From the NCBI RefSeq assembly GCF_014635665.1, contig NZ_BMDG01000007.1, positions 124,001-188,000 of the forward strand: a stretch of 64,000 bases of DNA, given 5' to 3'. Under the pieces are notes generated by a model that made no database searches, was not told the origin of the DNA, and worked only from the letters and a program-made list of their open reading frames with translations. The position numbers were made by a program, and so were the translations under genes. This DNA comes from Isoptericola cucumis. GTDB taxonomy: Bacteria > Actinomycetota > Actinomycetes > Actinomycetales > Cellulomonadaceae. Below are positions 1 to 64,000 of the stretch, piece after piece (the stretch's first letter is position 1; the number at the start of each line of letters is the position of its first letter).

Positions 1-1
1 G

Positions 2-253
2 CGGCCGGCGACGCTCGCCATCCGACTCATGGCCAACATGGTCGCGGGGCACCTCATGCTCGCGATCTGCTTCGCGGCCACGTCCTTCTTCCTCTTCGAC
101 GCCGCCGGCGGCATGAAGCTGTTCGGAGCGGGCACGTTCGTGGCCGGCTTCGCGTTCTTCTTCTTCGAGATCTTCGTCGCGGCGCTGCAGGCGTACGTCT
201 TCGCGATCCTCACCGCCGTCTACCTCAACCTGTCCGTCGAGGCGGAGCACTGA
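2..253 (+). CDS. atpB: ATP synthase subunit a, C-terminal fragment
   Basis: Last 83 residues of Fo subunit a, the membrane proton channel facing the c ring; the 5' part lies before the window. Reading from base 2, the IRLMANMVAGHL segment carries an Arg (codon 23-25) that matches the essential stator arginine of E. coli subunit a. It is followed by hydrophobic helices and LQAYVFAILTAVYL, with the conserved Gln of the last helix, and ends SVEAEH. Gene order (atpB-E-F-H-A-G-D-C) is the standard one. A 104-base gap with a hairpin separates it from atpE. Only the truncation by the window edge is unusual. Confidence 0.95.
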   Translation, partial: RPATLAIRLMANMVAGHLMLAICFAATSFFLFDAAGGMKLFGAGTFVAGFAFFFFEIFVAALQAYVFAILTAVYLNLSVEAEH

Positions 254-276
254 CCGCACGGCGGTGCCCGGCCTGA

Positions 277-1198
<922 letters not shown>

Positions 1199-1199
<1 letters not shown>

Positions 1200-2026
1200 T
1201 GCGGGGAACGAGCGGAGCATCTCTCGCCGCGGCACAGGAGCGCTTCGAGCCCGTGCTGCGGTCCGCCGGGGCGGACGCGCAGGCGCTCGGCGAGCAGCTG
1301 TTCGCCGTCGTGAGCGCGCTCGACGAGTCCGGCCCGCTGCGCCGTTCGTTGGCCGACCCGTCGCGCACCGGTGACGACAAGGCGGCCCTGGTCGCCCGTG
1401 TCCTCTCGGGCGGTACGGCCGGTGGCTTCGACGAGCGGGTCGTGGACCTCGTGACCGGGCTCGCCCGGTCCCGCTGGTCGAGCGACGCGGACCTCGTGGA
1501 CTCGCTCGAGCGTCTCGGGCTCGACGCCGTGCTGGCGTCCGCCGAGTCGCGCGGCGTGCTCGAGACGGTCGAGGACGAGCTCTTCCGCCTCACCCGGGCG
1601 CTCGTCGGCCAGCGCGAGGCGCGGCAGGTCCTCTCGGACCCGTCGACCTCCCCGGAGCGCCGTGCGGCCCTCGTCGACGCCCTGCTCGCGGGCAAGGTGG
1701 ACGGCGTGACCCAGGCCCTGGCCCGGCGCGCGACCACCACGCTGCGCGGCCGCCGCTTCGTCGCCACGCTCCTGTGGTTCGGCGAGGTCGCCGCGGAGCG
1801 CCGCAAGCGTCTCGTCGCGTCGGTCGTCAGCGGCACGGTGCTCACCCAGGCGCAGCAGTCCCGGCTCAGCGCGCTCCTGGAGAGCGCCTACGGCCGCGCC
1901 GTGCAGCTCAACGTCACGGTCGACCCGACCGTGATCGGAGGCCTGCGCATCCAGGTCGGCGCCGACGTCGTCGACTCCACCGTGCTGTCCCGCCTGGCCG
2001 ACGCCCGTCGCCGGCTGGCCGGCTGA
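1199..2026 (+). CDS. atpH: ATP synthase subunit delta
   Basis: Delta subunit (OSCP homologue), 275 residues, joining the b stalk to the top of the alpha3beta3 head. The ATG at 1199 shares its A with the TGA of atpF, which fixes the start; open frame continues upstream but has the shadow composition of other frames. The C-terminal [29 protein letters not shown] and [22 protein letters not shown] stretches are family hallmarks. It is longer than the roughly 177 residues of E. coli, as in other actinobacteria, with the extra length in the N-terminal half. Confidence 0.95.
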
Positions 2027-2077
2027 ACCCATCACAGGCCCAGCAGCCGGCCCCCGGTCGGCTACCGCAGAACGTGA

Positions 2078-2096
2078 GGCCGCGCACGGCGCGGCC
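2078..2096 (+). other. Intercistronic hairpin before atpA
   Basis: Perfect 8-bp stem (GGCCGCGC / GCGCGGCC) with a 3-base loop, 4 bases before the CAGGAGAGAG ribosome-binding site of atpA in the 86-base atpH-atpA gap. No U-run follows. Position and shape parallel the hairpin before atpE. Confidence 0.55.
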
Positions 2097-2112
2097 ACGA
2101 CAGGAGAGAGCA

Positions 2113-3741
2113 ATGGCTGAGCTGACGATCCGGCCGGAGGAGATCCGCGCCGCTCTGGACAGCTTCGTGAAGTCCTACGAGCCCGAGGGCGCGGTCAGCG
2201 AGGAGGTCGGCCGCGTCACCCTCGCCGCCGACGGAATCGCTAACGTCGAGGGCCTCCCGGGCGCGATGGCGAACGAGCTGCTGCGCTTCGAGGACGGCAC
2301 GCTCGGCCTCGCGCTGAACCTGGACGTCCGCGAGATCGGTGTCGTCGTCCTCGGCGAGTTCACCGGCATCGAGGAGGGCCAGGAGGTCCGCCGCACCGGC
2401 GAGGTCCTCTCGGTCCCCGTCGGCGAGGGCTACCTCGGCCGCGTCGTGGACCCGCTGGGCAACCCGATCGACGGTCTGGGCGACGTGGAGAGCGACGGCC
2501 GCCGCGCCCTCGAGCTCCAGGCGCCCGGCGTCATGCAGCGCAAGTCGGTGCACGAGCCGATGCAGACCGGCATCAAGGCGATCGACTCGATGATCCCGAT
2601 CGGCCGCGGTCAGCGCCAGCTGATCATCGGCGACCGCCAGACCGGCAAGACGGCGATCGCGATCGACACGATCATCAACCAGAAGGACAACTGGGACTCC
2701 GGCGACCCGGACAAGCAGGTCCGCTGCATCTACGTCGCCATCGGCCAGAAGGGCTCGACCATCGCGTCGGTCCGCGGCGCCCTCGAGGAGGCCGGCGCGC
2801 TCGAGTACACGACGATCGTCGCCGCCCCGGCGTCCGACCCCGCGGGCTTCAAGTACCTGGCCCCGTACACCGGCTCGGCCATCGGCCAGCACTGGATGTA
2901 CCAGGGCAAGCACGTCCTGGTCATCTTCGACGACCTGTCGAAGCAGGCCGAGGCCTACCGTGCCGTGTCGCTGCTGCTGCGCCGCCCGCCGGGCCGCGAG
3001 GCGTACCCCGGTGACGTCTTCTACCTGCACTCCCGCCTGCTCGAGCGTTGCGCCAAGCTCTCGGACGAGCTGGGCGCGGGCTCGATGACCGGCCTGCCGA
3101 TCATCGAGACCAAGGCGAACGACGTGTCGGCGTACATCCCGACCAACGTCATCTCGATCACCGACGGCCAGATCTTCCTCCAGTCCGACCTGTTCAACGC
3201 CGACCAGCGACCCGCTGTCGACGTCGGCATCTCCGTCTCCCGAGTCGGTGGTGACGCGCAGGTCAAGGCCATGAAGAAGGTCTCCGGCACGCTGAAGCTC
3301 GAGCTCGCGCAGTTCCGCTCGCTCGAGGCGTTCGCGATGTTCGCGTCCGACCTCGACGCGGCGTCGCGCGGCCAGCTCGCCCGTGGCGCGGTGCTGATGG
3401 AGCTGCTCAAGCAGCCGCAGTACACGCCGTACGCGGTCGAGGACCAGGTGGCGTCGATCTGGGCCGGCACCAAGGGCCGTCTCGACGACGTCCCGGTCGA
3501 GGACGTCAAGCGGTTCGAGTCGGAGATGCTCGACCACCTGCGCCGCAAGACCGAGGTGCTCAGCACGATCGCGTCGACGGGCAAGCTCGAGCAGGACACC
3601 GAGGACGCGCTCGCCGCGGCCGTCGAGGAGGTCCGCAACGGCTTCCTCAAGGCCGACGGGTCGCCGCTGGTGGGCGGCGACAGCGAGGACGAGGCCGCGG
3701 ACGTCGAGCAGGAGCAGCTCGTCGTGCAGAAGAAGGCCTGA
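2113..3741 (+). CDS. atpA: ATP synthase subunit alpha
   Basis: Non-catalytic nucleotide-binding subunit of F1, 542 residues. Walker A is GDRQTGKT (173-180); the downstream [16 protein letters not shown] contains the Walker B region, and [23 protein letters not shown] is the diagnostic alpha signature with the arginine finger nearby. The ATG at 2113 is placed by the CAGGAGAGAG Shine-Dalgarno. The C-terminus is an acidic tail ([20 protein letters not shown]), somewhat longer than in E. coli (513 residues). atpG begins 2 bases after the stop. Confidence 0.98.
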
Positions 3742-3743
3742 GC

Positions 3744-6171
<2,428 letters not shown>

Positions 6172-6185
6172 CACCCGCCGCCGCA

Positions 6186-6232
6186 CGTCGTCCCGCCGGG
6201 GGGCCGGTCCCCGGGTCCCCGGCGGGACGACG
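6186..6232 (+). other. Strong hairpin between atpD and atpC
   Basis: Perfect 16-bp inverted repeat (6186-6201 and 6217-6232; CGTCGTCCCGCCGGGG and its complement) around a 15-base loop. It lies between the atpD stop and the atpC ribosome-binding site. Without a U-run it is unlikely to stop all transcription. A partial terminator or RNase barrier that lowers epsilon relative to beta would fit the 1:3 subunit ratio; that role is inference. Confidence 0.65.
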
Positions 6233-6277
6233 CGGTAGGAGGTCAGTCTCGGGTACGTGGGGAAAGAGGAGCACTTG

Positions 6278-6562
6278 ATGGCAGAGCTGAACGTCGTCCT
6301 CGTCGCGGCGGACCGCAAGGTCTGGTCGGGCGCGGCACGCGAGGTCAGCGCCCCGTCCGCGGACGGCCAGGTCGGCATCCTCGCCGGCCACGCGCCGCTC
6401 CTCGCGGTGCTGCGGCCCGGCGAGGTGAAGGTGTCGACCGCCCAGGGCACCGCGGTCGAGGCCCGCGTCACCGGCGGTTTCGTCTCCGTCGACAGCAATC
6501 TCGTCACGATCGTGGTGGACGAGATCTCGGAGCTGTCCGGCCGCGAGCCGGCGCTGCGCTGA
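6278..6562 (+). CDS. atpC: ATP synthase subunit epsilon, short form
   Basis: F1 rotor-base subunit, 94 residues. It contains the complete N-terminal beta-sandwich (MAELNVVLVAADRKVWSG ... GQVGILAGHAPLLAVL ... VTGGFVSVDSNLVTIVVDE) and then ends after about ten more residues (ISELSGREPALR). The two-helix C-terminal domain that inhibits ATP hydrolysis in E. coli epsilon (138 residues) is missing. ATG 6278 is chosen because AAAGAGGAGC lies just upstream; a GTG at 6257 in frame has no such site. The stop is clean, with no homologous remnant after it, so I read this as a lineage form rather than a frameshift. Confidence 0.93.
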   Translation: MAELNVVLVAADRKVWSGAAREVSAPSADGQVGILAGHAPLLAVLRPGEVKVSTAQGTAVEARVTGGFVSVDSNLVTIVVDEISELSGREPALR

Positions 6563-6573
6563 GGCTGGCACCG

Positions 6574-6993
6574 GTGCCGTACGTCGTCTGGGTCGCGATC
6601 GCGCTCCTCGTCGTGCTGGCACTGGTGCTCGCCGCCGGGGCGTCCCGACTGCGCACGCTCTCGCGTCGCGTCGGGTCCTTCCCGTGCCAGGCACGACCTG
6701 CCGGCGACCCGCACGCACCGTGGGTCGTCGGCATCGCGCACTACGCGGTCGGCCGGATCGACTGGTGGCGCTGCTGGTCGCTCGCGCCACGCCCGGCGCG
6801 CGTCTGGGAGCGCGGACGCCTCGTCGTCACCGGCCGGGCGCCGCTCGACCAGGCCGGCCAGAGCGACCAGGTGCTCGTGCGCTGCCGGTACGACGACAAG
6901 GACTTCGAGCTCATGATGTCCTCCGGCGCGTACGCCGGGCTCGCCTCGTGGCTGGAGTCCGCGCCGCCCGGGCGGCGCGACCTCGTCGTCTGA
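6574..6993 (+). CDS. DUF2550-type single-pass membrane protein
   Basis: 139 residues, function unknown. An N-terminal transmembrane helix (about 4-22, VVWVAIALLVVLALVLAAGA) is followed by a basic stretch (RLRTLSRRVGSFPC) and a compact domain with WVVGIAHYAVGRIDWWRCWSLAPRPARVW and a C-terminal LMMSSGAYAGLASWLESAPPGRRDLVV. This is the pattern of the actinobacterial DUF2550 family, which typically sits directly after atpC, as here (11-base gap). GTG 6574 is the first usable start. Family assignment is by recollection of pattern and position. Confidence 0.8.
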   Translation: MPYVVWVAIALLVVLALVLAAGASRLRTLSRRVGSFPCQARPAGDPHAPWVVGIAHYAVGRIDWWRCWSLAPRPARVWERGRLVVTGRAPLDQAGQSDQVLVRCRYDDKDFELMMSSGAYAGLASWLESAPPGRRDLVV

Positions 6994-7067
6994 GGCGAAG
7001 ATGCAGCGGAGGGTGAGGGCCGAGGAACGAGGCACTCGCCCGTAGCGGAACCGCAGCCTCAGACGAC
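6985..7067. repeat. 12-bp inverted repeat flanking a short noncoding element
   Basis: Perfect arms GTCGTCTGAGGC (6985-6996) and GCCTCAGACGAC (7056-7067) enclose 59 bases rich in short GAGG/CGAG words. The left arm includes the stop codon of the DUF2550 gene. It could act as a weak terminator before nucS, or be a small repetitive element that brought the second arm. No coding frame is apparent inside. Confidence 0.5.
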
Positions 7068-7116
7068 AGAAGAATCAGTCTGAGATCCCGCTCCCGTCAC
7101 AACCCGAAGGGGGACC

Positions 7117-7812
7117 GTGCGACTCGTCGTCGCCCGCTGCTCGGCCCGCTACACCGGCCGGCTCACCGCTCACCTGCCGCTCGCCACGCGGCTGCTCGTC
7201 GTCAAGGCTGACGGGAGCGTGCTGCTGCACTCGGACGGCGGCTCGTACAAGCCGCTGAACTGGATGAGCCCGCCCTGCTCGATGGCGGTGGGTGAGCCCG
7301 ACGCCGAGGCGGCGGAGCGCGGCGTCACGGCGGTCTGGACCGTGCAGCACCAGAAGTCGGACGACCGGCTCGAGATCGAGCTGCACGAGGTGCAGCACGA
7401 CTCCGCGCACGACCTGGGCGTGGACCCCGGGCTCGTCAAGGACGGCGTGGAGGCCCACCTCCAGGAGCTGCTCGCCGCGCAGATCGAGCTGCTCGGTTCC
7501 GGGCACTCCCTCGTGCGCCGCGAGTACATGACGGCGATCGGGCCGGTCGACATCCTCGCACGGGCCCCCGAGGGCGGGCACGTGGCCGTGGAGATCAAGC
7601 GCCGCGGGGACATCGACGGTGTCGAGCAGCTGACGCGGTACCTCGACCTGCTCAACCGTGACCCGCTGCTCGCGCCGGTCCGTGGCGTGTTCGCCGCGCA
7701 GGAGATCAAGCCGCAGGCGCGCGTGCTCGCCACGGACCGCAGCATCGGCTGCCTGGTGCTGGACTACGACGCCATGCGCGGCGTCGACGACGTCTCCGCC
7801 CGCCTGTTCTGA
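7117..7812 (+). CDS. nucS: Mismatch-specific endonuclease NucS/EndoMS
   Basis: 231 residues. NucS cuts both strands at mismatches and replaces MutSL-type mismatch repair in most actinobacteria and many archaea. The N-terminal DNA-binding domain starts [16 protein letters not shown]. The C-terminal RecB-like nuclease domain has the D-(x)n-ExK centre: D145 (GPVDIL), E159 and K161 (AVEIKRR), and a downstream QLTRYLDLL helix. The extreme C-terminus VSARLF resembles the short clamp-binding tail of the family. GTG 7117 follows a GGGGGACC sequence. Location after atpC and the DUF2550 gene is common in this group. Confidence 0.95.
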
Positions 7813-7875
7813 GCGGGCCGCCCGCGGGCCGGGCACGTTTTCCGTCGTCGCGGGGCGGTGCGGCAGGATGGCGCC

Positions 7876-9162
7876 ATGACTGATGCGCCCACCGCCGCCT
7901 CGACCGACCGGCCCGCCGAGCACGTCGCGATCCTGGGCAGGGTCGTCACGCCGGACGAGGTGATCGACGACGGGGCGCTGGTGCTCGCCGAGGGGCACGT
8001 CGTGTGGGTCGGGCCCCGGGCCGCCGCGGCCTCCGCGGGGCGGGGGGAGATCGCGGACGCCGTGCGGCGTGCTCCGCAGCCGGACCCGGGCACCGTGGTG
8101 CTGCCGGGCCTGGTCGACCTGCACAACCACGGCGGGGGAGGCGCGGGCTTCCCGGACTCCCACGACGTCGCGCAGGCGATGGTCGCGGTCGCCGAGCACC
8201 GGCGGCACGGCACCACGACCATGCTCGCGTCGCTGGTCACCGCCGACCGCGACACGCTGCTGGAGCGTGCGGCCATGCTGGCCGGCCTGGCCGAGGCGGG
8301 GGAGATCGCCGGCATCCATGCCGAGGGCCCGTTCCTCTCGCACGCGCGGCGCGGCGCGCAGAGCCCGGAGAACCTCCTGGCCGGCGACGCGGGCCTGGTC
8401 CGCGCGCTCGCCGAGGCGGCCCGCGGGCACCTGCGCACGATGACCGTCGCGCCGGAGGTCGACGGCGTCGTCGGGGACGGCGGGGCGGCCGAGGCGCTCG
8501 TCGAGGCGGGTGTGCTGCCGTCGTTGGGGCACACGGACGCCACGACGGAGGAGGCCGAGGCGCTCGTCCGCCAGGTCGCCGGCGCGCTGCGGACGGCGGC
8601 CGACGAGGGTGCCCCGGCACGGCGGATGACCGCCACCCACCTGTTCAACGGGATGCGGCCGCTGCACCACCGTGCCCCCGGGCCGGTCGCCGCGTGCCTG
8701 GCCGCGGCGGCGCGCGGGGACCTCGTCGTCGAGCTGATCGCCGACGACGTGCACCTCGCGCCGGCCACGGTCCGCACCGTGATGGAGACCGTCGGCGCCG
8801 ACAACGTCGCCCTGGTCACCGACGCGATGGCGGCCGCGGGCATGGCCGACGGCAGCTACGAGCTCGGGCCGATGGCCGTGACCGTGAGCGACGGCGTGGC
8901 CCGGCTCGCCGACGGCGACGGCCCGGACGGCGGGTCGATCGCGGGCGGGACGGCGCACCTCATCGACGTCGTGCGGCGCGCCGTCGCGGCGGGCGTGCCG
9001 CTCGCGGACGCCGTGCGCGCGGCGTCGTGGGTGCCCGCCCGGGTGCTGGGTCTCGGCGACGTCGGCGGCCTGGCCCTCGGGTGCCGGGCCGACGTCGTCG
9101 TCACCGACGCCGACCTGCGCGTGCGCCAGGTGCTGCGCGGCGGCGTCCCGGTCGACGTCTGA
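7876..9162 (+). CDS. nagA: N-acetylglucosamine-6-phosphate deacetylase
   Basis: 428 residues, amidohydrolase superfamily. It removes acetate from GlcNAc-6-phosphate in amino sugar and cell-wall recycling. The metal-site HNH is at 83-85 (VDLHNHGGGGAGF); GIHAEGPFLSHARRGAQ carries the catalytic Glu; SLGHTDATTEEAE and ATHLFNGMRPLHHR give the further His ligands; LVTDAMAAAGMADGSYELG has the catalytic Asp. ATG 7876 is preceded at 6 bases by CAGGAT, a possible -10 for a leaderless transcript, so I prefer it to GTG 7858. No nagB or transporter is adjacent. It is convergent with the GH42 gene; the 120-base gap between them shows no clear terminator. Confidence 0.95.
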   Translation: MTDAPTAASTDRPAEHVAILGRVVTPDEVIDDGALVLAEGHVVWVGPRAAAASAGRGEIADAVRRAPQPDPGTVVLPGLVDLHNHGGGGAGFPDSHDVAQAMVAVAEHRRHGTTTMLASLVTADRDTLLERAAMLAGLAEAGEIAGIHAEGPFLSHARRGAQSPENLLAGDAGLVRALAEAARGHLRTMTVAPEVDGVVGDGGAAEALVEAGVLPSLGHTDATTEEAEALVRQVAGALRTAADEGAPARRMTATHLFNGMRPLHHRAPGPVAACLAAAARGDLVVELIADDVHLAPATVRTVMETVGADNVALVTDAMAAAGMADGSYELGPMAVTVSDGVARLADGDGPDGGSIAGGTAHLIDVVRRAVAAGVPLADAVRAASWVPARVLGLGDVGGLALGCRADVVVTDADLRVRQVLRGGVPVDV

Positions 9163-9282
9163 CGGGTCACCGGCCCGGCGGGTACCGGCGCGCGGTCACG
9201 ACGGCCGGACCGCCTCCGCCACAGGACGTGCAGGACGTTCGGGCGGCTCGCGGCCACGGGGTTCCCTCCAGGGTGCGGGCGG

Positions 9283-11307
9283 TCAGGCGGGCTCGACGAG
9301 CCAGTGCGGCGCGGGCCCGTCGGAGCCCCCGGTCTCGCGGACGACGGCGACGCCGCCCGCCCGCACCGTGATCCCGCCGTCGGTGGCGCCGCCGGTGACG
9401 AGGTCGTGCCCCGGCCCGGTGACGCGCAGCGGCCGGTCGCCGTGGTGCAGCAGGAACAGGTACGAACCGTGCGCCCCGCGCCGGCGGACCGCCTCCAGGC
9501 CGGTGCCCACCGCGGCCGGCACGACCGCCTGCACGCCGTGCTCGGCGAGCAGGCCGGCGACGAACCGGTCGAGGGACTCCTGCACCAGGCGGGTCGCGAC
9601 GTACGTCGCGACGCCGGGCCCGTCGTCCCGCCGCGTGACGGCCGGCAGCCCGGCGAGCTCGCCGTCCGTGTAGGTCGCCACGGCGCGGGCGCCGGTGAGG
9701 TGCACGCGCTCGGTCCACTGGTCGCAGGTGGCCCCGTCGTTCAGCCGCCGGGTCTCGTCGTCGGCCAGGGGCCGCAGCTCGGTGACCCGCACGCCGAGGA
9801 GGTCGCGCAGGAGCCCGGGGTAGCCGCCCGCCACGACCCGCTGGTGCTCGTCCGCGACACCGGTGAACCGGCCCACGACGAGGTGGCCGCCGCCCGCGAC
9901 GTACTGCGTGAGCCAGGTGACCGTGGCGGCGTCCGTCGCCATGAGGCTGGGCACGAACAGCACCCGGTACCGCGCCACGTCCGCGCCCGAGCGCACGAAG
10001 TCGACGGCGACGCCGGCGCGCCACAGCGCCCGGTGGGTGGCACGGACCTCGGTCGCGTAGTCGAGGCCGTCGTGCGGCAGGTGCGGCGTCTCGAGGGACC
10101 ACCAGCCGTCCGCGTCCCACAGGACGGCGACGTCGGCGTCGACGACCCGTCCGTCGGCCGGCGGCTCGGCGACCTCCTCGAGGCGGCCCAGCAGGGCGCC
10201 GAGCTCGACGGTCCCCGCGAACCCCTCGCTGTCGGGTCCCGCGTGCGGGACCAGGGCGCTGTGCCACGCCTCGGAGCCGCCCGCCGAGGCCCGCCACTGG
10301 AAGAACAGCGACCCCTGGGAGCCCCGCGCGACGTAGCCGAGCGAGTTGCGGATCATCCGGTCGGTGTCCTTGTGCGCGAGGCGGGCGCCGTCGCGGATGC
10401 CGCTCGCGCTCTGCTCCATGAGCAGCCACGGGCCGCCGGCCCACGACCTCGTGAGGTCGGCGCCGTAGGCGACGTGCGCCTCGCCGTCGGGGCCGGGCGT
10501 GTCGAGGTAGTGGTCGACCGACACCAGGTCGAGCCGGTCGCTCCACGCCCACTGGTCGAGGTGGTTCCAGGTGGGGAGCATGAAGTTCGTCGTGACGGGG
10601 GCGGTGGACCCGGCCGCGAGGATCTCGTCCTTCTGCTCGGTGAACGCGGCGAGCATCTCGTCCGAGCAGAAGCGCTTGAAGTCGACCGCGTGGGCCGGGT
10701 TCGCCAGGTACTGGGTGGTGCGCGGCGGTGTGACCTGGTCCCACGCGTCGTAGCGCTGCGACCAGAAGGCGGTGTACCACGCGTCGTTGAGGGCCTCGAC
10801 GGAGCCGAACCGCCGCTGCAGCCAGCGCTGGAACGCGGCCTCGGCGTGGGGGCCGTGGTCGATCGTGCCGTACTCGTTGTGCACGTGCCAGCCCCGCAGC
10901 CCGGGGTGGTCGCCGTACCGCTCGGCGAGGAACCGCGCGATCCGGCGGGCGGCGTCCCGGTAGGCGGGCGCGCTGATCGCGTAGGTGTCGCGCGAGCCGT
11001 GCGTGAGCCGGGTCCCGTCGGGCCGCACCGGCATCGCGTCGGGATGCGCGCGGGTGAACCACGGCGGGGGAGAGGCCGTCGGCGTCGCCAGGAAGAAACC
11101 GATGCCCGCGTCGTGGAGCATCCCGACCACGTCGTCGAGCCAGCCGGCGTCGTACTCGCCCTCGCGGGGCTCGAGCGACGCCCACGAGAAGACGCCGACG
11201 GTCACCGTGTTGACGCCGGCGCGGCGCATGAGGGTCATGTCCTCGGCCCAGACCTCGCGGGGCCACTGCTCGGGGTTGTAGTCCCCGCCGAAGAGAAGCG
11301 TCGTCAT
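9283..11307 (-). CDS. GH42 beta-galactosidase
   Basis: 674 residues, cytoplasmic (no signal peptide). It begins MTTLLFGGDYNPEQWP, the GH42 hallmark; acid/base E145 is in HVHNEYGTIDHG and nucleophile E299 in LLMEQSASG. CxC-type zinc ligands are not evident. Expected reaction: release of terminal beta-galactose from oligosaccharides. It is the last gene of an importer operon. Its ATG overlaps the stop of the preceding permease by 4 bases, which sets the start even though the frame stays open upstream. With the alpha-xylosidase and beta-glucosidase of the opposite operon, it would trim galactosyl side chains of xyloglucan oligosaccharides. Beta-galactan or galacto-oligosaccharide use is the alternative. 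Confidence 0.92.
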   Translation of the reverse strand: MTTLLFGGDYNPEQWPREVWAEDMTLMRRAGVNTVTVGVFSWASLEPREGEYDAGWLDDVVGMLHDAGIGFFLATPTASPPPWFTRAHPDAMPVRPDGTRLTHGSRDTYAISAPAYRDAARRIARFLAERYGDHPGLRGWHVHNEYGTIDHGPHAEAAFQRWLQRRFGSVEALNDAWYTAFWSQRYDAWDQVTPPRTTQYLANPAHAVDFKRFCSDEMLAAFTEQKDEILAAGSTAPVTTNFMLPTWNHLDQWAWSDRLDLVSVDHYLDTPGPDGEAHVAYGADLTRSWAGGPWLLMEQSASGIRDGARLAHKDTDRMIRNSLGYVARGSQGSLFFQWRASAGGSEAWHSALVPHAGPDSEGFAGTVELGALLGRLEEVAEPPADGRVVDADVAVLWDADGWWSLETPHLPHDGLDYATEVRATHRALWRAGVAVDFVRSGADVARYRVLFVPSLMATDAATVTWLTQYVAGGGHLVVGRFTGVADEHQRVVAGGYPGLLRDLLGVRVTELRPLADDETRRLNDGATCDQWTERVHLTGARAVATYTDGELAGLPAVTRRDDGPGVATYVATRLVQESLDRFVAGLLAEHGVQAVVPAAVGTGLEAVRRRGAHGSYLFLLHHGDRPLRVTGPGHDLVTGGATDGGITVRAGGVAVVRETGGSDGPAPHWLVEPA

Positions 11308-12206
11308 CCCTTGAGTCCTCCGCTGATGAGGTCGAGCCGCCAGTAGCGCTGCAGGACGAGCATCATCGCGACCAGCGGGATGATCGCCACGGCCGCGCCG
11401 ATGATCGCGAGGCTGTACAGGGCCGGGGTGCCGGATCCCTTGGACAGCAGGGTGTACAGGCCGACGGTGAGCGGGTACTTCGACTCGTCCGACAGCATGA
11501 TGAACGGCAGCAGGAAGTTGTTCCAGATGCCGACGAACTGCAGCAGGAACACGGTCACCATGCCGGGCACCATCATCGGCAGCGCGACCGAGGTGAAGAC
11601 CCGGGCGTCGCCCGCCCCGTCGATGCGTGCCGCCTCCATCGTCTCGGTCGGCACGGCCGACCCCGCGAAGACGCGGGCGAGGAAGATGCCGAACGGCGAG
11701 ATGAGGGACGGCAGCAGCACCGACCAGTAGGTGCCCGCCAGCCCGACCTTCGACATCAGCAGGTACTGGGGGATGGCCAGGGTGATCCCCGGCAGCAGCA
11801 CCCCGCCGAGGATGGCGTAGAACGCGACCTGCCGGCCCGGGAAGTCGTACTTCGCGAGCGCGTAGCCCGCCATGGTCGACACGAGGGTGCACGCGACCGC
11901 GCCGACCCCCGCGAAGAGCACGCTGTTGAGCGCCCACCGCAGGTACTGGCCGCCGCCGTAGGCGAAGAGGTCCTGGAGGTTCTCGACGAGGCCCGTGCCG
12001 GGCAGGAAGGTGAAGGTCGAGAACAGCTCGGAGCTCGACTTGGTCGACGCGACGAGCACCCACGCGACCGGCACGAGGCAGTAGAGCGCGCCGAGGACCA
12101 GCGCCACGGTCGGCAGGACGCTGCCGCGCCGGCCGGGCCGCCGCGGGCGGTCGACGGCGCGGCGACGGGTGCGCGTGGGACGGGGTGCGGTGGCGACGGT
12201 GCTCAT
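11304..12206 (-). CDS. Sugar ABC transporter permease, MalG type (CUT1)
   Basis: 300 residues, inner-membrane permease with about six transmembrane helices after a basic N-terminal tail (RPTRTRRRAVDRPRRPGRRG). The ATPase-contact EAA loop is TMEAARIDGAGDARVFTSVALPMMVPG. The C-terminus LQRYWRLDLISGGLKG is typical of MalG-like partners. It overlaps the upstream permease and the downstream GH42 gene by 4 bases each. No ATPase gene is present in the operon, so a shared MsiK-like ATPase is expected. Confidence 0.93.
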   Translation of the reverse strand: MSTVATAPRPTRTRRRAVDRPRRPGRRGSVLPTVALVLGALYCLVPVAWVLVASTKSSSELFSTFTFLPGTGLVENLQDLFAYGGGQYLRWALNSVLFAGVGAVACTLVSTMAGYALAKYDFPGRQVAFYAILGGVLLPGITLAIPQYLLMSKVGLAGTYWSVLLPSLISPFGIFLARVFAGSAVPTETMEAARIDGAGDARVFTSVALPMMVPGMVTVFLLQFVGIWNNFLLPFIMLSDESKYPLTVGLYTLLSKGSGTPALYSLAIIGAAVAIIPLVAMMLVLQRYWRLDLISGGLKG

Positions 12207-13141
12207 GAGGACTCCCCGAACGAGCGCTTCTGGGTCACGCGCAGCAGGACGACGGACACGACGAGCGTGCCGAGCGCCAGGGCCACGGACGAGGCGGCGG
12301 CGAGGGACAGGTCGTCCCGGGTGAAGGCGTCGCGGTAGATGGTCATGAGCGGCACCCAGGTCTGGCTGATCGCGCTCGTCATCGGCCGCAACGTGGTGGG
12401 TTCGCCGTAGACCTGGAGGGTCCCGATGAGGGCGAAGAGCCCGGTGAGGACCAGCGCGGGGCCGACCAGCGGGACCTTGACGCGCCAGGCGATGTCCCAC
12501 TCGCTCGCGCCGTCGAGCCGCGCCGCCTCGTACACGTCGCCCGGGATCCCGCGCAGCGACGTGTACAGGATGATCATGTTGAAGCCGACGCCGCTCCAGA
12601 TCGCGATGTTCGCGACCGACGGGTAGAGCATCCCGTCGTGCAGCACGTCGAGGCCGCCGAGGCCGAGGCGTTCCAGGATCCAGGTCCCGGGGCTCGTCGA
12701 GGGCAGGTAGAGGAAGCCCCACAGCAGGGTCGCCACGACGCCGGGCACCGCGTACGGGACGAAGATCGCCGTGCGCGAGAACCGGGCACCGCGCACGCGC
12801 GGGAGGTCGAGCAGCAGCGCGAACGTGAGCGCGAGGCCGAGCGTCACCGGCACGGCGATGATCCCGTAGATCGCGAGCCGCCCGAACCCGGCGAGGAACT
12901 CCGGATCGGTGAACGCGGTGACGTAGTTGTCGAGCCCGACCCAGGTCTCCTCGCGGACGCCGAAGGGCCCGCCGCCCGACACCCGCATGCCCCGGAAGCT
13001 GAGGTACAGCGCGTAGCAGATCGGGATCGCCAGGAACGCGACGAACAGCAGGGCGGCGGGCAGCAGGAACAGGGCCGGGGCGCCCCACCGCCGGCGGGTG
13101 CGCCGGTATGCGGTCGCCGGGCTCGCTGTCGCCGGGCTCAT
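12203..13141 (-). CDS. Sugar ABC transporter permease, MalF type (CUT1)
   Basis: 312 residues. First permease of the pair: basic N-terminus (AYRRTRRRWGAPALF), six predicted helices, and the EAA loop VYEAARLDGASEWDIAWRVKVPLVGPAL. The start ATG overlaps the stop of the solute-binding protein gene by 4 bases (13138-13141). It forms the membrane channel together with the 11304-12206 product for the sugar delivered by the lipoprotein. Confidence 0.93.
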   Translation of the reverse strand: MSPATASPATAYRRTRRRWGAPALFLLPAALLFVAFLAIPICYALYLSFRGMRVSGGGPFGVREETWVGLDNYVTAFTDPEFLAGFGRLAIYGIIAVPVTLGLALTFALLLDLPRVRGARFSRTAIFVPYAVPGVVATLLWGFLYLPSTSPGTWILERLGLGGLDVLHDGMLYPSVANIAIWSGVGFNMIILYTSLRGIPGDVYEAARLDGASEWDIAWRVKVPLVGPALVLTGLFALIGTLQVYGEPTTLRPMTSAISQTWVPLMTIYRDAFTRDDLSLAAASSVALALGTLVVSVVLLRVTQKRSFGESS

Positions 13142-14442
13142 TTCTGCGTGACCTCGAAGCCGGTCTTCTCCATGTCGGCGACGACCACGTCCTCGGTCGC
13201 GGTGAGCGCGTCGCGCAGCGGCGTCCCGTCGGTGACCGCCTTGGACATCGCGTCCTGGAACGCGCTGGACGCCACGTTGACGTTGGGGCCCCAGCTGATC
13301 TCCGGGATCGTGTTCTTCGTGATCTCGGCGGCGATCTCCCAGTAGTCCTCCTGCTTCGGCATGAGCAGCGGCGGGTCGCTCTCGAGCGTGAGCTCCTGCC
13401 CCGCGAGCGACGCGGGATACTGGCCCTGCTCGATCTGGGCGGCGGCGGCCTCGTCGCTGGTGCTCATCCACCGCGCGAACTCGGCGGCCGCCTCCGGGTG
13501 CTCCGCCGACGACGTGACGACGACGGCCGACCCGCCCTGGAACCCGACGGCGTCCTCGCCCTCGGTCCACTGCGGGAGGGGCGCCATGGCCCAGTCGCCC
13601 GCGCTCTCCTCGGCGACGCCGTACAGCACGCCCGCCGCCCAGAGCCCTGCGGGCCACGAGAGCACCTCGCCCTTGTTGACCTTGGCGTTCCACTCGGGGG
13701 TGAGCATCGGCTCCGCGAGGACGAGGTCGCGGTCGACCAGGTCCTGCCAGTAGTCGGCGACGGCGACGGACGCGTCGTCGTCGAAGTCCACGGTCCACGC
13801 GTCCCCGTCGACCGTCCACCACTCCGCCCCCGCCTGCTGGGCGTACCCGGCGAAGCCGCCGAACTCGGCCGGGGCGTAGGTGGTGAGGTAGGCGTCCGGG
13901 TCGGCCTCGTGCACCTTCTCGGCGGCGGCGGCGAAATCGTCCCACGTCGTGGGCACGTCGATGCCGAGCTCGTCGAACCGGGCCTTGTTGTAGGTGAGCG
14001 CCTGCGGGCCGGCGTCCTGCGGGACGCCGTAGGTGGCGCCGTCGAAGGTCACCTGGTTCCACACCCCGGGCGCGAACTCGCTCTCCAGCCCGTCGGCGTG
14101 CTCGGAGATGTCGGCGGCCACCCCGGCCACGATCATCGCGGGCAGGGTGTTGTACTCGACGATCGCGACGTCGGGCGCGTTCTCGGCCCGGGTGGCCGTG
14201 ACGAGCTTGGCCGACGAGTCCGTGCCGCCGCCCGCGTCCGTGTGCTTGACCTGGATGTCGGGGTGGGTCGCGTTCCACGCGTCGACCATGGGCTTCTGCG
14301 CCGTGCCCCACGCCCAGTAGTCGAGCGTGACGGGGCCGTCGGCGGCACCGGCGTCCTCGTCCTGGCCGTCACCGCCCGAGCAGGCGGCGAGGACGAGCGC
14401 GAGGGCGGACGCCGTGGCGGCGACCTGGACTGGCTTGCGCAT
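13138..14442 (-). CDS. Sugar ABC transporter solute-binding lipoprotein (CUT1)
   Basis: 434 residues. Lipoprotein signal peptide with lipobox VLAAC (about residues 16-20), then a Gly/Asp linker and a family 1 extracellular binding domain (VTLDYWAWGTAQKPMVDAWNATHPDIQVK). Two starts are possible: GTG 14448 and ATG 14442. ATG 14442 has GGGAG 8 bases upstream, a proper spacing, whereas the site is only 2 bases from the GTG, so ATG is used. First gene of the importer/GH42 operon. A promoter and GAAGCGCTTC operator lie at 14492-14545. Ligand unknown; galactosylated xyloglucan fragments are inferred from context. Confidence 0.93.
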   Translation of the reverse strand: MRKPVQVAATASALALVLAACSGGDGQDEDAGAADGPVTLDYWAWGTAQKPMVDAWNATHPDIQVKHTDAGGGTDSSAKLVTATRAENAPDVAIVEYNTLPAMIVAGVAADISEHADGLESEFAPGVWNQVTFDGATYGVPQDAGPQALTYNKARFDELGIDVPTTWDDFAAAAEKVHEADPDAYLTTYAPAEFGGFAGYAQQAGAEWWTVDGDAWTVDFDDDASVAVADYWQDLVDRDLVLAEPMLTPEWNAKVNKGEVLSWPAGLWAAGVLYGVAEESAGDWAMAPLPQWTEGEDAVGFQGGSAVVVTSSAEHPEAAAEFARWMSTSDEAAAAQIEQGQYPASLAGQELTLESDPPLLMPKQEDYWEIAAEITKNTIPEISWGPNVNVASSAFQDAMSKAVTDGTPLRDALTATEDVVVADMEKTGFEVTQK

Positions 14443-14491
14443 GCTCACATCTCCCTTGACGTGCTGACGAACCCGCTGTCACCGCCGTGGT

Positions 14492-14545
14492 GAAGCGCTT
14501 CGATAACCGGGAGTGATCATGGCCACAGGGGCACGGCGGTGTCAA
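14492..14545 (-). promoter_or_regulatory. Promoter and LacI-type operator of the GH42 importer operon
   Basis: On the minus strand, TTGACA (14545-14540) is followed after 18 bases by CATGAT (14521-14516), a plausible sigma70-type promoter. Downstream, at about +8 to +17, lies the perfect 10-bp palindrome GAAGCGCTTC (14492-14501) with a central CG, the layout of a LacI-family roadblock operator. The same core occurs upstream of the divergent importer operon at 15883-15896, and the LacI gene lies between them. Confidence 0.7.
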
Positions 14546-14590
14546 CCGTCGTCAGGGGTGCGCCGCGGACGCGTCGTGGCTGGTCGGAGG

Positions 14591-15622
14591 TCAGGCGGCG
14601 GCGGCCGCGGCCGTGCTGCCGCGGTCCGTGAGGGTGGCGCGGACCAGCCGGGTGTGGGGCTCCAGCTCGCCGCGGAGCGTCGCGACGGCCATCTCCGCGG
14701 CCGTCGCCCCGATGTGCTGCGCAGGGATGTCGATGGAGGTGAGGGGCACGGCCTGCTGCTCGGCGATGTTCTGCGGGCAGACGGCGACGACGGACAGGTC
14801 GTCGGGCACCCGCAGCCCCCGCGCCCGCACCACGTCCAGGACGGCGGGCAGGGCGGCCTCGTTGTGGACGACCAGGGCCGTCGCCGGCGCCTCGCCGTCG
14901 AGGGCCTCGGACACGGCCGCCGCCACCGCGTCGCGCCGCGCGGTCGTCAGGGTGAGCCGGAAGTCGACGCCGGACGACCGGGACTGGGTGCGGAGCCCGT
15001 GCAGCATCCGGTCGGCGTACGAGGTGTGCCGCTCGAGGACGACGTCGGGCGGGCCGACGAGGGCGACCCGGCGGTGCCCCAGGCCCGCGAGGTGGCGCAC
15101 GGCGAGCCGGCCGGCCCCGTCGAAGTCGAAGTCGACGCAGCTCAGGCCGTGCGGGTCGTCGGGCATGCCGATGAGGATGGCGGGGGTGCGGGAGCGTGCG
15201 ACGGCGGGCAGCCGGTCGTCCTCGCTCTCGACGTCCATGACGATGAGCGCGTCCGCGGACGCGCCCCCGGACACGCGACGCAGGGCGGTGGGGTCGTCGT
15301 CGGTGAGGAGCAGCACGTCGTACCCGAGGGCGCGGGCCCGGGGGACGATGCCGGCGACGAACTGCATGATGACGTTCACGTCGACGTCGCCCCGCAGCGA
15401 GGCGTCGGCGTCGAGCCGCAGCGGGACCACCAGGGCGAGCACGTCGGTCCGTGACGACGCGAGGGCGCGCGCCCCGGCGTGCGGGTGGTACTCCAGCTCG
15501 GCGATCGCCCGCTCCACCCGGGCCCGGGTGGCCGCGGAGATGGTCCGCTTGCCCGACAGCACGTACGAGACGGTCGACGCCGACACGCCCGCGGCACGGG
15601 CGACGTCCTCGATGGTGGCCAC
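14591..15622 (-). CDS. LacI-family transcriptional regulator
   Basis: 343 residues. The N-terminal helix-turn-helix ATIEDVARAAGVSASTVSYVLSG and hinge-helix region (HPHAGARALAS) precede a periplasmic-binding-protein-like effector domain. GTG 15622 is the start: GAGGAG lies 7 bases upstream and no in-frame ATG exists nearby. It sits between two sugar importer operons that both have GAAGCGCTTC palindromes, so it most likely represses both and is released by a xyloglucan-derived sugar. The C-terminus ends in an alanine run. Confidence 0.93.
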   Translation of the reverse strand: MATIEDVARAAGVSASTVSYVLSGKRTISAATRARVERAIAELEYHPHAGARALASSRTDVLALVVPLRLDADASLRGDVDVNVIMQFVAGIVPRARALGYDVLLLTDDDPTALRRVSGGASADALIVMDVESEDDRLPAVARSRTPAILIGMPDDPHGLSCVDFDFDGAGRLAVRHLAGLGHRRVALVGPPDVVLERHTSYADRMLHGLRTQSRSSGVDFRLTLTTARRDAVAAAVSEALDGEAPATALVVHNEAALPAVLDVVRARGLRVPDDLSVVAVCPQNIAEQQAVPLTSIDIPAQHIGATAAEMAVATLRGELEPHTRLVRATLTDRGSTAAAAAA

Positions 15623-15849
15623 GGCTCGGCTCCTCGGTGCGGTGCGGGGTCCGGCGCTGCGGACCCGGTGGTGGGACCGGCGGTGCGGCCGGTGGCGGAC
15701 GGGTGGTGGGACCACTGTGGCGGGCGTGGCGCGTCGAGCGCCCGAGGTCCGCCGGCCGGGGCCCGGGCTCACCGTAGCGGCCCGGGATCGGTGCGGGTGC
15801 ACCGGAGGCCGCCGGGGCGCGCCGGGGGTCGCCGTCGGTCCCGGGCGCC

Positions 15850-15896
15850 TTGACGAGGTCGTGGCGCTCGTCGATACTCGCGTCGAAGCGCTTCGA
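15850..15896 (+). promoter_or_regulatory. Promoter and operator of the alpha-xylosidase/beta-glucosidase operon
   Basis: TTGACG (15850-15855), 17-base spacer and GATACT (15873-15878) form a good sigma70 promoter. The perfect 14-bp palindrome TCGAAGCGCTTCGA (15883-15896) covers the expected start of transcription. The rest of the 306-base gap 15623-15928 (lacI leader side, then this promoter, then the AGGAGGA ribosome-binding site) shows no other gene. Confidence 0.78.
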
Positions 15897-15928
15897 TTGA
15901 GAAGGGCGGAACTCGACGAGGAGGACCC

Positions 15929-17254
15929 ATGAAGACCCGGACTCGCGCGACATCGACCGTCGCCGCGCTGGCGGCCCTGCCGCTGCTGCTGACCGCCTGC
16001 GTGGGCGGTGGCGGAGGCGGTGCGACCGCCGACGGCGGCGGCGACGCCGACGACAAGACGCTGACGATCTGGCACTACGAGAACGAGGACTCGGCCATGG
16101 GCCAGGCCTGGGCGAAGGCCATCGAGATCTTCGAGTCCGAGCACCCGGACGTCGAGGTCGAGGTCGAGAAGCAGACGTTCGAGCAGATCCAGAAGAACGC
16201 CAAGATCGTCCTCACCGGCGACGACGTGCCCGACGTCATGGAGTACAACAAGGGCAACGCGACCGCCGGACAGCTCGCGGCCCAGGGACTGCTGATGCCG
16301 CTGACCGACGCCGCCGAGGCCCACGGCTGGTCCGACAAGCTCGCCGGGTCGCTCGCCACCACCGCCACGTACGACGAGAACGGGCTCATGGGCTCCGGTG
16401 AGTGGTACGGCGTGCCCAACTACGGCGAGTTCGTGGGCGTCTACTACAACCAGGAGATGTTCGACGACCTCGGGCTCGAGGTGCCGACGACGCTCGCCGA
16501 GCTCGAGAAGGTCATGAAGGCGTTCGAGGCCGAGGGCATCACCCCGCTCGCCGAGGCCGGCGCCGAGTACCCCCTGGGCCAGCTCTGGTACGAGCTGGTG
16601 CTCGCGAACGCCGACCGGGGGTTCGTGGACGACTACCAGCTCTTCGACGGGGAGGTCGACTTCCACGGGCCCGAGATGACGAAGGCCACCGAGCAGCTCG
16701 ACGAGTGGATCGAGAAGGGCTACGTCGCGCCCGACTCGGCGGGCCTGACCGCCGAGGACATGGGGGTGTCCTTCATCAAGGGCGACTACCCGATGATGGT
16801 CTCCGGCTCCTGGTGGTTCGGCCGCGTCGTCGCCGAGATGAAGGACGACTGGGGCCAGTTCAACTTCCCGGGCAACGACCTGCACACCGGTTCTTCCGGG
16901 AACCTCTGGGTCGTCCCGACCAACGCCGACTCGCCGTCGCTCGCCGAGGAGTTCATCGACGTCACGCTGCGCCCGGAGGTGCAGGAGGTGCTCGCGCAGA
17001 AGGGCGGGTTGCCGGTCGCCGGCGACGCCTCGACGATCGAGGACCCGAAGACGAAGGAGCTCACGGAGAACTTCCAGGAGATCCTCGACCAGGACGGGCT
17101 CGCCTTCTACCCGGACTGGCCGGTGCCCGGCTACTACGACGTGGTCGTGAGCCAGCTGCAGTCGCTCGTCAACCAGTCCAAGTCGCCCGACGAGGTGCTC
17201 GACGGCCTCGAGTCCGCCTACACCGACGGCAAGTCCGACCTGCTCGGCGACTGA
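15929..17254 (+). CDS. Sugar ABC transporter solute-binding lipoprotein (CUT1)
   Basis: 441 residues. Signal peptide with lipobox LLTAC (about 20-24), Gly-rich linker, then a family 1 binding fold (KTLTIWHYENEDSAMGQAWAKAIEIF). ATG 15929 has GAGGAGGA just upstream. First gene of the operon carrying GH31 and GH1 enzymes, under the 15850-15896 promoter/operator. A 12-bp-stem hairpin follows its stop, which may raise its expression above that of the permeases. Substrate inferred: xylosylated cello-oligosaccharides. Confidence 0.93.
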   Translation: MKTRTRATSTVAALAALPLLLTACVGGGGGGATADGGGDADDKTLTIWHYENEDSAMGQAWAKAIEIFESEHPDVEVEVEKQTFEQIQKNAKIVLTGDDVPDVMEYNKGNATAGQLAAQGLLMPLTDAAEAHGWSDKLAGSLATTATYDENGLMGSGEWYGVPNYGEFVGVYYNQEMFDDLGLEVPTTLAELEKVMKAFEAEGITPLAEAGAEYPLGQLWYELVLANADRGFVDDYQLFDGEVDFHGPEMTKATEQLDEWIEKGYVAPDSAGLTAEDMGVSFIKGDYPMMVSGSWWFGRVVAEMKDDWGQFNFPGNDLHTGSSGNLWVVPTNADSPSLAEEFIDVTLRPEVQEVLAQKGGLPVAGDASTIEDPKTKELTENFQEILDQDGLAFYPDWPVPGYYDVVVSQLQSLVNQSKSPDEVLDGLESAYTDGKSDLLGD

Positions 17255-17279
17255 CCGCCGCCGACCGTCGCTGACCGCG

Positions 17280-17308
17280 GCGGGCCGCCGGTGACGCCGG
17301 CGGCCCGC
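17280..17308 (+). other. Hairpin between binding-protein and permease genes
   Basis: Perfect 12-bp stem GCGGGCCGCCGG / CCGGCGGCCCGC with a 5-base loop in the 86-base gap. No U-run. Such structures after binding-protein genes often protect the upstream mRNA and lower downstream expression, a role inferred from position. Confidence 0.6.
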
Positions 17309-17340
17309 CCGGGGGCGGACGCCCTTCCAAGGAGCTGCAC

Positions 17341-18273
17341 ATGAGCGCACCGACCACGCGCGCCCGGCGTCGGCGGCCCGGCTGGCTGCCGTACCTGCCC
17401 TACCTGATCCCCGGCGGCGTGCTGTTCGTCGTCGTCATCGGGTACCCGCTGGTGACGAACGTCTACATCAGCCTCTTCTCGTGGCGCGGCGGCCTTGCCC
17501 CGCTGGAGTGGATCGGCGCCGACAACTACACGGAGCTGTGGCACGACGCCGCCTTCTGGACCTCGTTCCAGAACTCGGTCGCGATGATCGTCGCGATGGT
17601 GATCGTGCCGACGGCGGTCGGTCTCGTGCTGGCCGCCGTGCTCTTCGACTACCTGGGACGCCGGTTCGGGGGCCGGGTCGCCTCGGTGCTGCGCGCCACG
17701 TACTACCTGCCGCAGATCCTGCCCGTCGCCGTGGCCGGCGTGCTGTGGAACTGGATCCTCAACGCCCAGACGGGCGCGCTCAACGAGATCCTCCGCGGCC
17801 TGGGCGTGACGGACCCGCCCAACTGGCTCGGCGACCCCGCGTCCGCCCTGCCGAGCGTCATGCTCGTGCTGATCTGGGTGCAGATCGGCTACCCGGTCGT
17901 GATCTTCATGGCGGCCCTGCAGCGGGTGGACCCCGAGCTGTACGAGGCGGCCGAGCTCGACGGGGCCGGCTGGTGGCGGCGGTTCCGCGCCATCACGATC
18001 CCGCAGATCCGGCCGGAGACGTTCGTCGTCACCCTGACCTGCACGGTCGCGGCGCTCAAGGTCTTCGGCCCGATCTACGTGCTCACCCGGGGCGGCCCGG
18101 AGAGCTCGACCCTGGTGCCGAGCTACTACTCGTACCTCAACTTCTTCGACAAGTCCCGGGTCGGCTACGGGGCCGCGATCGCGACGGTGCTGACCGTCGT
18201 CATCATCGTGGTCGCCGTGGTGATCCTCGCCCTGCAGGCACGCGCCGAGCGGCGCGAGGAGGTGGCCGGCTGA
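17341..18273 (+). CDS. Sugar ABC transporter permease, MalF type (CUT1)
   Basis: 310 residues, six predicted helices after a short basic N-terminus. The EAA loop is LYEAAELDGAGWWRRFRAITIPQIRPE. ATG 17341 has AAGGAGC upstream. Partner of the next gene, whose ATG overlaps this stop (TGATG). The C-terminus is a charged tail (LQARAERREEVAG). Confidence 0.93.
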   Translation: MSAPTTRARRRRPGWLPYLPYLIPGGVLFVVVIGYPLVTNVYISLFSWRGGLAPLEWIGADNYTELWHDAAFWTSFQNSVAMIVAMVIVPTAVGLVLAAVLFDYLGRRFGGRVASVLRATYYLPQILPVAVAGVLWNWILNAQTGALNEILRGLGVTDPPNWLGDPASALPSVMLVLIWVQIGYPVVIFMAALQRVDPELYEAAELDGAGWWRRFRAITIPQIRPETFVVTLTCTVAALKVFGPIYVLTRGGPESSTLVPSYYSYLNFFDKSRVGYGAAIATVLTVVIIVVAVVILALQARAERREEVAG

Positions 18274-19184
18274 TGACCACGACCGTGCGCAACGCCCCGG
18301 CGTCCCCGGCGACGGCGAGCCCGGGCGGCGGGACCCGCGCGTCCCGCCCCGGGGGCCGTCATCGGCGCGGCGCGGCCCGCTGGTTCGTGCTCGCCGGGGC
18401 GGTCGCCGTCGCGCTGGCCGTCCTCGCGCCGATGATCATCATGGCGCTGAACGCCGTGAAGTCCCCGGCCGAGTACTCCCAGGACGGCCCGCTGAGCATC
18501 CCGAGCGAGCTGTACCTCGACGGGATCGTCAACTTCTGGCAGCGCGTCGACTTCCTGGTCAAGCTCTGGAACTCGTTCTTCATCTCCGCGGTCGTGTCCG
18601 TGGTGGCCTGCCTGCTGTCCCTCCTCAACGCGTACGCGATCGGGATCGGGCGGATCAAGGGGCGCATGTGGATCGTGCTGCTCTTCCTGCTGGCCAACAT
18701 GCTGCCGCAGGAGGCGCTGATCTACCCGCTGTTCGACATGGCGCGCCAGGTGGGCCTGTCGAACTCGCAGTGGTCCGTGATCATCATCTTCACCGTCATC
18801 CAGTCGGCCTTCGGGACGTACCTGCTCGCCTCCGTGCTCGGCACGTTCCCGCCGGCCCTGCTCGAGGCGGCGGCCCTCGACGGGGCGGGCCGCTGGCGCG
18901 TCCTGTGGCAGGTCGTCTTCCCGATCGTGCGGCCCACGCTGATGGTCCTGATGATCCTGTTCTTCATCTGGACGTGGAACGAGTTCTTCATCCCGCTGGT
19001 CATGCTCACGACCAACGACACCCAGACGATCCCCATCGCCCTCGCCTCCCTGCAGGGCGACCGGATGATGGACGCGCCGACGACCAACGCCGGCGCCCTC
19101 GTCTCCCTGCTGCCCGCCCTGATCTTCTTCCTGGTCTTCCAGCGCACCCTCACCCGCGGCGTGACCGCCGGCGCCGTGAAGTGA
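18273..19184 (+). CDS. Sugar ABC transporter permease, MalG type (CUT1)
   Basis: 303 residues. A 40-residue basic/Gly-rich cytoplasmic tail precedes the first helix (WFVLAGAVAVALAVLAPMII). The EAA loop is LLEAAALDGAGRWRVLWQVVFPIVRPT, and the family C-terminus FQRTLTRGVTAGAVK is present. The ATG overlaps the previous stop by one base. No ATPase gene follows; GH31 comes next after 48 bases. Confidence 0.93.
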   Translation: MTTTVRNAPASPATASPGGGTRASRPGGRHRRGAARWFVLAGAVAVALAVLAPMIIMALNAVKSPAEYSQDGPLSIPSELYLDGIVNFWQRVDFLVKLWNSFFISAVVSVVACLLSLLNAYAIGIGRIKGRMWIVLLFLLANMLPQEALIYPLFDMARQVGLSNSQWSVIIIFTVIQSAFGTYLLASVLGTFPPALLEAAALDGAGRWRVLWQVVFPIVRPTLMVLMILFFIWTWNEFFIPLVMLTTNDTQTIPIALASLQGDRMMDAPTTNAGALVSLLPALIFFLVFQRTLTRGVTAGAVK

Positions 19185-19232
19185 CCCCCGGGCCCCGGCC
19201 CGACCGACCCTGAACCACTGACGAGGTATCCA

Positions 19233-21532
19233 TTGAAGTTCACCGACGGCTACTGGCAGACCCGCCCGGGCATCGACCCCCTGTACGCGGCCGAGGTCGA
19301 CGACGTCCGCGTCGACGAGGCGGCGGGCACGATGACGGTCTACGCGCCGACGGCCGCGATCCGCCGGCGCGGCGACACGCTCAACCGCCCGATGATCACC
19401 CTGACGTACTCGTCGCCGGCGCCCGGCGTGGTGAAGGTCCGCGTCACCCACCACGCCGGCGCGGCCCGCCGCGGCCCCGACTTCGCCGTCACCGGGCAGG
19501 CCGGCTTCCGGCCGGTCGTCAAGGTCGACGAGACCAGCGGGGTGCTGGAGACCGGTGGGCTCGTGGTGCGGGTGCATCGCGGCGGTCGCTGGCGCGTCGA
19601 CTTTGAGCAGGACGGCCGGCTGCTCACGTCCAGCCTGCCGAAGTCGGTCGGGGTCATGTCGACCTCGCACGGCGTCGAGCCGGCGGCCACCTGGGTCCAC
19701 GAGCAGCTCTCGCTCGACCCGGGCGAGCACGTGTACGGGCTGGGGGAGCGGTTCGGGCCGTTCGTCAAGAACGGCCAGAGCGTCGACGTCTGGAACGAGG
19801 ACGGCGGCACGTCCAGCGAGCAGGCGTACAAGAACGTGCCGTTCTACCTCACGAGCAAGGGGTACGGCGTGTTCGTCGCGCACCCGGAGCGGGTGTCCCT
19901 CGAGGTCGCCTCCGAGGTGAACACGCGCGTGCAGCTCTCGGTCGAGGGCCAGGAGCTGGAGTACTACGTCATCGCGGGACCGACGGGCAAGGACGTGCTG
20001 CGCCGGTACACCGCACTGACGGGCCGTCCGCCCGCGGTGCCCGCCTGGTCCTACGGGCTGTGGCTCTCGACGTCGTTCACCACCGACTACGACGAGGCCA
20101 CCGTCACGAGCTTCGTGGACGGGATGGTCGAGCGCGACCTGCCGCTCAGCGTCTTCCACTTCGACTGCTTCTGGATGCGCGAGTACCAGTGGTGCGACTT
20201 CGAGTGGGACCCGCGGGTCTTCCCGGACCCGGAGGGGATGCTGGCGCGGCTGCACGAGCGTGGCCTCAAGGTCAGCCTGTGGATCAACCCGTACGTCGGC
20301 CAGCGCTCGCCGCTCTTCGCCGAGGGCGCAGCGAAGGGCTACCTGCTGCGCACCACGGACGGCGGCGTCTGGCAGTGGGACATGTGGCAGGCGGGCATGG
20401 GGCTGGTCGACTTCACCAACCCCGACGCGACGGCCTGGTACCTGGGCCACCTCGAGCGGCTGCTCGACCAGGGTGTCGACTGCTTCAAGACCGACTTCGG
20501 CGAGAGGGTGCCGACCGACGACGTCGTCTGGCACGACGGCTCCGACCCGCACCGGATGCACAACTACTACGCGCAGCTGTTCAACGAGGCCGTGTTCGGC
20601 CTGCTCGAACGACGCCGCGGGAGCGGGGAGGCGGTCGTGTTCGCCCGCTCGGCGACGGCCGGCGGGCAGCAGATGCCGGTGCACTGGGGCGGCGACTGCG
20701 ACTCCACGTACGCGTCGATGGCGGAGTCGCTGCGCGGGGGGCTCTCGCTGGGGCTGTCCGGTTTCGGCTACTGGAGCCACGACATCGGGGGCTTCGAGGG
20801 CCTGCCCGACGCCGGGGTGTTCAAGCGGTGGGTCGCCTTCGGGCTGCTGTCCAGCCACTCCCGGCTGCACGGGTCGAGCTCGTACCGGGTGCCGTGGGCG
20901 TTCGACGACGAGGCCGTCGACGTCACCCGCCGCTTCACGCGCCTGAAGCTGTCGCTGATGCCGTACCTCGGCGCGGCCGCCGAGCAGGCCACCGGCGACG
21001 GCACCCCGATCATGCGGGCGATGGCGCTCGAGTTCCCCGCCGACCGGGGCACGTTCCCCGTCGACACCCAGTACATGCTGGGCGACGCGCTGCTCGTCGC
21101 GCCGGTGTTCACCGCGGACGGCACCGTCGAGTACTACGTGCCGGAGGGCACGTGGACGCGGCTGCTCGACGGCGCGACCACGCACGAGGCCCTCGTCACC
21201 GGTCCGCGCTGGGTCACCGAGACGCACGGCTTCGACTCCCTGCCGCTGCTGGTCCGGCCCGGTACCGTGCTGCCGGTGGGGGCCCGTGCCGACCGACCGG
21301 ACTACGCCTGGGCCGACGGCGTGACGCTGCGCTGCGTCGAGCTGCCGGCCGGGTACGACGCGGTCACCCGCGTGCCCGGCGGCGACGGCGCACCGGCGAG
21401 CTTCCACGTGCGGCGCACCGGCGAGGGGGACGCCGTCGTCGTGGTCTCCGACGACGCCCCCGGCACCTGGTCCGTCGAGGTCGACGGCCGGACGGCCACC
21501 ACCACCGGACCCGGAGAGCTGAGGATCACCCT

Positions 21533-21536
<4 letters not shown>
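19233..21536 (+). CDS. GH31 alpha-xylosidase
   Basis: 767 residues, cytoplasmic. The start [14 protein letters not shown] is the N-terminal signature of YicI-type alpha-xylosidases; it begins with TTG at 19233, supported by ACGAGG upstream and the lack of any other start. Nucleophile D421 lies in CFKTDFGE and acid/base D488 in [15 protein letters not shown]. The [17 protein letters not shown] block is also xylosidase-like rather than alpha-glucosidase-like. Expected reaction: removal of non-reducing alpha-1,6-xylose from xyloglucan oligosaccharides or isoprimeverose. The stop overlaps the GH1 start (CTGTGA). Confidence 0.93.
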
Positions 21537-22973
<1,437 letters not shown>

Positions 22974-22978
<5 letters not shown>

Positions 22979-23036
22979 CCTGCCACCCGTGACGCCGTCC
23001 TGACCCGCCACCCCTGACGCCGCGGGGCGCTAGCGT
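22974..23036 (+). promoter_or_regulatory. Direct repeat and -10 element before the serine hydrolase
   Basis: Two near-identical 24-base copies at a 25-base offset (CCTGACCTGCCACCCGTGAC at 22974 and CCTGACCCGCCACCCCTGAC at 22999) are followed by TAGCGT (23031-23036). That lies 7 bases before the ATG at 23044, the spacing of an actinobacterial leaderless promoter. No convincing -35 is seen. The first repeat copy includes the GH1 stop codon. Confidence 0.5.
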
Positions 23037-23043
23037 GCCGCCC

Positions 23044-24477
23044 ATGACCGATCTCGTGCCGCCCGCCGCCCCGCTCCCGCCCGACGTGCTCGCCCGCCTC
23101 GACGACGGGCTGCGCGACCGGTGCCGCGCCGCTCGGGTGCCGGCGCTGTCCGGGGCGGTGGGCAGGGCCGGGGAGGTCGTGTGGTCCGGCACGGCGGGCT
23201 GGGCGGAGGCCGACCCGGGCACCGCCTTCCGGATCGGGTCCATCACGAAGCCGATGACGGCCGTGGCCGTGCTGCGCCTGGTCGCCGCGGGGCGCGTGGG
23301 CCTGCACGACCCGGTCGGCCGGCACGTCGACGACGCCCCCGCGCCGGAGGCCACCCTGGCCCAGCTCCTCACGCACACGGCTGGCCTACCCGCGGAGCCG
23401 CCGGGCCCGTGGTGGGAGCGGCACGGCGCGGGCACCTGGCCCGAGCTGGTGGCCTCCGGCGTCGTGCCGGTCACCGAGCCGGGGGAGCAGCACCACTACT
23501 CGAACGTCGGCTACGCGGTCCTCGGCCGCCTCGTCGAGCTCGCGCACGGTCGCCCGTGGGACGAGGTCCTGCGCGACGAGCTGTGGGCGCCGCTCGGCAT
23601 GACGCACACCGGCCGGGTGCCGACGTCGGCCGCCGCGACCGGGTACGCCGTCCACCCGCACGCGGACGCGGTGCTCGTGGAGCCGGTCGCGGGCTACGGC
23701 GCGATGGGGCCGGCCGGCGAGGTGTGGTCGACACCGCGCGACCTCGTCGCCTTCGGCTCGTGGCTCGTCGGCGCCGGTCGCGGGTCCGACGGTTCCGACG
23801 GTTCCGACGGTTCCGACGGTTCCGACCCGGTGCTGCCGCTGCGGTGGCGGCGCCGGATGACGGCGCCGCGGGCCGTCGTGGACGAGCCCGGGGCGCCGTT
23901 CACCACGGCCTGGGGCCTCGGCGTCTCCGTGCGCCACGCGACCGGCCCGGACGGGGGACGCCGCACGGTCGGGCACGGCGGCTCGGTGCCCGGCTTCACG
24001 GCGACGCTGCGCGCGGACGTCGCGACGGGGGACGTCGTCGCGGTGTGCGGCAGCTCGACGGCAGGTTTCGGCGGCGGGGACTTCCTCCTGGACGCGCTGC
24101 CCGCGCCCGTGGGGCCGGCGAGCCCGGCCGAGCCGTCTCCGGAGGCCCTCGCGCTCACGGGCACCTGGTACTGGGGGCCCATGCCCCACACCGTCACCGT
24201 GCGCGCCGACGGGAACCTCGTGCTGAGCCCGGCGGACGGCGGCGACCGCGGGACGGTCTTCGCCCCCAGACCGGGGGGCGGCGCGACCGGGACCGGCACG
24301 ACCTGGGTCGGCGTCGAGGGCGGGTACTGGCGCGGGGAGCGGCTGCGGTCCGTGGGCGCGCCGGGCGCGCCGGCCCTGGACGTCGGCACGTTCCACCTGA
24401 CCCGCACGCCGTACGACCCGGCGACGGCCGTGCCCGGCGGGGTGGACCCGAGCGGCTGGCGTCCGTCCGGGACCTGA
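23044..24477 (+). CDS. Serine hydrolase, beta-lactamase/DD-peptidase fold
   Basis: 477 residues. Class C beta-lactamase-like fold with the nucleophile in S66-I-T-K69, the second motif Y152-S-N154 and a third-motif equivalent HGG (VGHGGSVPGF). No signal peptide or lipobox is visible, so it is probably a cytoplasmic esterase or peptidase rather than an antibiotic-degrading enzyme. A C-terminal extension of about 110 residues (LTGTWYWGPMPHTVTV ...) resembles the lipocalin-like domain attached to some family members. A Gly-Ser-Asp repeat inserted around residues 247-261 comes from a 9-base tandem repeat. Substrate unknown. Confidence 0.85.
   Translation: MTDLVPPAAPLPPDVLARLDDGLRDRCRAARVPALSGAVGRAGEVVWSGTAGWAEADPGTAFRIGSITKPMTAVAVLRLVAAGRVGLHDPVGRHVDDAPAPEATLAQLLTHTAGLPAEPPGPWWERHGAGTWPELVASGVVPVTEPGEQHHYSNVGYAVLGRLVELAHGRPWDEVLRDELWAPLGMTHTGRVPTSAAATGYAVHPHADAVLVEPVAGYGAMGPAGEVWSTPRDLVAFGSWLVGAGRGSDGSDGSDGSDGSDPVLPLRWRRRMTAPRAVVDEPGAPFTTAWGLGVSVRHATGPDGGRRTVGHGGSVPGFTATLRADVATGDVVAVCGSSTAGFGGGDFLLDALPAPVGPASPAEPSPEALALTGTWYWGPMPHTVTVRADGNLVLSPADGGDRGTVFAPRPGGGATGTGTTWVGVEGGYWRGERLRSVGAPGAPALDVGTFHLTRTPYDPATAVPGGVDPSGWRPSGT
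23782..23826 (+). repeat. 9-bp in-frame tandem repeat (Gly-Ser-Asp)
   Basis: Four exact copies of GGTTCCGAC (23791-23826) preceded by one variant, GGGTCCGAC (23782-23790), inside the serine hydrolase gene. The unit is a multiple of three, so copy-number change keeps the frame and alters only a surface loop. Confidence 0.85.
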
Positions 24478-24666
24478 ACGACCACCGGCCGGCCACGGCG
24501 CGCCTGTGGGACACGCCACCACCGGCGACACGCCGATGGATCGGACGAGTTTTGAGCCGTCCGGGGCCGGGTATGTCCGGATCTTCCGGGCACGCGCGGC
24601 GCCCCGTGGAGGGGTGCCCGGGACCGGCGCGGCGGGACCTGGCCGCCGGGGCCGTCGCGCACACGC

Positions 24667-24764
24667 TGTGGACGCCGGTCGCCCACCGGCTGTGGACATC
24701 CGTCGGGAGCCGCGGAACGGTGCGCCGGGACGTCTCGTGGGGGGTGCACGACGGGTGTGGACAG
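24667..24764 (-). promoter_or_regulatory. Three DnaA-box-like sites upstream of nrdH
   Basis: TGTGGACGC (24667-24675), TGTGGACAT (24691-24699) and TGTGGACAG (24756-24764) match the complement of the actinobacterial DnaA box TTGTCCACA at 7, 8 and 8 of 9 positions, all in the same orientation. They lie 290-390 bases before nrdH. DnaA control of ribonucleotide reductase is known in E. coli (nrdAB); here it is only suggested by sequence. Confidence 0.35.
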
Positions 24765-24840
24765 TCGTGTCGGACCCTCGTGCGAAGGTGGTCGAGAGAC
24801 GTTCCCCGAAGGGCGGCGGCGCCGAATGACACGAGTGTCA

Positions 24841-24889
24841 ACCACAACATGTCGGTCCCGAGCGCGGGCTGACCACTAGGTGTAGTGTT
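24841..24889 (+). promoter_or_regulatory. Tandem NrdR-box-like sites of the nrdHIEF operon
   Basis: ACCACTAGGTGTAGTGTT (24872-24889) contains CACTA-N4-TAGTG, a close match to the NrdR box (ACACWATATATWGTGT). A weaker copy, ACCACAACATGTCGGT, begins exactly 31 bases upstream (24841), the near-three-helical-turn spacing usual for paired NrdR boxes. TAGTGT (24883-24888) could also be the -10. The rest of 24478-25057 contains the DnaA-like sites and a roughly 170-base leader with a small GGGCCC hairpin (near 24960), but no gene or recognisable riboswitch. Confidence 0.65.
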
Positions 24890-25057
24890 TGGAGCACGCC
24901 AGGCCCCAAGGCCTCGCGAGAAGAACATCGGCGTAGTTCCACGAGTGTCGTCCCTGGTCGGGCCCCCTTCGCGGGCCCGGTCGGCAGGGGCTGGCACAAG
25001 GGGCATCAGCCAGTCGGACGACGCCCCCTCGGGGAGCGGAGAAGGGGAGAGACGGAC

Positions 25058-25300
25058 ATGAGCATCACGGTCTACAGCAAGCCGGCCTGCGTGCAGTGCG
25101 ACGCGACCTACCGCGCCCTGGACCGCAAGGGTGTCGAGTACACCGTCGTGGACATCACCCAGGACGCCGAGGCGCTGGAGATGGTCCGTGGGCTCGGCTA
25201 CCTGCAGGCGCCCGTGGTGGTCGCCGGCGACACCCACTGGTCGGGCTTCCGCCCCGACCAGATCAGCGCCGTCGCGGCGCAGCAGGCCGTCTCGGCCTGA
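25058..25300 (+). CDS. nrdH: NrdH redoxin (class Ib RNR electron donor)
   Basis: 80 residues. Glutaredoxin-like protein with thioredoxin-like activity that reduces NrdE. Redox motif C11-V-Q-C14 ([15 protein letters not shown]) and the C-terminal family motif [10 protein letters not shown] are present. ATG 25058 follows a GGAGAAGGGGAGAG ribosome-binding site. First gene of the operon nrdH-nrdI-nrdE-(homing endonuclease)-nrdF. A 131-base gap with two hairpins separates it from nrdI. Confidence 0.97.
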
Positions 25301-25304
25301 CGTC

Positions 25305-25373
25305 GCGGGGCCCGCGTGCGGGTCCCGCCCAGAGCGGCCGGCGCCCCGGGCTTCGAACCCGACCCGGGGCGCC
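25305..25373 (+). other. Two hairpins in the nrdH-nrdI gap
   Basis: Hairpin 1: GCGGGGCCCGC and GCGGGTCCCGC (about 25305-25328, 10 of 11 pairs). Hairpin 2: perfect 11-bp stem GGCGCCCCGGG (25340-25350) / CCCGGGGCGCC (25363-25373) with a 12-base loop. No U-run. They could let NrdH be made in excess of NrdI, NrdE and NrdF. Confidence 0.5.
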
Positions 25374-25431
25374 GTGCATCTACCCGGCCGGCAGTCCCGG
25401 CCACGCAGCAGTTCCGGGGGAAGGGGGAGCA

Positions 25432-25863
25432 GTGAGTTCTCTCGTCTACTTCTCGAGCGTTTCCGAGAACACCCACCGATTCGTCCAGCGCCTCGGGCTC
25501 GAGGAGCTGGGCATCGGGGTCCACCGCATCCCCGTGCGTCGGACGGACGAGTTCCTGCGCGTCGACGAGCCGTACGTCCTGATGGTGCCCACCTACGGCG
25601 GCGGCAACGAGGGCGGCGCGGTGCCGCGACGAGTGCGCGAGTTCCTCAACGACGCGCACAACCGGTCCTTCATCCGCGGCGTGATCGCCGCGGGAAACAC
25701 CAACTTCGGCGCTGCCTACTGCATCGCCGGCGACATCATCTCCGCGAAGTGCCAGGTGCCGTACCTGTACGCCTTCGAACTCCTGGGGACGGCAGAGGAC
25801 GCCCGCCGCGTCCGTGACGGATTGGGACGATTTTGGCAACGACAGTCACTGATCTCGGCGTGA
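25432..25863 (+). CDS. nrdI: NrdI flavodoxin-like activator of NrdF
   Basis: 143 residues. Flavodoxin-like protein that supplies superoxide to assemble the Mn-tyrosyl radical cofactor of NrdF. The phosphate-binding loop is [10 protein letters not shown] (8-17), and [14 protein letters not shown] and [22 protein letters not shown] are the FMN-binding loops typical of NrdI. GTG 25432 has GGGGGAAGGGGGAG immediately upstream. It overlaps the nrdE start region by 4 or 31 bases depending on the nrdE start chosen. Confidence 0.96.
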
Positions 25864-28028
25864 GCACGACGGACACGACCCCGCCCGCCGGGGCCACCGA
25901 GGTGCCGCTGCAGACCATGCAGCTCGACTACCACGCGCTCAACGCGATGCTCAACCTCTACGGACCGGACGGCAAGATCCAGTTCGAGAAGGACCGCGAG
26001 GCGACGAGCGAGTACTTCCGGCAGCACGTCGAGCCGAACACGATCCACTTCTCCACGCTCGACGAGAAGCTGGACCACCTGGTCGAGAACAAGTACTACG
26101 ACCCGGCCGTGCTGGCCAAGTACTCGCGCGCCTTCGTCAAGGAGCTCTTCCAGACCGCGTACGCGGCGGACTTCCGCTTCGACTCCTTCCTCGGCGCGTT
26201 CAAGTACTACACGTCGTACACGCTCAAGACGTTCGACGGGAAGAAGTACCTCGAGCGCTTCGAGGACCGCGTCTCCATGGTGGCCCTGGGCCTGGCCGAC
26301 GGCGACGAGCAGGTCGCCCGCGACATCGTCGCGGAGATCATCTCCGGCCGGTTCCAGCCCGCGACCCCCACGTTCCTCAACGTCGGCAAGGCGCAGCGCG
26401 GCGAGCCCGTGTCCTGCTTCCTGCTGCGCATCGAGGACAACATGGAGTCGATCGCGCGGAGCATCAACTCCGCGCTGCAGCTGTCCAAGCGCGGTGGCGG
26501 CGTCGCCCTGCTGCTCAGCAACATCCGCGAGCACGGCGCGCCGATCAAGCACATCCAGAACCAGTCGTCCGGCGTCATCCCCGTGATGAAGCTGCTCGAG
26601 GACTCCTTCTCCTACGCGAACCAGCTCGGCGCGCGTCAGGGCGCGGGTGCGGTGTACCTGCACGCGCACCACCCCGACATCATGCGGTTCCTCGACACCA
26701 AGCGTGAGAACGCGGACGAGAAGATCCGCATCAAGACGCTCTCGCTCGGCGTCGTCATCCCGGACATCACGTTCGAGCTGGCGAAGAAGAACGAGGACAT
26801 GCACCTGTTCAGCCCGTACGACGTCGAGCGCGTCTACGGCAAGCCGTTCGCCGACATCTCCATCACGGAGAAGTACGACGAGCTCGTGGCCGACGACCGG
26901 ATCACGAAGACCACGATCTCCGCGCGCGAGTTCTTCCAGACGATCGCCGAGCTGCAGTTCGAGTCCGGCTACCCGTACGTCATGTTCGAGGACACCGTGA
27001 ACCGGGCCAACCCGATCAAGGGCCGGATCACGCACTCCAACCTGTGCTCCGAGATCCTGCAGGTCTCGACGCCGTCGACGTTCAACGAGGACCTGTCCTA
27101 CGACCACGTCGGCCGCGACATCTCCTGCAACCTCGGGTCGCTGAACATCGCCAAGGCGATGGACTCGCCGGACTTCGCCCGCACGATCGACACGTCGATC
27201 CGCGCGCTGACCGCGGTCTCCGACCAGACCAGCATCGAGTCGGTGCCGTCGGTCAAGCGGGCCAACGAGTCGGGGCACGCGATCGGTCTCGGCCAGATGA
27301 ACCTGCACGGCTACCTGGCGCGCGAGCGGATCTACTACGGGTCCGACGAGGGCATCGACTTCACGAACATCTACTTCTACACGGTGGCGTACCACGCGAT
27401 CGCGGCGTCGAACCGCCTGGCGATCGAGCGTGGCCGGGCGTTCGGCGGCTTCGAGGACTCGACGTACGCGAGCGGGGAGTACTTCGACAAGTACACCGAC
27501 GCCGAGTGGAAGCCGGCCACCGAGCGGGTCGCCCGCCTGTTCGCCGACGCCGGGGTGCGCATCCCGACCCAGGACGACTGGCGTGCCCTGAAGGCCTCGG
27601 TCATGGAGCACGGCATCTACAACCAGAACCTGCAGGCCGTGCCGCCGACGGGCTCGATCAGCTACATCAACAACTCGACGTCGTCGATCCACCCGGTGGC
27701 GGCCAAGATCGAGATCCGCAAGGAAGGCAAGATCGGCCGCGTCTACTACCCGGCGCCGTTCATGACGAACGACAACCTGGACTACTACCAGGACGCGTAC
27801 GAGATCGGCTACGAGAAGATCATCGACACCTATGCCGCGGCGACGCAGCACGTCGACCAGGGCCTGTCGCTGACGCTGTTCTTCAAGGACACCGTGACCA
27901 CGCGCGACGTCAACAAGGCGCAGATCTACGCCTGGCGCAAGGGCATCAAGACGCTCTACTACATCCGTCTCCGCCAGCTTGCTCTGGAGGGGACGTCCGT
28001 CGAGGACTGCGTCAGCTGCATGCTGTAG
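25833..28028 (+). CDS. nrdE: Class Ib ribonucleotide reductase large subunit
   Basis: 731 residues. It reduces ribonucleoside diphosphates to deoxyribonucleotides. Active-site cysteines are visible in [16 protein letters not shown] (thiyl position) and ISCNLGSLN, and the C-terminal shuttle pair is C726/C729 (EDCVSCML). It lacks an N-terminal ATP cone, as expected for class Ib. Two starts fit: TTG 25833 with a weak GGGA site, or GTG 25860 overlapping the nrdI stop (GTGA) but with no Shine-Dalgarno; I list the longer one. The gene is uninterrupted by intein or intron, although a homing endonuclease gene begins 3 bases after its stop. Confidence 0.95.
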
Positions 28029-28031
28029 GGA

Positions 28032-28820
28032 GTGACCGTGGTGACCGATGGCTCGAGAAGTCGGAAGCACGTGGGTGTCGTTTACGGCGTACGCCTGCGT
28101 GACTCCGGCGAGTATCGGTACGTGGGGCTGACGACGAGAACTGCAGAGGCTCGGCTCAGGCGGCACCTCAGCAACGCGCGGGCTGGGCGGAAGACTCCGT
28201 TCTATGACTGGCTCCGGAAGCACAAGGATGAAGTTGTCGTCGACCAGCTCGACACTGAGTTGGGAAGTCTGGAGTGGCTCGGCGAGTCCGAGATCATCTG
28301 GATCGGCTCGTTGCGTTCCGAGGGCCATCGACTTCTGAACATCGCGGATGGCGGGCTTGGGCCCACCGGCGTGGTGTGGACGGAGGAGATGCGGGAGGCG
28401 GCACGACGGCGGTCGACCGGGCGGAAAGGCATCAGTCGTCCAGGTGCGCTCCACCCCTTCTACGGAAAGCATCACACCGCTGAGCAGCGTGCGAAGTGGT
28501 CCGAGGAGAGGAAGGGAACCTTCGTCGGGCCGGCCAACCCCAACTACGGCAAGTTCGGTAAGGACCATCCGAGCTTCGGTCACACGATGTCACTAGAGTC
28601 GCGGGCGGCACTCTCCGAGATGCGGAAGGGCGAGCGAAATCCCAACTACGGGAAGAAGGCTAGCCCGGAGACCCGCGCGAAGATGTCCGCCGCGCAGAAG
28701 GGCGTGCCGAAGCCTTCGAGCGCACGGAGCGCGCACACCCGCTACCACACCAATCAAGGACGCGTGAGTCCTCAGTGCACGTTCTGCACTGGAGACGCCC
28801 AATCGCCGGATGGCAGCTAA
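28032..28820 (+). CDS. Free-standing GIY-YIG homing endonuclease with NUMOD3 repeats
   Basis: 262 residues from GTG 28032; GTG 28038 or 28041 are better spaced from GGGAG at 28028-28032. The GIY-YIG domain fills residues 14-110: V17-Y18-G19 and Y30-V31-G32, the R-x-H of RLRRHL (about 44-45), the catalytic Glu in ESEIIWIG (E87) and N103 in LLNIADGGLG. NUMOD3-type DNA-binding modules follow: HPFYGKHHTAEQRAKWSEERKG, NPNYGKFGKDHPSFGH with its helix, and NPNYGKKASPETRAKMSAAQKG. A C-terminal H235-x3-H239 ... C249-x2-C252 looks like the zinc finger of actinophage homing nucleases. It uses many A/T-ending codons (GTT, GAT, TAT, AGA) and a TAA stop, unlike its neighbours. It lies inside nrdHIEF, so it is a mobile gene, probably phage-derived, targeting the nrd locus. 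Not an RNR component. Confidence 0.9.
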   Translation: MTVVTDGSRSRKHVGVVYGVRLRDSGEYRYVGLTTRTAEARLRRHLSNARAGRKTPFYDWLRKHKDEVVVDQLDTELGSLEWLGESEIIWIGSLRSEGHRLLNIADGGLGPTGVVWTEEMREAARRRSTGRKGISRPGALHPFYGKHHTAEQRAKWSEERKGTFVGPANPNYGKFGKDHPSFGHTMSLESRAALSEMRKGERNPNYGKKASPETRAKMSAAQKGVPKPSSARSAHTRYHTNQGRVSPQCTFCTGDAQSPDGS

Positions 28821-29819
<999 letters not shown>

Positions 29820-29848
29820 CCCGGACCTGCGCTCCGTAGCGAGCATGA

Positions 29849-29886
29849 CGAGGCCCGGCACCGCCGTCGTGCGGTGCCGGGCCTCG
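29849..29886. terminator. Bidirectional terminator, nrdF / arabinofuranosidase
   Basis: Perfect 16-bp stem (29849-29864 and 29871-29886; CGAGGCCCGGCACCGC and complement) with a 6-base loop, between two converging genes. Typical strong GC terminator of high-GC actinobacteria; no long U-run. Confidence 0.85.
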
Positions 29887-29912
29887 CGCGTGCGGGACCG
29901 GCCGCGGCGGGT

Positions 29913-31424
29913 TCAGGCGCGGCCGAGGCGGATCATCGACCAGGACACGGGTGGCAGCTCGGCGCGGGCGCGCGCGCCGGCGACCTTGGCCGTGGTGTTG
30001 GCCCGCGGCAGGACGCTCGACTCGTCGTCGGCCGTGGCCGACCACGTGTGGTCGGGGTGGGACAGCGTGCGGGCCTCGACGACGCGGAGGCCGGGGAACC
30101 CGCGCAGGTCGACGTCGAGCACGACGTCGTCGGTCACGGAGCGGTTGGTCGCGAGCAGCACGACCTCGCCGGTCTCCGGGTCGTGGGTCGCGACGGCGTC
30201 GAGCGTCGCGACGTCGCCGAACCGCGCCGTCTCGTGTACCGGGGAGTCGACGGCGAGGCGCAGCACCTCGCCCTTCGCGTACCGGGCGGTGAGGGCGAAG
30301 GGGTGGAACGTCGTCTGGCGCCAGATCCGGCCGCCCGGCTCCGTCATGATCGGCGCGATGACGTTCACGAGCTGCGCGAGCGACGCGGCGTGCACCCGGT
30401 CGGTGTGCCGCAGGAGGCTGATGAGCATCGACCCGACCACGACGGCGTCGGCGACGTTGTACCGGTCCTCGAGCAGCACGGGAGCCACCGGCCAGTCGTC
30501 GCCGCTCGGTGGCCGGGACTCCGCGCGGTGCTGGTACCAGACGTTCCACTCGTCGAACGAGATGTTGATGCGCTTGGTGTGCTTGCCCGCCGCGCGCACC
30601 GCGTCGGCGGTCGCGGTCACGGCCTCGATGAAGTGGTCCATGTCGACGGTGGACGCGAGGAACGAGGCGAGGTCGCCGTCGGTCTCCCAGTAGTACGCGT
30701 GCGCGGAGACGTGGTCGACGTGCTCGTACGCCTCGGAGAGCACCACGTGCTCCCACTCGCCGAACGTCGGCATGGCCGACCCGGAGGAGCCGCAGACCAC
30801 CAGCTCCAGGTCCGGGTCGACCATCCGCATGGCGCGCGCGGTCTCGGCGGCCAGGCGTCCGTACTCGCCCGCCCTCTTGTGCCCGACCTGCCACGGCCCG
30901 TCCATCTCGTTGCCGAGGCACCACATCGAGATGCGGTACGGGTCGGCGGTGCCGTTCTCCCGCCGCCGGTCGGACCACCGGGTGCCGCCCGCCACGTTGC
31001 AGTACTCCAGCAGGTCCAGGGCCTCCTGCACCCCGCGGGTGCCGAGGTTGACCGCCATCATCGGCTCGACGCCTGCCCTGGCGCACCAGCGCATAAACTC
31101 GTCCACGCCGACGAGGTTCGGCTCGGTCGAGTGCCACGCCAGGTCCAGGCGCCGAGGTCGCTGGGCGACCGGGCCGATCCCGTCCTCCCACCGGTACCCG
31201 GACACGAAGTTGCCTCCCGGGTAGCGGACCGTGGACACCCCCAGCTCCCGCACCAGCTCGATCACGTCGCCGCGGAACCCGTCCGCGTCGGCGCTGGGGT
31301 GCTGCGGGTCGTGAATCCCGGTGTACACGGACCGGCCGAGGTGCTCGACGAACGAGCCGAACGTGCGACGGCGCACGGGCCCGACGACGAACGCCGGATC
31401 GGCGGTGACGGTGGCAGACAGCAT
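29913..31424 (-). CDS. abfA: GH51 alpha-L-arabinofuranosidase
   Basis: 503 residues, intracellular (no signal peptide). The N-terminal RRRTFGSFVEHLGRSVYTGIHDP and RYPGGNFVSGYRWEDGIGP are GH51 hallmarks. Acid/base E173 is in CLGNEMDGPW and nucleophile E292 in ISFDEWNVWY. It removes alpha-L-arabinofuranosyl residues from imported arabino- or arabinoxylo-oligosaccharides. Last gene of the importer operon, 62 bases after the binding-protein gene; ATG 31424 has AGGAGC upstream. Length is standard for the bacterial family. Confidence 0.96.
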   Translation of the reverse strand: MLSATVTADPAFVVGPVRRRTFGSFVEHLGRSVYTGIHDPQHPSADADGFRGDVIELVRELGVSTVRYPGGNFVSGYRWEDGIGPVAQRPRRLDLAWHSTEPNLVGVDEFMRWCARAGVEPMMAVNLGTRGVQEALDLLEYCNVAGGTRWSDRRRENGTADPYRISMWCLGNEMDGPWQVGHKRAGEYGRLAAETARAMRMVDPDLELVVCGSSGSAMPTFGEWEHVVLSEAYEHVDHVSAHAYYWETDGDLASFLASTVDMDHFIEAVTATADAVRAAGKHTKRINISFDEWNVWYQHRAESRPPSGDDWPVAPVLLEDRYNVADAVVVGSMLISLLRHTDRVHAASLAQLVNVIAPIMTEPGGRIWRQTTFHPFALTARYAKGEVLRLAVDSPVHETARFGDVATLDAVATHDPETGEVVLLATNRSVTDDVVLDVDLRGFPGLRVVEARTLSHPDHTWSATADDESSVLPRANTTAKVAGARARAELPPVSWSMIRLGRA

Positions 31425-31486
31425 GAGGCGATTCGCTCCTGGGGCTTCGGGGTCTTCGGGGTCTTGTCGGTGTGCCGTCGCCGCGG

Positions 31487-32818
31487 CTACTGCCCGAGCT
31501 CGTTCTGCAGGCTGGACTGGGCCTTGGCGAGCGCGTCGGGGGCGGGCACGCCGTTCTCGTAGACGTCGTTGAGCGTGACGGTGGTGAACGTGTTGTCCAC
31601 GGTCGGCCAGCTCGGGTCGCTGAACGACTCGAGGTGCCCGATGCCGTCCTTCACCTCGTTCAGCACGTCGAACAGGTTGGTCTGGAAGTACTTGTTGAAC
31701 TTGTTCTCGGGGTTCTTGGTGACCTCCTCGTCCTCCCAGACCGCCATGTTCACGGGGTCGAAGCCGAGCTCCTCCCACACGGCGACGTTGGCCTCGGGCG
31801 ACAGCTTGGCGAAGGCGAGCCACTCGGAGGCGAGGTCCTGGTTCGGCGAGGCCACCGGGACCGACGTGCCTGTGCCGCCACCGCCGATGGTCCGCACCTG
31901 GGCGCCGTCCTGCACGGGCGCGGGCGCGATGGCTACCTTGCCGGCCAGGTCGGGCATGTAGTCGACGTACCGGGACGTGTACCACGCCGGGTACACGATC
32001 GCGGCGTACTTCCCGTCGTTGATGGCGCCGAACGCCTCCTCCGAGTCGGGGCTGCCGCCGGGGATCGTCGAGACCGCGCCGGCGTCCTGCATCTCCTGGA
32101 TCATGGAGACCGCCTCGACGACCTCGGGGCTGTCGACCTGGACGTTGCCCTCGGCGTCGAAGAACTGCCCGCCGAGCTGCGCCGTGACGAGCGGCTCGAG
32201 GAAGTTGACGCTGGTGCTCGCGACCCCGAACGCCTTGTCGGTGGCGGCGTGGTACTTGCTGCCCGCCTCCTGGAAGTCGTCCCAGGTCTCGATGGTCGTG
32301 TAGTCGATCCCGGCGCCCTCGAGCAGCTCGGTGTTGTAGAACGCGACGAACGCGCCCACGTGCGTGGGGAAGCCGTACACGCGGCCGTCCTTGCTGTACA
32401 GGTCGAGGCGTGCCTGGACGACGTCGTCCACGTACGGCTCCGCGGCATCGGTCAGATCGAGCAGCGGGGGAGTCTCGCCCTTGACGAAGTTGGCGAACTT
32501 GTTCACCTCGATGTCCACCACGTCGGGCAGGCCCTCGCCCGAGTTGAAGGCGAGCTGCAGCTTGTTGTGCATGTCGTCATAGGGGTAGACGGTGACCTCG
32601 AGCTGGATCTCCTTGTCGGGGTTCGCCTCGTTCCACTGCGCGGCCATCTCCTCGTAGTAGGCCGCGTGGACGTCGGCGAACGTCCACATGTTCAGCGTCG
32701 TGGAACCGTCGGCGTTCGTGGTCGGCTCCGCCGACTGGCCGCCGCCGCTGCAGGCGGCGAGCACCGAGACTGCGGTCGCGGCGGCGAGCGCCGCCGTGCT
32801 GTTGCGTAGCTTGCTCAT
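31487..32818 (-). CDS. Arabinoside ABC transporter solute-binding lipoprotein (CUT1)
   Basis: 443 residues. Signal peptide with lipobox VLAAC (about 19-23), Ser/Gly linker, then a family 1 binding domain (TTLNMWTFADVHAAYYEEMAAQWNEANPDK). ATG 32818, with a GGAGAAG site. It follows its two permeases rather than preceding them, unlike the other two CUT1 operons here. The adjacent GH51 gene suggests arabino-oligosaccharides as ligand. Confidence 0.92.
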   Translation of the reverse strand: MSKLRNSTAALAAATAVSVLAACSGGGQSAEPTTNADGSTTLNMWTFADVHAAYYEEMAAQWNEANPDKEIQLEVTVYPYDDMHNKLQLAFNSGEGLPDVVDIEVNKFANFVKGETPPLLDLTDAAEPYVDDVVQARLDLYSKDGRVYGFPTHVGAFVAFYNTELLEGAGIDYTTIETWDDFQEAGSKYHAATDKAFGVASTSVNFLEPLVTAQLGGQFFDAEGNVQVDSPEVVEAVSMIQEMQDAGAVSTIPGGSPDSEEAFGAINDGKYAAIVYPAWYTSRYVDYMPDLAGKVAIAPAPVQDGAQVRTIGGGGTGTSVPVASPNQDLASEWLAFAKLSPEANVAVWEELGFDPVNMAVWEDEEVTKNPENKFNKYFQTNLFDVLNEVKDGIGHLESFSDPSWPTVDNTFTTVTLNDVYENGVPAPDALAKAQSSLQNELGQ

Positions 32819-32841
32819 GGGAACTTCTCCGTTCTGGTAGG

Positions 32842-33780
32842 TCAACCCTTGACGGCGCCGGCGGTCATGCCCTCGATGAAGAACCGCTGGAACGCGAGAA
32901 ACAGGATGAGGATCGGGATGAGCGAGAAGAACGCGCCGATGATGAGGAGCTCGTAGTTGTTCCCGTAGGGCGTCAGCAGGGTGTTGAGGCCGATCGGGAG
33001 CGTGAACTTCTCGGGCGTGCGCAGCACGAGGAGGGGCCACAGGAAGTTGTTCCAGCAGATCATTCCGTTGAGGATCGCCATCGCCGCCATGGCGGGCTTG
33101 GAGATCGGCAGCACGATGCGGAAGAAGATGCCGTACTCGGTCACCCCGTCGACGCGCCCGGCCTCGAGCAGCTCCCGCGGTATGCCCAGGAAGTACTGCC
33201 GGAAGAAGAAGATCGTCACGGCGGCCGCGAGGAAGGGCAGCACGATCACCGTGTAGGTGTCCGCCAGGCCCATGTCGTTGACCTGGACGTAGAGCGGGAG
33301 CATGAGCATCTCGAACGGCACCGTCATGACGAGGAGCACCATGACGAACCACAGCGTCTTGCCCCGGAACTCGTACATGGCGAAGCCGTAGGCGACGAAC
33401 GAGCTCACGAGGAGGGTGCCCGCCACCTGCGCCACGGTCAGCAGGAGGGAGTTGGCGAACCACCGGAAGTACGGTCCCGAGTCCGTGAAGAGCAGCACGT
33501 AGTTGTCGAGGCTGAGCGCGCCGAGGTCGACGTCGAACGTCATGCCGCGGCGGATCACGTCGTTGCCGTCCTGGAAGGTCCCGACGAAGATCGCGACGAG
33601 CGGCACCAGGGCGATCGCGGCGATCAGCACGAGGAAGCCGGCCTGGATCCACGCCCCCGCGGTCGGCGAGAACCGGGCGCGCCCGGCGGCGGTCCGGGGG
33701 GCGGACCGCGGGCGCTCGCCGCCGTCCGCCCCCTGCGGGGCGGGGGTGGGCCGCACGGCGGTGGGCGGGTTCGCGGCCAT
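32842..33780 (-). CDS. Sugar ABC transporter permease, MalG type (CUT1)
   Basis: 312 residues. A long disordered Pro/Arg-rich cytoplasmic tail (about 1-40) precedes six predicted helices. The EAA loop is LLEAGRVDGVTEYGIFFRIVLPISKPA, and the C-terminal FQRFFIEGMTAGAVKG is the family ending. Its ATG shares a base with the stop of the upstream permease (TGATG). Confidence 0.93.
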   Translation of the reverse strand: MAANPPTAVRPTPAPQGADGGERPRSAPRTAAGRARFSPTAGAWIQAGFLVLIAAIALVPLVAIFVGTFQDGNDVIRRGMTFDVDLGALSLDNYVLLFTDSGPYFRWFANSLLLTVAQVAGTLLVSSFVAYGFAMYEFRGKTLWFVMVLLVMTVPFEMLMLPLYVQVNDMGLADTYTVIVLPFLAAAVTIFFFRQYFLGIPRELLEAGRVDGVTEYGIFFRIVLPISKPAMAAMAILNGMICWNNFLWPLLVLRTPEKFTLPIGLNTLLTPYGNNYELLIIGAFFSLIPILILFLAFQRFFIEGMTAGAVKG

Positions 33781-34676
33781 CACGCCTCCTGCTTCTTGAA
33801 CGTGCCGCTGGCGACGAGGTAGGTGAGGTTGATCGTCATGACGATCACGAGCAGCACGACGCCGACCGCCGAGGCGAAGCCGAGGTCGTTCTCCTCGATG
33901 CCCTTGCGGTAGAGGTAGCCGACGACGGTGAGCCCCTGGTTGTTGGGGGAGTTGTTCCCGGCGTAGAGCATGAAGCTCTCGAGGAACATCGCGAGGCCGC
34001 CGTAGATGCTGATCGTGACGACGTACACGATCGTGGGCTTGAGGTTGGGGACGGTGATGAGGAGGAACTGCCGGAACTTGCCGGCCCCGTCCATCGACGC
34101 CGCCTCGTAGTACTCCGACGGGATCGACTGCATCCCGGCGACGAAATACATCATGTTGACGCCGGTCCACCGCCACAGGGCGAGGGAGAGCAGCGCGGCG
34201 AGGCCGGTGAGGTCCCCGCGCAGCCACCGGACCGGCCCGAGCCCGAAGAACTCGGCGACCTGGTTCATCATGGCCGAGTCCGACTCGGCGAAGATCAGGC
34301 GGAAGACGATCCCGGCGACGACGACCGAGGTCAGTGCCGGGACGAACATCGACGCCTTGAAGAAGGCCTTGACGCGCGGGCTCCCGATCTTCGCGTTGAC
34401 GAGCGCCGCGAGGACCAGCGGGATCGGGACCAGCAGGAGGATGGTCAGCACCATGTACCGCATGCTGTTGAACATCGCCTTCCAGAAGATCTCGTCCCGC
34501 CAGAGCCGTGCGTAGTTGTCGGCGCCGATGAACGTCGCCTGGCCGTAGAGCACCTCCTGCGTGCTCATCACGAAGGAGCGGCCGAGCGGGACGACCCAGA
34601 ACACGGCCAGGGTGATGAGGAACGGGAGGATGAAGACGTAGGGCGCGACCCGCTTCGAGTACAGGAGCTGTTTCAC
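33780..34676 (-). CDS. Sugar ABC transporter permease, MalF type (CUT1)
   Basis: 298 residues. MKQLLYSKRVAPYVFILPFLITLAVFWVVPLG opens six predicted helices; the EAA loop is YYEAASMDGAGKFRQFLLITVPNLKPT. The GTG at 34676 has CGAGGAGGA upstream. First gene of the operon, only 32 bases from the divergently oriented LacI gene start, leaving no obvious promoter between them (see 35773-35826). Confidence 0.92.
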   Translation of the reverse strand: MKQLLYSKRVAPYVFILPFLITLAVFWVVPLGRSFVMSTQEVLYGQATFIGADNYARLWRDEIFWKAMFNSMRYMVLTILLLVPIPLVLAALVNAKIGSPRVKAFFKASMFVPALTSVVVAGIVFRLIFAESDSAMMNQVAEFFGLGPVRWLRGDLTGLAALLSLALWRWTGVNMMYFVAGMQSIPSEYYEAASMDGAGKFRQFLLITVPNLKPTIVYVVTISIYGGLAMFLESFMLYAGNNSPNNQGLTVVGYLYRKGIEENDLGFASAVGVVLLVIVMTINLTYLVASGTFKKQEA

Positions 34677-34708
34677 GACGGTGTGGTCCTCCTCGGGGGC
34701 AGGGCATC

Positions 34709-35737
34709 ATGGGTGGCGTGGTGAAGATGAGCGACGTGGCGCACGAGGCCGGCGTGTCGAAGATGACGGTCTCGAACGTCATCAACGGGCGGCCGGGGGC
34801 GAGCGAGGAGACCCGGGCCCGGGTGCTCGCCGCCGTCGCGCGGCTCGGCTACCAGGTCAACGCGACGGCGCGCCGGCTGCGGGCCGGCCGCAGCGGGGCG
34901 ATCGGCCTGCTCGTGCCGCACCTCGACGGGCCGTACTACGCGCACCTCGCCGCTCGTCTCGACACGCTGGCGCGGGCGCGCGGGCACCACGTGATCATCG
35001 AGCGGACCGGGGCCAGCAGGGACGGCGAGATCGCGGCCATCTCGCCCGAGCGGGTCCGTCCGTACGACGGGCTGGTCTTCAGCCCGGTCCAGCTCGACAC
35101 GGCCGAGGTGAGCGGCGCCGGCATCGAGGTACCGGTCGTCCTGCTCGGCGAGCGGCGCCTCGCCGGCCCGTTCGACCACGTGATGATGGACAACATCGGC
35201 GGCGCGGTCCTCGCGACCACCCACCTGATCGAGCGCGGCTCCCGCCGGATCGCCCTGGTGGGCGGGCGCCCGGACGAGGGGGTCGACAGCATGGCGACGC
35301 TGCGCACGCGCGGGTACCGCCAGGCGCACGCGGCCGCGGGCGTCCCCGTCAACGAGCGGCTCGTCGTGGACGCGGACTCGTTCACCACGAGGGACGGCTA
35401 CGAGGCGGTCACGAGGCTCCACCAGGCGGGGGTCGGGTTCGACGGGGTCTTCGTCCTCACCGACGCGGCGGCGATGGGCGTGCTGCGCGCTCTGGCCGAC
35501 CTGGGGCTGCGCGTGCCCGACGACGTCCAGGTGGTCGGCTTCGACAACGACGACGAGGGGGACTACCTCGTGCCGCGACTGACCACCGTCGACCCCGACA
35601 ACGACTCCATGGCCGAGCGCATCATGGAGCTCCTGCTGCGCCGGGTGGACGAGGGCGCGCCCCGGGTCGGTGACGCCGTCGAGGTGGTGACGTCGGCACG
35701 CATCGTGGTGCGCGAGTCGACCCGGCCGCGCACCTAG
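34709..35737 (+). CDS. LacI-family transcriptional regulator
   Basis: 342 residues. The helix-turn-helix MSDVAHEAGVSKMTVSNVINGRPG is followed by the hinge NATARRLRAGRSGAIGLLVP and a sugar-sensing domain ending HIMELLLRR-like and VTSARIVVRESTRP. ATG 34709, GTG 34721 and ATG 34727 are all possible starts; the helix-turn-helix begins at the last. Divergent from the arabinoside importer, so it is probably the repressor of that operon. Confidence 0.92.
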   Translation: MGGVVKMSDVAHEAGVSKMTVSNVINGRPGASEETRARVLAAVARLGYQVNATARRLRAGRSGAIGLLVPHLDGPYYAHLAARLDTLARARGHHVIIERTGASRDGEIAAISPERVRPYDGLVFSPVQLDTAEVSGAGIEVPVVLLGERRLAGPFDHVMMDNIGGAVLATTHLIERGSRRIALVGGRPDEGVDSMATLRTRGYRQAHAAAGVPVNERLVVDADSFTTRDGYEAVTRLHQAGVGFDGVFVLTDAAAMGVLRALADLGLRVPDDVQVVGFDNDDEGDYLVPRLTTVDPDNDSMAERIMELLLRRVDEGAPRVGDAVEVVTSARIVVRESTRPRT

Positions 35738-35772
35738 TCCTCGATCGGTCACAGCATCTCTTCCTCGAATGG

Positions 35773-35826
35773 CACACCCACGCTGGTGTGTATCGGTAAA
35801 GTATGCCGGTGACCTGGTCGTGTCAA
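35773..35826 (-). promoter_or_regulatory. Consensus promoter with operator-like palindrome, antisense to lacI
   Basis: On the minus strand TTGACA (35826-35821), exactly 17 bases, then TACTTT (35803-35798): the best sigma70 match in the window. At about +1 to +18 lies CACACC-N6-GGTGTG (35773-35790) with central CG, shaped like a LacI-family operator. The promoter points into the 3' end of the LacI gene and beyond it to the arabinoside importer. A Shine-Dalgarno (GAGGAAGAG, 35766-35758) and a GTG at 35752 follow. Confidence 0.6.
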
Positions 35827-35862
35827 CGTTCGTGGCGGAGGTGGGGAGCGCGGGGCTCCGGG

Positions 35863-35880
35863 GCCGTGGTGCACCACGGC
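35863..35880. repeat. Perfect 18-bp palindrome
   Basis: GCCGTGGTGCACCACGGC reads identically on both strands, with no loop. Such loopless palindromes are more often protein-binding sites than terminators. It lies 37 bases upstream of the -35 of the minus-strand promoter at 35826, a position suitable for an activator or a second operator. Confidence 0.7.
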
Positions 35881-35887
35881 AGAATGC

Positions 35888-35961
35888 AGCGGCGGGGCGT
35901 GCGGGAGGACATCCCGCACGCCCCGCCGCTCAGTGGCCGGCCGGCACGTCGCCGGCCGGCC
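35888..35961. terminator. Tandem terminator hairpins between converging genes
   Basis: First hairpin: perfect 19-bp stem (35888-35906 and 35912-35930) with a 5-base loop. Second: perfect 11-bp stem GGCCGGCCGGC (35935-35945) / GCCGGCCGGCC (35951-35961), 5-base loop. They separate the LacI gene from the phosphoribosyltransferase gene and should insulate the promoter at 35826 from readthrough. Confidence 0.85.
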
Positions 35962-35976
35962 GGGACGCGGTGAGCG

Positions 35977-36483
35977 TCAGACGTCGGCCGAGGCCGCACC
36001 CGTCACGGGCGGCTCGGCCGACCAGGGGAACGTGATCCACAGGTCGGTGTCGCGCCACGAGTAGTCCGGGCGGATGATCGTGCGCGGCTTCGTGTACAGG
36101 ACCACGGACCGGGCGTCGGCGCCGTGCTCCGCGAGCATCGTCATGACCAGGTCCAGGGTGCGGCCCGAGTCGGCGACGTCGTCGACCACGAGGACCTTCG
36201 CCCCCGGCAGGTCGGACGTGTCCATGAGCGGGGGCAGCACGCGCGGGTCGTCGAGCGTCTTGCCGATGTCGGTGTAGAACTCGACGTTCAGCGTGCCGAC
36301 GCCCTTGGTGCCCAGCGCGTAGGCCATCGCACCGCCGGGGACGAGGCCGCCCCGGGCCACCGCCACCACGACGTCGGGGACGAACCCGCTCGCCACGACC
36401 CGCTCGGCGAGCTCGCGGATCGCGACGGGGAAGGTCGTCCAGGTGAGGACCTCGCGCTCGGGCGAGGGCTCGGCGAGGGTCAC
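35977..36483 (-). CDS. Phosphoribosyltransferase, purine salvage type
   Basis: 168 residues. Type I phosphoribosyltransferase fold: the PRPP loop is VLVVDDVADSGRTL (about 95-108) and the pyrophosphate loop region is VAVARGGLVPGGAMAYALG. The C-terminal SWRDTDLWITFPWSAEPP is typical of bacterial xanthine/guanine phosphoribosyltransferase-like proteins, so a purine base is the likely substrate, but the exact base cannot be told. GTG 36483 overlaps the stop of the FKBP gene (GTGA), so the two are co-translated. Confidence 0.85.
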   Translation of the reverse strand: MTLAEPSPEREVLTWTTFPVAIRELAERVVASGFVPDVVVAVARGGLVPGGAMAYALGTKGVGTLNVEFYTDIGKTLDDPRVLPPLMDTSDLPGAKVLVVDDVADSGRTLDLVMTMLAEHGADARSVVLYTKPRTIIRPDYSWRDTDLWITFPWSAEPPVTGAASADV

Positions 36484-37451
36484 TTCGCGTCCAGGACGTC
36501 GACGACGAACACGAGGGTCTCGCCGCCGAGCGGGTTCTGCTCGCTCTTCTCGGCGCCGTACGCCTGGTCGGCCGGGATGACGAGCAGCACCTGGCTGCCG
36601 ACGGTCTGGCCCGCGAGGCCCTGCGTCCAGCCCGGGATGACCTGCTGGAGGGAGAAGGACGACGGCGTGCCGCGGTCCCAGGAGGAGTCGAACTGCTTGC
36701 CGTCGAGCGTCCAGCCGGAGTAGTGCGCGGTGACGGTCTGGTTCTCCTTGACCTTCGGGCCGTCGCCCTTGATGAGGGTCTGCGCCGTCAGCTTCTTGGG
36801 CGCCTTGTAGTCCTTCGGGATCTCGACGGAGGGCTTGCCGGAGTCGTCCAGCGTGACCGTCGGGAGACCCTTGGCCGGCTCGACGGCCTCGCCCTCGGCG
36901 CGCGTCGGGATCTTCTTGACGTCGGTGATCTCGACGAGGTTGACCGACGTCTGCGTGCTGCCGTCCTGCGCCTGCACGGGGTTGGCGACGAGCACGCGGG
37001 CGCCGACCTTCTGGCCGACGAGGGGCTCGGTGAGGATGCCGAACTGCGCGTCGCCGAGCATGAAGCTCGTCGGGGCGCCCTGGTCCCAGGTGGAGGCGAC
37101 CTTCTTGGCCCCGCCGTCGTAGGCGACGTGCTGCATCGTGACCTGCACGCCCTCGGTCAGCTCGGCGCCGTCACCCTCGTCCACGACGCGCGACGTGGGG
37201 GCGGAGACCTCGAACGGCTTGTCGTAGCTGAGCTTCGGCTCCTTGCCGGCCTTGCCCTCGACCTTGACGGCCTCGAGGGCGGCGACGTCCTCCTTGGTGG
37301 GCTGCGGCATCTCGTCGGCCGCGGAGGACGAGCTCGACGCCGACGGCGAGGCGCTCTCCTCGGAGCCGGAGCCGCCGTCGGAGCAGGCGGTCAGGGTCAG
37401 GGTGGCGGCCAGCGTCAGCGCGACGGCGCCGGCGGACGTGCGGAGCTTCAC
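36480..37451 (-). CDS. FKBP-type peptidyl-prolyl isomerase lipoprotein
   Basis: 323 residues. Signal peptide with lipobox TLTAC (about 19-23), then an acidic Ser-rich linker. There are two FKBP-like segments. The first (about 65-190, VTMQHVAYDGGAKKVASTWDQGAPTSFMLG) lacks several pocket residues and looks degenerate. The second (about 215-323) is intact, with VTAHYSGWTLDGKQFDSSWDRG, FSLQQVIPGWTQGLAGQTVGSQVLLVIPADQAYG and FVVDVLDAK. It probably helps fold proteins outside the membrane. GTG 37451 has AAGGAT upstream; no ATG is available. Confidence 0.92.
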   Translation of the reverse strand: MKLRTSAGAVALTLAATLTLTACSDGGSGSEESASPSASSSSSAADEMPQPTKEDVAALEAVKVEGKAGKEPKLSYDKPFEVSAPTSRVVDEGDGAELTEGVQVTMQHVAYDGGAKKVASTWDQGAPTSFMLGDAQFGILTEPLVGQKVGARVLVANPVQAQDGSTQTSVNLVEITDVKKIPTRAEGEAVEPAKGLPTVTLDDSGKPSVEIPKDYKAPKKLTAQTLIKGDGPKVKENQTVTAHYSGWTLDGKQFDSSWDRGTPSSFSLQQVIPGWTQGLAGQTVGSQVLLVIPADQAYGAEKSEQNPLGGETLVFVVDVLDAK

Positions 37452-37557
37452 GGGGGATCCTTCGGTCGGCGAGACGAACCGGGCCACTGTAACGGTCACA
37501 CCTGACCGGTCCCTGACCGTCCAGGCCATGGCGGCTCGGGAGGGGAGAATGGCGGGT

Positions 37558-37857
37558 ATGCCGTCGCGTCGCCCGTCCCGCAAGCGCCCCTGGGGGGCGG
37601 ACCACCAGCCGCTCGACCTGGACCGCGCGCTCGGCGGGGTGCGCCGGGTCAGCGCCGGCGACGGCGAGTGGACGGTGCGCCGCGTGCGCGGCGGCGACAA
37701 GACGTACCGCTGCCCGACGTGCCGCCAGGACATCCCGCCCGGCACGGCGCACGTGGTCGCGTGGCCCCGCGACGTCGTCGGCGGGGAGAGCGCCGGGCTC
37801 GAGCAGCGCCGGCACTGGCACGCCTCCTGCTGGGAGCGGCGCGAGCGCCTGCGCTGA
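37558..37857 (+). CDS. Small conserved actinobacterial protein with Cys/His cluster
   Basis: 99 residues, function unknown. A basic N-terminus (PSRRPSRKRPWG) leads to DGEWTVRRVRGGDKTYRCPTCRQDIPPGTAHVVAWP and then RRHWHASCWERR. The CxxC plus HxxxC arrangement suggests a structural zinc site. Similar short proteins, often labelled ATP/GTP-binding without evidence, are common in actinobacteria; I see no nucleotide-binding motif. Start uncertain: ATG 37528, 37549 or 37558, with GGGAGGGG at about 37538; I chose the last. A 12-bp tandem repeat begins at its stop codon. Confidence 0.75.
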   Translation: MPSRRPSRKRPWGADHQPLDLDRALGGVRRVSAGDGEWTVRRVRGGDKTYRCPTCRQDIPPGTAHVVAWPRDVVGGESAGLEQRRHWHASCWERRERLR

Positions 37858-37937
37858 CCGGCCCGCTGACCGGCCCGCTGACCGGCCCGCTGACCGGCCC
37901 GGTGACCGGCCCGGTGACCGGCCCTCTGACCGGCCCG
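37854..37937 (+). repeat. Seven-copy 12-bp tandem repeat across a stop codon
   Basis: Seven units of CTGACCGGCCCG or one-base variants (37854, 37866, 37878, 37890, 37902, 37914, 37926). The first unit contains the TGA stop (37855-37857) of the preceding gene. The array fills most of the gap to the next gene. It is in frame with that next gene and would encode a Leu/Val-Thr-Gly-Pro repeat if translation began upstream. Confidence 0.85.
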
Positions 37938-37976
37938 GCCGCCGGGCAGGAACAGGCGACCGAACTAGGCTGGGCG

Positions 37977-38771
37977 GTGATGAACGACAGCCCCGCCGGC
38001 AACGACCCCGGCAACGACTCCGGCCACCAGATCCGCTCGCTCACCGTGCTCCCGGCGCGGCGCGAGGACGTCGACCTGCACACCGCGGACGGGCTCACGC
38101 TCGTCGGCGAGCTGGCGCTCCCGGCCGACCGCGACCCTGCCGCGACGCTCCTGACGCTCCACCCGCTGCCCACGCACGGCGGGTACATGGACTCGCACGT
38201 CTACCGCAAGGCGGCCTGGCGGCTGCCGGCGCTCGCGGACCTCGCGGTGCTGCGCTTCAACACCCGGGGGACGTCGTCGCCCCGGGGCACCTCCGAGGGC
38301 GCCTTCGACGGCGGCGAGGCGGAGCGCTACGACGTGGCCGCGGCGCTCGAGCTGGCCGAGTTCCGGGAGCTCCCGCGGCCGTGGCTCGTCGGGTGGTCCT
38401 TCGGCACCGAGCTGGTGCTCAAGCACGGGGCGGACCCGAGCGTCGAGGGCGCGGTCCTGCTGTCGCCGCCGCTGCACCGCGCCACGGACGCCGACCTCGA
38501 CCGCTGGGCGGAGTTCGGCCGGCCGCTCGTGGTGCTGGTCCCCGAGCTCGACGACTACCTGCGCCCCGACGAGGCCCGCCGCCGGTTCGCGCGCGTGCCG
38601 CAGGCGGAGGTCATCGGCGTGGACGGGGCCAAGCACCTGTGGGTCGGGGAGCCCGCCGTGCGGCGGGTGCTCGACGAGATCGTCCAGCACGTGCTGCCCG
38701 GGCACCCGCCGCTGCCCACCCGCTACGACGGCGAGGTGCAGCAGGCGCCGGCGGCGGCCCCGACGACCTGA
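37977..38771 (+). CDS. Alpha/beta hydrolase, dienelactone-hydrolase-like
   Basis: 264 residues, cytoplasmic. The nucleophile elbow GWSFGTEL holds the catalytic Ser; Asp (VPELDDYLRP) and His (GAKHLWVGEP) complete a plausible triad. The HPLPTHGGYMDSHVYRKAA and LRFNTRGTSSPRGTSEG segments match a broad actinobacterial hydrolase family of unknown substrate. TAGGCT (37966-37971) lies 5 bases before GTG 37977, suggesting a leaderless transcript starting with GTG-ATG; either codon may initiate. A second, unrelated alpha/beta hydrolase follows after 56 bases. Confidence 0.87.
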   Translation: MMNDSPAGNDPGNDSGHQIRSLTVLPARREDVDLHTADGLTLVGELALPADRDPAATLLTLHPLPTHGGYMDSHVYRKAAWRLPALADLAVLRFNTRGTSSPRGTSEGAFDGGEAERYDVAAALELAEFRELPRPWLVGWSFGTELVLKHGADPSVEGAVLLSPPLHRATDADLDRWAEFGRPLVVLVPELDDYLRPDEARRRFARVPQAEVIGVDGAKHLWVGEPAVRRVLDEIVQHVLPGHPPLPTRYDGEVQQAPAAAPTT

Positions 38772-38827
38772 CCAGACACCCCGTCGGCGTCGCCCCGACC
38801 CGACGGCGAACCAGTGAGGAGCAGGCG

Positions 38828-39667
38828 ATGACCACCACCTCCGCAGCCCTGGCGACCTTCCCGCTGCACGACGGCGGCGGGACGCCCCTGGTGCTGCTGC
38901 ACGGCTTCCCCCTGGACCATCGGATGTGGGCGGCCGCCGCGCGCGAGCTGCCGGCGGGCGTGCGGGCGATCGGCGTGGACCTGCCCGGCCAGGGCCACTC
39001 CGAGCTGTCCGGGATGGCGCCGCGGCTCGAGGACGTCGCCGACGCCGTGCACGCGACGCTGCGCGACCAGGGGGAGGGCAACGCGGTGGTCGTCGGCCTG
39101 TCGCTGGGCGGCTACGTCGCGCTCGCGCTCGCCGAGCGCCACCCGGGGTTCGTCGTCGGGCTCGGGCTCGTGGACACGAAGTCGACCGCCGACACCGACG
39201 AGGCGCGCGCGAAGCGGCTGCGCGTCGCGGCGGCGGTGGAGGAGACGCAGACCATCGACCCGGTGCTCGGGATGCCGGCCGCGCTGCTCGGCGCCACGAG
39301 CGCCGCGCGCCGCCGCCACCTCTTCCCGGACCTGGAGACGTGGATCCGGGCCCAGTCGCCGGTCGGCGTCGCCTGGGCGCAGCGGGCGATGGCGGCGCGG
39401 CCCGACCGCACCGACGTGCTGCGTGCCTTCGACGGGCCCGTCGCGGTGGTCGTCGGCGCGGAGGACCAGATCACGCCGCTCGCCGACGCCGAGCACATGG
39501 TCCACGCCGCGAACGACGGCGCGCTGACCGTCGTGCCCGCGGTGGGGCACATGAGCGCCGTCGAGGACCCGGCGACCGTCGCCGCCGCGCTGAGCCTCCT
39601 GCACCGGCGGGTCGCGGAGCAGACCCACCGGCCCCGCTGGCCCTGGCAGTACCGGCCGGAGCCGTAG
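38828..39667 (+). CDS. Alpha/beta hydrolase
   Basis: 279 residues. The oxyanion-hole motif is LLHGFPLDHRMW, the nucleophile elbow GLSLGGYVALALA, a charge-relay Asp sits in VVVGAEDQITPLADAEHM and the His in PAVGHMSAVEDP. The pattern is of the BioH/RutD/carboxylesterase-type group; substrate unknown. ATG 38828 has GAGGAGCAGGCG just upstream. It probably shares a transcript with the preceding hydrolase and ends at the 39684-39712 terminator. Confidence 0.88.
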   Translation: MTTTSAALATFPLHDGGGTPLVLLHGFPLDHRMWAAAARELPAGVRAIGVDLPGQGHSELSGMAPRLEDVADAVHATLRDQGEGNAVVVGLSLGGYVALALAERHPGFVVGLGLVDTKSTADTDEARAKRLRVAAAVEETQTIDPVLGMPAALLGATSAARRRHLFPDLETWIRAQSPVGVAWAQRAMAARPDRTDVLRAFDGPVAVVVGAEDQITPLADAEHMVHAANDGALTVVPAVGHMSAVEDPATVAAALSLLHRRVAEQTHRPRWPWQYRPEP

Positions 39668-39683
39668 ACCGGCCGGGCCGGAG

Positions 39684-39712
39684 CCGGCCGGCCGGTGTCG
39701 TCGGCCGGCCGG
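39684..39712. terminator. Bidirectional terminator
   Basis: Perfect 11-bp stem CCGGCCGGCCG / CGGCCGGCCGG with a 7-base loop, between the converging alpha/beta hydrolase and DivIVA-like genes. Confidence 0.8.
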
Positions 39713-39722
39713 GGACGGCTCG

Positions 39723-41237
39723 TCAGGCCTTGGTCGCGGCGGGGGACTCCTCGGCGTCGACGGCGTCGTCCGTGGTGTCGTCGGCAGCCGTGCTCTCGTC
39801 CGTCGCGTCGTCGGTCGTCGCGTCGTCGGTCGTCGCGTCGTCGGTCGTCGCCTCGGGCTCTTCCTCGGCCGCGTCGACCGCGTCGTCCTCGGCCGTCGCG
39901 ACGTCGGCGGGCTGCTCCTGCTGCGGCGCCTCGGCGCGAGCGGCCTGCGCGGGGGTGAGGTCGAGCCCGTCGACGCCCTCCGCCGAGACGATCGCGACCG
40001 GCACGGCGTCCGCCGGCGGCTTCTCGGTGCTCAGGAGACCGCGCAGCTCCTCGAGGTAGGAGTTGATCGAGTCGTGGCGACGCGTCAGGTCCTCGAGCTG
40101 GCGCTGGGCCGTGGTCCGGTGGTGGGTGGCCTCGACCTGCGCGTCGGCGACCGTCTGCTCGGCGAACTCGCGCGCCTCGGCGACGATCCCGTCGGCGGTG
40201 CGGCGCGCGTCGGACACGAGCCGCTTGACGTAGGCGTCGGACTCGCTGCGCACGCTCTCGGCCTGCTGCAGCGCGAGCGCGACCCGCTTCTCGGCCTCCG
40301 CGGCGTGCTCCTCCGCGGAGCGGACGAGCTGGGCGGTCTCCTGGCGGGCCGTCTCGTGGCGGGCCGCGGCCTCGTGCTCCACCTGCTCGCGCCGCTGCGA
40401 GATCTCCAGCTCGGCGTCGGCGAGCGCGGCGCGAGCCTGCTCCCGGAGCTGCTCGAGCTCGGCGGTGACGGTGTCGGCGGCCTCCGCGGCCTGGTGCTTC
40501 GCCTCGGCCACGATGCGGGCGGCCTCCCGGCGGGTGCGCTCGAGCAGGTCGTTGGACTCCCGCTCGGCCTCCTCGCGCATCGCGGCCGACTCGGCCGACA
40601 CCTGCGCGCGCAGCTGTGCGGTGTCGCGCTCGGCGGAGACGCGCAGCTCGGTGGTCTCGCGCTCGGCGGTCGAGCGCTGGACGCCGATCTCCCGCTCCAG
40701 AGTGGCCCGGCGCTCGCTCTCCTCGGCGCTCAGCGTGCTGGTGATGAGCGCGGCCTCGCGCTCGGCGGAGCCGACCAGCTCCTCGGCACGACGCTGCGCC
40801 CCCAGGAGGGTGCCCTCCGCCTCGGCGGCGGTGGTGGAGCGGATCTCCTCGGCCTCGCGCCGGGCGTTGCCCAGCAGCTCGGACGCCTCGGACTCCGCGC
40901 GTGCCCGGACCTGCCCGGCCGAGAGCTTGGCGCGCGCCATGATGTCGGCCGCCTGCTGGTTGGCCTGCGTCAGGACCTCGGCCGACTGCTCCTCGGCGGA
41001 GCGCAGGAGCCGCTCCACCCGGGACCCGAGGCCGGCGTACGACGGCTTCTCGTTCTCGCGCAGCTGGCGCTGGACCTCGGCGAGCTCGGAGGACAGCTGC
41101 ATCGCGCGACCGTCGGTGGCCTCCACGTTGCGACGTGCCTCCTCCAGCGCCTGCTCGAGGCGGGAGACGTGGCTCTCCACCTGGGCACGGTCGTAGCCGC
41201 GCATGGTGATCGGGAAGAGCGTGCGCTCGTCGGACAC
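39723..41237 (-). CDS. DivIVA-like coiled-coil protein
   Basis: 504 residues. The N-terminus LFPITMRGYDRAQVESHVSRLEQALEEARRNVE is the DivIVA lipid-binding/coil start (F-x4-RGY-D-x2-V). It is followed by nearly 350 residues of uninterrupted charged coiled coil (repeats such as AEEIRSTTAAEAEG and AERETTELRVSAERDTAQLRAQV) and an acidic, low-complexity tail with a triple TTDDA repeat. GTG 41237 has GGAGG upstream. Length exceeds typical DivIVA/Wag31 and recalls the long polarity coiled-coil proteins of filamentous actinobacteria (Scy/FilP class). A role in polar growth or as a cytoskeletal scaffold is inferred. Confidence 0.8.
   Translation of the reverse strand: MSDERTLFPITMRGYDRAQVESHVSRLEQALEEARRNVEATDGRAMQLSSELAEVQRQLRENEKPSYAGLGSRVERLLRSAEEQSAEVLTQANQQAADIMARAKLSAGQVRARAESEASELLGNARREAEEIRSTTAAEAEGTLLGAQRRAEELVGSAEREAALITSTLSAEESERRATLEREIGVQRSTAERETTELRVSAERDTAQLRAQVSAESAAMREEAERESNDLLERTRREAARIVAEAKHQAAEAADTVTAELEQLREQARAALADAELEISQRREQVEHEAAARHETARQETAQLVRSAEEHAAEAEKRVALALQQAESVRSESDAYVKRLVSDARRTADGIVAEAREFAEQTVADAQVEATHHRTTAQRQLEDLTRRHDSINSYLEELRGLLSTEKPPADAVPVAIVSAEGVDGLDLTPAQAARAEAPQQEQPADVATAEDDAVDAAEEEPEATTDDATTDDATTDDATDESTAADDTTDDAVDAEESPAATKA
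39805..39849 (-). repeat. 15-bp triple tandem repeat in the coiled-coil gene
   Basis: Three exact copies of GCGTCGTCGGTCGTC (plus strand), encoding TTDDA-type repeats in the acidic tail. In frame, so copy-number changes only lengthen the tail. Confidence 0.8.
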
Positions 41238-41535
41238 GTGCAGACCTCCGTGAGTGTGGTGGGTGCGCCGGCCACGTCAGGATAGTGGCGGGGGCCGAGG
41301 CACCGATACTCGTGGCATTCTTCCTCTTCGGGGCGAATCGTGCCGACCCGGACGGCAGGTGGACGCCGCGCGGCCGTCGGGTGGCGCGGGTTGTGGCCGG
41401 TCGCCGCGCCGGAGGCGGGGCGCTCGTACGCGAGTCGTGAAGGGTTCGTGAACCGCCCCCGGTGCCCGGTCGTCCGTGGACGGCCGGCCTCGTGCCGTCC
41501 CTATGCTGGACTGTCCTCGTCGAAAGGGAAGCTCG

Positions 41536-42957
41536 GTGCTGCAACGCATTCTGGGCGGCGTCCTCGTCCTCCTCGGACTGGTCGCCGTCGCGCTCGGTGT
41601 CGCGTCCGCCACGGTGTGGCGTGACTCCGACACGGTGGTCGCCACGGCCGAACCGGTCGGTGACGGCACGATGGTCGTCACGGACCCCGGAGTCCTGGGT
41701 CTGGTGAGCGGTGACGTGACCGTCAGCGCGAAGGGTCCCGAAGGGCAGCCCGTCACGCTCGTCGTCGGTCGCGACGTCGACGTCCTCGGCTGGATCGGCA
41801 AGGACCCCTACTCGCGCGTGACCGGTCTGGAGGACTGGGACACGCTCGGTGTCGAGGCCGGCGCGGCCGAGGAGACGCCGAAGGGCGAGAAGGACGCCGA
41901 GAAGTCCGCGGCCGCCCCGAGCGGCGCGGACCCGGCCGGCAACGACATGTGGGTCGCGCAGACCTCCGACGACGGCAGCGCGACCCTGCGCTGGAGCGAC
42001 CGCCCGGGCCGGTGGACGCTGCTGGCCGCCGGCGTCGGCAAGGACGCGCAGGCGCCCACCCTGGAGCTCACCTGGCCGCGCACCGTCACCACGCCGTACC
42101 TGTGGCCGGCGGTCGGCGCCGGCGCGGTGCTCGTGGTGCTGGGCGGCCTGCTCTTCGTGCTCGGGACCCGTCGCGCGCGCTCCCGCCGGGACGACGCGCC
42201 GCGGCGCGGCACCGGCGCGGCCTCGCCCACCGGGACCGCGGCCGAGGGCCCCGACGCCGCGGCGGGCGACGACGCCGCACCGGCGGGGACGAACCCGTTC
42301 GTGCCCGTGGGCGCCACCGCGTGGTCCCCGGCGTCCGACACCCCGTCCGACACCCCGTCGGACGGGTCGGACGGCTCGTCCGACCTCGAGGCCGACGCCG
42401 CGTCCGACGAGGACGGCCCCTCCGGGTCCGGGACCGCCGAGGTGCCGATGGCCGGAAGGCTGCTGCGCCGTTCGCGCCGCCGCTCCGCCGCCCCCCAGGA
42501 GCCCGACGCCGCGGCGGTGCCCGATGCGGCACCGGCCGGCTGGGCGGCGCCGGGCGCCGACGCCGCCGCGGACCCCGCGACCGCCTGGTCGCCGGCCGTC
42601 GCGCCCGTGCCCGCCGAGGCACCGGCCGACGCACCCGCGCCGTCGGCCCCCGAGGCCCGGCCCGCGACCGGTGCGACCCCCCACCTCTCGCGCCGCGAGC
42701 TGCGCGCGCAGGAGGAGGCCCGGCGGGCTGCCGAGCAGGGTGGCGTGACGCGCATGCTGCGCGCCATCACCGGCTCCATCCCCGCGGTGCGGCCGCAGGC
42801 GCCCGACGCGCCCGCCGCCCCCGCGCAGGACCACGACCTGTCGACGCCGGCCGGGCGCGCCGCCGCCTGGCGCGCGACCTGGGGCTTCGGTCAGACCCCC
42901 GGGGGCGGGTCCGCCGGACCCGACGACCACCGACCGACCGACGGGGAGAACCGATGA
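41536..42957 (+). CDS. Hypothetical membrane protein with disordered acidic/Pro-Ala tail
   Basis: 473 residues, unrecognised. Helix 1 (about 4-24, RILGGVLVLLGLVAVALGVASA) leads into an extracytoplasmic domain (about 25-190: VWRDSDTVVATAEPVGDGTMVVTDPGVLGLVSGDVTV). Helix 2 (YLWPAVGAGAVLVVLGGLLFVLG, about 190-212) is followed by a cytoplasmic tail that is mostly disordered Asp/Ser/Pro/Ala, with a conserved-looking HLSRRELRAQEEARRAAEQ helix near the end. GTG 41536 has AAAGGGAAG upstream, and TATGCT (41502-41507) is a likely -10. The last bases overlap the start of the next lipoprotein gene (ATGA), so the two products probably work together at the membrane. Confidence 0.8.
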   Translation: MLQRILGGVLVLLGLVAVALGVASATVWRDSDTVVATAEPVGDGTMVVTDPGVLGLVSGDVTVSAKGPEGQPVTLVVGRDVDVLGWIGKDPYSRVTGLEDWDTLGVEAGAAEETPKGEKDAEKSAAAPSGADPAGNDMWVAQTSDDGSATLRWSDRPGRWTLLAAGVGKDAQAPTLELTWPRTVTTPYLWPAVGAGAVLVVLGGLLFVLGTRRARSRRDDAPRRGTGAASPTGTAAEGPDAAAGDDAAPAGTNPFVPVGATAWSPASDTPSDTPSDGSDGSSDLEADAASDEDGPSGSGTAEVPMAGRLLRRSRRRSAAPQEPDAAAVPDAAPAGWAAPGADAAADPATAWSPAVAPVPAEAPADAPAPSAPEARPATGATPHLSRRELRAQEEARRAAEQGGVTRMLRAITGSIPAVRPQAPDAPAAPAQDHDLSTPAGRAAAWRATWGFGQTPGGGSAGPDDHRPTDGENR

Positions 42958-43970
42958 ACCGCCGAACCACCCGCCGCGGCCTCGCCGCCGTGAGCGCCGT
43001 CGTCGTGGGCTCGGTCCTGCTCGCCGGGTGCACCGAGGACGTGCCCCAGCCGCAGGCCGGCGAGCCGTTCGACGGCCCCGTGCTGACCGAGGAGCAGGAG
43101 ACCAAGGTGCTGTCCGCCGTCTCCTCCACGGTGCAGAAGGCCGACAAGAAGCTGGACCCGGCCGCCCTCAAGTCGCGGGTCACCGGCCCGGCGCTCGAGG
43201 TGCGCGCGAGCCAGCTCGACGTGGCCAAGTCGCGCGACGACAGCTCGCTCGTCACCGAGATCCCGGACGAGTCGCAGCAGCTGGTCATCCCGACGACCAG
43301 CACGTGGCCGCGCACCAGCTACTCGATCACGGTGCCCACCGAGGACCTGGAGACGCCCCGCCTGGTCGCGTTCGAGCAGGACTCGGCCCGCGCCGCGTAC
43401 AAGATGTGGTCCTGGGTGCAGCTGCTCCCGGGCGTCGTGATGCCGGCGTTCGCGGACGCGGGCATCGGCAGCGAGGCCGTCGCGTCCGACGACGACTCGC
43501 TGGCCGCGACGCCGGCCGACGCGCTCAACCAGTACGCCGACGTCGTCACCCTCGGCTCGGAGGAGTCGTCGTTCGCGAAGGGCTTCGACCTGCCGGAGGA
43601 GGACCTGGCCGCGCGGGTGCAGGGCGACGCGAAGAACGTGCGCTCGACCCCCGGCTTCGAGGACGCCGACGGCGAGTTCGAGGCGAAGTTCTCCGCGCGC
43701 AAGGACGACATCCGGTCCGTGCGGACGGCCGACGGCGGGGCCCTGGTCATGGGGGCCCTCGACGGCAGGACGACGCTCACCGTGGAGGAGGAGGGCGAGG
43801 TGCCGCCGTTCACCGAGACGCAGAAGGCGCTGCTCGGCGACGCGGGCCTCACCAACGAGCTGGAGGTCGAGTACACCGACATGGTCGCGCTCTACGTGCC
43901 GGCCAAGGACTCGGACGAGAAGATCCGTCCGCTGGGGTACTCGCACGTCGCGACCGCGGCGTCCAACTGA
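42954..43970 (+). CDS. Hypothetical lipoprotein
   Basis: 338 residues, function unknown. Signal peptide (RRTTRRGLAAVSAVVVGSVL, including a twin Arg) with lipobox LLAGC at about 22-26, then a soluble domain without recognised motif; YSITVPTEDLETPRLVAFEQDSARAAYKMWSWVQLLPG is its most structured stretch. The ATG at 42954 overlaps the preceding stop by 4 bases. Paired with the upstream membrane protein, which suggests a cell-envelope function. Confidence 0.8.
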   Translation: MNRRTTRRGLAAVSAVVVGSVLLAGCTEDVPQPQAGEPFDGPVLTEEQETKVLSAVSSTVQKADKKLDPAALKSRVTGPALEVRASQLDVAKSRDDSSLVTEIPDESQQLVIPTTSTWPRTSYSITVPTEDLETPRLVAFEQDSARAAYKMWSWVQLLPGVVMPAFADAGIGSEAVASDDDSLAATPADALNQYADVVTLGSEESSFAKGFDLPEEDLAARVQGDAKNVRSTPGFEDADGEFEAKFSARKDDIRSVRTADGGALVMGALDGRTTLTVEEEGEVPPFTETQKALLGDAGLTNELEVEYTDMVALYVPAKDSDEKIRPLGYSHVATAASN

Positions 43971-43982
43971 CGACCACCCTCT

Positions 43983-43988
43983 TAGGAT
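43983..43988 (+). promoter_or_regulatory. Likely leaderless -10 element
   Basis: TAGGAT, 7 bases before ATG 43996, the standard spacing for leaderless actinobacterial transcripts. No Shine-Dalgarno is present before this gene. No clear -35. Confidence 0.55.
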
Positions 43989-43995
43989 GTCGGTC

Positions 43996-44946
43996 ATGAG
44001 CAACGCCACCCCCGAGCCGAGCATCAGCACCCGCGGTGCCGTCGACCTGTCGGCGCTGAACCGCCCGCAGTCCCCGCCCCCGGGCGAGCCGGGCGGCGCG
44101 CCGCCCGCGGACGGCTACGTCCTCGACGTGACGGACGCCAACTTCCAGCAGGTCGTGCAGGACTCGACGACGTACCCGGTCGTCATGCTCCTGTGGATCC
44201 CGACGGACCAGGCGAACGCCGAGCTGGGCACGCTGCTGGGCCGGCTGGCCGAGGAGTACGCCGGCCGGTTCCTGCTGGGCCGGCTCGACGCGCAGGCGTA
44301 CCCGCAGGTCGCGGCGGCGTTCCAGGTGCAGGGCGTGCCGACGGTCGTCGCCGTGCTGCAGGGCCAGCCGCTGCCGCTGTTCCAGGGCGGCGCCCCGGAG
44401 GAGCAGGTCCGCGAGGTCCTGGACCAGCTGCTGGCCGCCGCCGAGCAGAACGGCGTCACCGGGCGTGCCCCCGCCCAGGGCGGCGGGCCCGAGCCCGAGG
44501 CCCCGGCCGAGGCGGAGCCCGTCGAGGAGCCGCTGCCGCCGTTGCACCAGGAGGCCTACGACGCGATCGAGCGCGACGACCTCGACGCCGCGGCCGCCGC
44601 GTACGCCAAGGCGGTCAAGCAGGACCCCAAGGACGCCGACGCCGTCGCCGGCCTCGCCCAGGTGCACCTCATGCAGCGCACGCGCGGCGCGGACCTGCAG
44701 ACGGTGCGCACCGCGGCTGCCGACGCCCCGCAGGACGTCGACGCGCAGCTCGCCGTCGCCGACATGGACATGCTCGGCGGGAAGGTCGACGACGCGTTCG
44801 CCCGGCTGCTCGAGATGCTCCCGGGGGCCGACGCCGAGGTCAAGGAGACGCTGCGCGTGCGGCTCCTGGAGTACTTCGAGGTCGTCGGCCCGACCGACCC
44901 GCGGGTGGGCAAGGCCCGGCAGCGCCTGGCGATCAGCCTCTACTGA
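43996..44946 (+). CDS. Thioredoxin-fold TPR protein, CnoX/YbbN-like, without CxxC
   Basis: 316 residues. The thioredoxin-like domain (about 45-155) reads YPVVMLLWIPTDQANAELGTLL ... LGRLDAQAYPQVAAAFQVQGVPTVVAVLQGQPLPLFQGGAPEEQ: the cis-Pro (GVPTVV) is kept, but the redox CxxC is replaced by IPTDQ. A tetratricopeptide-like helical region (about 185-316) follows, as in YbbN/CnoX. It is therefore probably a chaperone-type protein rather than an oxidoreductase. ATG 43996 is favoured over ATG 43987 because TAGGAT lies 7 bases upstream. Confidence 0.88.
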   Translation: MSNATPEPSISTRGAVDLSALNRPQSPPPGEPGGAPPADGYVLDVTDANFQQVVQDSTTYPVVMLLWIPTDQANAELGTLLGRLAEEYAGRFLLGRLDAQAYPQVAAAFQVQGVPTVVAVLQGQPLPLFQGGAPEEQVREVLDQLLAAAEQNGVTGRAPAQGGGPEPEAPAEAEPVEEPLPPLHQEAYDAIERDDLDAAAAAYAKAVKQDPKDADAVAGLAQVHLMQRTRGADLQTVRTAAADAPQDVDAQLAVADMDMLGGKVDDAFARLLEMLPGADAEVKETLRVRLLEYFEVVGPTDPRVGKARQRLAISLY

Positions 44947-44961
44947 GCAACGCGCCCCTGA

Positions 44962-45026
44962 GCAACGTGCGTGCTGACAGGATCCTCATCCCTGCCGTTT
45001 GAGGATCAGGTCAGCACGCACGTTGC
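44962..45026. repeat. Long inverted repeat between converging genes
   Basis: Arms of 27 bases: 17 perfect pairs (44962-44978 with 45010-45026, GCAACGTGCGTGCTGAC and complement), a 2-base mismatch, 8 more pairs (GATCCTCA / TGAGGATC), and an 11-base loop. It lies between the TPR protein gene and glgB and can terminate both. It is longer and less GC-pure than the other terminators here, so a mobile palindromic element is possible. Confidence 0.8.
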
Positions 45027-45035
45027 CGTCCGGGG

Positions 45036-47279
45036 TCAGCCGGCCGGCGTGAGGATCAGCGCGCCGAGGGGCGGGACGCGCAGCGACACGGAGTGCGCCC
45101 GCCCCTTGGACGGCACCGCCTGCGCCTCCACGCGGCCGAGGTTCCCGACGCCGGACCCGCCGTACTCGCGGGCGTCCGTGTTGAGAGCCTCGGTCCAGTC
45201 CCCGCCGGCGGGCAGCGCCAGCCGGTAGTCCTCGTGCGGGGCACCGGCGAAGTTGACCACGACGACCACCGGTCGGCCGGCGCGGTCGCGCCGCACGTAG
45301 GAGATCGTGTCGTGGTCCGCGTCGTCGGCGTCGAGCCACTCGAAGCCGCCGGCCTCGAAGTCCAGCTCCCACAGGGCCGGCGTCGCGCGGTACAGGGCGT
45401 TGAGGTCGCGGACGAGGCGCTGCACCCCGGCGTGCGCGGGGCTGTCGAGGTGCCACCAGTCGAGGCCGGACGACTCGTCCCACTCGGCGTCCTGCGCGAA
45501 CTCGGTGCCCATGAACACGAGCTGCTTGCCCGGGTGGGTCCACTGGTAGGCGAGGAACGCCCGCACCCCGGCGAGCTGCTTCCAGCGGTCGCCGGGCATC
45601 TTGCGCAGCAGCGAGCCCTTGCCGTGCACCACCTCGTCGTGGCTGATCGGCAGCACGTACTGCTCGGAGAACGCGTACACCAGCGAGAACGTCAGCTCGT
45701 GGTGGTGGAAGCGGCGGTACAGCGGGTCGTGGGCGACGTACCGCAGCGAGTCGTTCATCCAGCCCATGTTCCACTTCAGGCCGAAGCCGAGGCCGCCCGA
45801 GTCCGTGGGCCGCGTGACGCCCGGGAAGGCGGTCGACTCCTCGGCGACGAGCACGACGCCCGGGTTGCGCCGGTAGGCCGTCGCGTTGGTCTCCTGCAGG
45901 AAGGCGATCGCCTCGAGGTTCTCGCGCCCCCCGCGGGCGTTGGGGACCCACTCGCCCGGCTCGCGGGAGTAGTCGAGGTAGAGCATCGACGCCACGGCGT
46001 CGACCCGCAGCCCGTCGGCGTGGAACTCGGAGAACCAGTAGGTCGCGTTGGCGACGAGGAAGTTGCGCACCTCCGGGCGGCCGAAGTCGAAGACGTACGT
46101 GCCCCAGTCCGGCTGCTCGCCGCGCCGCGGGTCCGGGTGCTCGTACAGGGGCGTGCCGTCGAACCGGGCCAGCGCGAACTCGTCGCGCGGGAAGTGCGCG
46201 GGCACCCAGTCGAGGATGACGCCGACGCCTGCCTGGTGCAGGCGGTCGACGAGGTGCCGGAAGTCGTCGGGGTGGCCGAACCGGGACGTCGGCGCGTAGT
46301 AGCCGGTCACCTGGTAGCCCCAGGACCCGCCGAACGGGTGCTCGGCCACGGGCAGCAGCTCGACGTGCGTGAACCCCTGTTCGACGACGTACGCCGTGAG
46401 CTCGTCGGCGAGCTCGCGGTAGCCGAGGCCGGGCCGCCACGAGCCGAGGTGCACCTCGTACACGCTCATCGGCCCCAGGTGCGGGTCGCGCTCGGCGCGG
46501 GCGGCCAGCCACGCGTCGTCGCCCCAGACGTGCTCCGAGCTCACGACGACCGACGCCGTGGCCGGCGGCACCTCGGTGCCGCGGGCGAGCGGGTCGGCCT
46601 TCGCGCGCCACACCCGGTCGGCGCCCAGCACCTCGAACTTGTACCGGGTGCCCGGCCCGACGCCCGGGACGAAGAGCTCCCACACCCCGCTGGACCCGAG
46701 CGAACGCATCGGGTGCACCGGCGTCCAGCGGTTGTGGTCGCCGACGAGCCGCACGCCGCGCGCGTTCGGCGCCCACACGGCGAACGCCGTGCCGGACACC
46801 TCGCCGCGCGGGCCCGGGTAGCGGCGAGGGTTGGCGCCGAGCGCCCGCCACAGCTCCTCGTGCCGGCCCTCGCCGATGAGGTGCAGGTCGACCTCGCCGA
46901 GGGTCGGCCAGTAGCGGTACGGGTCGTCGGCCGTCTCCACGTCGTCGCCGTAGCGGGTGCGCACGCGGTAGTCGGGGGCGCCGGGGGACCCGTCGTCGCC
47001 CGTCGGCGCCGGGACGACGGCCGCCCACACGCCGGCCGCGTCGTGCGTCGCCGGGTGCTCGCCGTCGTCGGTCACGACCACGACCTCGTCGGCCAGCGGC
47101 CGCAGCACGCGCACGACCGCCCACGCGCCTCCGGAGCGTCCGGTGCCGCCGGGGCTCCCGAGGGCCGCCGTGCCGGGGTCGAGCGGGTGCGGGCCCAGCA
47201 CCGCGTGCGGGTCGTGCGTGGTGCCCTGCGCGACGGCGGTGAGCACCTCCGGGTCGACGGGCGGCGGCGACGGCGTCAT
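45036..47279 (-). CDS. glgB: 1,4-alpha-glucan branching enzyme
   Basis: 747 residues, GH13 subfamily. N-terminal CBM48-like domains ([12 protein letters not shown] ... [21 protein letters not shown]) precede the barrel with [36 protein letters not shown], nucleophile Asp in [17 protein letters not shown], Glu in [13 protein letters not shown] and [14 protein letters not shown]. It introduces alpha-1,6 branches into the glucan made by GlgE. ATG 47279 has AAGGGTG upstream. In many actinobacteria it follows mak; here mak lies 11.8 kb away on the same strand, beyond the galactomannan cassette. Confidence 0.97.
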
Positions 47280-47302
47280 GCGATCACCCTTGCACTCACC
47301 CC

Positions 47303-47369
47303 GCGAGTTGTCAGGGCCAGGCGGGTGCATCCGTCCTCGCGGCCCCTGGGCGTGGCCCTGACGGCTCGC
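47303..47369. promoter_or_regulatory. Inverted repeat in the divergent glgB/lacI control region
   Basis: 17-base arms, 15 paired: 47303-47319 (GCGAGTTGTCAGGGCCA) and 47353-47369 (TGGCCCTGACGGCTCGC), 33 bases apart. It sits between the divergent starts of glgB and the LacI gene. It may be two half-sites for a looping or oligomeric regulator, or a cruciform. TACGAT (47387-47392) downstream is a possible -10 for the LacI gene. Confidence 0.55.
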
Positions 47370-47412
47370 CGGGGGTGCGCGAGGCATACGATCCTGCTCG
47401 GAAGGTGGTGGC

Positions 47413-48429
47413 ATGGCCCGGATCACGATCGCTGACATCGCTCGCCGCGCCGGCGTGTCGACCGGCGCGGTGTCGTACGCGCTGAACGACCGCCCCGGCG
47501 TCTCGAAGGAGACCCGGGAGCGGATCCTGTCGATCGCCGCCGAGCTCGGGTGGGCCCCGAGCCAGGCCGCGCGGTCCCTGTCGGGCGCCCGGGCGGAGAC
47601 GGTCGGCCTCATCCTGGCCCGCGACCCGCACACGCTCGGGTACGAGTCGTTCTACATGCAGTTCGTGGCCGGCATCGAGTCGGAGCTCGCGACCCGCTCC
47701 TACGGGCTGCTGCTGCAGGTGGTCGAGGACCTCGACGCCGAGGTGCAGGCGTACCGCCGCTGGCGGGCGGCCCGGCGCGTGGACGGGGTGGTCGTCGTCG
47801 ACCCGAGGGCGGTCGACCCGCGCGTGGAGCTCCTCGCCGAACGGGACGCGCTGCCGGCGGTCGTCGTCGGCGACCCGAGCCTCGCGGGCGGGCTGACCTC
47901 CGTCTGGACCGACGACGCCGCGGCCATGCGCGAGAGCGTCCGGTACCTGGCCGACCTGGGGCACACCCGGATCGGCCGGGTGTCCGGCGTCGAGGACTTC
48001 GGGCACACCCACATCCGCGACGTCGCCTTCACCGACGAGGCGACGTCGCGGGGCGTCCAGGCCGTCGTGCGGCGCACCGACTTCTCGCCCGAGCGGGGCG
48101 CCGAGGCGACCCGCCGGTTCCTCGACGGGCCGGACGCCGTCACCGCGATCGTGTACGACAACGACGTGATGGCGCTCGCGGGCCTGGGCGCGGCGCACGA
48201 GGTCGGCGTGCGCGTCCCGCAGGACGTGTCGCTCGTCGCGTGGGACGACTCGCCTCTCTGCCTGGCCGCGTTCCCGCAGCTCACGGCCCTCAGCCACGAC
48301 GTGACCAGCTACGGCGCGCACGTCGCCCGGCGGCTGTTCGAGCGCATGGGCGGGGCGCGCCCCGGCTCCTACCTCGACTCCACGCCCACGCTGAAGGTGC
48401 GGGGGACGACCGCCCCGCCGGCCCGGTGA
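47413..48429 (+). CDS. LacI-family transcriptional regulator
   Basis: 338 residues. The helix-turn-helix [29 protein letters not shown] is followed by the hinge [21 protein letters not shown] and an effector domain ([25 protein letters not shown]). ATG 47413 has GGAAGG 7 bases upstream. Its stop abuts the stop of the converging GH36 gene with no gap. Candidate repressor of the galactomannan genes through the operator at 50663-50678; control of glgB is the alternative. Confidence 0.93.
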
Positions 48430-50607
48430 CTACCGCGCCGGCCCGGCGACCGGCTCGGCGACCGGCTCGGCGACCAGGTGCAGCACCAGCGCCTGGACGG
48501 GCCAGAGGGTCGGCGGCTGCAGCCCGACGCCGGCGAGGACCCGGCCCGGGAGGGCCACCGGCCCGTCGCCGATCCACCCGGGGGTGATCCAGCCCCAGCG
48601 CGCCGGCCCGGCCTCGTCGCGCACGCGCACCGTGTACGTCAGGTCGGGGTCGAGGCCGTCGAGGCGGACCCGTTCGACGAGCGCCTCGGCGGGCGCGGCG
48701 ACCGTCGCGATCGTGAAGACCGCCTCGCGCCGGTCGGGCGCGACGACGCCCCGGACGCGCAGCGCCGGGTCGAGCACGTCCGGGTGCACGACCGTGCCGG
48801 TGTGCAGCAGCCCGCGCAGCTCCCGGTAGAGCGCGCCGAACGCCATGATCGCCGTCGTCTCCTCGGGGGTGCACGCGAGGATGTCCCACTCGAACCCCGC
48901 GGAGCCGGCGAGCGACGTCGCGGCGCGGAACGAGAGGTCGGTGGCCCGGCCGGACGAGTGCGCGGGCGACGGGCCGACGTGCGCGCCGACGAGCTCCGGC
49001 GGGAGCACGAGCTCGGTCCAGCGCTGGATGTCCTGCCGCTCCACGGGGTCGTTGGAGTCGGAGGCCCAGACCCGGTCGGTGCGCGCCAGGATGCCGAGGT
49101 CCGTGCGGGCGCCGCCGGACGAGCACGACTCGATCTCCAGCCCGGGGTGCTCGGCCCGCAGCACGTCGAGGAGCCGGTACGCGGCGAGGGTCTGGACGTG
49201 CGTGCCGGGGGCGCCGTCGTGCACGGGCTCGACGAGGTCCCGGTTGTGGTCCCACTTGATGAAGTCGATCCCCAGGCTCCGCACCAGGTGGGACATCCGG
49301 GACCGGACGTGCTCGAACGCGTCCGGGTGCGCCAGGTCGAGGACGTACTGGGTGCGGAAGCTCAGGCCGTCGGGTGACGGCACCGCGGCGGGGTTCGAGA
49401 GGATCCACCCCGGGTGCGCGCGGGCGAGGTCGGAGTCGAGGTTGACCATCTCGGGCTCGAACCAGAGCCCCAGCTGCATCCCGAGGCCGTGCACCAGCTC
49501 GGCCAGCGGCTCGAGCCCGTCCGGCCAGACGTCGGTGTCGACCTCCCAGTCGCCCAGGCCCCGGGTGTCGTCCCGGCGGGCGCGGAACCAGCCGTCGTCG
49601 AGCACGAAGCGCTCGACGCCCACCTCGGCGGCGCGGCGGGCGAGCGCGGCGAGGCGCGCGGGGTCGTGGTCGAAGTACACGGCCTCCCAGGTGTTGAGCA
49701 CCAGCGGGCGCGGCGTCCGCGGGTGGCCGGGGCGGGCGCGGAGCCAGGTGTGGAAGCGGTCGGAGATCCCGTCGAGCCCCCGGTCCGACCAGGCGAAGAA
49801 GGCGGTCGGCGTCGCGTAGGACTCGCCCGGCGCGAGGCGGACCTCGCCCGGGCGCAGGTGCTCGCCCGCGCCGAGGAGCGTGGGGTGCTCGGTCATGCGG
49901 TCGAGGCGGTGCACGACGTCCGCGCTCCAGGCCAGGTGCACGGCCCACGCCTCGCCCGACCGGTTGCGGGGTGCCCCCGTGGACGCGATCGTCACCCACG
50001 GCGCGTCGTGACCGCCGCGCCCGCGGCGGGAGGTGCGCGTCGTGGACCCGGGCGGCATCGCCGTCGTGACGGGGTGCTTCTCGCGGGTCCAGCGGCCGGT
50101 GAACTGCGTGAGGCGGCCGGCCGCCCTGGCCACGGGCAGGGTCGCCTCGAGCAGCTCGACGTCCGCGGGCCCGGGGCCGTCGTTGGTCAGCTCGTGCCCG
50201 AGCAGGACGAGCCCGCCCGCGCCGATCTCGAGGTGGGTGCGCAGGGTCAGCCCGGCCGCGGCGTCGTCGGCGGTGACGCGCAGCGTGGCGGGGCCGTCCT
50301 GCTCGACGGCGGTCACGCTCCAGCGGGGGTGGACCGGGCGCCCGTCCCGGACGACCGTCAGCCCGGGCCGGCCGGCCCAGCCGTCGGACTCCTGGGGGAC
50401 CAGGGGCAGGCGCCAGGCGGCGTCGAGGGTGCCGGGCGGGGTCTGGCGGCTCGTGGCCTGCTCGAGCGCGTCGACGTCGGCGGCCTCCAACGGCCCGAGG
50501 TCGGCGCCCCAGTGCAGCACGCACGGCAGGCCGTCGGCGCCGGACGTCGTGATCACGGCGACGCCGTCGCGGCGCAGGACGGTAGGAGTGCGGGGCTCTG
50601 CGGTCAT
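48430..50607 (-). CDS. GH36 alpha-galactosidase
   Basis: 725 residues, cytoplasmic, the usual length of bacterial GH36 enzymes. WFEPEMVNLDSDL, nucleophile Asp in IDFIKWDHNRDL, ESCSSGGARTDLG and acid/base Asp in VWASDSNDPVERQ are the clan D signatures. It removes alpha-1,6-galactosyl side chains from galactomanno-oligosaccharides or raffinose-type sugars. It is divergent from the importer operon across a 145-base region that holds a LacI-type operator, so both are likely co-regulated. The C-terminus contains a VAEP repeat from a 12-bp tandem repeat. Confidence 0.94.
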   Translation of the reverse strand: MTAEPRTPTVLRRDGVAVITTSGADGLPCVLHWGADLGPLEAADVDALEQATSRQTPPGTLDAAWRLPLVPQESDGWAGRPGLTVVRDGRPVHPRWSVTAVEQDGPATLRVTADDAAAGLTLRTHLEIGAGGLVLLGHELTNDGPGPADVELLEATLPVARAAGRLTQFTGRWTREKHPVTTAMPPGSTTRTSRRGRGGHDAPWVTIASTGAPRNRSGEAWAVHLAWSADVVHRLDRMTEHPTLLGAGEHLRPGEVRLAPGESYATPTAFFAWSDRGLDGISDRFHTWLRARPGHPRTPRPLVLNTWEAVYFDHDPARLAALARRAAEVGVERFVLDDGWFRARRDDTRGLGDWEVDTDVWPDGLEPLAELVHGLGMQLGLWFEPEMVNLDSDLARAHPGWILSNPAAVPSPDGLSFRTQYVLDLAHPDAFEHVRSRMSHLVRSLGIDFIKWDHNRDLVEPVHDGAPGTHVQTLAAYRLLDVLRAEHPGLEIESCSSGGARTDLGILARTDRVWASDSNDPVERQDIQRWTELVLPPELVGAHVGPSPAHSSGRATDLSFRAATSLAGSAGFEWDILACTPEETTAIMAFGALYRELRGLLHTGTVVHPDVLDPALRVRGVVAPDRREAVFTIATVAAPAEALVERVRLDGLDPDLTYTVRVRDEAGPARWGWITPGWIGDGPVALPGRVLAGVGLQPPTLWPVQALVLHLVAEPVAEPVAGPAR
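48439..48474 (-). repeat. 12-bp tandem repeat at the GH36 3' end
   Basis: Three units of CGGCTCGGCGAC (the first with CCC for CTC), in frame, encoding a VAEP/VAGP repeat in the last residues of the alpha-galactosidase. Confidence 0.75.
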
Positions 50608-50650
50608 GGTGCTCCTGGCGGTGGCTCGGGGTCGGTCGACGGTCGGGACC

Positions 50651-50678
50651 TTGACGACTCTAACTTAAGCGTTAAAGT
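50651..50678. promoter_or_regulatory. Promoter/operator of the galactomannan importer operon
   Basis: TTGACG (50651-50656), 16-base spacer, TAAAGT (50673-50678) reads toward the binding-protein gene. The imperfect palindrome ACTTAAGCGTTAAAGT (50663-50678, 12 of 16 symmetric, central CG) overlaps the -10, the normal geometry for LacI-family repression. It is an AT-rich island in a GC-rich region and would also control the divergent GH36 gene. Confidence 0.72.
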
Positions 50679-50752
50679 GACCTGCGTCGCGAAGTGGCGA
50701 CGGCCCACGAGCGGGCGCCACCGACGGCACCCGACCAAGGAGAGGACCAGAG

Positions 50753-52444
50753 ATGTTCCCGAGGACACGCACAGCGCGCCGGTCGGCGACCCTCGTCGGG
50801 GCGGCGGCGTTCGCCCTGCTCGCCGCCGGGTGCGGCGGCGGCTCGGCCGGCGGCGGGGGGTCGGCGAGCGGCCAGGACGCGACCCTCGTCGCGTACACCG
50901 GCCAGGCCGGCGACTACCAGATCAACTTCAACCCCTTCTCGCCCACGAAGATCGGCGGGCTCGGCACGATCTACGAGCCCCTGTTCTTCTCCAACAAGGC
51001 CCAGGTCTCCGACATGGTGCCGCTGCTCGGGACCGAGCAGTCGTGGAACGAGGACGGCACGGTGCTGTCGGTGACCCTGCGCGAGGGCGTCACGTGGAGC
51101 GACGGCGAGCCGTTCACGGCCGACGACGTCGTCTTCACCTTCGACCTGCTGAAGAAGACCCCGTCGATCAACAACATCGGCTACCACGGCAAGGCGACGG
51201 CGGTCGACGACACCCACGTGACGTTCACGTTCGACAAGCCGGCCTTCGTCAAGGGCCCCGACGTGCTCAGCAACACGCCGATCGTCCCCGAGCACCTGTG
51301 GCAGGACGTCAACCCGGTCGAGGACGTCGTCGAGGAGCCCGTCGGCACGGGCGCCTACATGCTCGGGGAGTTCAAGCCGCAGGCCTTCACCTACACGGCG
51401 AACCCCGACTACTGGGGCGGCGAGCCGGCGGTCAAGGACGTCCGGTACCTCGCGCTGTCCGGCAACCAGGCCGGCGCGGACGCCATCGCCGCGGGGACCA
51501 TCGACTGGCAGACCGGCCCGATCCCGGACATCCAGAACACCCACCAGAACTTCCCGGCCTACGACGCGTACACCCAGTGGCAGAACCAGGCCGTCCTCGC
51601 CACCTGCTCCGACGCCGAGCTGGGCTGCGAGGGGCCGCAGACGGACCCCGCCGTCCGCAAGGCGCTGTACTACGCGATGGACCGCGAGCAGCTCAACAAG
51701 CTCGCGTTCATGGACACGGGGAACGAGGTGTCGCCCACGTTCGCGCTCACGCCCAGCCAGGACGACTTCGTCTCGGACGACGTCTCCGAGGCCGTGGCGC
51801 CGATGCAGGCCGACCCGGCCAAGGCCGCCCAGATCCTCGAGGACGCCGGCTGGGCCAAGGGCGGCGACGGGATCTACGCCAAGGACGGCGAGAAGCTCTC
51901 GCTCACCGTCGAGGTGGTCACCGGGTGGACCGACTACATCACCGCGATCGACACCATGGCGTCGCAGGCGAAGGAGGCGGGCATCCAGCTGCAGGCCGCT
52001 CAGTCCTCCTGGAACGAGTGGACGGAGAAGAAGGGCTCCGGTCGCTACGAGCTCGTCATCGACTCGCTCTGGCAGGGGCCCGCGCCCGACCCGTTCTACC
52101 TGTACACCTACTTCTTCGACTCGGGCTCCGGCGCGAAGGTCGGCGAGACGTCGGGCAACAACTTCGCCCGGTACGACAACCCCGTGGTCGACGACGCGCT
52201 CGCCGAGCTCGCCGGGCTGCCGCTCGACGACGCGGCGGCCCGCCAGCCCCACTTCGACGCGATCCAGACCGAGATCGTGCGCGACATGCCCTACATCCCG
52301 ATCCTCACGGGCGGCACGACGAGCGTGTGGAAGACGGCGAAGTTCACCGGCTGGCCGTCCGACGACGACCTGTACGCCTTCCCGGCGGTCTGGTCGGCGT
52401 ACGACGCCGCGGAGATCCTCAAGAAGCTCCAGCCGGCCGGCTGA
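50753..52444 (+). CDS. Dipeptide-type ABC transporter solute-binding lipoprotein
   Basis: 563 residues, family 5 binding protein. Lipobox LAAGC (about 22-26), Gly/Ser linker, then LREGVTWSDGEPFTADDVVFTFDLLKK, VPEHLWQDV, KDVRYLALSGNQAGADAIAAGTIDWQTG and RKALYYAMDREQLNKLAF, all typical of DppA/OppA-like proteins. ATG 50753 has AGGAGAGGA upstream. Related binding proteins in Thermotoga and some actinobacteria bind manno- or cello-oligosaccharides. The flanking GH36 and GH2 genes suggest that here, but peptide binding cannot be excluded from sequence. Confidence 0.92.
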   Translation: MFPRTRTARRSATLVGAAAFALLAAGCGGGSAGGGGSASGQDATLVAYTGQAGDYQINFNPFSPTKIGGLGTIYEPLFFSNKAQVSDMVPLLGTEQSWNEDGTVLSVTLREGVTWSDGEPFTADDVVFTFDLLKKTPSINNIGYHGKATAVDDTHVTFTFDKPAFVKGPDVLSNTPIVPEHLWQDVNPVEDVVEEPVGTGAYMLGEFKPQAFTYTANPDYWGGEPAVKDVRYLALSGNQAGADAIAAGTIDWQTGPIPDIQNTHQNFPAYDAYTQWQNQAVLATCSDAELGCEGPQTDPAVRKALYYAMDREQLNKLAFMDTGNEVSPTFALTPSQDDFVSDDVSEAVAPMQADPAKAAQILEDAGWAKGGDGIYAKDGEKLSLTVEVVTGWTDYITAIDTMASQAKEAGIQLQAAQSSWNEWTEKKGSGRYELVIDSLWQGPAPDPFYLYTYFFDSGSGAKVGETSGNNFARYDNPVVDDALAELAGLPLDDAAARQPHFDAIQTEIVRDMPYIPILTGGTTSVWKTAKFTGWPSDDDLYAFPAVWSAYDAAEILKKLQPAG

Positions 52445-52460
52445 GGGGGACGGAGACCTC

Positions 52461-53450
52461 GTGAGCTACTTCCTGCGCAAGATCGGCTTCTACGCGATCG
52501 CCCTGTGGGCCGCGCTGACGCTGAACTTCGCCATCCCGCGCCTGCTCCCGGGCAACCCGGTCGACATCCTCCTGGCCAAGCTGCAGCAGCGCGGCGGCAC
52601 GGTCACCGAGGAGACCCGGGAGGCGTACGCGCTGCTGCTCGGGGGCGACGACTCGCAGCCGCTGTGGACCCAGTACGTGAACTACCTGCAGAACCTGGTC
52701 CGCGGCGACCTGGGCGTCTCGGTGAGCTACTACCCGGCCGAGGTGTCCGACGTCATCAGCCAGTCGCTGCCGTGGACGCTGGTGCTCGTGGGCCTGGCGA
52801 CCGTGCTCGCGGCGGTGCTCGGCGTCGGGCTGGGGGCGTTCGTCGGCTGGCGGCCGGGGACCTGGCTGGACTCCCTCATCCCCGCCACGACGCTGCTCGC
52901 GGCCGTGCCGTACTTCTGGCTGGCCCTGCTGCTGACGTACCTGCTCGCCCGGGTGCTCGGCTGGTTCCCGATGCAGGGCGGGTACGACGTCGTGCTGGAC
53001 CCCGGGTGGAACGCCGAGTTCATCTTCTCGGCGATCCACTACGGGTTCCTCCCGGCGCTGACGATCGTGCTCGCGTCGGTCGGCGGCTGGCTGCTGGGGA
53101 TGCGCAACATGATGGTGTCGACCCTCTCCGAGGACTACGTCCTCACCGCGGAGGCCAAGGGCCTCGCGCCGCGCAGGATCCTGCGCTCGTACGCCTCGCG
53201 CAACGCGGTGCTGCCGTCGATCGCCGGGTTCGCGATCTCGCTCGGGTTCGTGGTGTCGGGCTCGGTGATCACCGAGCAGGTCTTCTCCTACCCGGGCATC
53301 GGCGGCCGGCTGCTCGGCGCCGTCACCAACAACGACTACGCGCTGATGCAGGGCGTGTTCCTCTTCATCACCCTCGCCGTGCTCGGGGCCAACCTCGTGG
53401 TCGACCTGCTGTACGGCGTCATCGACCCGCGCACCCGCGCGCGGTCCTGA
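52461..53450 (+). CDS. Oligopeptide/oligosaccharide ABC permease, DppB type
   Basis: 329 residues. N-terminal YFLRKIGFYAIALWAALTLNFAIPRLLPGNPVD is the DppB signature; about six helices; the cytoplasmic coupling loop is YVLTAEAKGLAPRRILRSYASRNAVLPS, and GSVITEQVFSYPGIGGRLLGAVTNNDY is conserved. GTG 52461 has GGGGGACGGAG upstream, 17 bases after the binding-protein stop. Partner of the DppC-type protein that follows after 13 bases. Confidence 0.94.
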   Translation: MSYFLRKIGFYAIALWAALTLNFAIPRLLPGNPVDILLAKLQQRGGTVTEETREAYALLLGGDDSQPLWTQYVNYLQNLVRGDLGVSVSYYPAEVSDVISQSLPWTLVLVGLATVLAAVLGVGLGAFVGWRPGTWLDSLIPATTLLAAVPYFWLALLLTYLLARVLGWFPMQGGYDVVLDPGWNAEFIFSAIHYGFLPALTIVLASVGGWLLGMRNMMVSTLSEDYVLTAEAKGLAPRRILRSYASRNAVLPSIAGFAISLGFVVSGSVITEQVFSYPGIGGRLLGAVTNNDYALMQGVFLFITLAVLGANLVVDLLYGVIDPRTRARS

Positions 53451-53463
53451 CGGGAGGCCACGA

Positions 53464-54483
53464 ATGACCAACCTGAGCCCCGCGAACGAACCCCTGCCGT
53501 CCGACGCCGTCGAGCAGGAGGACCTGGCGCGCGACCGGGCCGGCCGCGCGCCGCGCTCCGGCTGGCGGATGCTCCTGCCCACCATGACCCCGTGGCTGGC
53601 GGTCGGCCTCGCCCTCGTCGTCGGGATCACCCTCTTCGGGGTGCTGGGCCCCTACCTCGTCGGGGACCCGCAGCAGATCCGCGACCAGGGCCTGACCCCG
53701 CCGTCCGGCGAGTTCCCCCTCGGCACCACCCAGACCGGGCAGGACGTGCTCGCCCAGCTCGCCCACGCCACCCGCGGATCGCTCCAGATCGGCTTCCTGG
53801 TGGGCGTCCTGGCCACGGTGCTGTCGGCGTTCTTCGGCATCTACGGCGCCTACCGCGGCGGCATCGCGGACGAGGCGTTCTCGCTGCTGTCCAACGTCTT
53901 CCTGGTGATCCCGGGGCTGCCGCTGGTGATCGTGATCTCGGGGTTCGTGCCCCGGGAGAGCCGCGGGCTGTGGACCATCGCCGTCGTCCTGGCGCTGACG
54001 AGCTGGGCCGCCGCCGCGCGCGTGCTCCGGGCCCAGACGCTCTCCGTGCGGGGCCGTGACTACGTGGCCGCGTCGAAGGTGTCCGGCGAGCGGCCGTGGC
54101 GCGTCATCGTCGTCGAGATCCTGCCGAACCTGCTGCCGGTCATCGCCTCGCAGTTCGTGTTCGCCGTCATCGCCGCGGTGCTGGGAGAGGCGGGCCTGTC
54201 GTTCATCGGGCTGGGCGCCGCGAACTCGGCCACGCTCGGCACGATGCTGTTCTACGCGCAGAACGGCTTCGCCCTGTCGCTGGGGGCGTGGTGGTGGTTC
54301 CTGCCGCCGGGCATCATCATCGCCCTGCTCGGCACGGGGCTGTCGCTCATCAACTTCTCGATCGACGAGATCATCAACCCGAAGCTCAAGAACCTGCGCC
54401 AGCACCGCAAGCGCGCGCGGCGTGCCGCGCGGCTCGAGCGGGAGCTGGCCGGACGCAGCGCGAAGGAGGTGGCCGCGCGATGA
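53464..54483 (+). CDS. Oligopeptide/oligosaccharide ABC permease, DppC type
   Basis: 339 residues. Cytoplasmic tail of about 35 residues, then helices. GTTQTGQDVLAQLAHATRGSLQIGFLVGVLATVLSAFFGIYGAY is the DppC hallmark, and the coupling loop is DYVAASKVSGERPWRVIVVEILPNLLPV. The stop overlaps the first ATPase start by 4 bases. A basic C-terminal tail (LRQHRKRARRAARLERELAGRS) extends beyond the fold. Confidence 0.94.
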   Translation: MTNLSPANEPLPSDAVEQEDLARDRAGRAPRSGWRMLLPTMTPWLAVGLALVVGITLFGVLGPYLVGDPQQIRDQGLTPPSGEFPLGTTQTGQDVLAQLAHATRGSLQIGFLVGVLATVLSAFFGIYGAYRGGIADEAFSLLSNVFLVIPGLPLVIVISGFVPRESRGLWTIAVVLALTSWAAAARVLRAQTLSVRGRDYVAASKVSGERPWRVIVVEILPNLLPVIASQFVFAVIAAVLGEAGLSFIGLGAANSATLGTMLFYAQNGFALSLGAWWWFLPPGIIIALLGTGLSLINFSIDEIINPKLKNLRQHRKRARRAARLERELAGRSAKEVAAR

Positions 54484-55433
54484 CCGCGACCACGACCATG
54501 CTGGACCACGACGGCGTCGCCGCCGTCCCCCGCGGCACCGACCCCGTGCTCACCGTCGACGACCTCACGGTCGTGTACGAGGTCGAGGACCCGGTCACGG
54601 CCGTGAAGCACGCCAGCCTCACGCTGCACCGGGGCGAGATCCTCGGGCTGGCGGGGGAGTCGGGCTGCGGCAAGACGACGCTCGCCTACGCGGTGAACCG
54701 GCTGCACCGCCCGCCCGCGCGGATCGCCTCGGGGAGCATCACCTTCCACGACCGGGACGGCGCCGACGTCGACGTGCTGGCGCTGGAGGACCGGGAGCTG
54801 CGGGCGTTCCGCTGGGACAAGCTGTCCATGGTGTTCCAGGGCGCGATGAACGCTCTCAACCCGGTCACGACCGTGCGCGCCCAGCTGCGCGACACGCTCC
54901 TCGCACACCGTCCCGGCACGTCGAGGGCGGAGGTGCGACGGCGCTCGGAGGAGGTGCTGACCCGCGTCGGGGTGGACCCGCGCCGGCTGGGTTCCTACGC
55001 CCACGAGCTGTCAGGCGGCATGCGCCAGCGCGTGATGATCGCGATGGCGATGCTGCTGCAGCCGCAGATCATGATCATGGACGAGCCGACGACGGCGCTC
55101 GACGTCGTCGTGCAGCGCGACATCCTGCGCGAGATCGTCCGCCTGCGCGACGAGCTCGACTTCGCCGTCGTGTTCATCACCCACGACCTGCCGCTGCTGC
55201 TGGAGATCAGCGACCGGATCGCGGTCATGCTCGACGGCGAGATCGTCGAGCTGGACACGGCCGACCACCTGTACCGCGCGGCCCGGCACCCGTACACCCG
55301 CAAGCTGCTGGGCTCGTTCCCGAGCCTGTCGGGCCAGCGGGGCGGCTTCATCCGCAGCGGCGTCGACGCGCACGCCGACGCCGGCGCCACGACCGAGCAC
55401 GCCGGCGCCCCGACCGAGGAGGACCGAGCATGA
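54480..55433 (+). CDS. ABC transporter ATPase, DppD type
   Basis: 317 residues. Walker A is GESGCGKTT, signature ELSGGMRQRVMIAMAM, Walker B IMIMDEPTTALD, and the H-loop VVFITHDLPLL. The C-terminal cysteine cluster that binds an iron-sulfur centre in several DppD proteins is not seen. The ATG at 54480 overlaps the DppC-type stop. Overlaps of 4 bases continue to the next ATPase, so all five transporter genes form one operon. Confidence 0.94.
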   Translation: MTATTTMLDHDGVAAVPRGTDPVLTVDDLTVVYEVEDPVTAVKHASLTLHRGEILGLAGESGCGKTTLAYAVNRLHRPPARIASGSITFHDRDGADVDVLALEDRELRAFRWDKLSMVFQGAMNALNPVTTVRAQLRDTLLAHRPGTSRAEVRRRSEEVLTRVGVDPRRLGSYAHELSGGMRQRVMIAMAMLLQPQIMIMDEPTTALDVVVQRDILREIVRLRDELDFAVVFITHDLPLLLEISDRIAVMLDGEIVELDTADHLYRAARHPYTRKLLGSFPSLSGQRGGFIRSGVDAHADAGATTEHAGAPTEEDRA

Positions 55434-56353
55434 CCCGTGTCCACGTGTCCGACCTGGTCAAGGAGTACACGATGCGGACCGGCCTGCGCCGGTCGCGGCT
55501 GCGCGCCGTCGACCACGTGAGCCTCGACCTGGTCCCGGGGCGCACCGTCGCCCTCGTGGGCGAGTCCGGCTCCGGCAAGTCCACCATCGCCAAGATCCTC
55601 ACCCGCATGGAGTCGCCGACGTCGGGCACGGTCGACGTGCGCCTCGACGACGGCACACCCGTGCGGGGCGCGCTGTACCGGCGGCAGGTGCAGATGGTGT
55701 TCCAGGACCCGTTCGCGTCGCTCAACCCGTTCCACTCGATCGAGCACCACGTCGCCCGCCCGCTGCGCATCCACCAGCGCACGCGCACGGCCGACGAGAC
55801 GCACGAGCGCGTGGTCGAGATGCTCGAGCGGGTGAACCTCACCCCGGGCGCGGAGTTCGCGGCCCGACGCCCCCACGAGCTGTCGGGCGGGCAGCGCCAG
55901 CGCGTCGCCATCGCGCGCGCCCTGGCGCCCGGCTCGCAGGTGCTGATCGCGGACGAGCCGGTGTCGATGCTCGACGTGTCGATCCGGCTCGGCGTGCTCA
56001 ACCTGCTCGGCCGGCTGCAGCGCGAGGACCGCCTCGCGGTCCTCTACATCACGCACGACCTGGCCACGGCACGGCACTTCTCCGACGAGATCGTCGTGCT
56101 CTACCGCGGGCGCGTCGTCGAGCGGGGGCCGGCGGACGCCGTCATCCTGGACCCGCACCACGACTACACGAAGCTGCTGGCCATGGCCGCCCCCGACCCG
56201 GAACGGGTCGACCGGGTGACGCTCGGCCAGGAGGCCACCGACCGCGGGGAGATCGACAACAGCGTGTGCTTCGACCACTTCGCGGGCGAGTGGCAGGAGG
56301 CGGGCGTCCCGGCGGACCGGGCGCGCGAGCCGGCCCGCCCCCGCTCCGCCTGA
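55430..56353 (+). CDS. ABC transporter ATPase, DppF type
   Basis: 307 residues. Walker A is GESGSGKST, signature ELSGGQRQRVAIARAL, Walker B VLIADEPVSMLD, and the H-loop LYITHDLATARHFSD. The tail SVCFDHFAGEWQEAGVPADRA has a single Cys instead of the usual Cys cluster. The ATG overlaps the previous stop. With its own ATPase pair this importer, unlike the three CUT1 systems here, needs no shared ATPase. Confidence 0.94.
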   Translation: MTRVHVSDLVKEYTMRTGLRRSRLRAVDHVSLDLVPGRTVALVGESGSGKSTIAKILTRMESPTSGTVDVRLDDGTPVRGALYRRQVQMVFQDPFASLNPFHSIEHHVARPLRIHQRTRTADETHERVVEMLERVNLTPGAEFAARRPHELSGGQRQRVAIARALAPGSQVLIADEPVSMLDVSIRLGVLNLLGRLQREDRLAVLYITHDLATARHFSDEIVVLYRGRVVERGPADAVILDPHHDYTKLLAMAAPDPERVDRVTLGQEATDRGEIDNSVCFDHFAGEWQEAGVPADRAREPARPRSA

Positions 56354-56427
56354 GCGCCCGCCGCCGGGCCCCGGCCCGCGACGCGACCCCACCCACGCAC
56401 CCACGACCGATCGACGAAGGACCCTCG

Positions 56428-59007
56428 ATGACGTACGTCCCCCCGACCTTCCGCGCCCTGCACGACGGCTGGACGCTGACCGCCGCGGAGCTCGCCGCCG
56501 ACGCCCCGCACGGCGCCCGGCCGGCGCTCGCCGCGGGCGTCCCCGCCGTCGTGCCGGGCGAGGCGCACCTCGACCTGCACCGCGACGGGCTGATCGACGA
56601 GCCGTTCGACGGCGACAACGAGGCCGCCCAGCAGTGGATCGGCGACACGTCGTGGCGGTACACGACGACGTTCGACCGGCCGCCGGGCGACGCCGCCCGC
56701 CACGACCTGGTCGCCCACGGCCTGGACACGGTGGCGACGGTGGCGCTCAACGGCGTCGAGGTCGGCCGCACGCAGAACATGCACCGGTCCTTCCGGTGGG
56801 ACGTGCGCGAGGCGCTGCGCGAGGGCGAGAACACCCTCGTCGTGACGTTCGCCGCCCCGGTGCCCGAGGCGTCCGCCCGCGCCGAGCAGGACGGCGACCT
56901 GCCGTCCACCAACCACCACGAGTACAACCAGCTGCGCAAGATGGCGTGCTCGTTCGGGTGGGACTGGGGCATCGACGTCGCCGGCGCCGGCATCTGGAAG
57001 CCGATCGGGCTCGACGCGTGGTCGGGCGTACGGATCGCGTCGGTGCGCCCGCTCGTGGACGTGCTGGCCGGCGCAGGCGGCGGTCACGACGGACTGCTCA
57101 CCGTGCACGTGGAGATCGAGCGCGACGGCGTCCGGCCCGACGAGGCGGTGCCCGTGACCGTCGCGCTGACCCCGCCCGGCGGCGAGGGCCCCCTGCTCAA
57201 GGCCGCCACCGTCGCCGCGGGCTCCACGACCGCGACGGTGGAGCTGCTCGTGGCCGACGTGCGGCGCTGGTGGCCGGCCGGGCACGGCGACCAGCCGCTG
57301 TACGACGTCGAGGTGACCGCGTCGAGCGGCGCCGACACGGCCGAGTGGAGCGGCCGGGTCGGCTTCCGCACCGTCGAGCTGGACACCACGCCCGACGAGG
57401 CCGGGGCGCCGTTCCTGCTCCAGGTCAACGGCGAGACCGTGCTCGTGCGCGGCGCCAACTGGATCCCCGACCACGCCTTCCTCACCCGGATCGACCGCGA
57501 CCGGTACGCCCGTCGGGTGGACGACGCGCTGGAGGCGAACGTCAACCTGCTGCGCGTGTGGGGCGGCGGCATCTACGAGTCCGACGACCTGTACGACCAC
57601 GCCGACGAGCGCGGCCTGCTCATGTGGCAGGACTTCCCGTTCGCCTGCGCGGCCTACAGCGAGGACGAGCCGATGCGCGCCGAGGTCGAGGCCGAGGCCC
57701 GCGAGAACGTCACCCGGCTCAGCCCGCACCCGTCGCTCGTGCTCTGGAACGGCAACAACGAGAACACCTGGGGCTCGGTCGACTGGGGCTGGGCCGGGCG
57801 GCTCGGGGGCCGCCCCTGGGGCGACCTGTACTACCGCGAGCTGCTGCCCGGCGTCGTCGCGGAGCTCGACCCGACGCGGCCGTACTCGCCCGCCAGCCCG
57901 TACTCGTTCGGGGACTACCGCCACCCCAACGACGAGCGGTACGGCACCATGCACATCTGGGACGTGTGGAACCGGGAGGACTACACCGTCTACGCCCGCT
58001 ACCGGCCGCGGTTCTGCTCGGAGTTCGGCTTCCAGGGGCCGCCCGCCTGGTCGACGCTGACGCGCGTGGTGCACGACGAGCCCCTCGACCCGTTCGGGCA
58101 CCAGATGCTCGTGCACCAGAAGGCGCACCTGGGCAACGCGAAGCTCGAGCGCGGCTGGCAGGGCCACCTGCCCGACCCGGCCACGATCACCGACTGGCAC
58201 TGGACCACCCAGCTCAACCAGGCGCACGCCGTGCGGTTCGGCATCGAGCACCTGCGCTCGCTGACCCCGCACACCACGGGCACGATCATGTGGCAGCTCA
58301 ACGACAACTGGCCCGTGGTGTCGTGGGCGGCCGTCGACCACGACGAGCACCGCAAGCCGCTCTGGTACGCGCTGCGCGCCGCCTACGCCCCGCGCCTGGC
58401 CACGATCCAGCCGCGCGCCTCCGCCGCGGCGCGGGCCGCCGCCTGGGAGGGGCTCGCGCCCGAGCTGGACGACCTCGCGCTGGTGATCGTCAACGACGCT
58501 GCCGAGCGCCTGACCGGCACGTGGACCGTCACGCGCGAGTCGCTCGACGGATCGGTGCTGGCCAAGGCGACCGTCGAGGTCGACGTGCCGGCGCGCGACG
58601 CCGCCACGGTGGCCCTGCCGGCCGAGGTGGCGGCGTTCGGCGACGCGGCCGCGGAGGTGCTCGTCGCGACGGCGGACGACCCCGAGGCCGGCGTGGGGCC
58701 CGCGTTCCGTCACGGCGCCGAGGTGGTGGACCAGCGCCTCGACCCGCGACCGTTCGAGGTCTCCGCGTCCTCCGTCACCGAGGACGGCTGCGTGCTGCGG
58801 GTGACGGCGACGTCGCTCGCCCGGGACGTGTTCTGCCACGCCGACGTCGTGGACCCCGCCGCGCGGGTCGACGAGGGCATGGTCACGCTGCGGGCCGGGC
58901 AGTCCGCGACGTTCCGCGTGGTCTCGCCGGCCGGGGGCGACCCCGCGGCGTTCGCCGCCGCCCTGCGCTGCGCCAACGACCTGCTGGGCGGGCCGGCGCG
59001 AGGCTAG
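56428..59007 (+). CDS. GH2 beta-mannosidase
   Basis: 859 residues, cytoplasmic. N-terminal sandwich with GEAHLDLHRDGLIDEPFDGDNE and QWIGDTSWRYTTTF, then SFGWDWGIDVAGAGIWKPI, typical of beta-mannosidases. VNGETVLVRGANWIPDHAF, RVWGGGIYESDDLYDHADERGLLMWQDFPFACAAY, acid/base Glu in LWNGNNENTWG and nucleophile Glu in FCSEFGFQGPPAW complete the active site. It cleaves terminal beta-mannose from manno-oligosaccharides, the backbone step after the GH36 enzyme removes galactose. ATG 56428 is 75 bases after the ATPase gene, with GACGAAGGACC upstream. Confidence 0.95.
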   Translation: MTYVPPTFRALHDGWTLTAAELAADAPHGARPALAAGVPAVVPGEAHLDLHRDGLIDEPFDGDNEAAQQWIGDTSWRYTTTFDRPPGDAARHDLVAHGLDTVATVALNGVEVGRTQNMHRSFRWDVREALREGENTLVVTFAAPVPEASARAEQDGDLPSTNHHEYNQLRKMACSFGWDWGIDVAGAGIWKPIGLDAWSGVRIASVRPLVDVLAGAGGGHDGLLTVHVEIERDGVRPDEAVPVTVALTPPGGEGPLLKAATVAAGSTTATVELLVADVRRWWPAGHGDQPLYDVEVTASSGADTAEWSGRVGFRTVELDTTPDEAGAPFLLQVNGETVLVRGANWIPDHAFLTRIDRDRYARRVDDALEANVNLLRVWGGGIYESDDLYDHADERGLLMWQDFPFACAAYSEDEPMRAEVEAEARENVTRLSPHPSLVLWNGNNENTWGSVDWGWAGRLGGRPWGDLYYRELLPGVVAELDPTRPYSPASPYSFGDYRHPNDERYGTMHIWDVWNREDYTVYARYRPRFCSEFGFQGPPAWSTLTRVVHDEPLDPFGHQMLVHQKAHLGNAKLERGWQGHLPDPATITDWHWTTQLNQAHAVRFGIEHLRSLTPHTTGTIMWQLNDNWPVVSWAAVDHDEHRKPLWYALRAAYAPRLATIQPRASAAARAAAWEGLAPELDDLALVIVNDAAERLTGTWTVTRESLDGSVLAKATVEVDVPARDAATVALPAEVAAFGDAAAEVLVATADDPEAGVGPAFRHGAEVVDQRLDPRPFEVSASSVTEDGCVLRVTATSLARDVFCHADVVDPAARVDEGMVTLRAGQSATFRVVSPAGGDPAAFAAALRCANDLLGGPARG

Positions 59008-59043
59008 GGCGGTCGTCGCGGCCGGGGGCCGGCGGTGCGCGGG

Positions 59044-62206
<3,163 letters not shown>

Positions 62207-62210
<4 letters not shown>

Positions 62211-64000
62211 GCCAACCCGATCTTCAGGACGTGGGCCACCTGCGCGCGCGGGTCCAGGCGCACGTACGGGTGCGTGCCCCACGGGTACGTGGCGCCGGAG
62301 AGCTCGTCGTGGGCGACGAAGAACGGCTGGTCCTCGACGCCGTCCGGCCGGGTGAGGCCGAGGGCCGCGAGGTCCAGGAGGACCGTGGCCTCCTGGGTGG
62401 TCCACGGGTCCAGGTTGAGCACCACGAGCACGACGTCGTCCTGGCTGCCGGGGTGCCCCGTCGCCGGCAGGTGCTCGGCCCGCACCCGCCGCGAGAACGC
62501 GACGACCTGGTCGTTCGTCGTCGGGTGGACGGTGAGGTCGCGCAGCTGCTGCAGCGCCGGGTGGGCGCGCCGGACCTCGTTGAGCCGGCGCAGCAGCGTC
62601 GAGACCCCGATGACGTCGGCCTGCGACCAGTCGCGCGGCTTGTACTCGTACTTCTCGTTGTCGATCTGCTCCTCGACGCCGGGGCGCGGCACGTTCTCCA
62701 CCAGCTCGTAGCCGGAGTAGACGCCCCAGGTGGGCGAGCCGGTCGCGGCCAGCACGGCGCGGACGGCGAAGCCCGCCACCCCGCCGTGCTGCAGGTACGG
62801 CGGGAGGATGTCGTGCGTCGTCGGCCAGAAGCTCGGCCGCATCACCGAGCCCTGCGGGCCCGACACCTCGGTGAGGTACTCCTCGATCTCCGCCCTGGTG
62901 TTGCGCCAGGTGAAGTACGAGTACGACTGGTGGAAGCCGATCCGCGCCAGGGTCTGCATCATCGCCGGCCGCGTGAACGCCTCGGACAGGAAGATGACGT
63001 CCGGGCGCTCCGCGTGCACCTGCGCGAGCAGCCACTCCCAGAAGTCCAGCGGCTTGGTGTGCGGGTTGTCGACGCGGAACGCCGTCACGCCCCGGTCGAT
63101 CCACAGGCGCACGATCCGCAGGATCTCCGCGCTCAGGCCCGCCGGGTCGGTGTCGAAGCTCAGCGGGTAGATGTCCTGGTACTTCTTCGGCGGGTTCTCC
63201 GCGTACGCGATGGTGCCGTCGGCGCGCACGGTGAACCACTCCGGGTGCTCCGTCACCCACGGGTGGTCGGGGGAGCACTGCAGGGCGAGGTCCAGGGCCA
63301 CCTCCATCCCCTCGGCCCGGGCGGCCGCGACGAAGTCCCGGAAGTCGTCCTCAGAGCCGAGGTCCGGGTGGATCGCGTCGTGACCCCCGTCCGGGGAGCC
63401 GATGGCGTACGGGCTGCCCGGGTCGCCCGGCTGCGGGTCGAGCGTGTTGTTGCGGCCCTTGCGGAACGTCGTGCCGATCGGGTGGACCGGGGTGAGGTAG
63501 ACGACGTCGAACCCCATCTCCGCGACGGCGGGCAGCCGCTTCGCCGCCGTGCGGAACGTGCCCGAGCGCCACGTCCCGTCGGCGTCCCGCGTGGCGCCCT
63601 CGGAGCGCGGGAACAGCTCGTACCAGCTGCCCGCGAGCGCCAGCGGGCGGCTGACCCGCAACGGGTAGGTGGCGCTCGCCGTCACCAGCTCGCGCAGCGG
63701 CGCGCGGCGCAGGGCGTCCTTGACGGCCGCCGTGGTCGCCATCGCGAGCCGCGCCTCGGGCGGCCGGGTGTCGTCGGCGAGCTCGCGTGCGGCGGCCGCC
63801 AGGGTGGCCGCGTCCTCGGGGCTCCGGGCGGCCTGCGCGTCCGGGGCCACGATGCGCTCGAAGATCCGGCGGCCCTCGGCGAGCACGAGGTCGACGTCCT
63901 GGCCCGCGGCGAACTTGATGACGCCGTCGTGCGCCCACGTGGCGTACGGGTCGGACCACGCCTCGACGCGGAACGACCAGTCGGCGGCCGGGTCCGACGG
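62207..64000 (-). CDS. glgE: Maltosyltransferase GlgE, 5' end outside window
   Basis: 597 residues visible; the start is beyond base 64000 (family length is roughly 660-700). GlgE transfers maltose from maltose-1-phosphate to growing alpha-1,4-glucan. The visible N-terminal part WSFRVEAWSDPYATWAHDGVIKF belongs to the family's beta domain. Then come WYELFPRS, VYLTPVHPIGTTFRKGRNN, nucleophile Asp in VTAFRVDNPHTKPLDFWEWLL and Glu in VIFLSEAFTRP. First visible gene of glgE-treS-mak, all with GTGA overlaps. Confidence 0.96.

Follow-up and report, generated by a model that had tools for sequence, protein, structure and literature searches.

A free-standing GIY-YIG homing endonuclease dedicated to the 3′ end of nrdE, which spreads between actinobacterial chromosomes and phages through intronless homing, is in our judgement the best explanation (probability roughly 0.86) for a gene lodged in the class Ib ribonucleotide reductase (RNR) operon of the DNA analyzed here, a 64,000-nucleotide stretch from Isoptericola cucumis referred to as the window. 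Most of what is known about free-standing homing endonucleases comes from phages. Given about four dozen chromosomal copies at one site in an essential gene, intronless homing in bacterial chromosomes becomes measurable and testable: occupied and empty alleles can be paired on near-identical backgrounds, the replacement of flanking DNA is sharply bounded, and changes in the C-terminal tail of NrdE are tied to a selfish element.

The operon lies on the forward strand. Its first gene, nrdH (25058–25300), encodes a glutaredoxin-like protein (Pfam Glutaredoxin, E = 1.6e-14), followed by the nrdI region (25386–25862; frame chosen by hand, start approximate), a stretch with homologs 5′ of nrdE in many related loci. 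As the earlier note had stated, nrdE and nrdF are both full length by NCBIfam class Ib models: the uninterrupted alpha-subunit gene nrdE spans 25833–28028 (TIGR04170, 1246 bits over 698 of 698 positions; its true start may be later) and the uninterrupted beta-subunit gene nrdF spans 28839–29819 (NF010573, 662 bits over 323 positions). The intervening open reading frame, 28032–28820 at its longest, likewise sits where that note placed it, 3 nt past the nrdE stop codon (28026–28028) and 18 nt short of the nrdF ATG at 28839. A GTG at 28038, 9 nt past nrdE, is probably the likelier start, because an AGGGAG overlapping the nrdE stop is well spaced from it and the congeneric locus L002 has an ATG at the equivalent place; the nuclease gene would then span 28038–28820. 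Since nrdE and nrdF are unbroken and Rfam detects no group I intron in 25000–30000, the nuclease is a gene of its own, outside any intron or intein. A sub-threshold Rfam match to Pxr at the end of nrdF (29803–29893, forward strand; 23.8 bits against a cut-off of 80) is probably due to chance. The gene had also been described as lower in GC, which holds for third codon positions only: GC3 is 0.773 versus 0.977 in nrdE and 0.991 in nrdF, and falls below that of nrdE in 41 of 41 loci, whereas overall GC is 0.641 versus 0.648 and 0.641, respectively.

The encoded protein combines a GIY-YIG catalytic domain (residues 15–104 counted from 28032; 28074–28343), putative DNA-binding NUMOD3 repeats (approximately residues 139–219; 28446–28688, the outer limit set by eye) and a zinc-finger-like C-terminal end (residues 235–252; 28734–28787), all on the forward strand. 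NUMOD3 is matched in three stretches (Pfam, E = 5.5e-19), the best covering residues 183–219, and a genome search finds NUMOD3 at this single place. The Pfam GIY-YIG match reaches 21.1 bits, slightly below the cut-off of 22.6, and the NCBIfam group I intron endonuclease model TIGR01453 scores 48.6 bits, short of its curated cut-off of 56.05. Residues Y18, Y30, R41, H45, E87, and N103 are invariant in all 19 aligned sequences, the window included, as is the terminal H235-x3-H239-x9-C249-x2-C252 arrangement. We presume that the tyrosine, arginine, histidine, glutamate, and asparagine positions play the catalytic roles of their I-TevI counterparts. The claim that the nuclease center is intact thus stands for Y18, Y30, H45, E87, and N103, while the catalytic arginine, previously put at position 44, is most likely R41, which we take from the R-x3-H spacing of I-TevI. 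An AlphaFold model built from 21 aligned sequences (pLDDT of about 87–96 for residues 11–100, falling to low values past about residue 100) resembles the catalytic domain of I-TevI (PDBID 1mk0; Foldseek E = 5.8e-4, TM 0.74 by target length), and this predicted fold is that of the GIY-YIG endonuclease superfamily. A profile search of the PDB gives weak matches, with a thermonuclease first (E = 0.16) followed by I-TevI (PDBID 1i3j, E = 0.17).

Copies of the gene share a single location. When 84,980 species genomes were scanned by pattern, a method whose reach is limited to close relatives, 22 relatives emerged, in Promicromonospora, Sanguibacter, Cellulomonas, Gordonia, Arthrobacter/Pseudarthrobacter, Mycolicibacterium, Glutamicibacter, and Nocardia. 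All 22 begin 7–40 nt past the nrdE stop codon (starts chosen by script) and 20 also precede nrdF; the Mycolicibacterium (L031) and Nocardia (L037) copies have no nrdF in the stretch examined. Profile searches that scored 6 to 12 candidates per genome identify 12 carriers among 396 genomes of the order, 5 among 394 of the class (a sample overlapping that of the order) and 6 among 201 of one Mycobacteriales family, and each of these copies adjoins nrdE, even L100 at 47% identity. With strains counted once by handle, the bacterial copies recovered with a nuclease query lie directly 3′ of nrdE in 39 of 39 cases; L302 is identical to L025 over the matched protein and perhaps from the same strain. 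Nine more copies (L119, L126, L168, L206, L237, L251, L254, L265, and L296) came from nrdE searches and thus provide no test of site fidelity. In IMG/VR, the contigs that match over more than 230 residues at 45% identity or better, five in all (L041 and L318–L321), read nrdE-nuclease-nrdF, and many other loci give weak or partial matches, mostly to the NUMOD3 part. L041, whose copy is 88% identical, reads like a host contig with frameshifts in several genes, for which it was excluded from the statistics. The target had been proposed to lie in nrdE or nrdF. Because the bacterial copies follow nrdE, also in the four loci (L031, L037, L296, and L101) where no adjacent nrdF was found, the site belongs to the 3′ end of nrdE and not to nrdF.

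Presence at this site is patchy. Rather than being carried by nearly all relatives, the gene occupies 2 of the 16 junctions that could be read within the genus of the window, the window included (18 genomes searched, two incomplete and without an nrdF match), and is found in the 12 of 396 genomes of the order mentioned above. Carriers make up 6 of 60 loci in the Arthrobacter group (g24; 60 of 63 places in 61 genomes, the carrier G184 itself not among them), 5 of 58 in g41, which includes Cellulomonas uda and C. chitinilytica (58 of 58 places), and 6 of 52 in g39 (52 of 59 places in 58 genomes). Three genomes (G825, G828, and G897) contain a second nrdE-like match of 74–75% identity. Alignment with relatives, the check proposed with the original reading, recovers occupied and empty alleles of the one site in bacterial loci and also in phages. 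A host tree computed from nrdE and nrdF minus the 60 nt nearest the junction on each side (L031, L037, L101, and L242 excluded, nrdF being not adjacent or not complete) requires 33 presence/absence changes; it holds 205 loci, of which 39 are carriers. Within the genus of the window, the two carriers are not neighbors: they differ from one another by 9.6% and from their nearest non-carriers by 7.6% and 2.7%, the larger value being that of the window copy, which has no very close non-carrier.

Insertion is accompanied by replacement of the flanking DNA. Each locus was compared with its nearest same-genus non-carrier, chosen on nrdE nt −390 to −91, for 31 carriers of four genera having non-carriers and for 167 non-carriers. 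Divergence in the last 36 nt of nrdE exceeds upstream divergence by 0.225 in carriers (n = 31) versus 0.122 in non-carriers (n = 167; p=1.9e-7), so the clustering of polymorphism near the junction that the earlier note had proposed to look for is present; at nrdE nt −90 to −54, which were unused in choosing neighbors, the values are 0.021 for carriers and 0.028 for non-carriers (p=0.89). An earlier version of the test with a 72-nt tail, based on the last 130 codons of 209 loci (42 carriers, 167 non-carriers), gave p=5e-6. By genus, the excess in the nrdE tail is seen in g24 (p=2e-5) and g41 (p=1e-4). The two carriers of the window's own genus give p=0.12 for the nrdE tail and p=0.24 for the nrdF side, and genus g39, where the tail is variable anyway, shows no footprint on either side (nrdE p=0.32, nrdF p=0.70). 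Arthrobacter carriers also exhibit excess divergence in the first 45 nt of nrdF (p=1.2e-8), an nrdF-side footprint absent from g41 (p=0.59), and 45 of 54 Arthrobacter non-carriers have a GC-rich hairpin in the spacer, versus 0 of 16 carriers. Single pairs illustrate the pattern: L036 and L154 differ at 1 position in 300 nt upstream and at 9 in the last 39 nt of nrdE, comparable pairs exist for L024, L027, L029, L095, and L168, and the difference is smaller in L119 and L251. The co-conversion of flanks characteristic of a free-standing homing endonuclease is therefore observed, except in genus g39.

Recombination across an operon junction would likewise swap short flanks, and nuclease activity is itself deduced, so the gene could conceivably be a passenger, moved with the whole junction by ordinary homologous recombination in which the nuclease plays no part. 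We regard this as very unlikely, as the replaced stretches are short and located at the insert and the protein is maintained. Over the matched length, 44 of 49 copies are intact (L303 was scored intact despite one TGA in its profile match); the broken copies are L091, which has a stop codon, and L101, L305, and L306, which are truncated or frameshifted, with L041 counted as unreliable. In Arthrobacter pairs nuclease protein identity lies well above third-position identity (e.g., 0.90–0.92 versus 0.60–0.72), indicating that the nuclease protein is under selection.

The last 12 codons and stop codon of the window's nrdE (27990–28028, forward strand) correspond to the segment that changes together with the nuclease gene and would fall within the homing site or beside it. 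Among 16 Arthrobacter carriers, tail distance tracks nuclease distance after control for the backbone (partial Mantel r=0.49, p=0.0002); a control stretch at nrdE nt −129 to −54 does not track the nuclease (r=0.004), nor does the start of nrdF (p=0.24). For the six carriers of g41 this linkage is borderline (p=0.07), and the control stretch shows a correlation there too (p=0.04); the seven of g39 show no linkage (p=0.36). The motif GAAAA[CT]TG, which comprises the codons right before the first C-terminal cysteine, is shared by 20 of 48 carriers, versus 3 of 195 non-carriers (L106, L277, and L283). Corrected for relatedness by independent pairs, 8.8 of 24 change in the same direction and 0 in the opposite direction (median p=0.004); including a Ser-codon motif chosen post hoc from the same data gives 11.8 and 0 (p=0.0005).

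Two amino acid positions also differ between carriers and non-carriers. Asparagine at position −8 is found in 29 of 48 carriers versus 16 of 195 non-carriers (Fisher 5.6e-14, uncorrected for relatedness), with 5 of 6 versus 0 of 53 in g41 and 10 of 16 versus 5 of 54 in g24; the window's own genus shows the reverse, 0 of 2 carriers versus 8 of 14 non-carriers. Serine at −11 occurs in 4 of 48 carriers versus 0 of 195 non-carriers (uncorrected for relatedness), and in the window this codon is TCC (27996–27998), a position at which none of 195 non-carriers has Ser or Thr. The carriers with Ser are the window, L002, L019, and L036, and the IMG/VR contigs L318, L319, L320, and L321 have Thr or Ser at the same codon. 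Two Mycobacteriales non-carriers, L277 and L283 (of the genus of G606), possess the GAAAATTG tail, so the tail is no proof of a present nuclease. L106, a non-carrier with the same carrier-type tail and a different insert, may once have held the nuclease.

In a reduced set of 24 carriers and 113 non-carriers (Arthrobacter left out, 11 duplicates removed, and 72 of 209 loci set aside for failing an ungapped check because of an indel), a single recent donor tail common to the different genera was sought and not found. Between genera, the carriers of this set are more diverse at codons −20 to −11, with a third-position identity of 0.41 versus 0.61 for non-carriers. With tails that differ between groups, target immunity could act as a second force, whereby the altered tail would be a recoding selected against the carrier's own nuclease and not, or not only, a donor tract. 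We consider this possible, if doubtful. The changes do differ among carriers, as the counts at −8 and −11 and the diversity between genera illustrate, and L036 has the Ser tail while its nuclease groups with Cellulomonas copies. In Arthrobacter, however, the tail follows the nuclease lineage, and synonymous sites and the nrdF start change with it, all of which hitch-hiking on a converted tract explains directly. Target immunity and donor-tract co-conversion can act together. A tentative extension of the homing reading is that of a chromosomal gene drive, in which the nuclease and a resistant NrdE C-terminus, altered at residues that adjoin the conserved cysteines, would spread as one haplotype across bacterial genera and phages and would have repeatedly rewritten the sequence of RNR, an essential enzyme.

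The descent of the nuclease includes both inheritance and movement. The nearest relatives found for the window copy are chromosomal, at 77% identity in a congener and 67% in Promicromonospora; the 88% copy is that of L041, the IMG/VR contig that reads like host DNA. The nuclease tree is largely grouped by host genus, with two exceptions: Mycobacteriales copies nest with those of the Micrococcaceae, and L098, from another family, pairs with a Cellulomonas-group (g41) copy. Within Arthrobacter, nuclease and backbone distances correlate (r=0.74). The grouping by genus and the correlated distances indicate that part of this history is vertical. At third positions, 1 of 741 pairs has a nuclease similarity that exceeds that of nrdF by more than 0.05, which lends no support to transfer; we read this test as uninformative because of the extreme codon bias of nrdE and nrdF (GC3 of approximately 0.95–0.99).

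These same three observations would suit a gene that was already part of the nrd operon in ancestral actinobacteria, immobile, vertically inherited, and lost many times. We nonetheless judge that scenario highly improbable. Were an ancestral gene cleanly deleted, the carrier tail would stay in place, yet GAAAA[CT]TG is concentrated in carriers as described above, so that most state changes are better read as gains. The 33 changes among 39 carriers, the spacer hairpin of most Arthrobacter non-carriers that carriers lack, and the two exceptions in the nuclease tree also count against it. We read the whole as inheritance and homing within genera, with rare movement from one order to another.

The site is likewise occupied in phages. 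Among those that are annotated, Arthrobacter phage Talia1610 gives the best match (34% identity), and its gene order is nrdH-nrdI-nrdE-nuclease-nrdF with the nuclease directly after nrdE; the protein is already annotated as a GIY-YIG endonuclease and shares the H-x3-H-x9-C-x2-C end. The related phages Mimi, Racecar, and Atuin lack the nuclease gene, the first two being near-identical to Talia1610. Across 1260 nt of nrdE, Talia1610 diverges from Mimi by 0.4%, and then 27 of the final 120 nt are changed; it lacks the 90-nt spacer, and its nrdF diverges by 7% from that of Mimi and by 8% from that of Racecar. Atuin (L316) was left out of the nrdE comparison as its upstream region is out of register. 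The difference between Talia1610 and Mimi is a footprint like that of the chromosomal carriers, although the tract is longer. Two viral contigs, L320 and L321, have neighboring genes with PHROG matches and a GC content near 0.46. By annotation, none of the matches in Gordonia phage GMA2, Acinetobacter phage PhT2, and RB16 lies directly after an RNR large-subunit gene. In the IMG/VR locus L356 (2142–4420), a stretch 27% identical to an RNR large subunit is followed within 300 nt by a NUMOD3-type match, possibly another RNR-linked nuclease.

Since phages harbor the element at the same site, they may serve as its vehicle. A recent phage-to-host transfer, as the earlier note had suggested, is unsupported for the window copy: its nearest relatives are the chromosomal copies at 77% and 67%, the annotated phage homolog reaches 34%, and in a tree calculated without ten Arthrobacter copies and accompanied by long-branch warnings, the copies from phages and the other viral contigs sit on long or poorly placed branches and are not its sisters. 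What survives of that homing-type reading is a free-standing gene with the nrdA-mobE-nrdB logic of phage T4, patchy in occurrence and bound to the 3′ end of nrdE, without the recent phage origin.

The nrdE-nrdF junction also receives other insertions. Nine non-carriers have long spacers (L008, L105, L106, L125, L164, L185, L190, L220, and L249), in which nuclease remnants were sought; the best match, E = 0.009 over 23 residues, is unconvincing. Six of these spacers (487–641 nt in L105, L106, L125, L220, and L190, and 301 nt in L185) hold a different insert with tiny open reading frames and a spacer GC of 0.54–0.59. The tiny frames of the first five show by eye a repeated R-S/D-A-x-T-G-x-F/Y-V-like pattern; Rfam gives no match at the six loci, nor do Pfam and NCBIfam for three of the small peptides. 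The junction may be a hotspot for small elements.

A mechanism for the family can be proposed by analogy with the free-standing endonucleases of T4. The nuclease would bind nrdE alleles without the gene and cleave them within or close to the final 36 nt or so of the frame, where the target codons encode the conserved C-terminal C-V-S-C of NrdE. With carrier DNA in the same cell, repair would copy the nuclease gene with its immediate flanks, and the recipient would acquire a new junction of nrdE tail and nuclease gene, together with the nrdF start in Arthrobacter, at the expense of its native spacer. The gene sits in the nrd operon between short or overlapping junctions, and it is gained in a patchy manner, constrained at the protein level, and occasionally broken. 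Actinophages, which have the element at the same site, could ferry it from cell to cell. Domestication, with the nuclease acting against nrdE brought in by infecting phages (interference) or controlling the nrd operon, is unlikely. Actinophages do carry nrdE with a like C-terminal motif, and I-TevI is described as a repressor as well (PMC10448857); patchy, site-bound spread with flank replacement needs no host benefit, and broken copies exist.

We found no description of the nrdE-linked nuclease family in the open-access titles and abstract openings searched, a scope outside which most subscription journals lie. The closest parallel in position is mobE of phage T4, likewise a free-standing nuclease gene between the genes for the large and small RNR subunits; according to the account in PMC2988022, it lies between nrdA and nrdB, its start overlaps the nrdA stop, and it is expressed with the operon. 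Phage-borne mobE encodes an HNH endonuclease in a class Ia RNR operon, with nrdB as its listed target. Unlike mobE, the nrdE-linked family is mostly chromosomal, resides in class Ib operons, and is tied to the 3′ end of nrdE, and in place of the HNH domain of the mobE family it has GIY-YIG. The same source reports homing with co-conversion for T4 free-standing endonucleases, among which the Seg endonucleases resemble the present family as free-standing GIY-YIG enzymes with intronless homing and differ in being T4 genes with other target genes (PMC2988022). I-TevI, from the T4 td intron (PDBIDs 1mk0 and 1ln0), appears alike in its modeled catalytic fold, catalytic residues, and a binding region after the catalytic domain; it is intron-encoded, whereas the nrdE-linked family has no intron and bears the C-terminal H-x3-H-x9-C-x2-C end. 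Group I introns and inteins with endonucleases are reported in nrdE and nrdF of Bacillus, cyanobacteria, and phages (PMC3984707, PMC3653736), and the 2014 review among these describes little evidence for interspecies movement of bacterial introns (PMC3984707). Those elements, as reported there, share the same targets but reside inside the gene and depend on splicing (PMC3984707, PMC3653736), whereas here nrdE and nrdF remain unbroken and the nuclease gene stands on its own between them.
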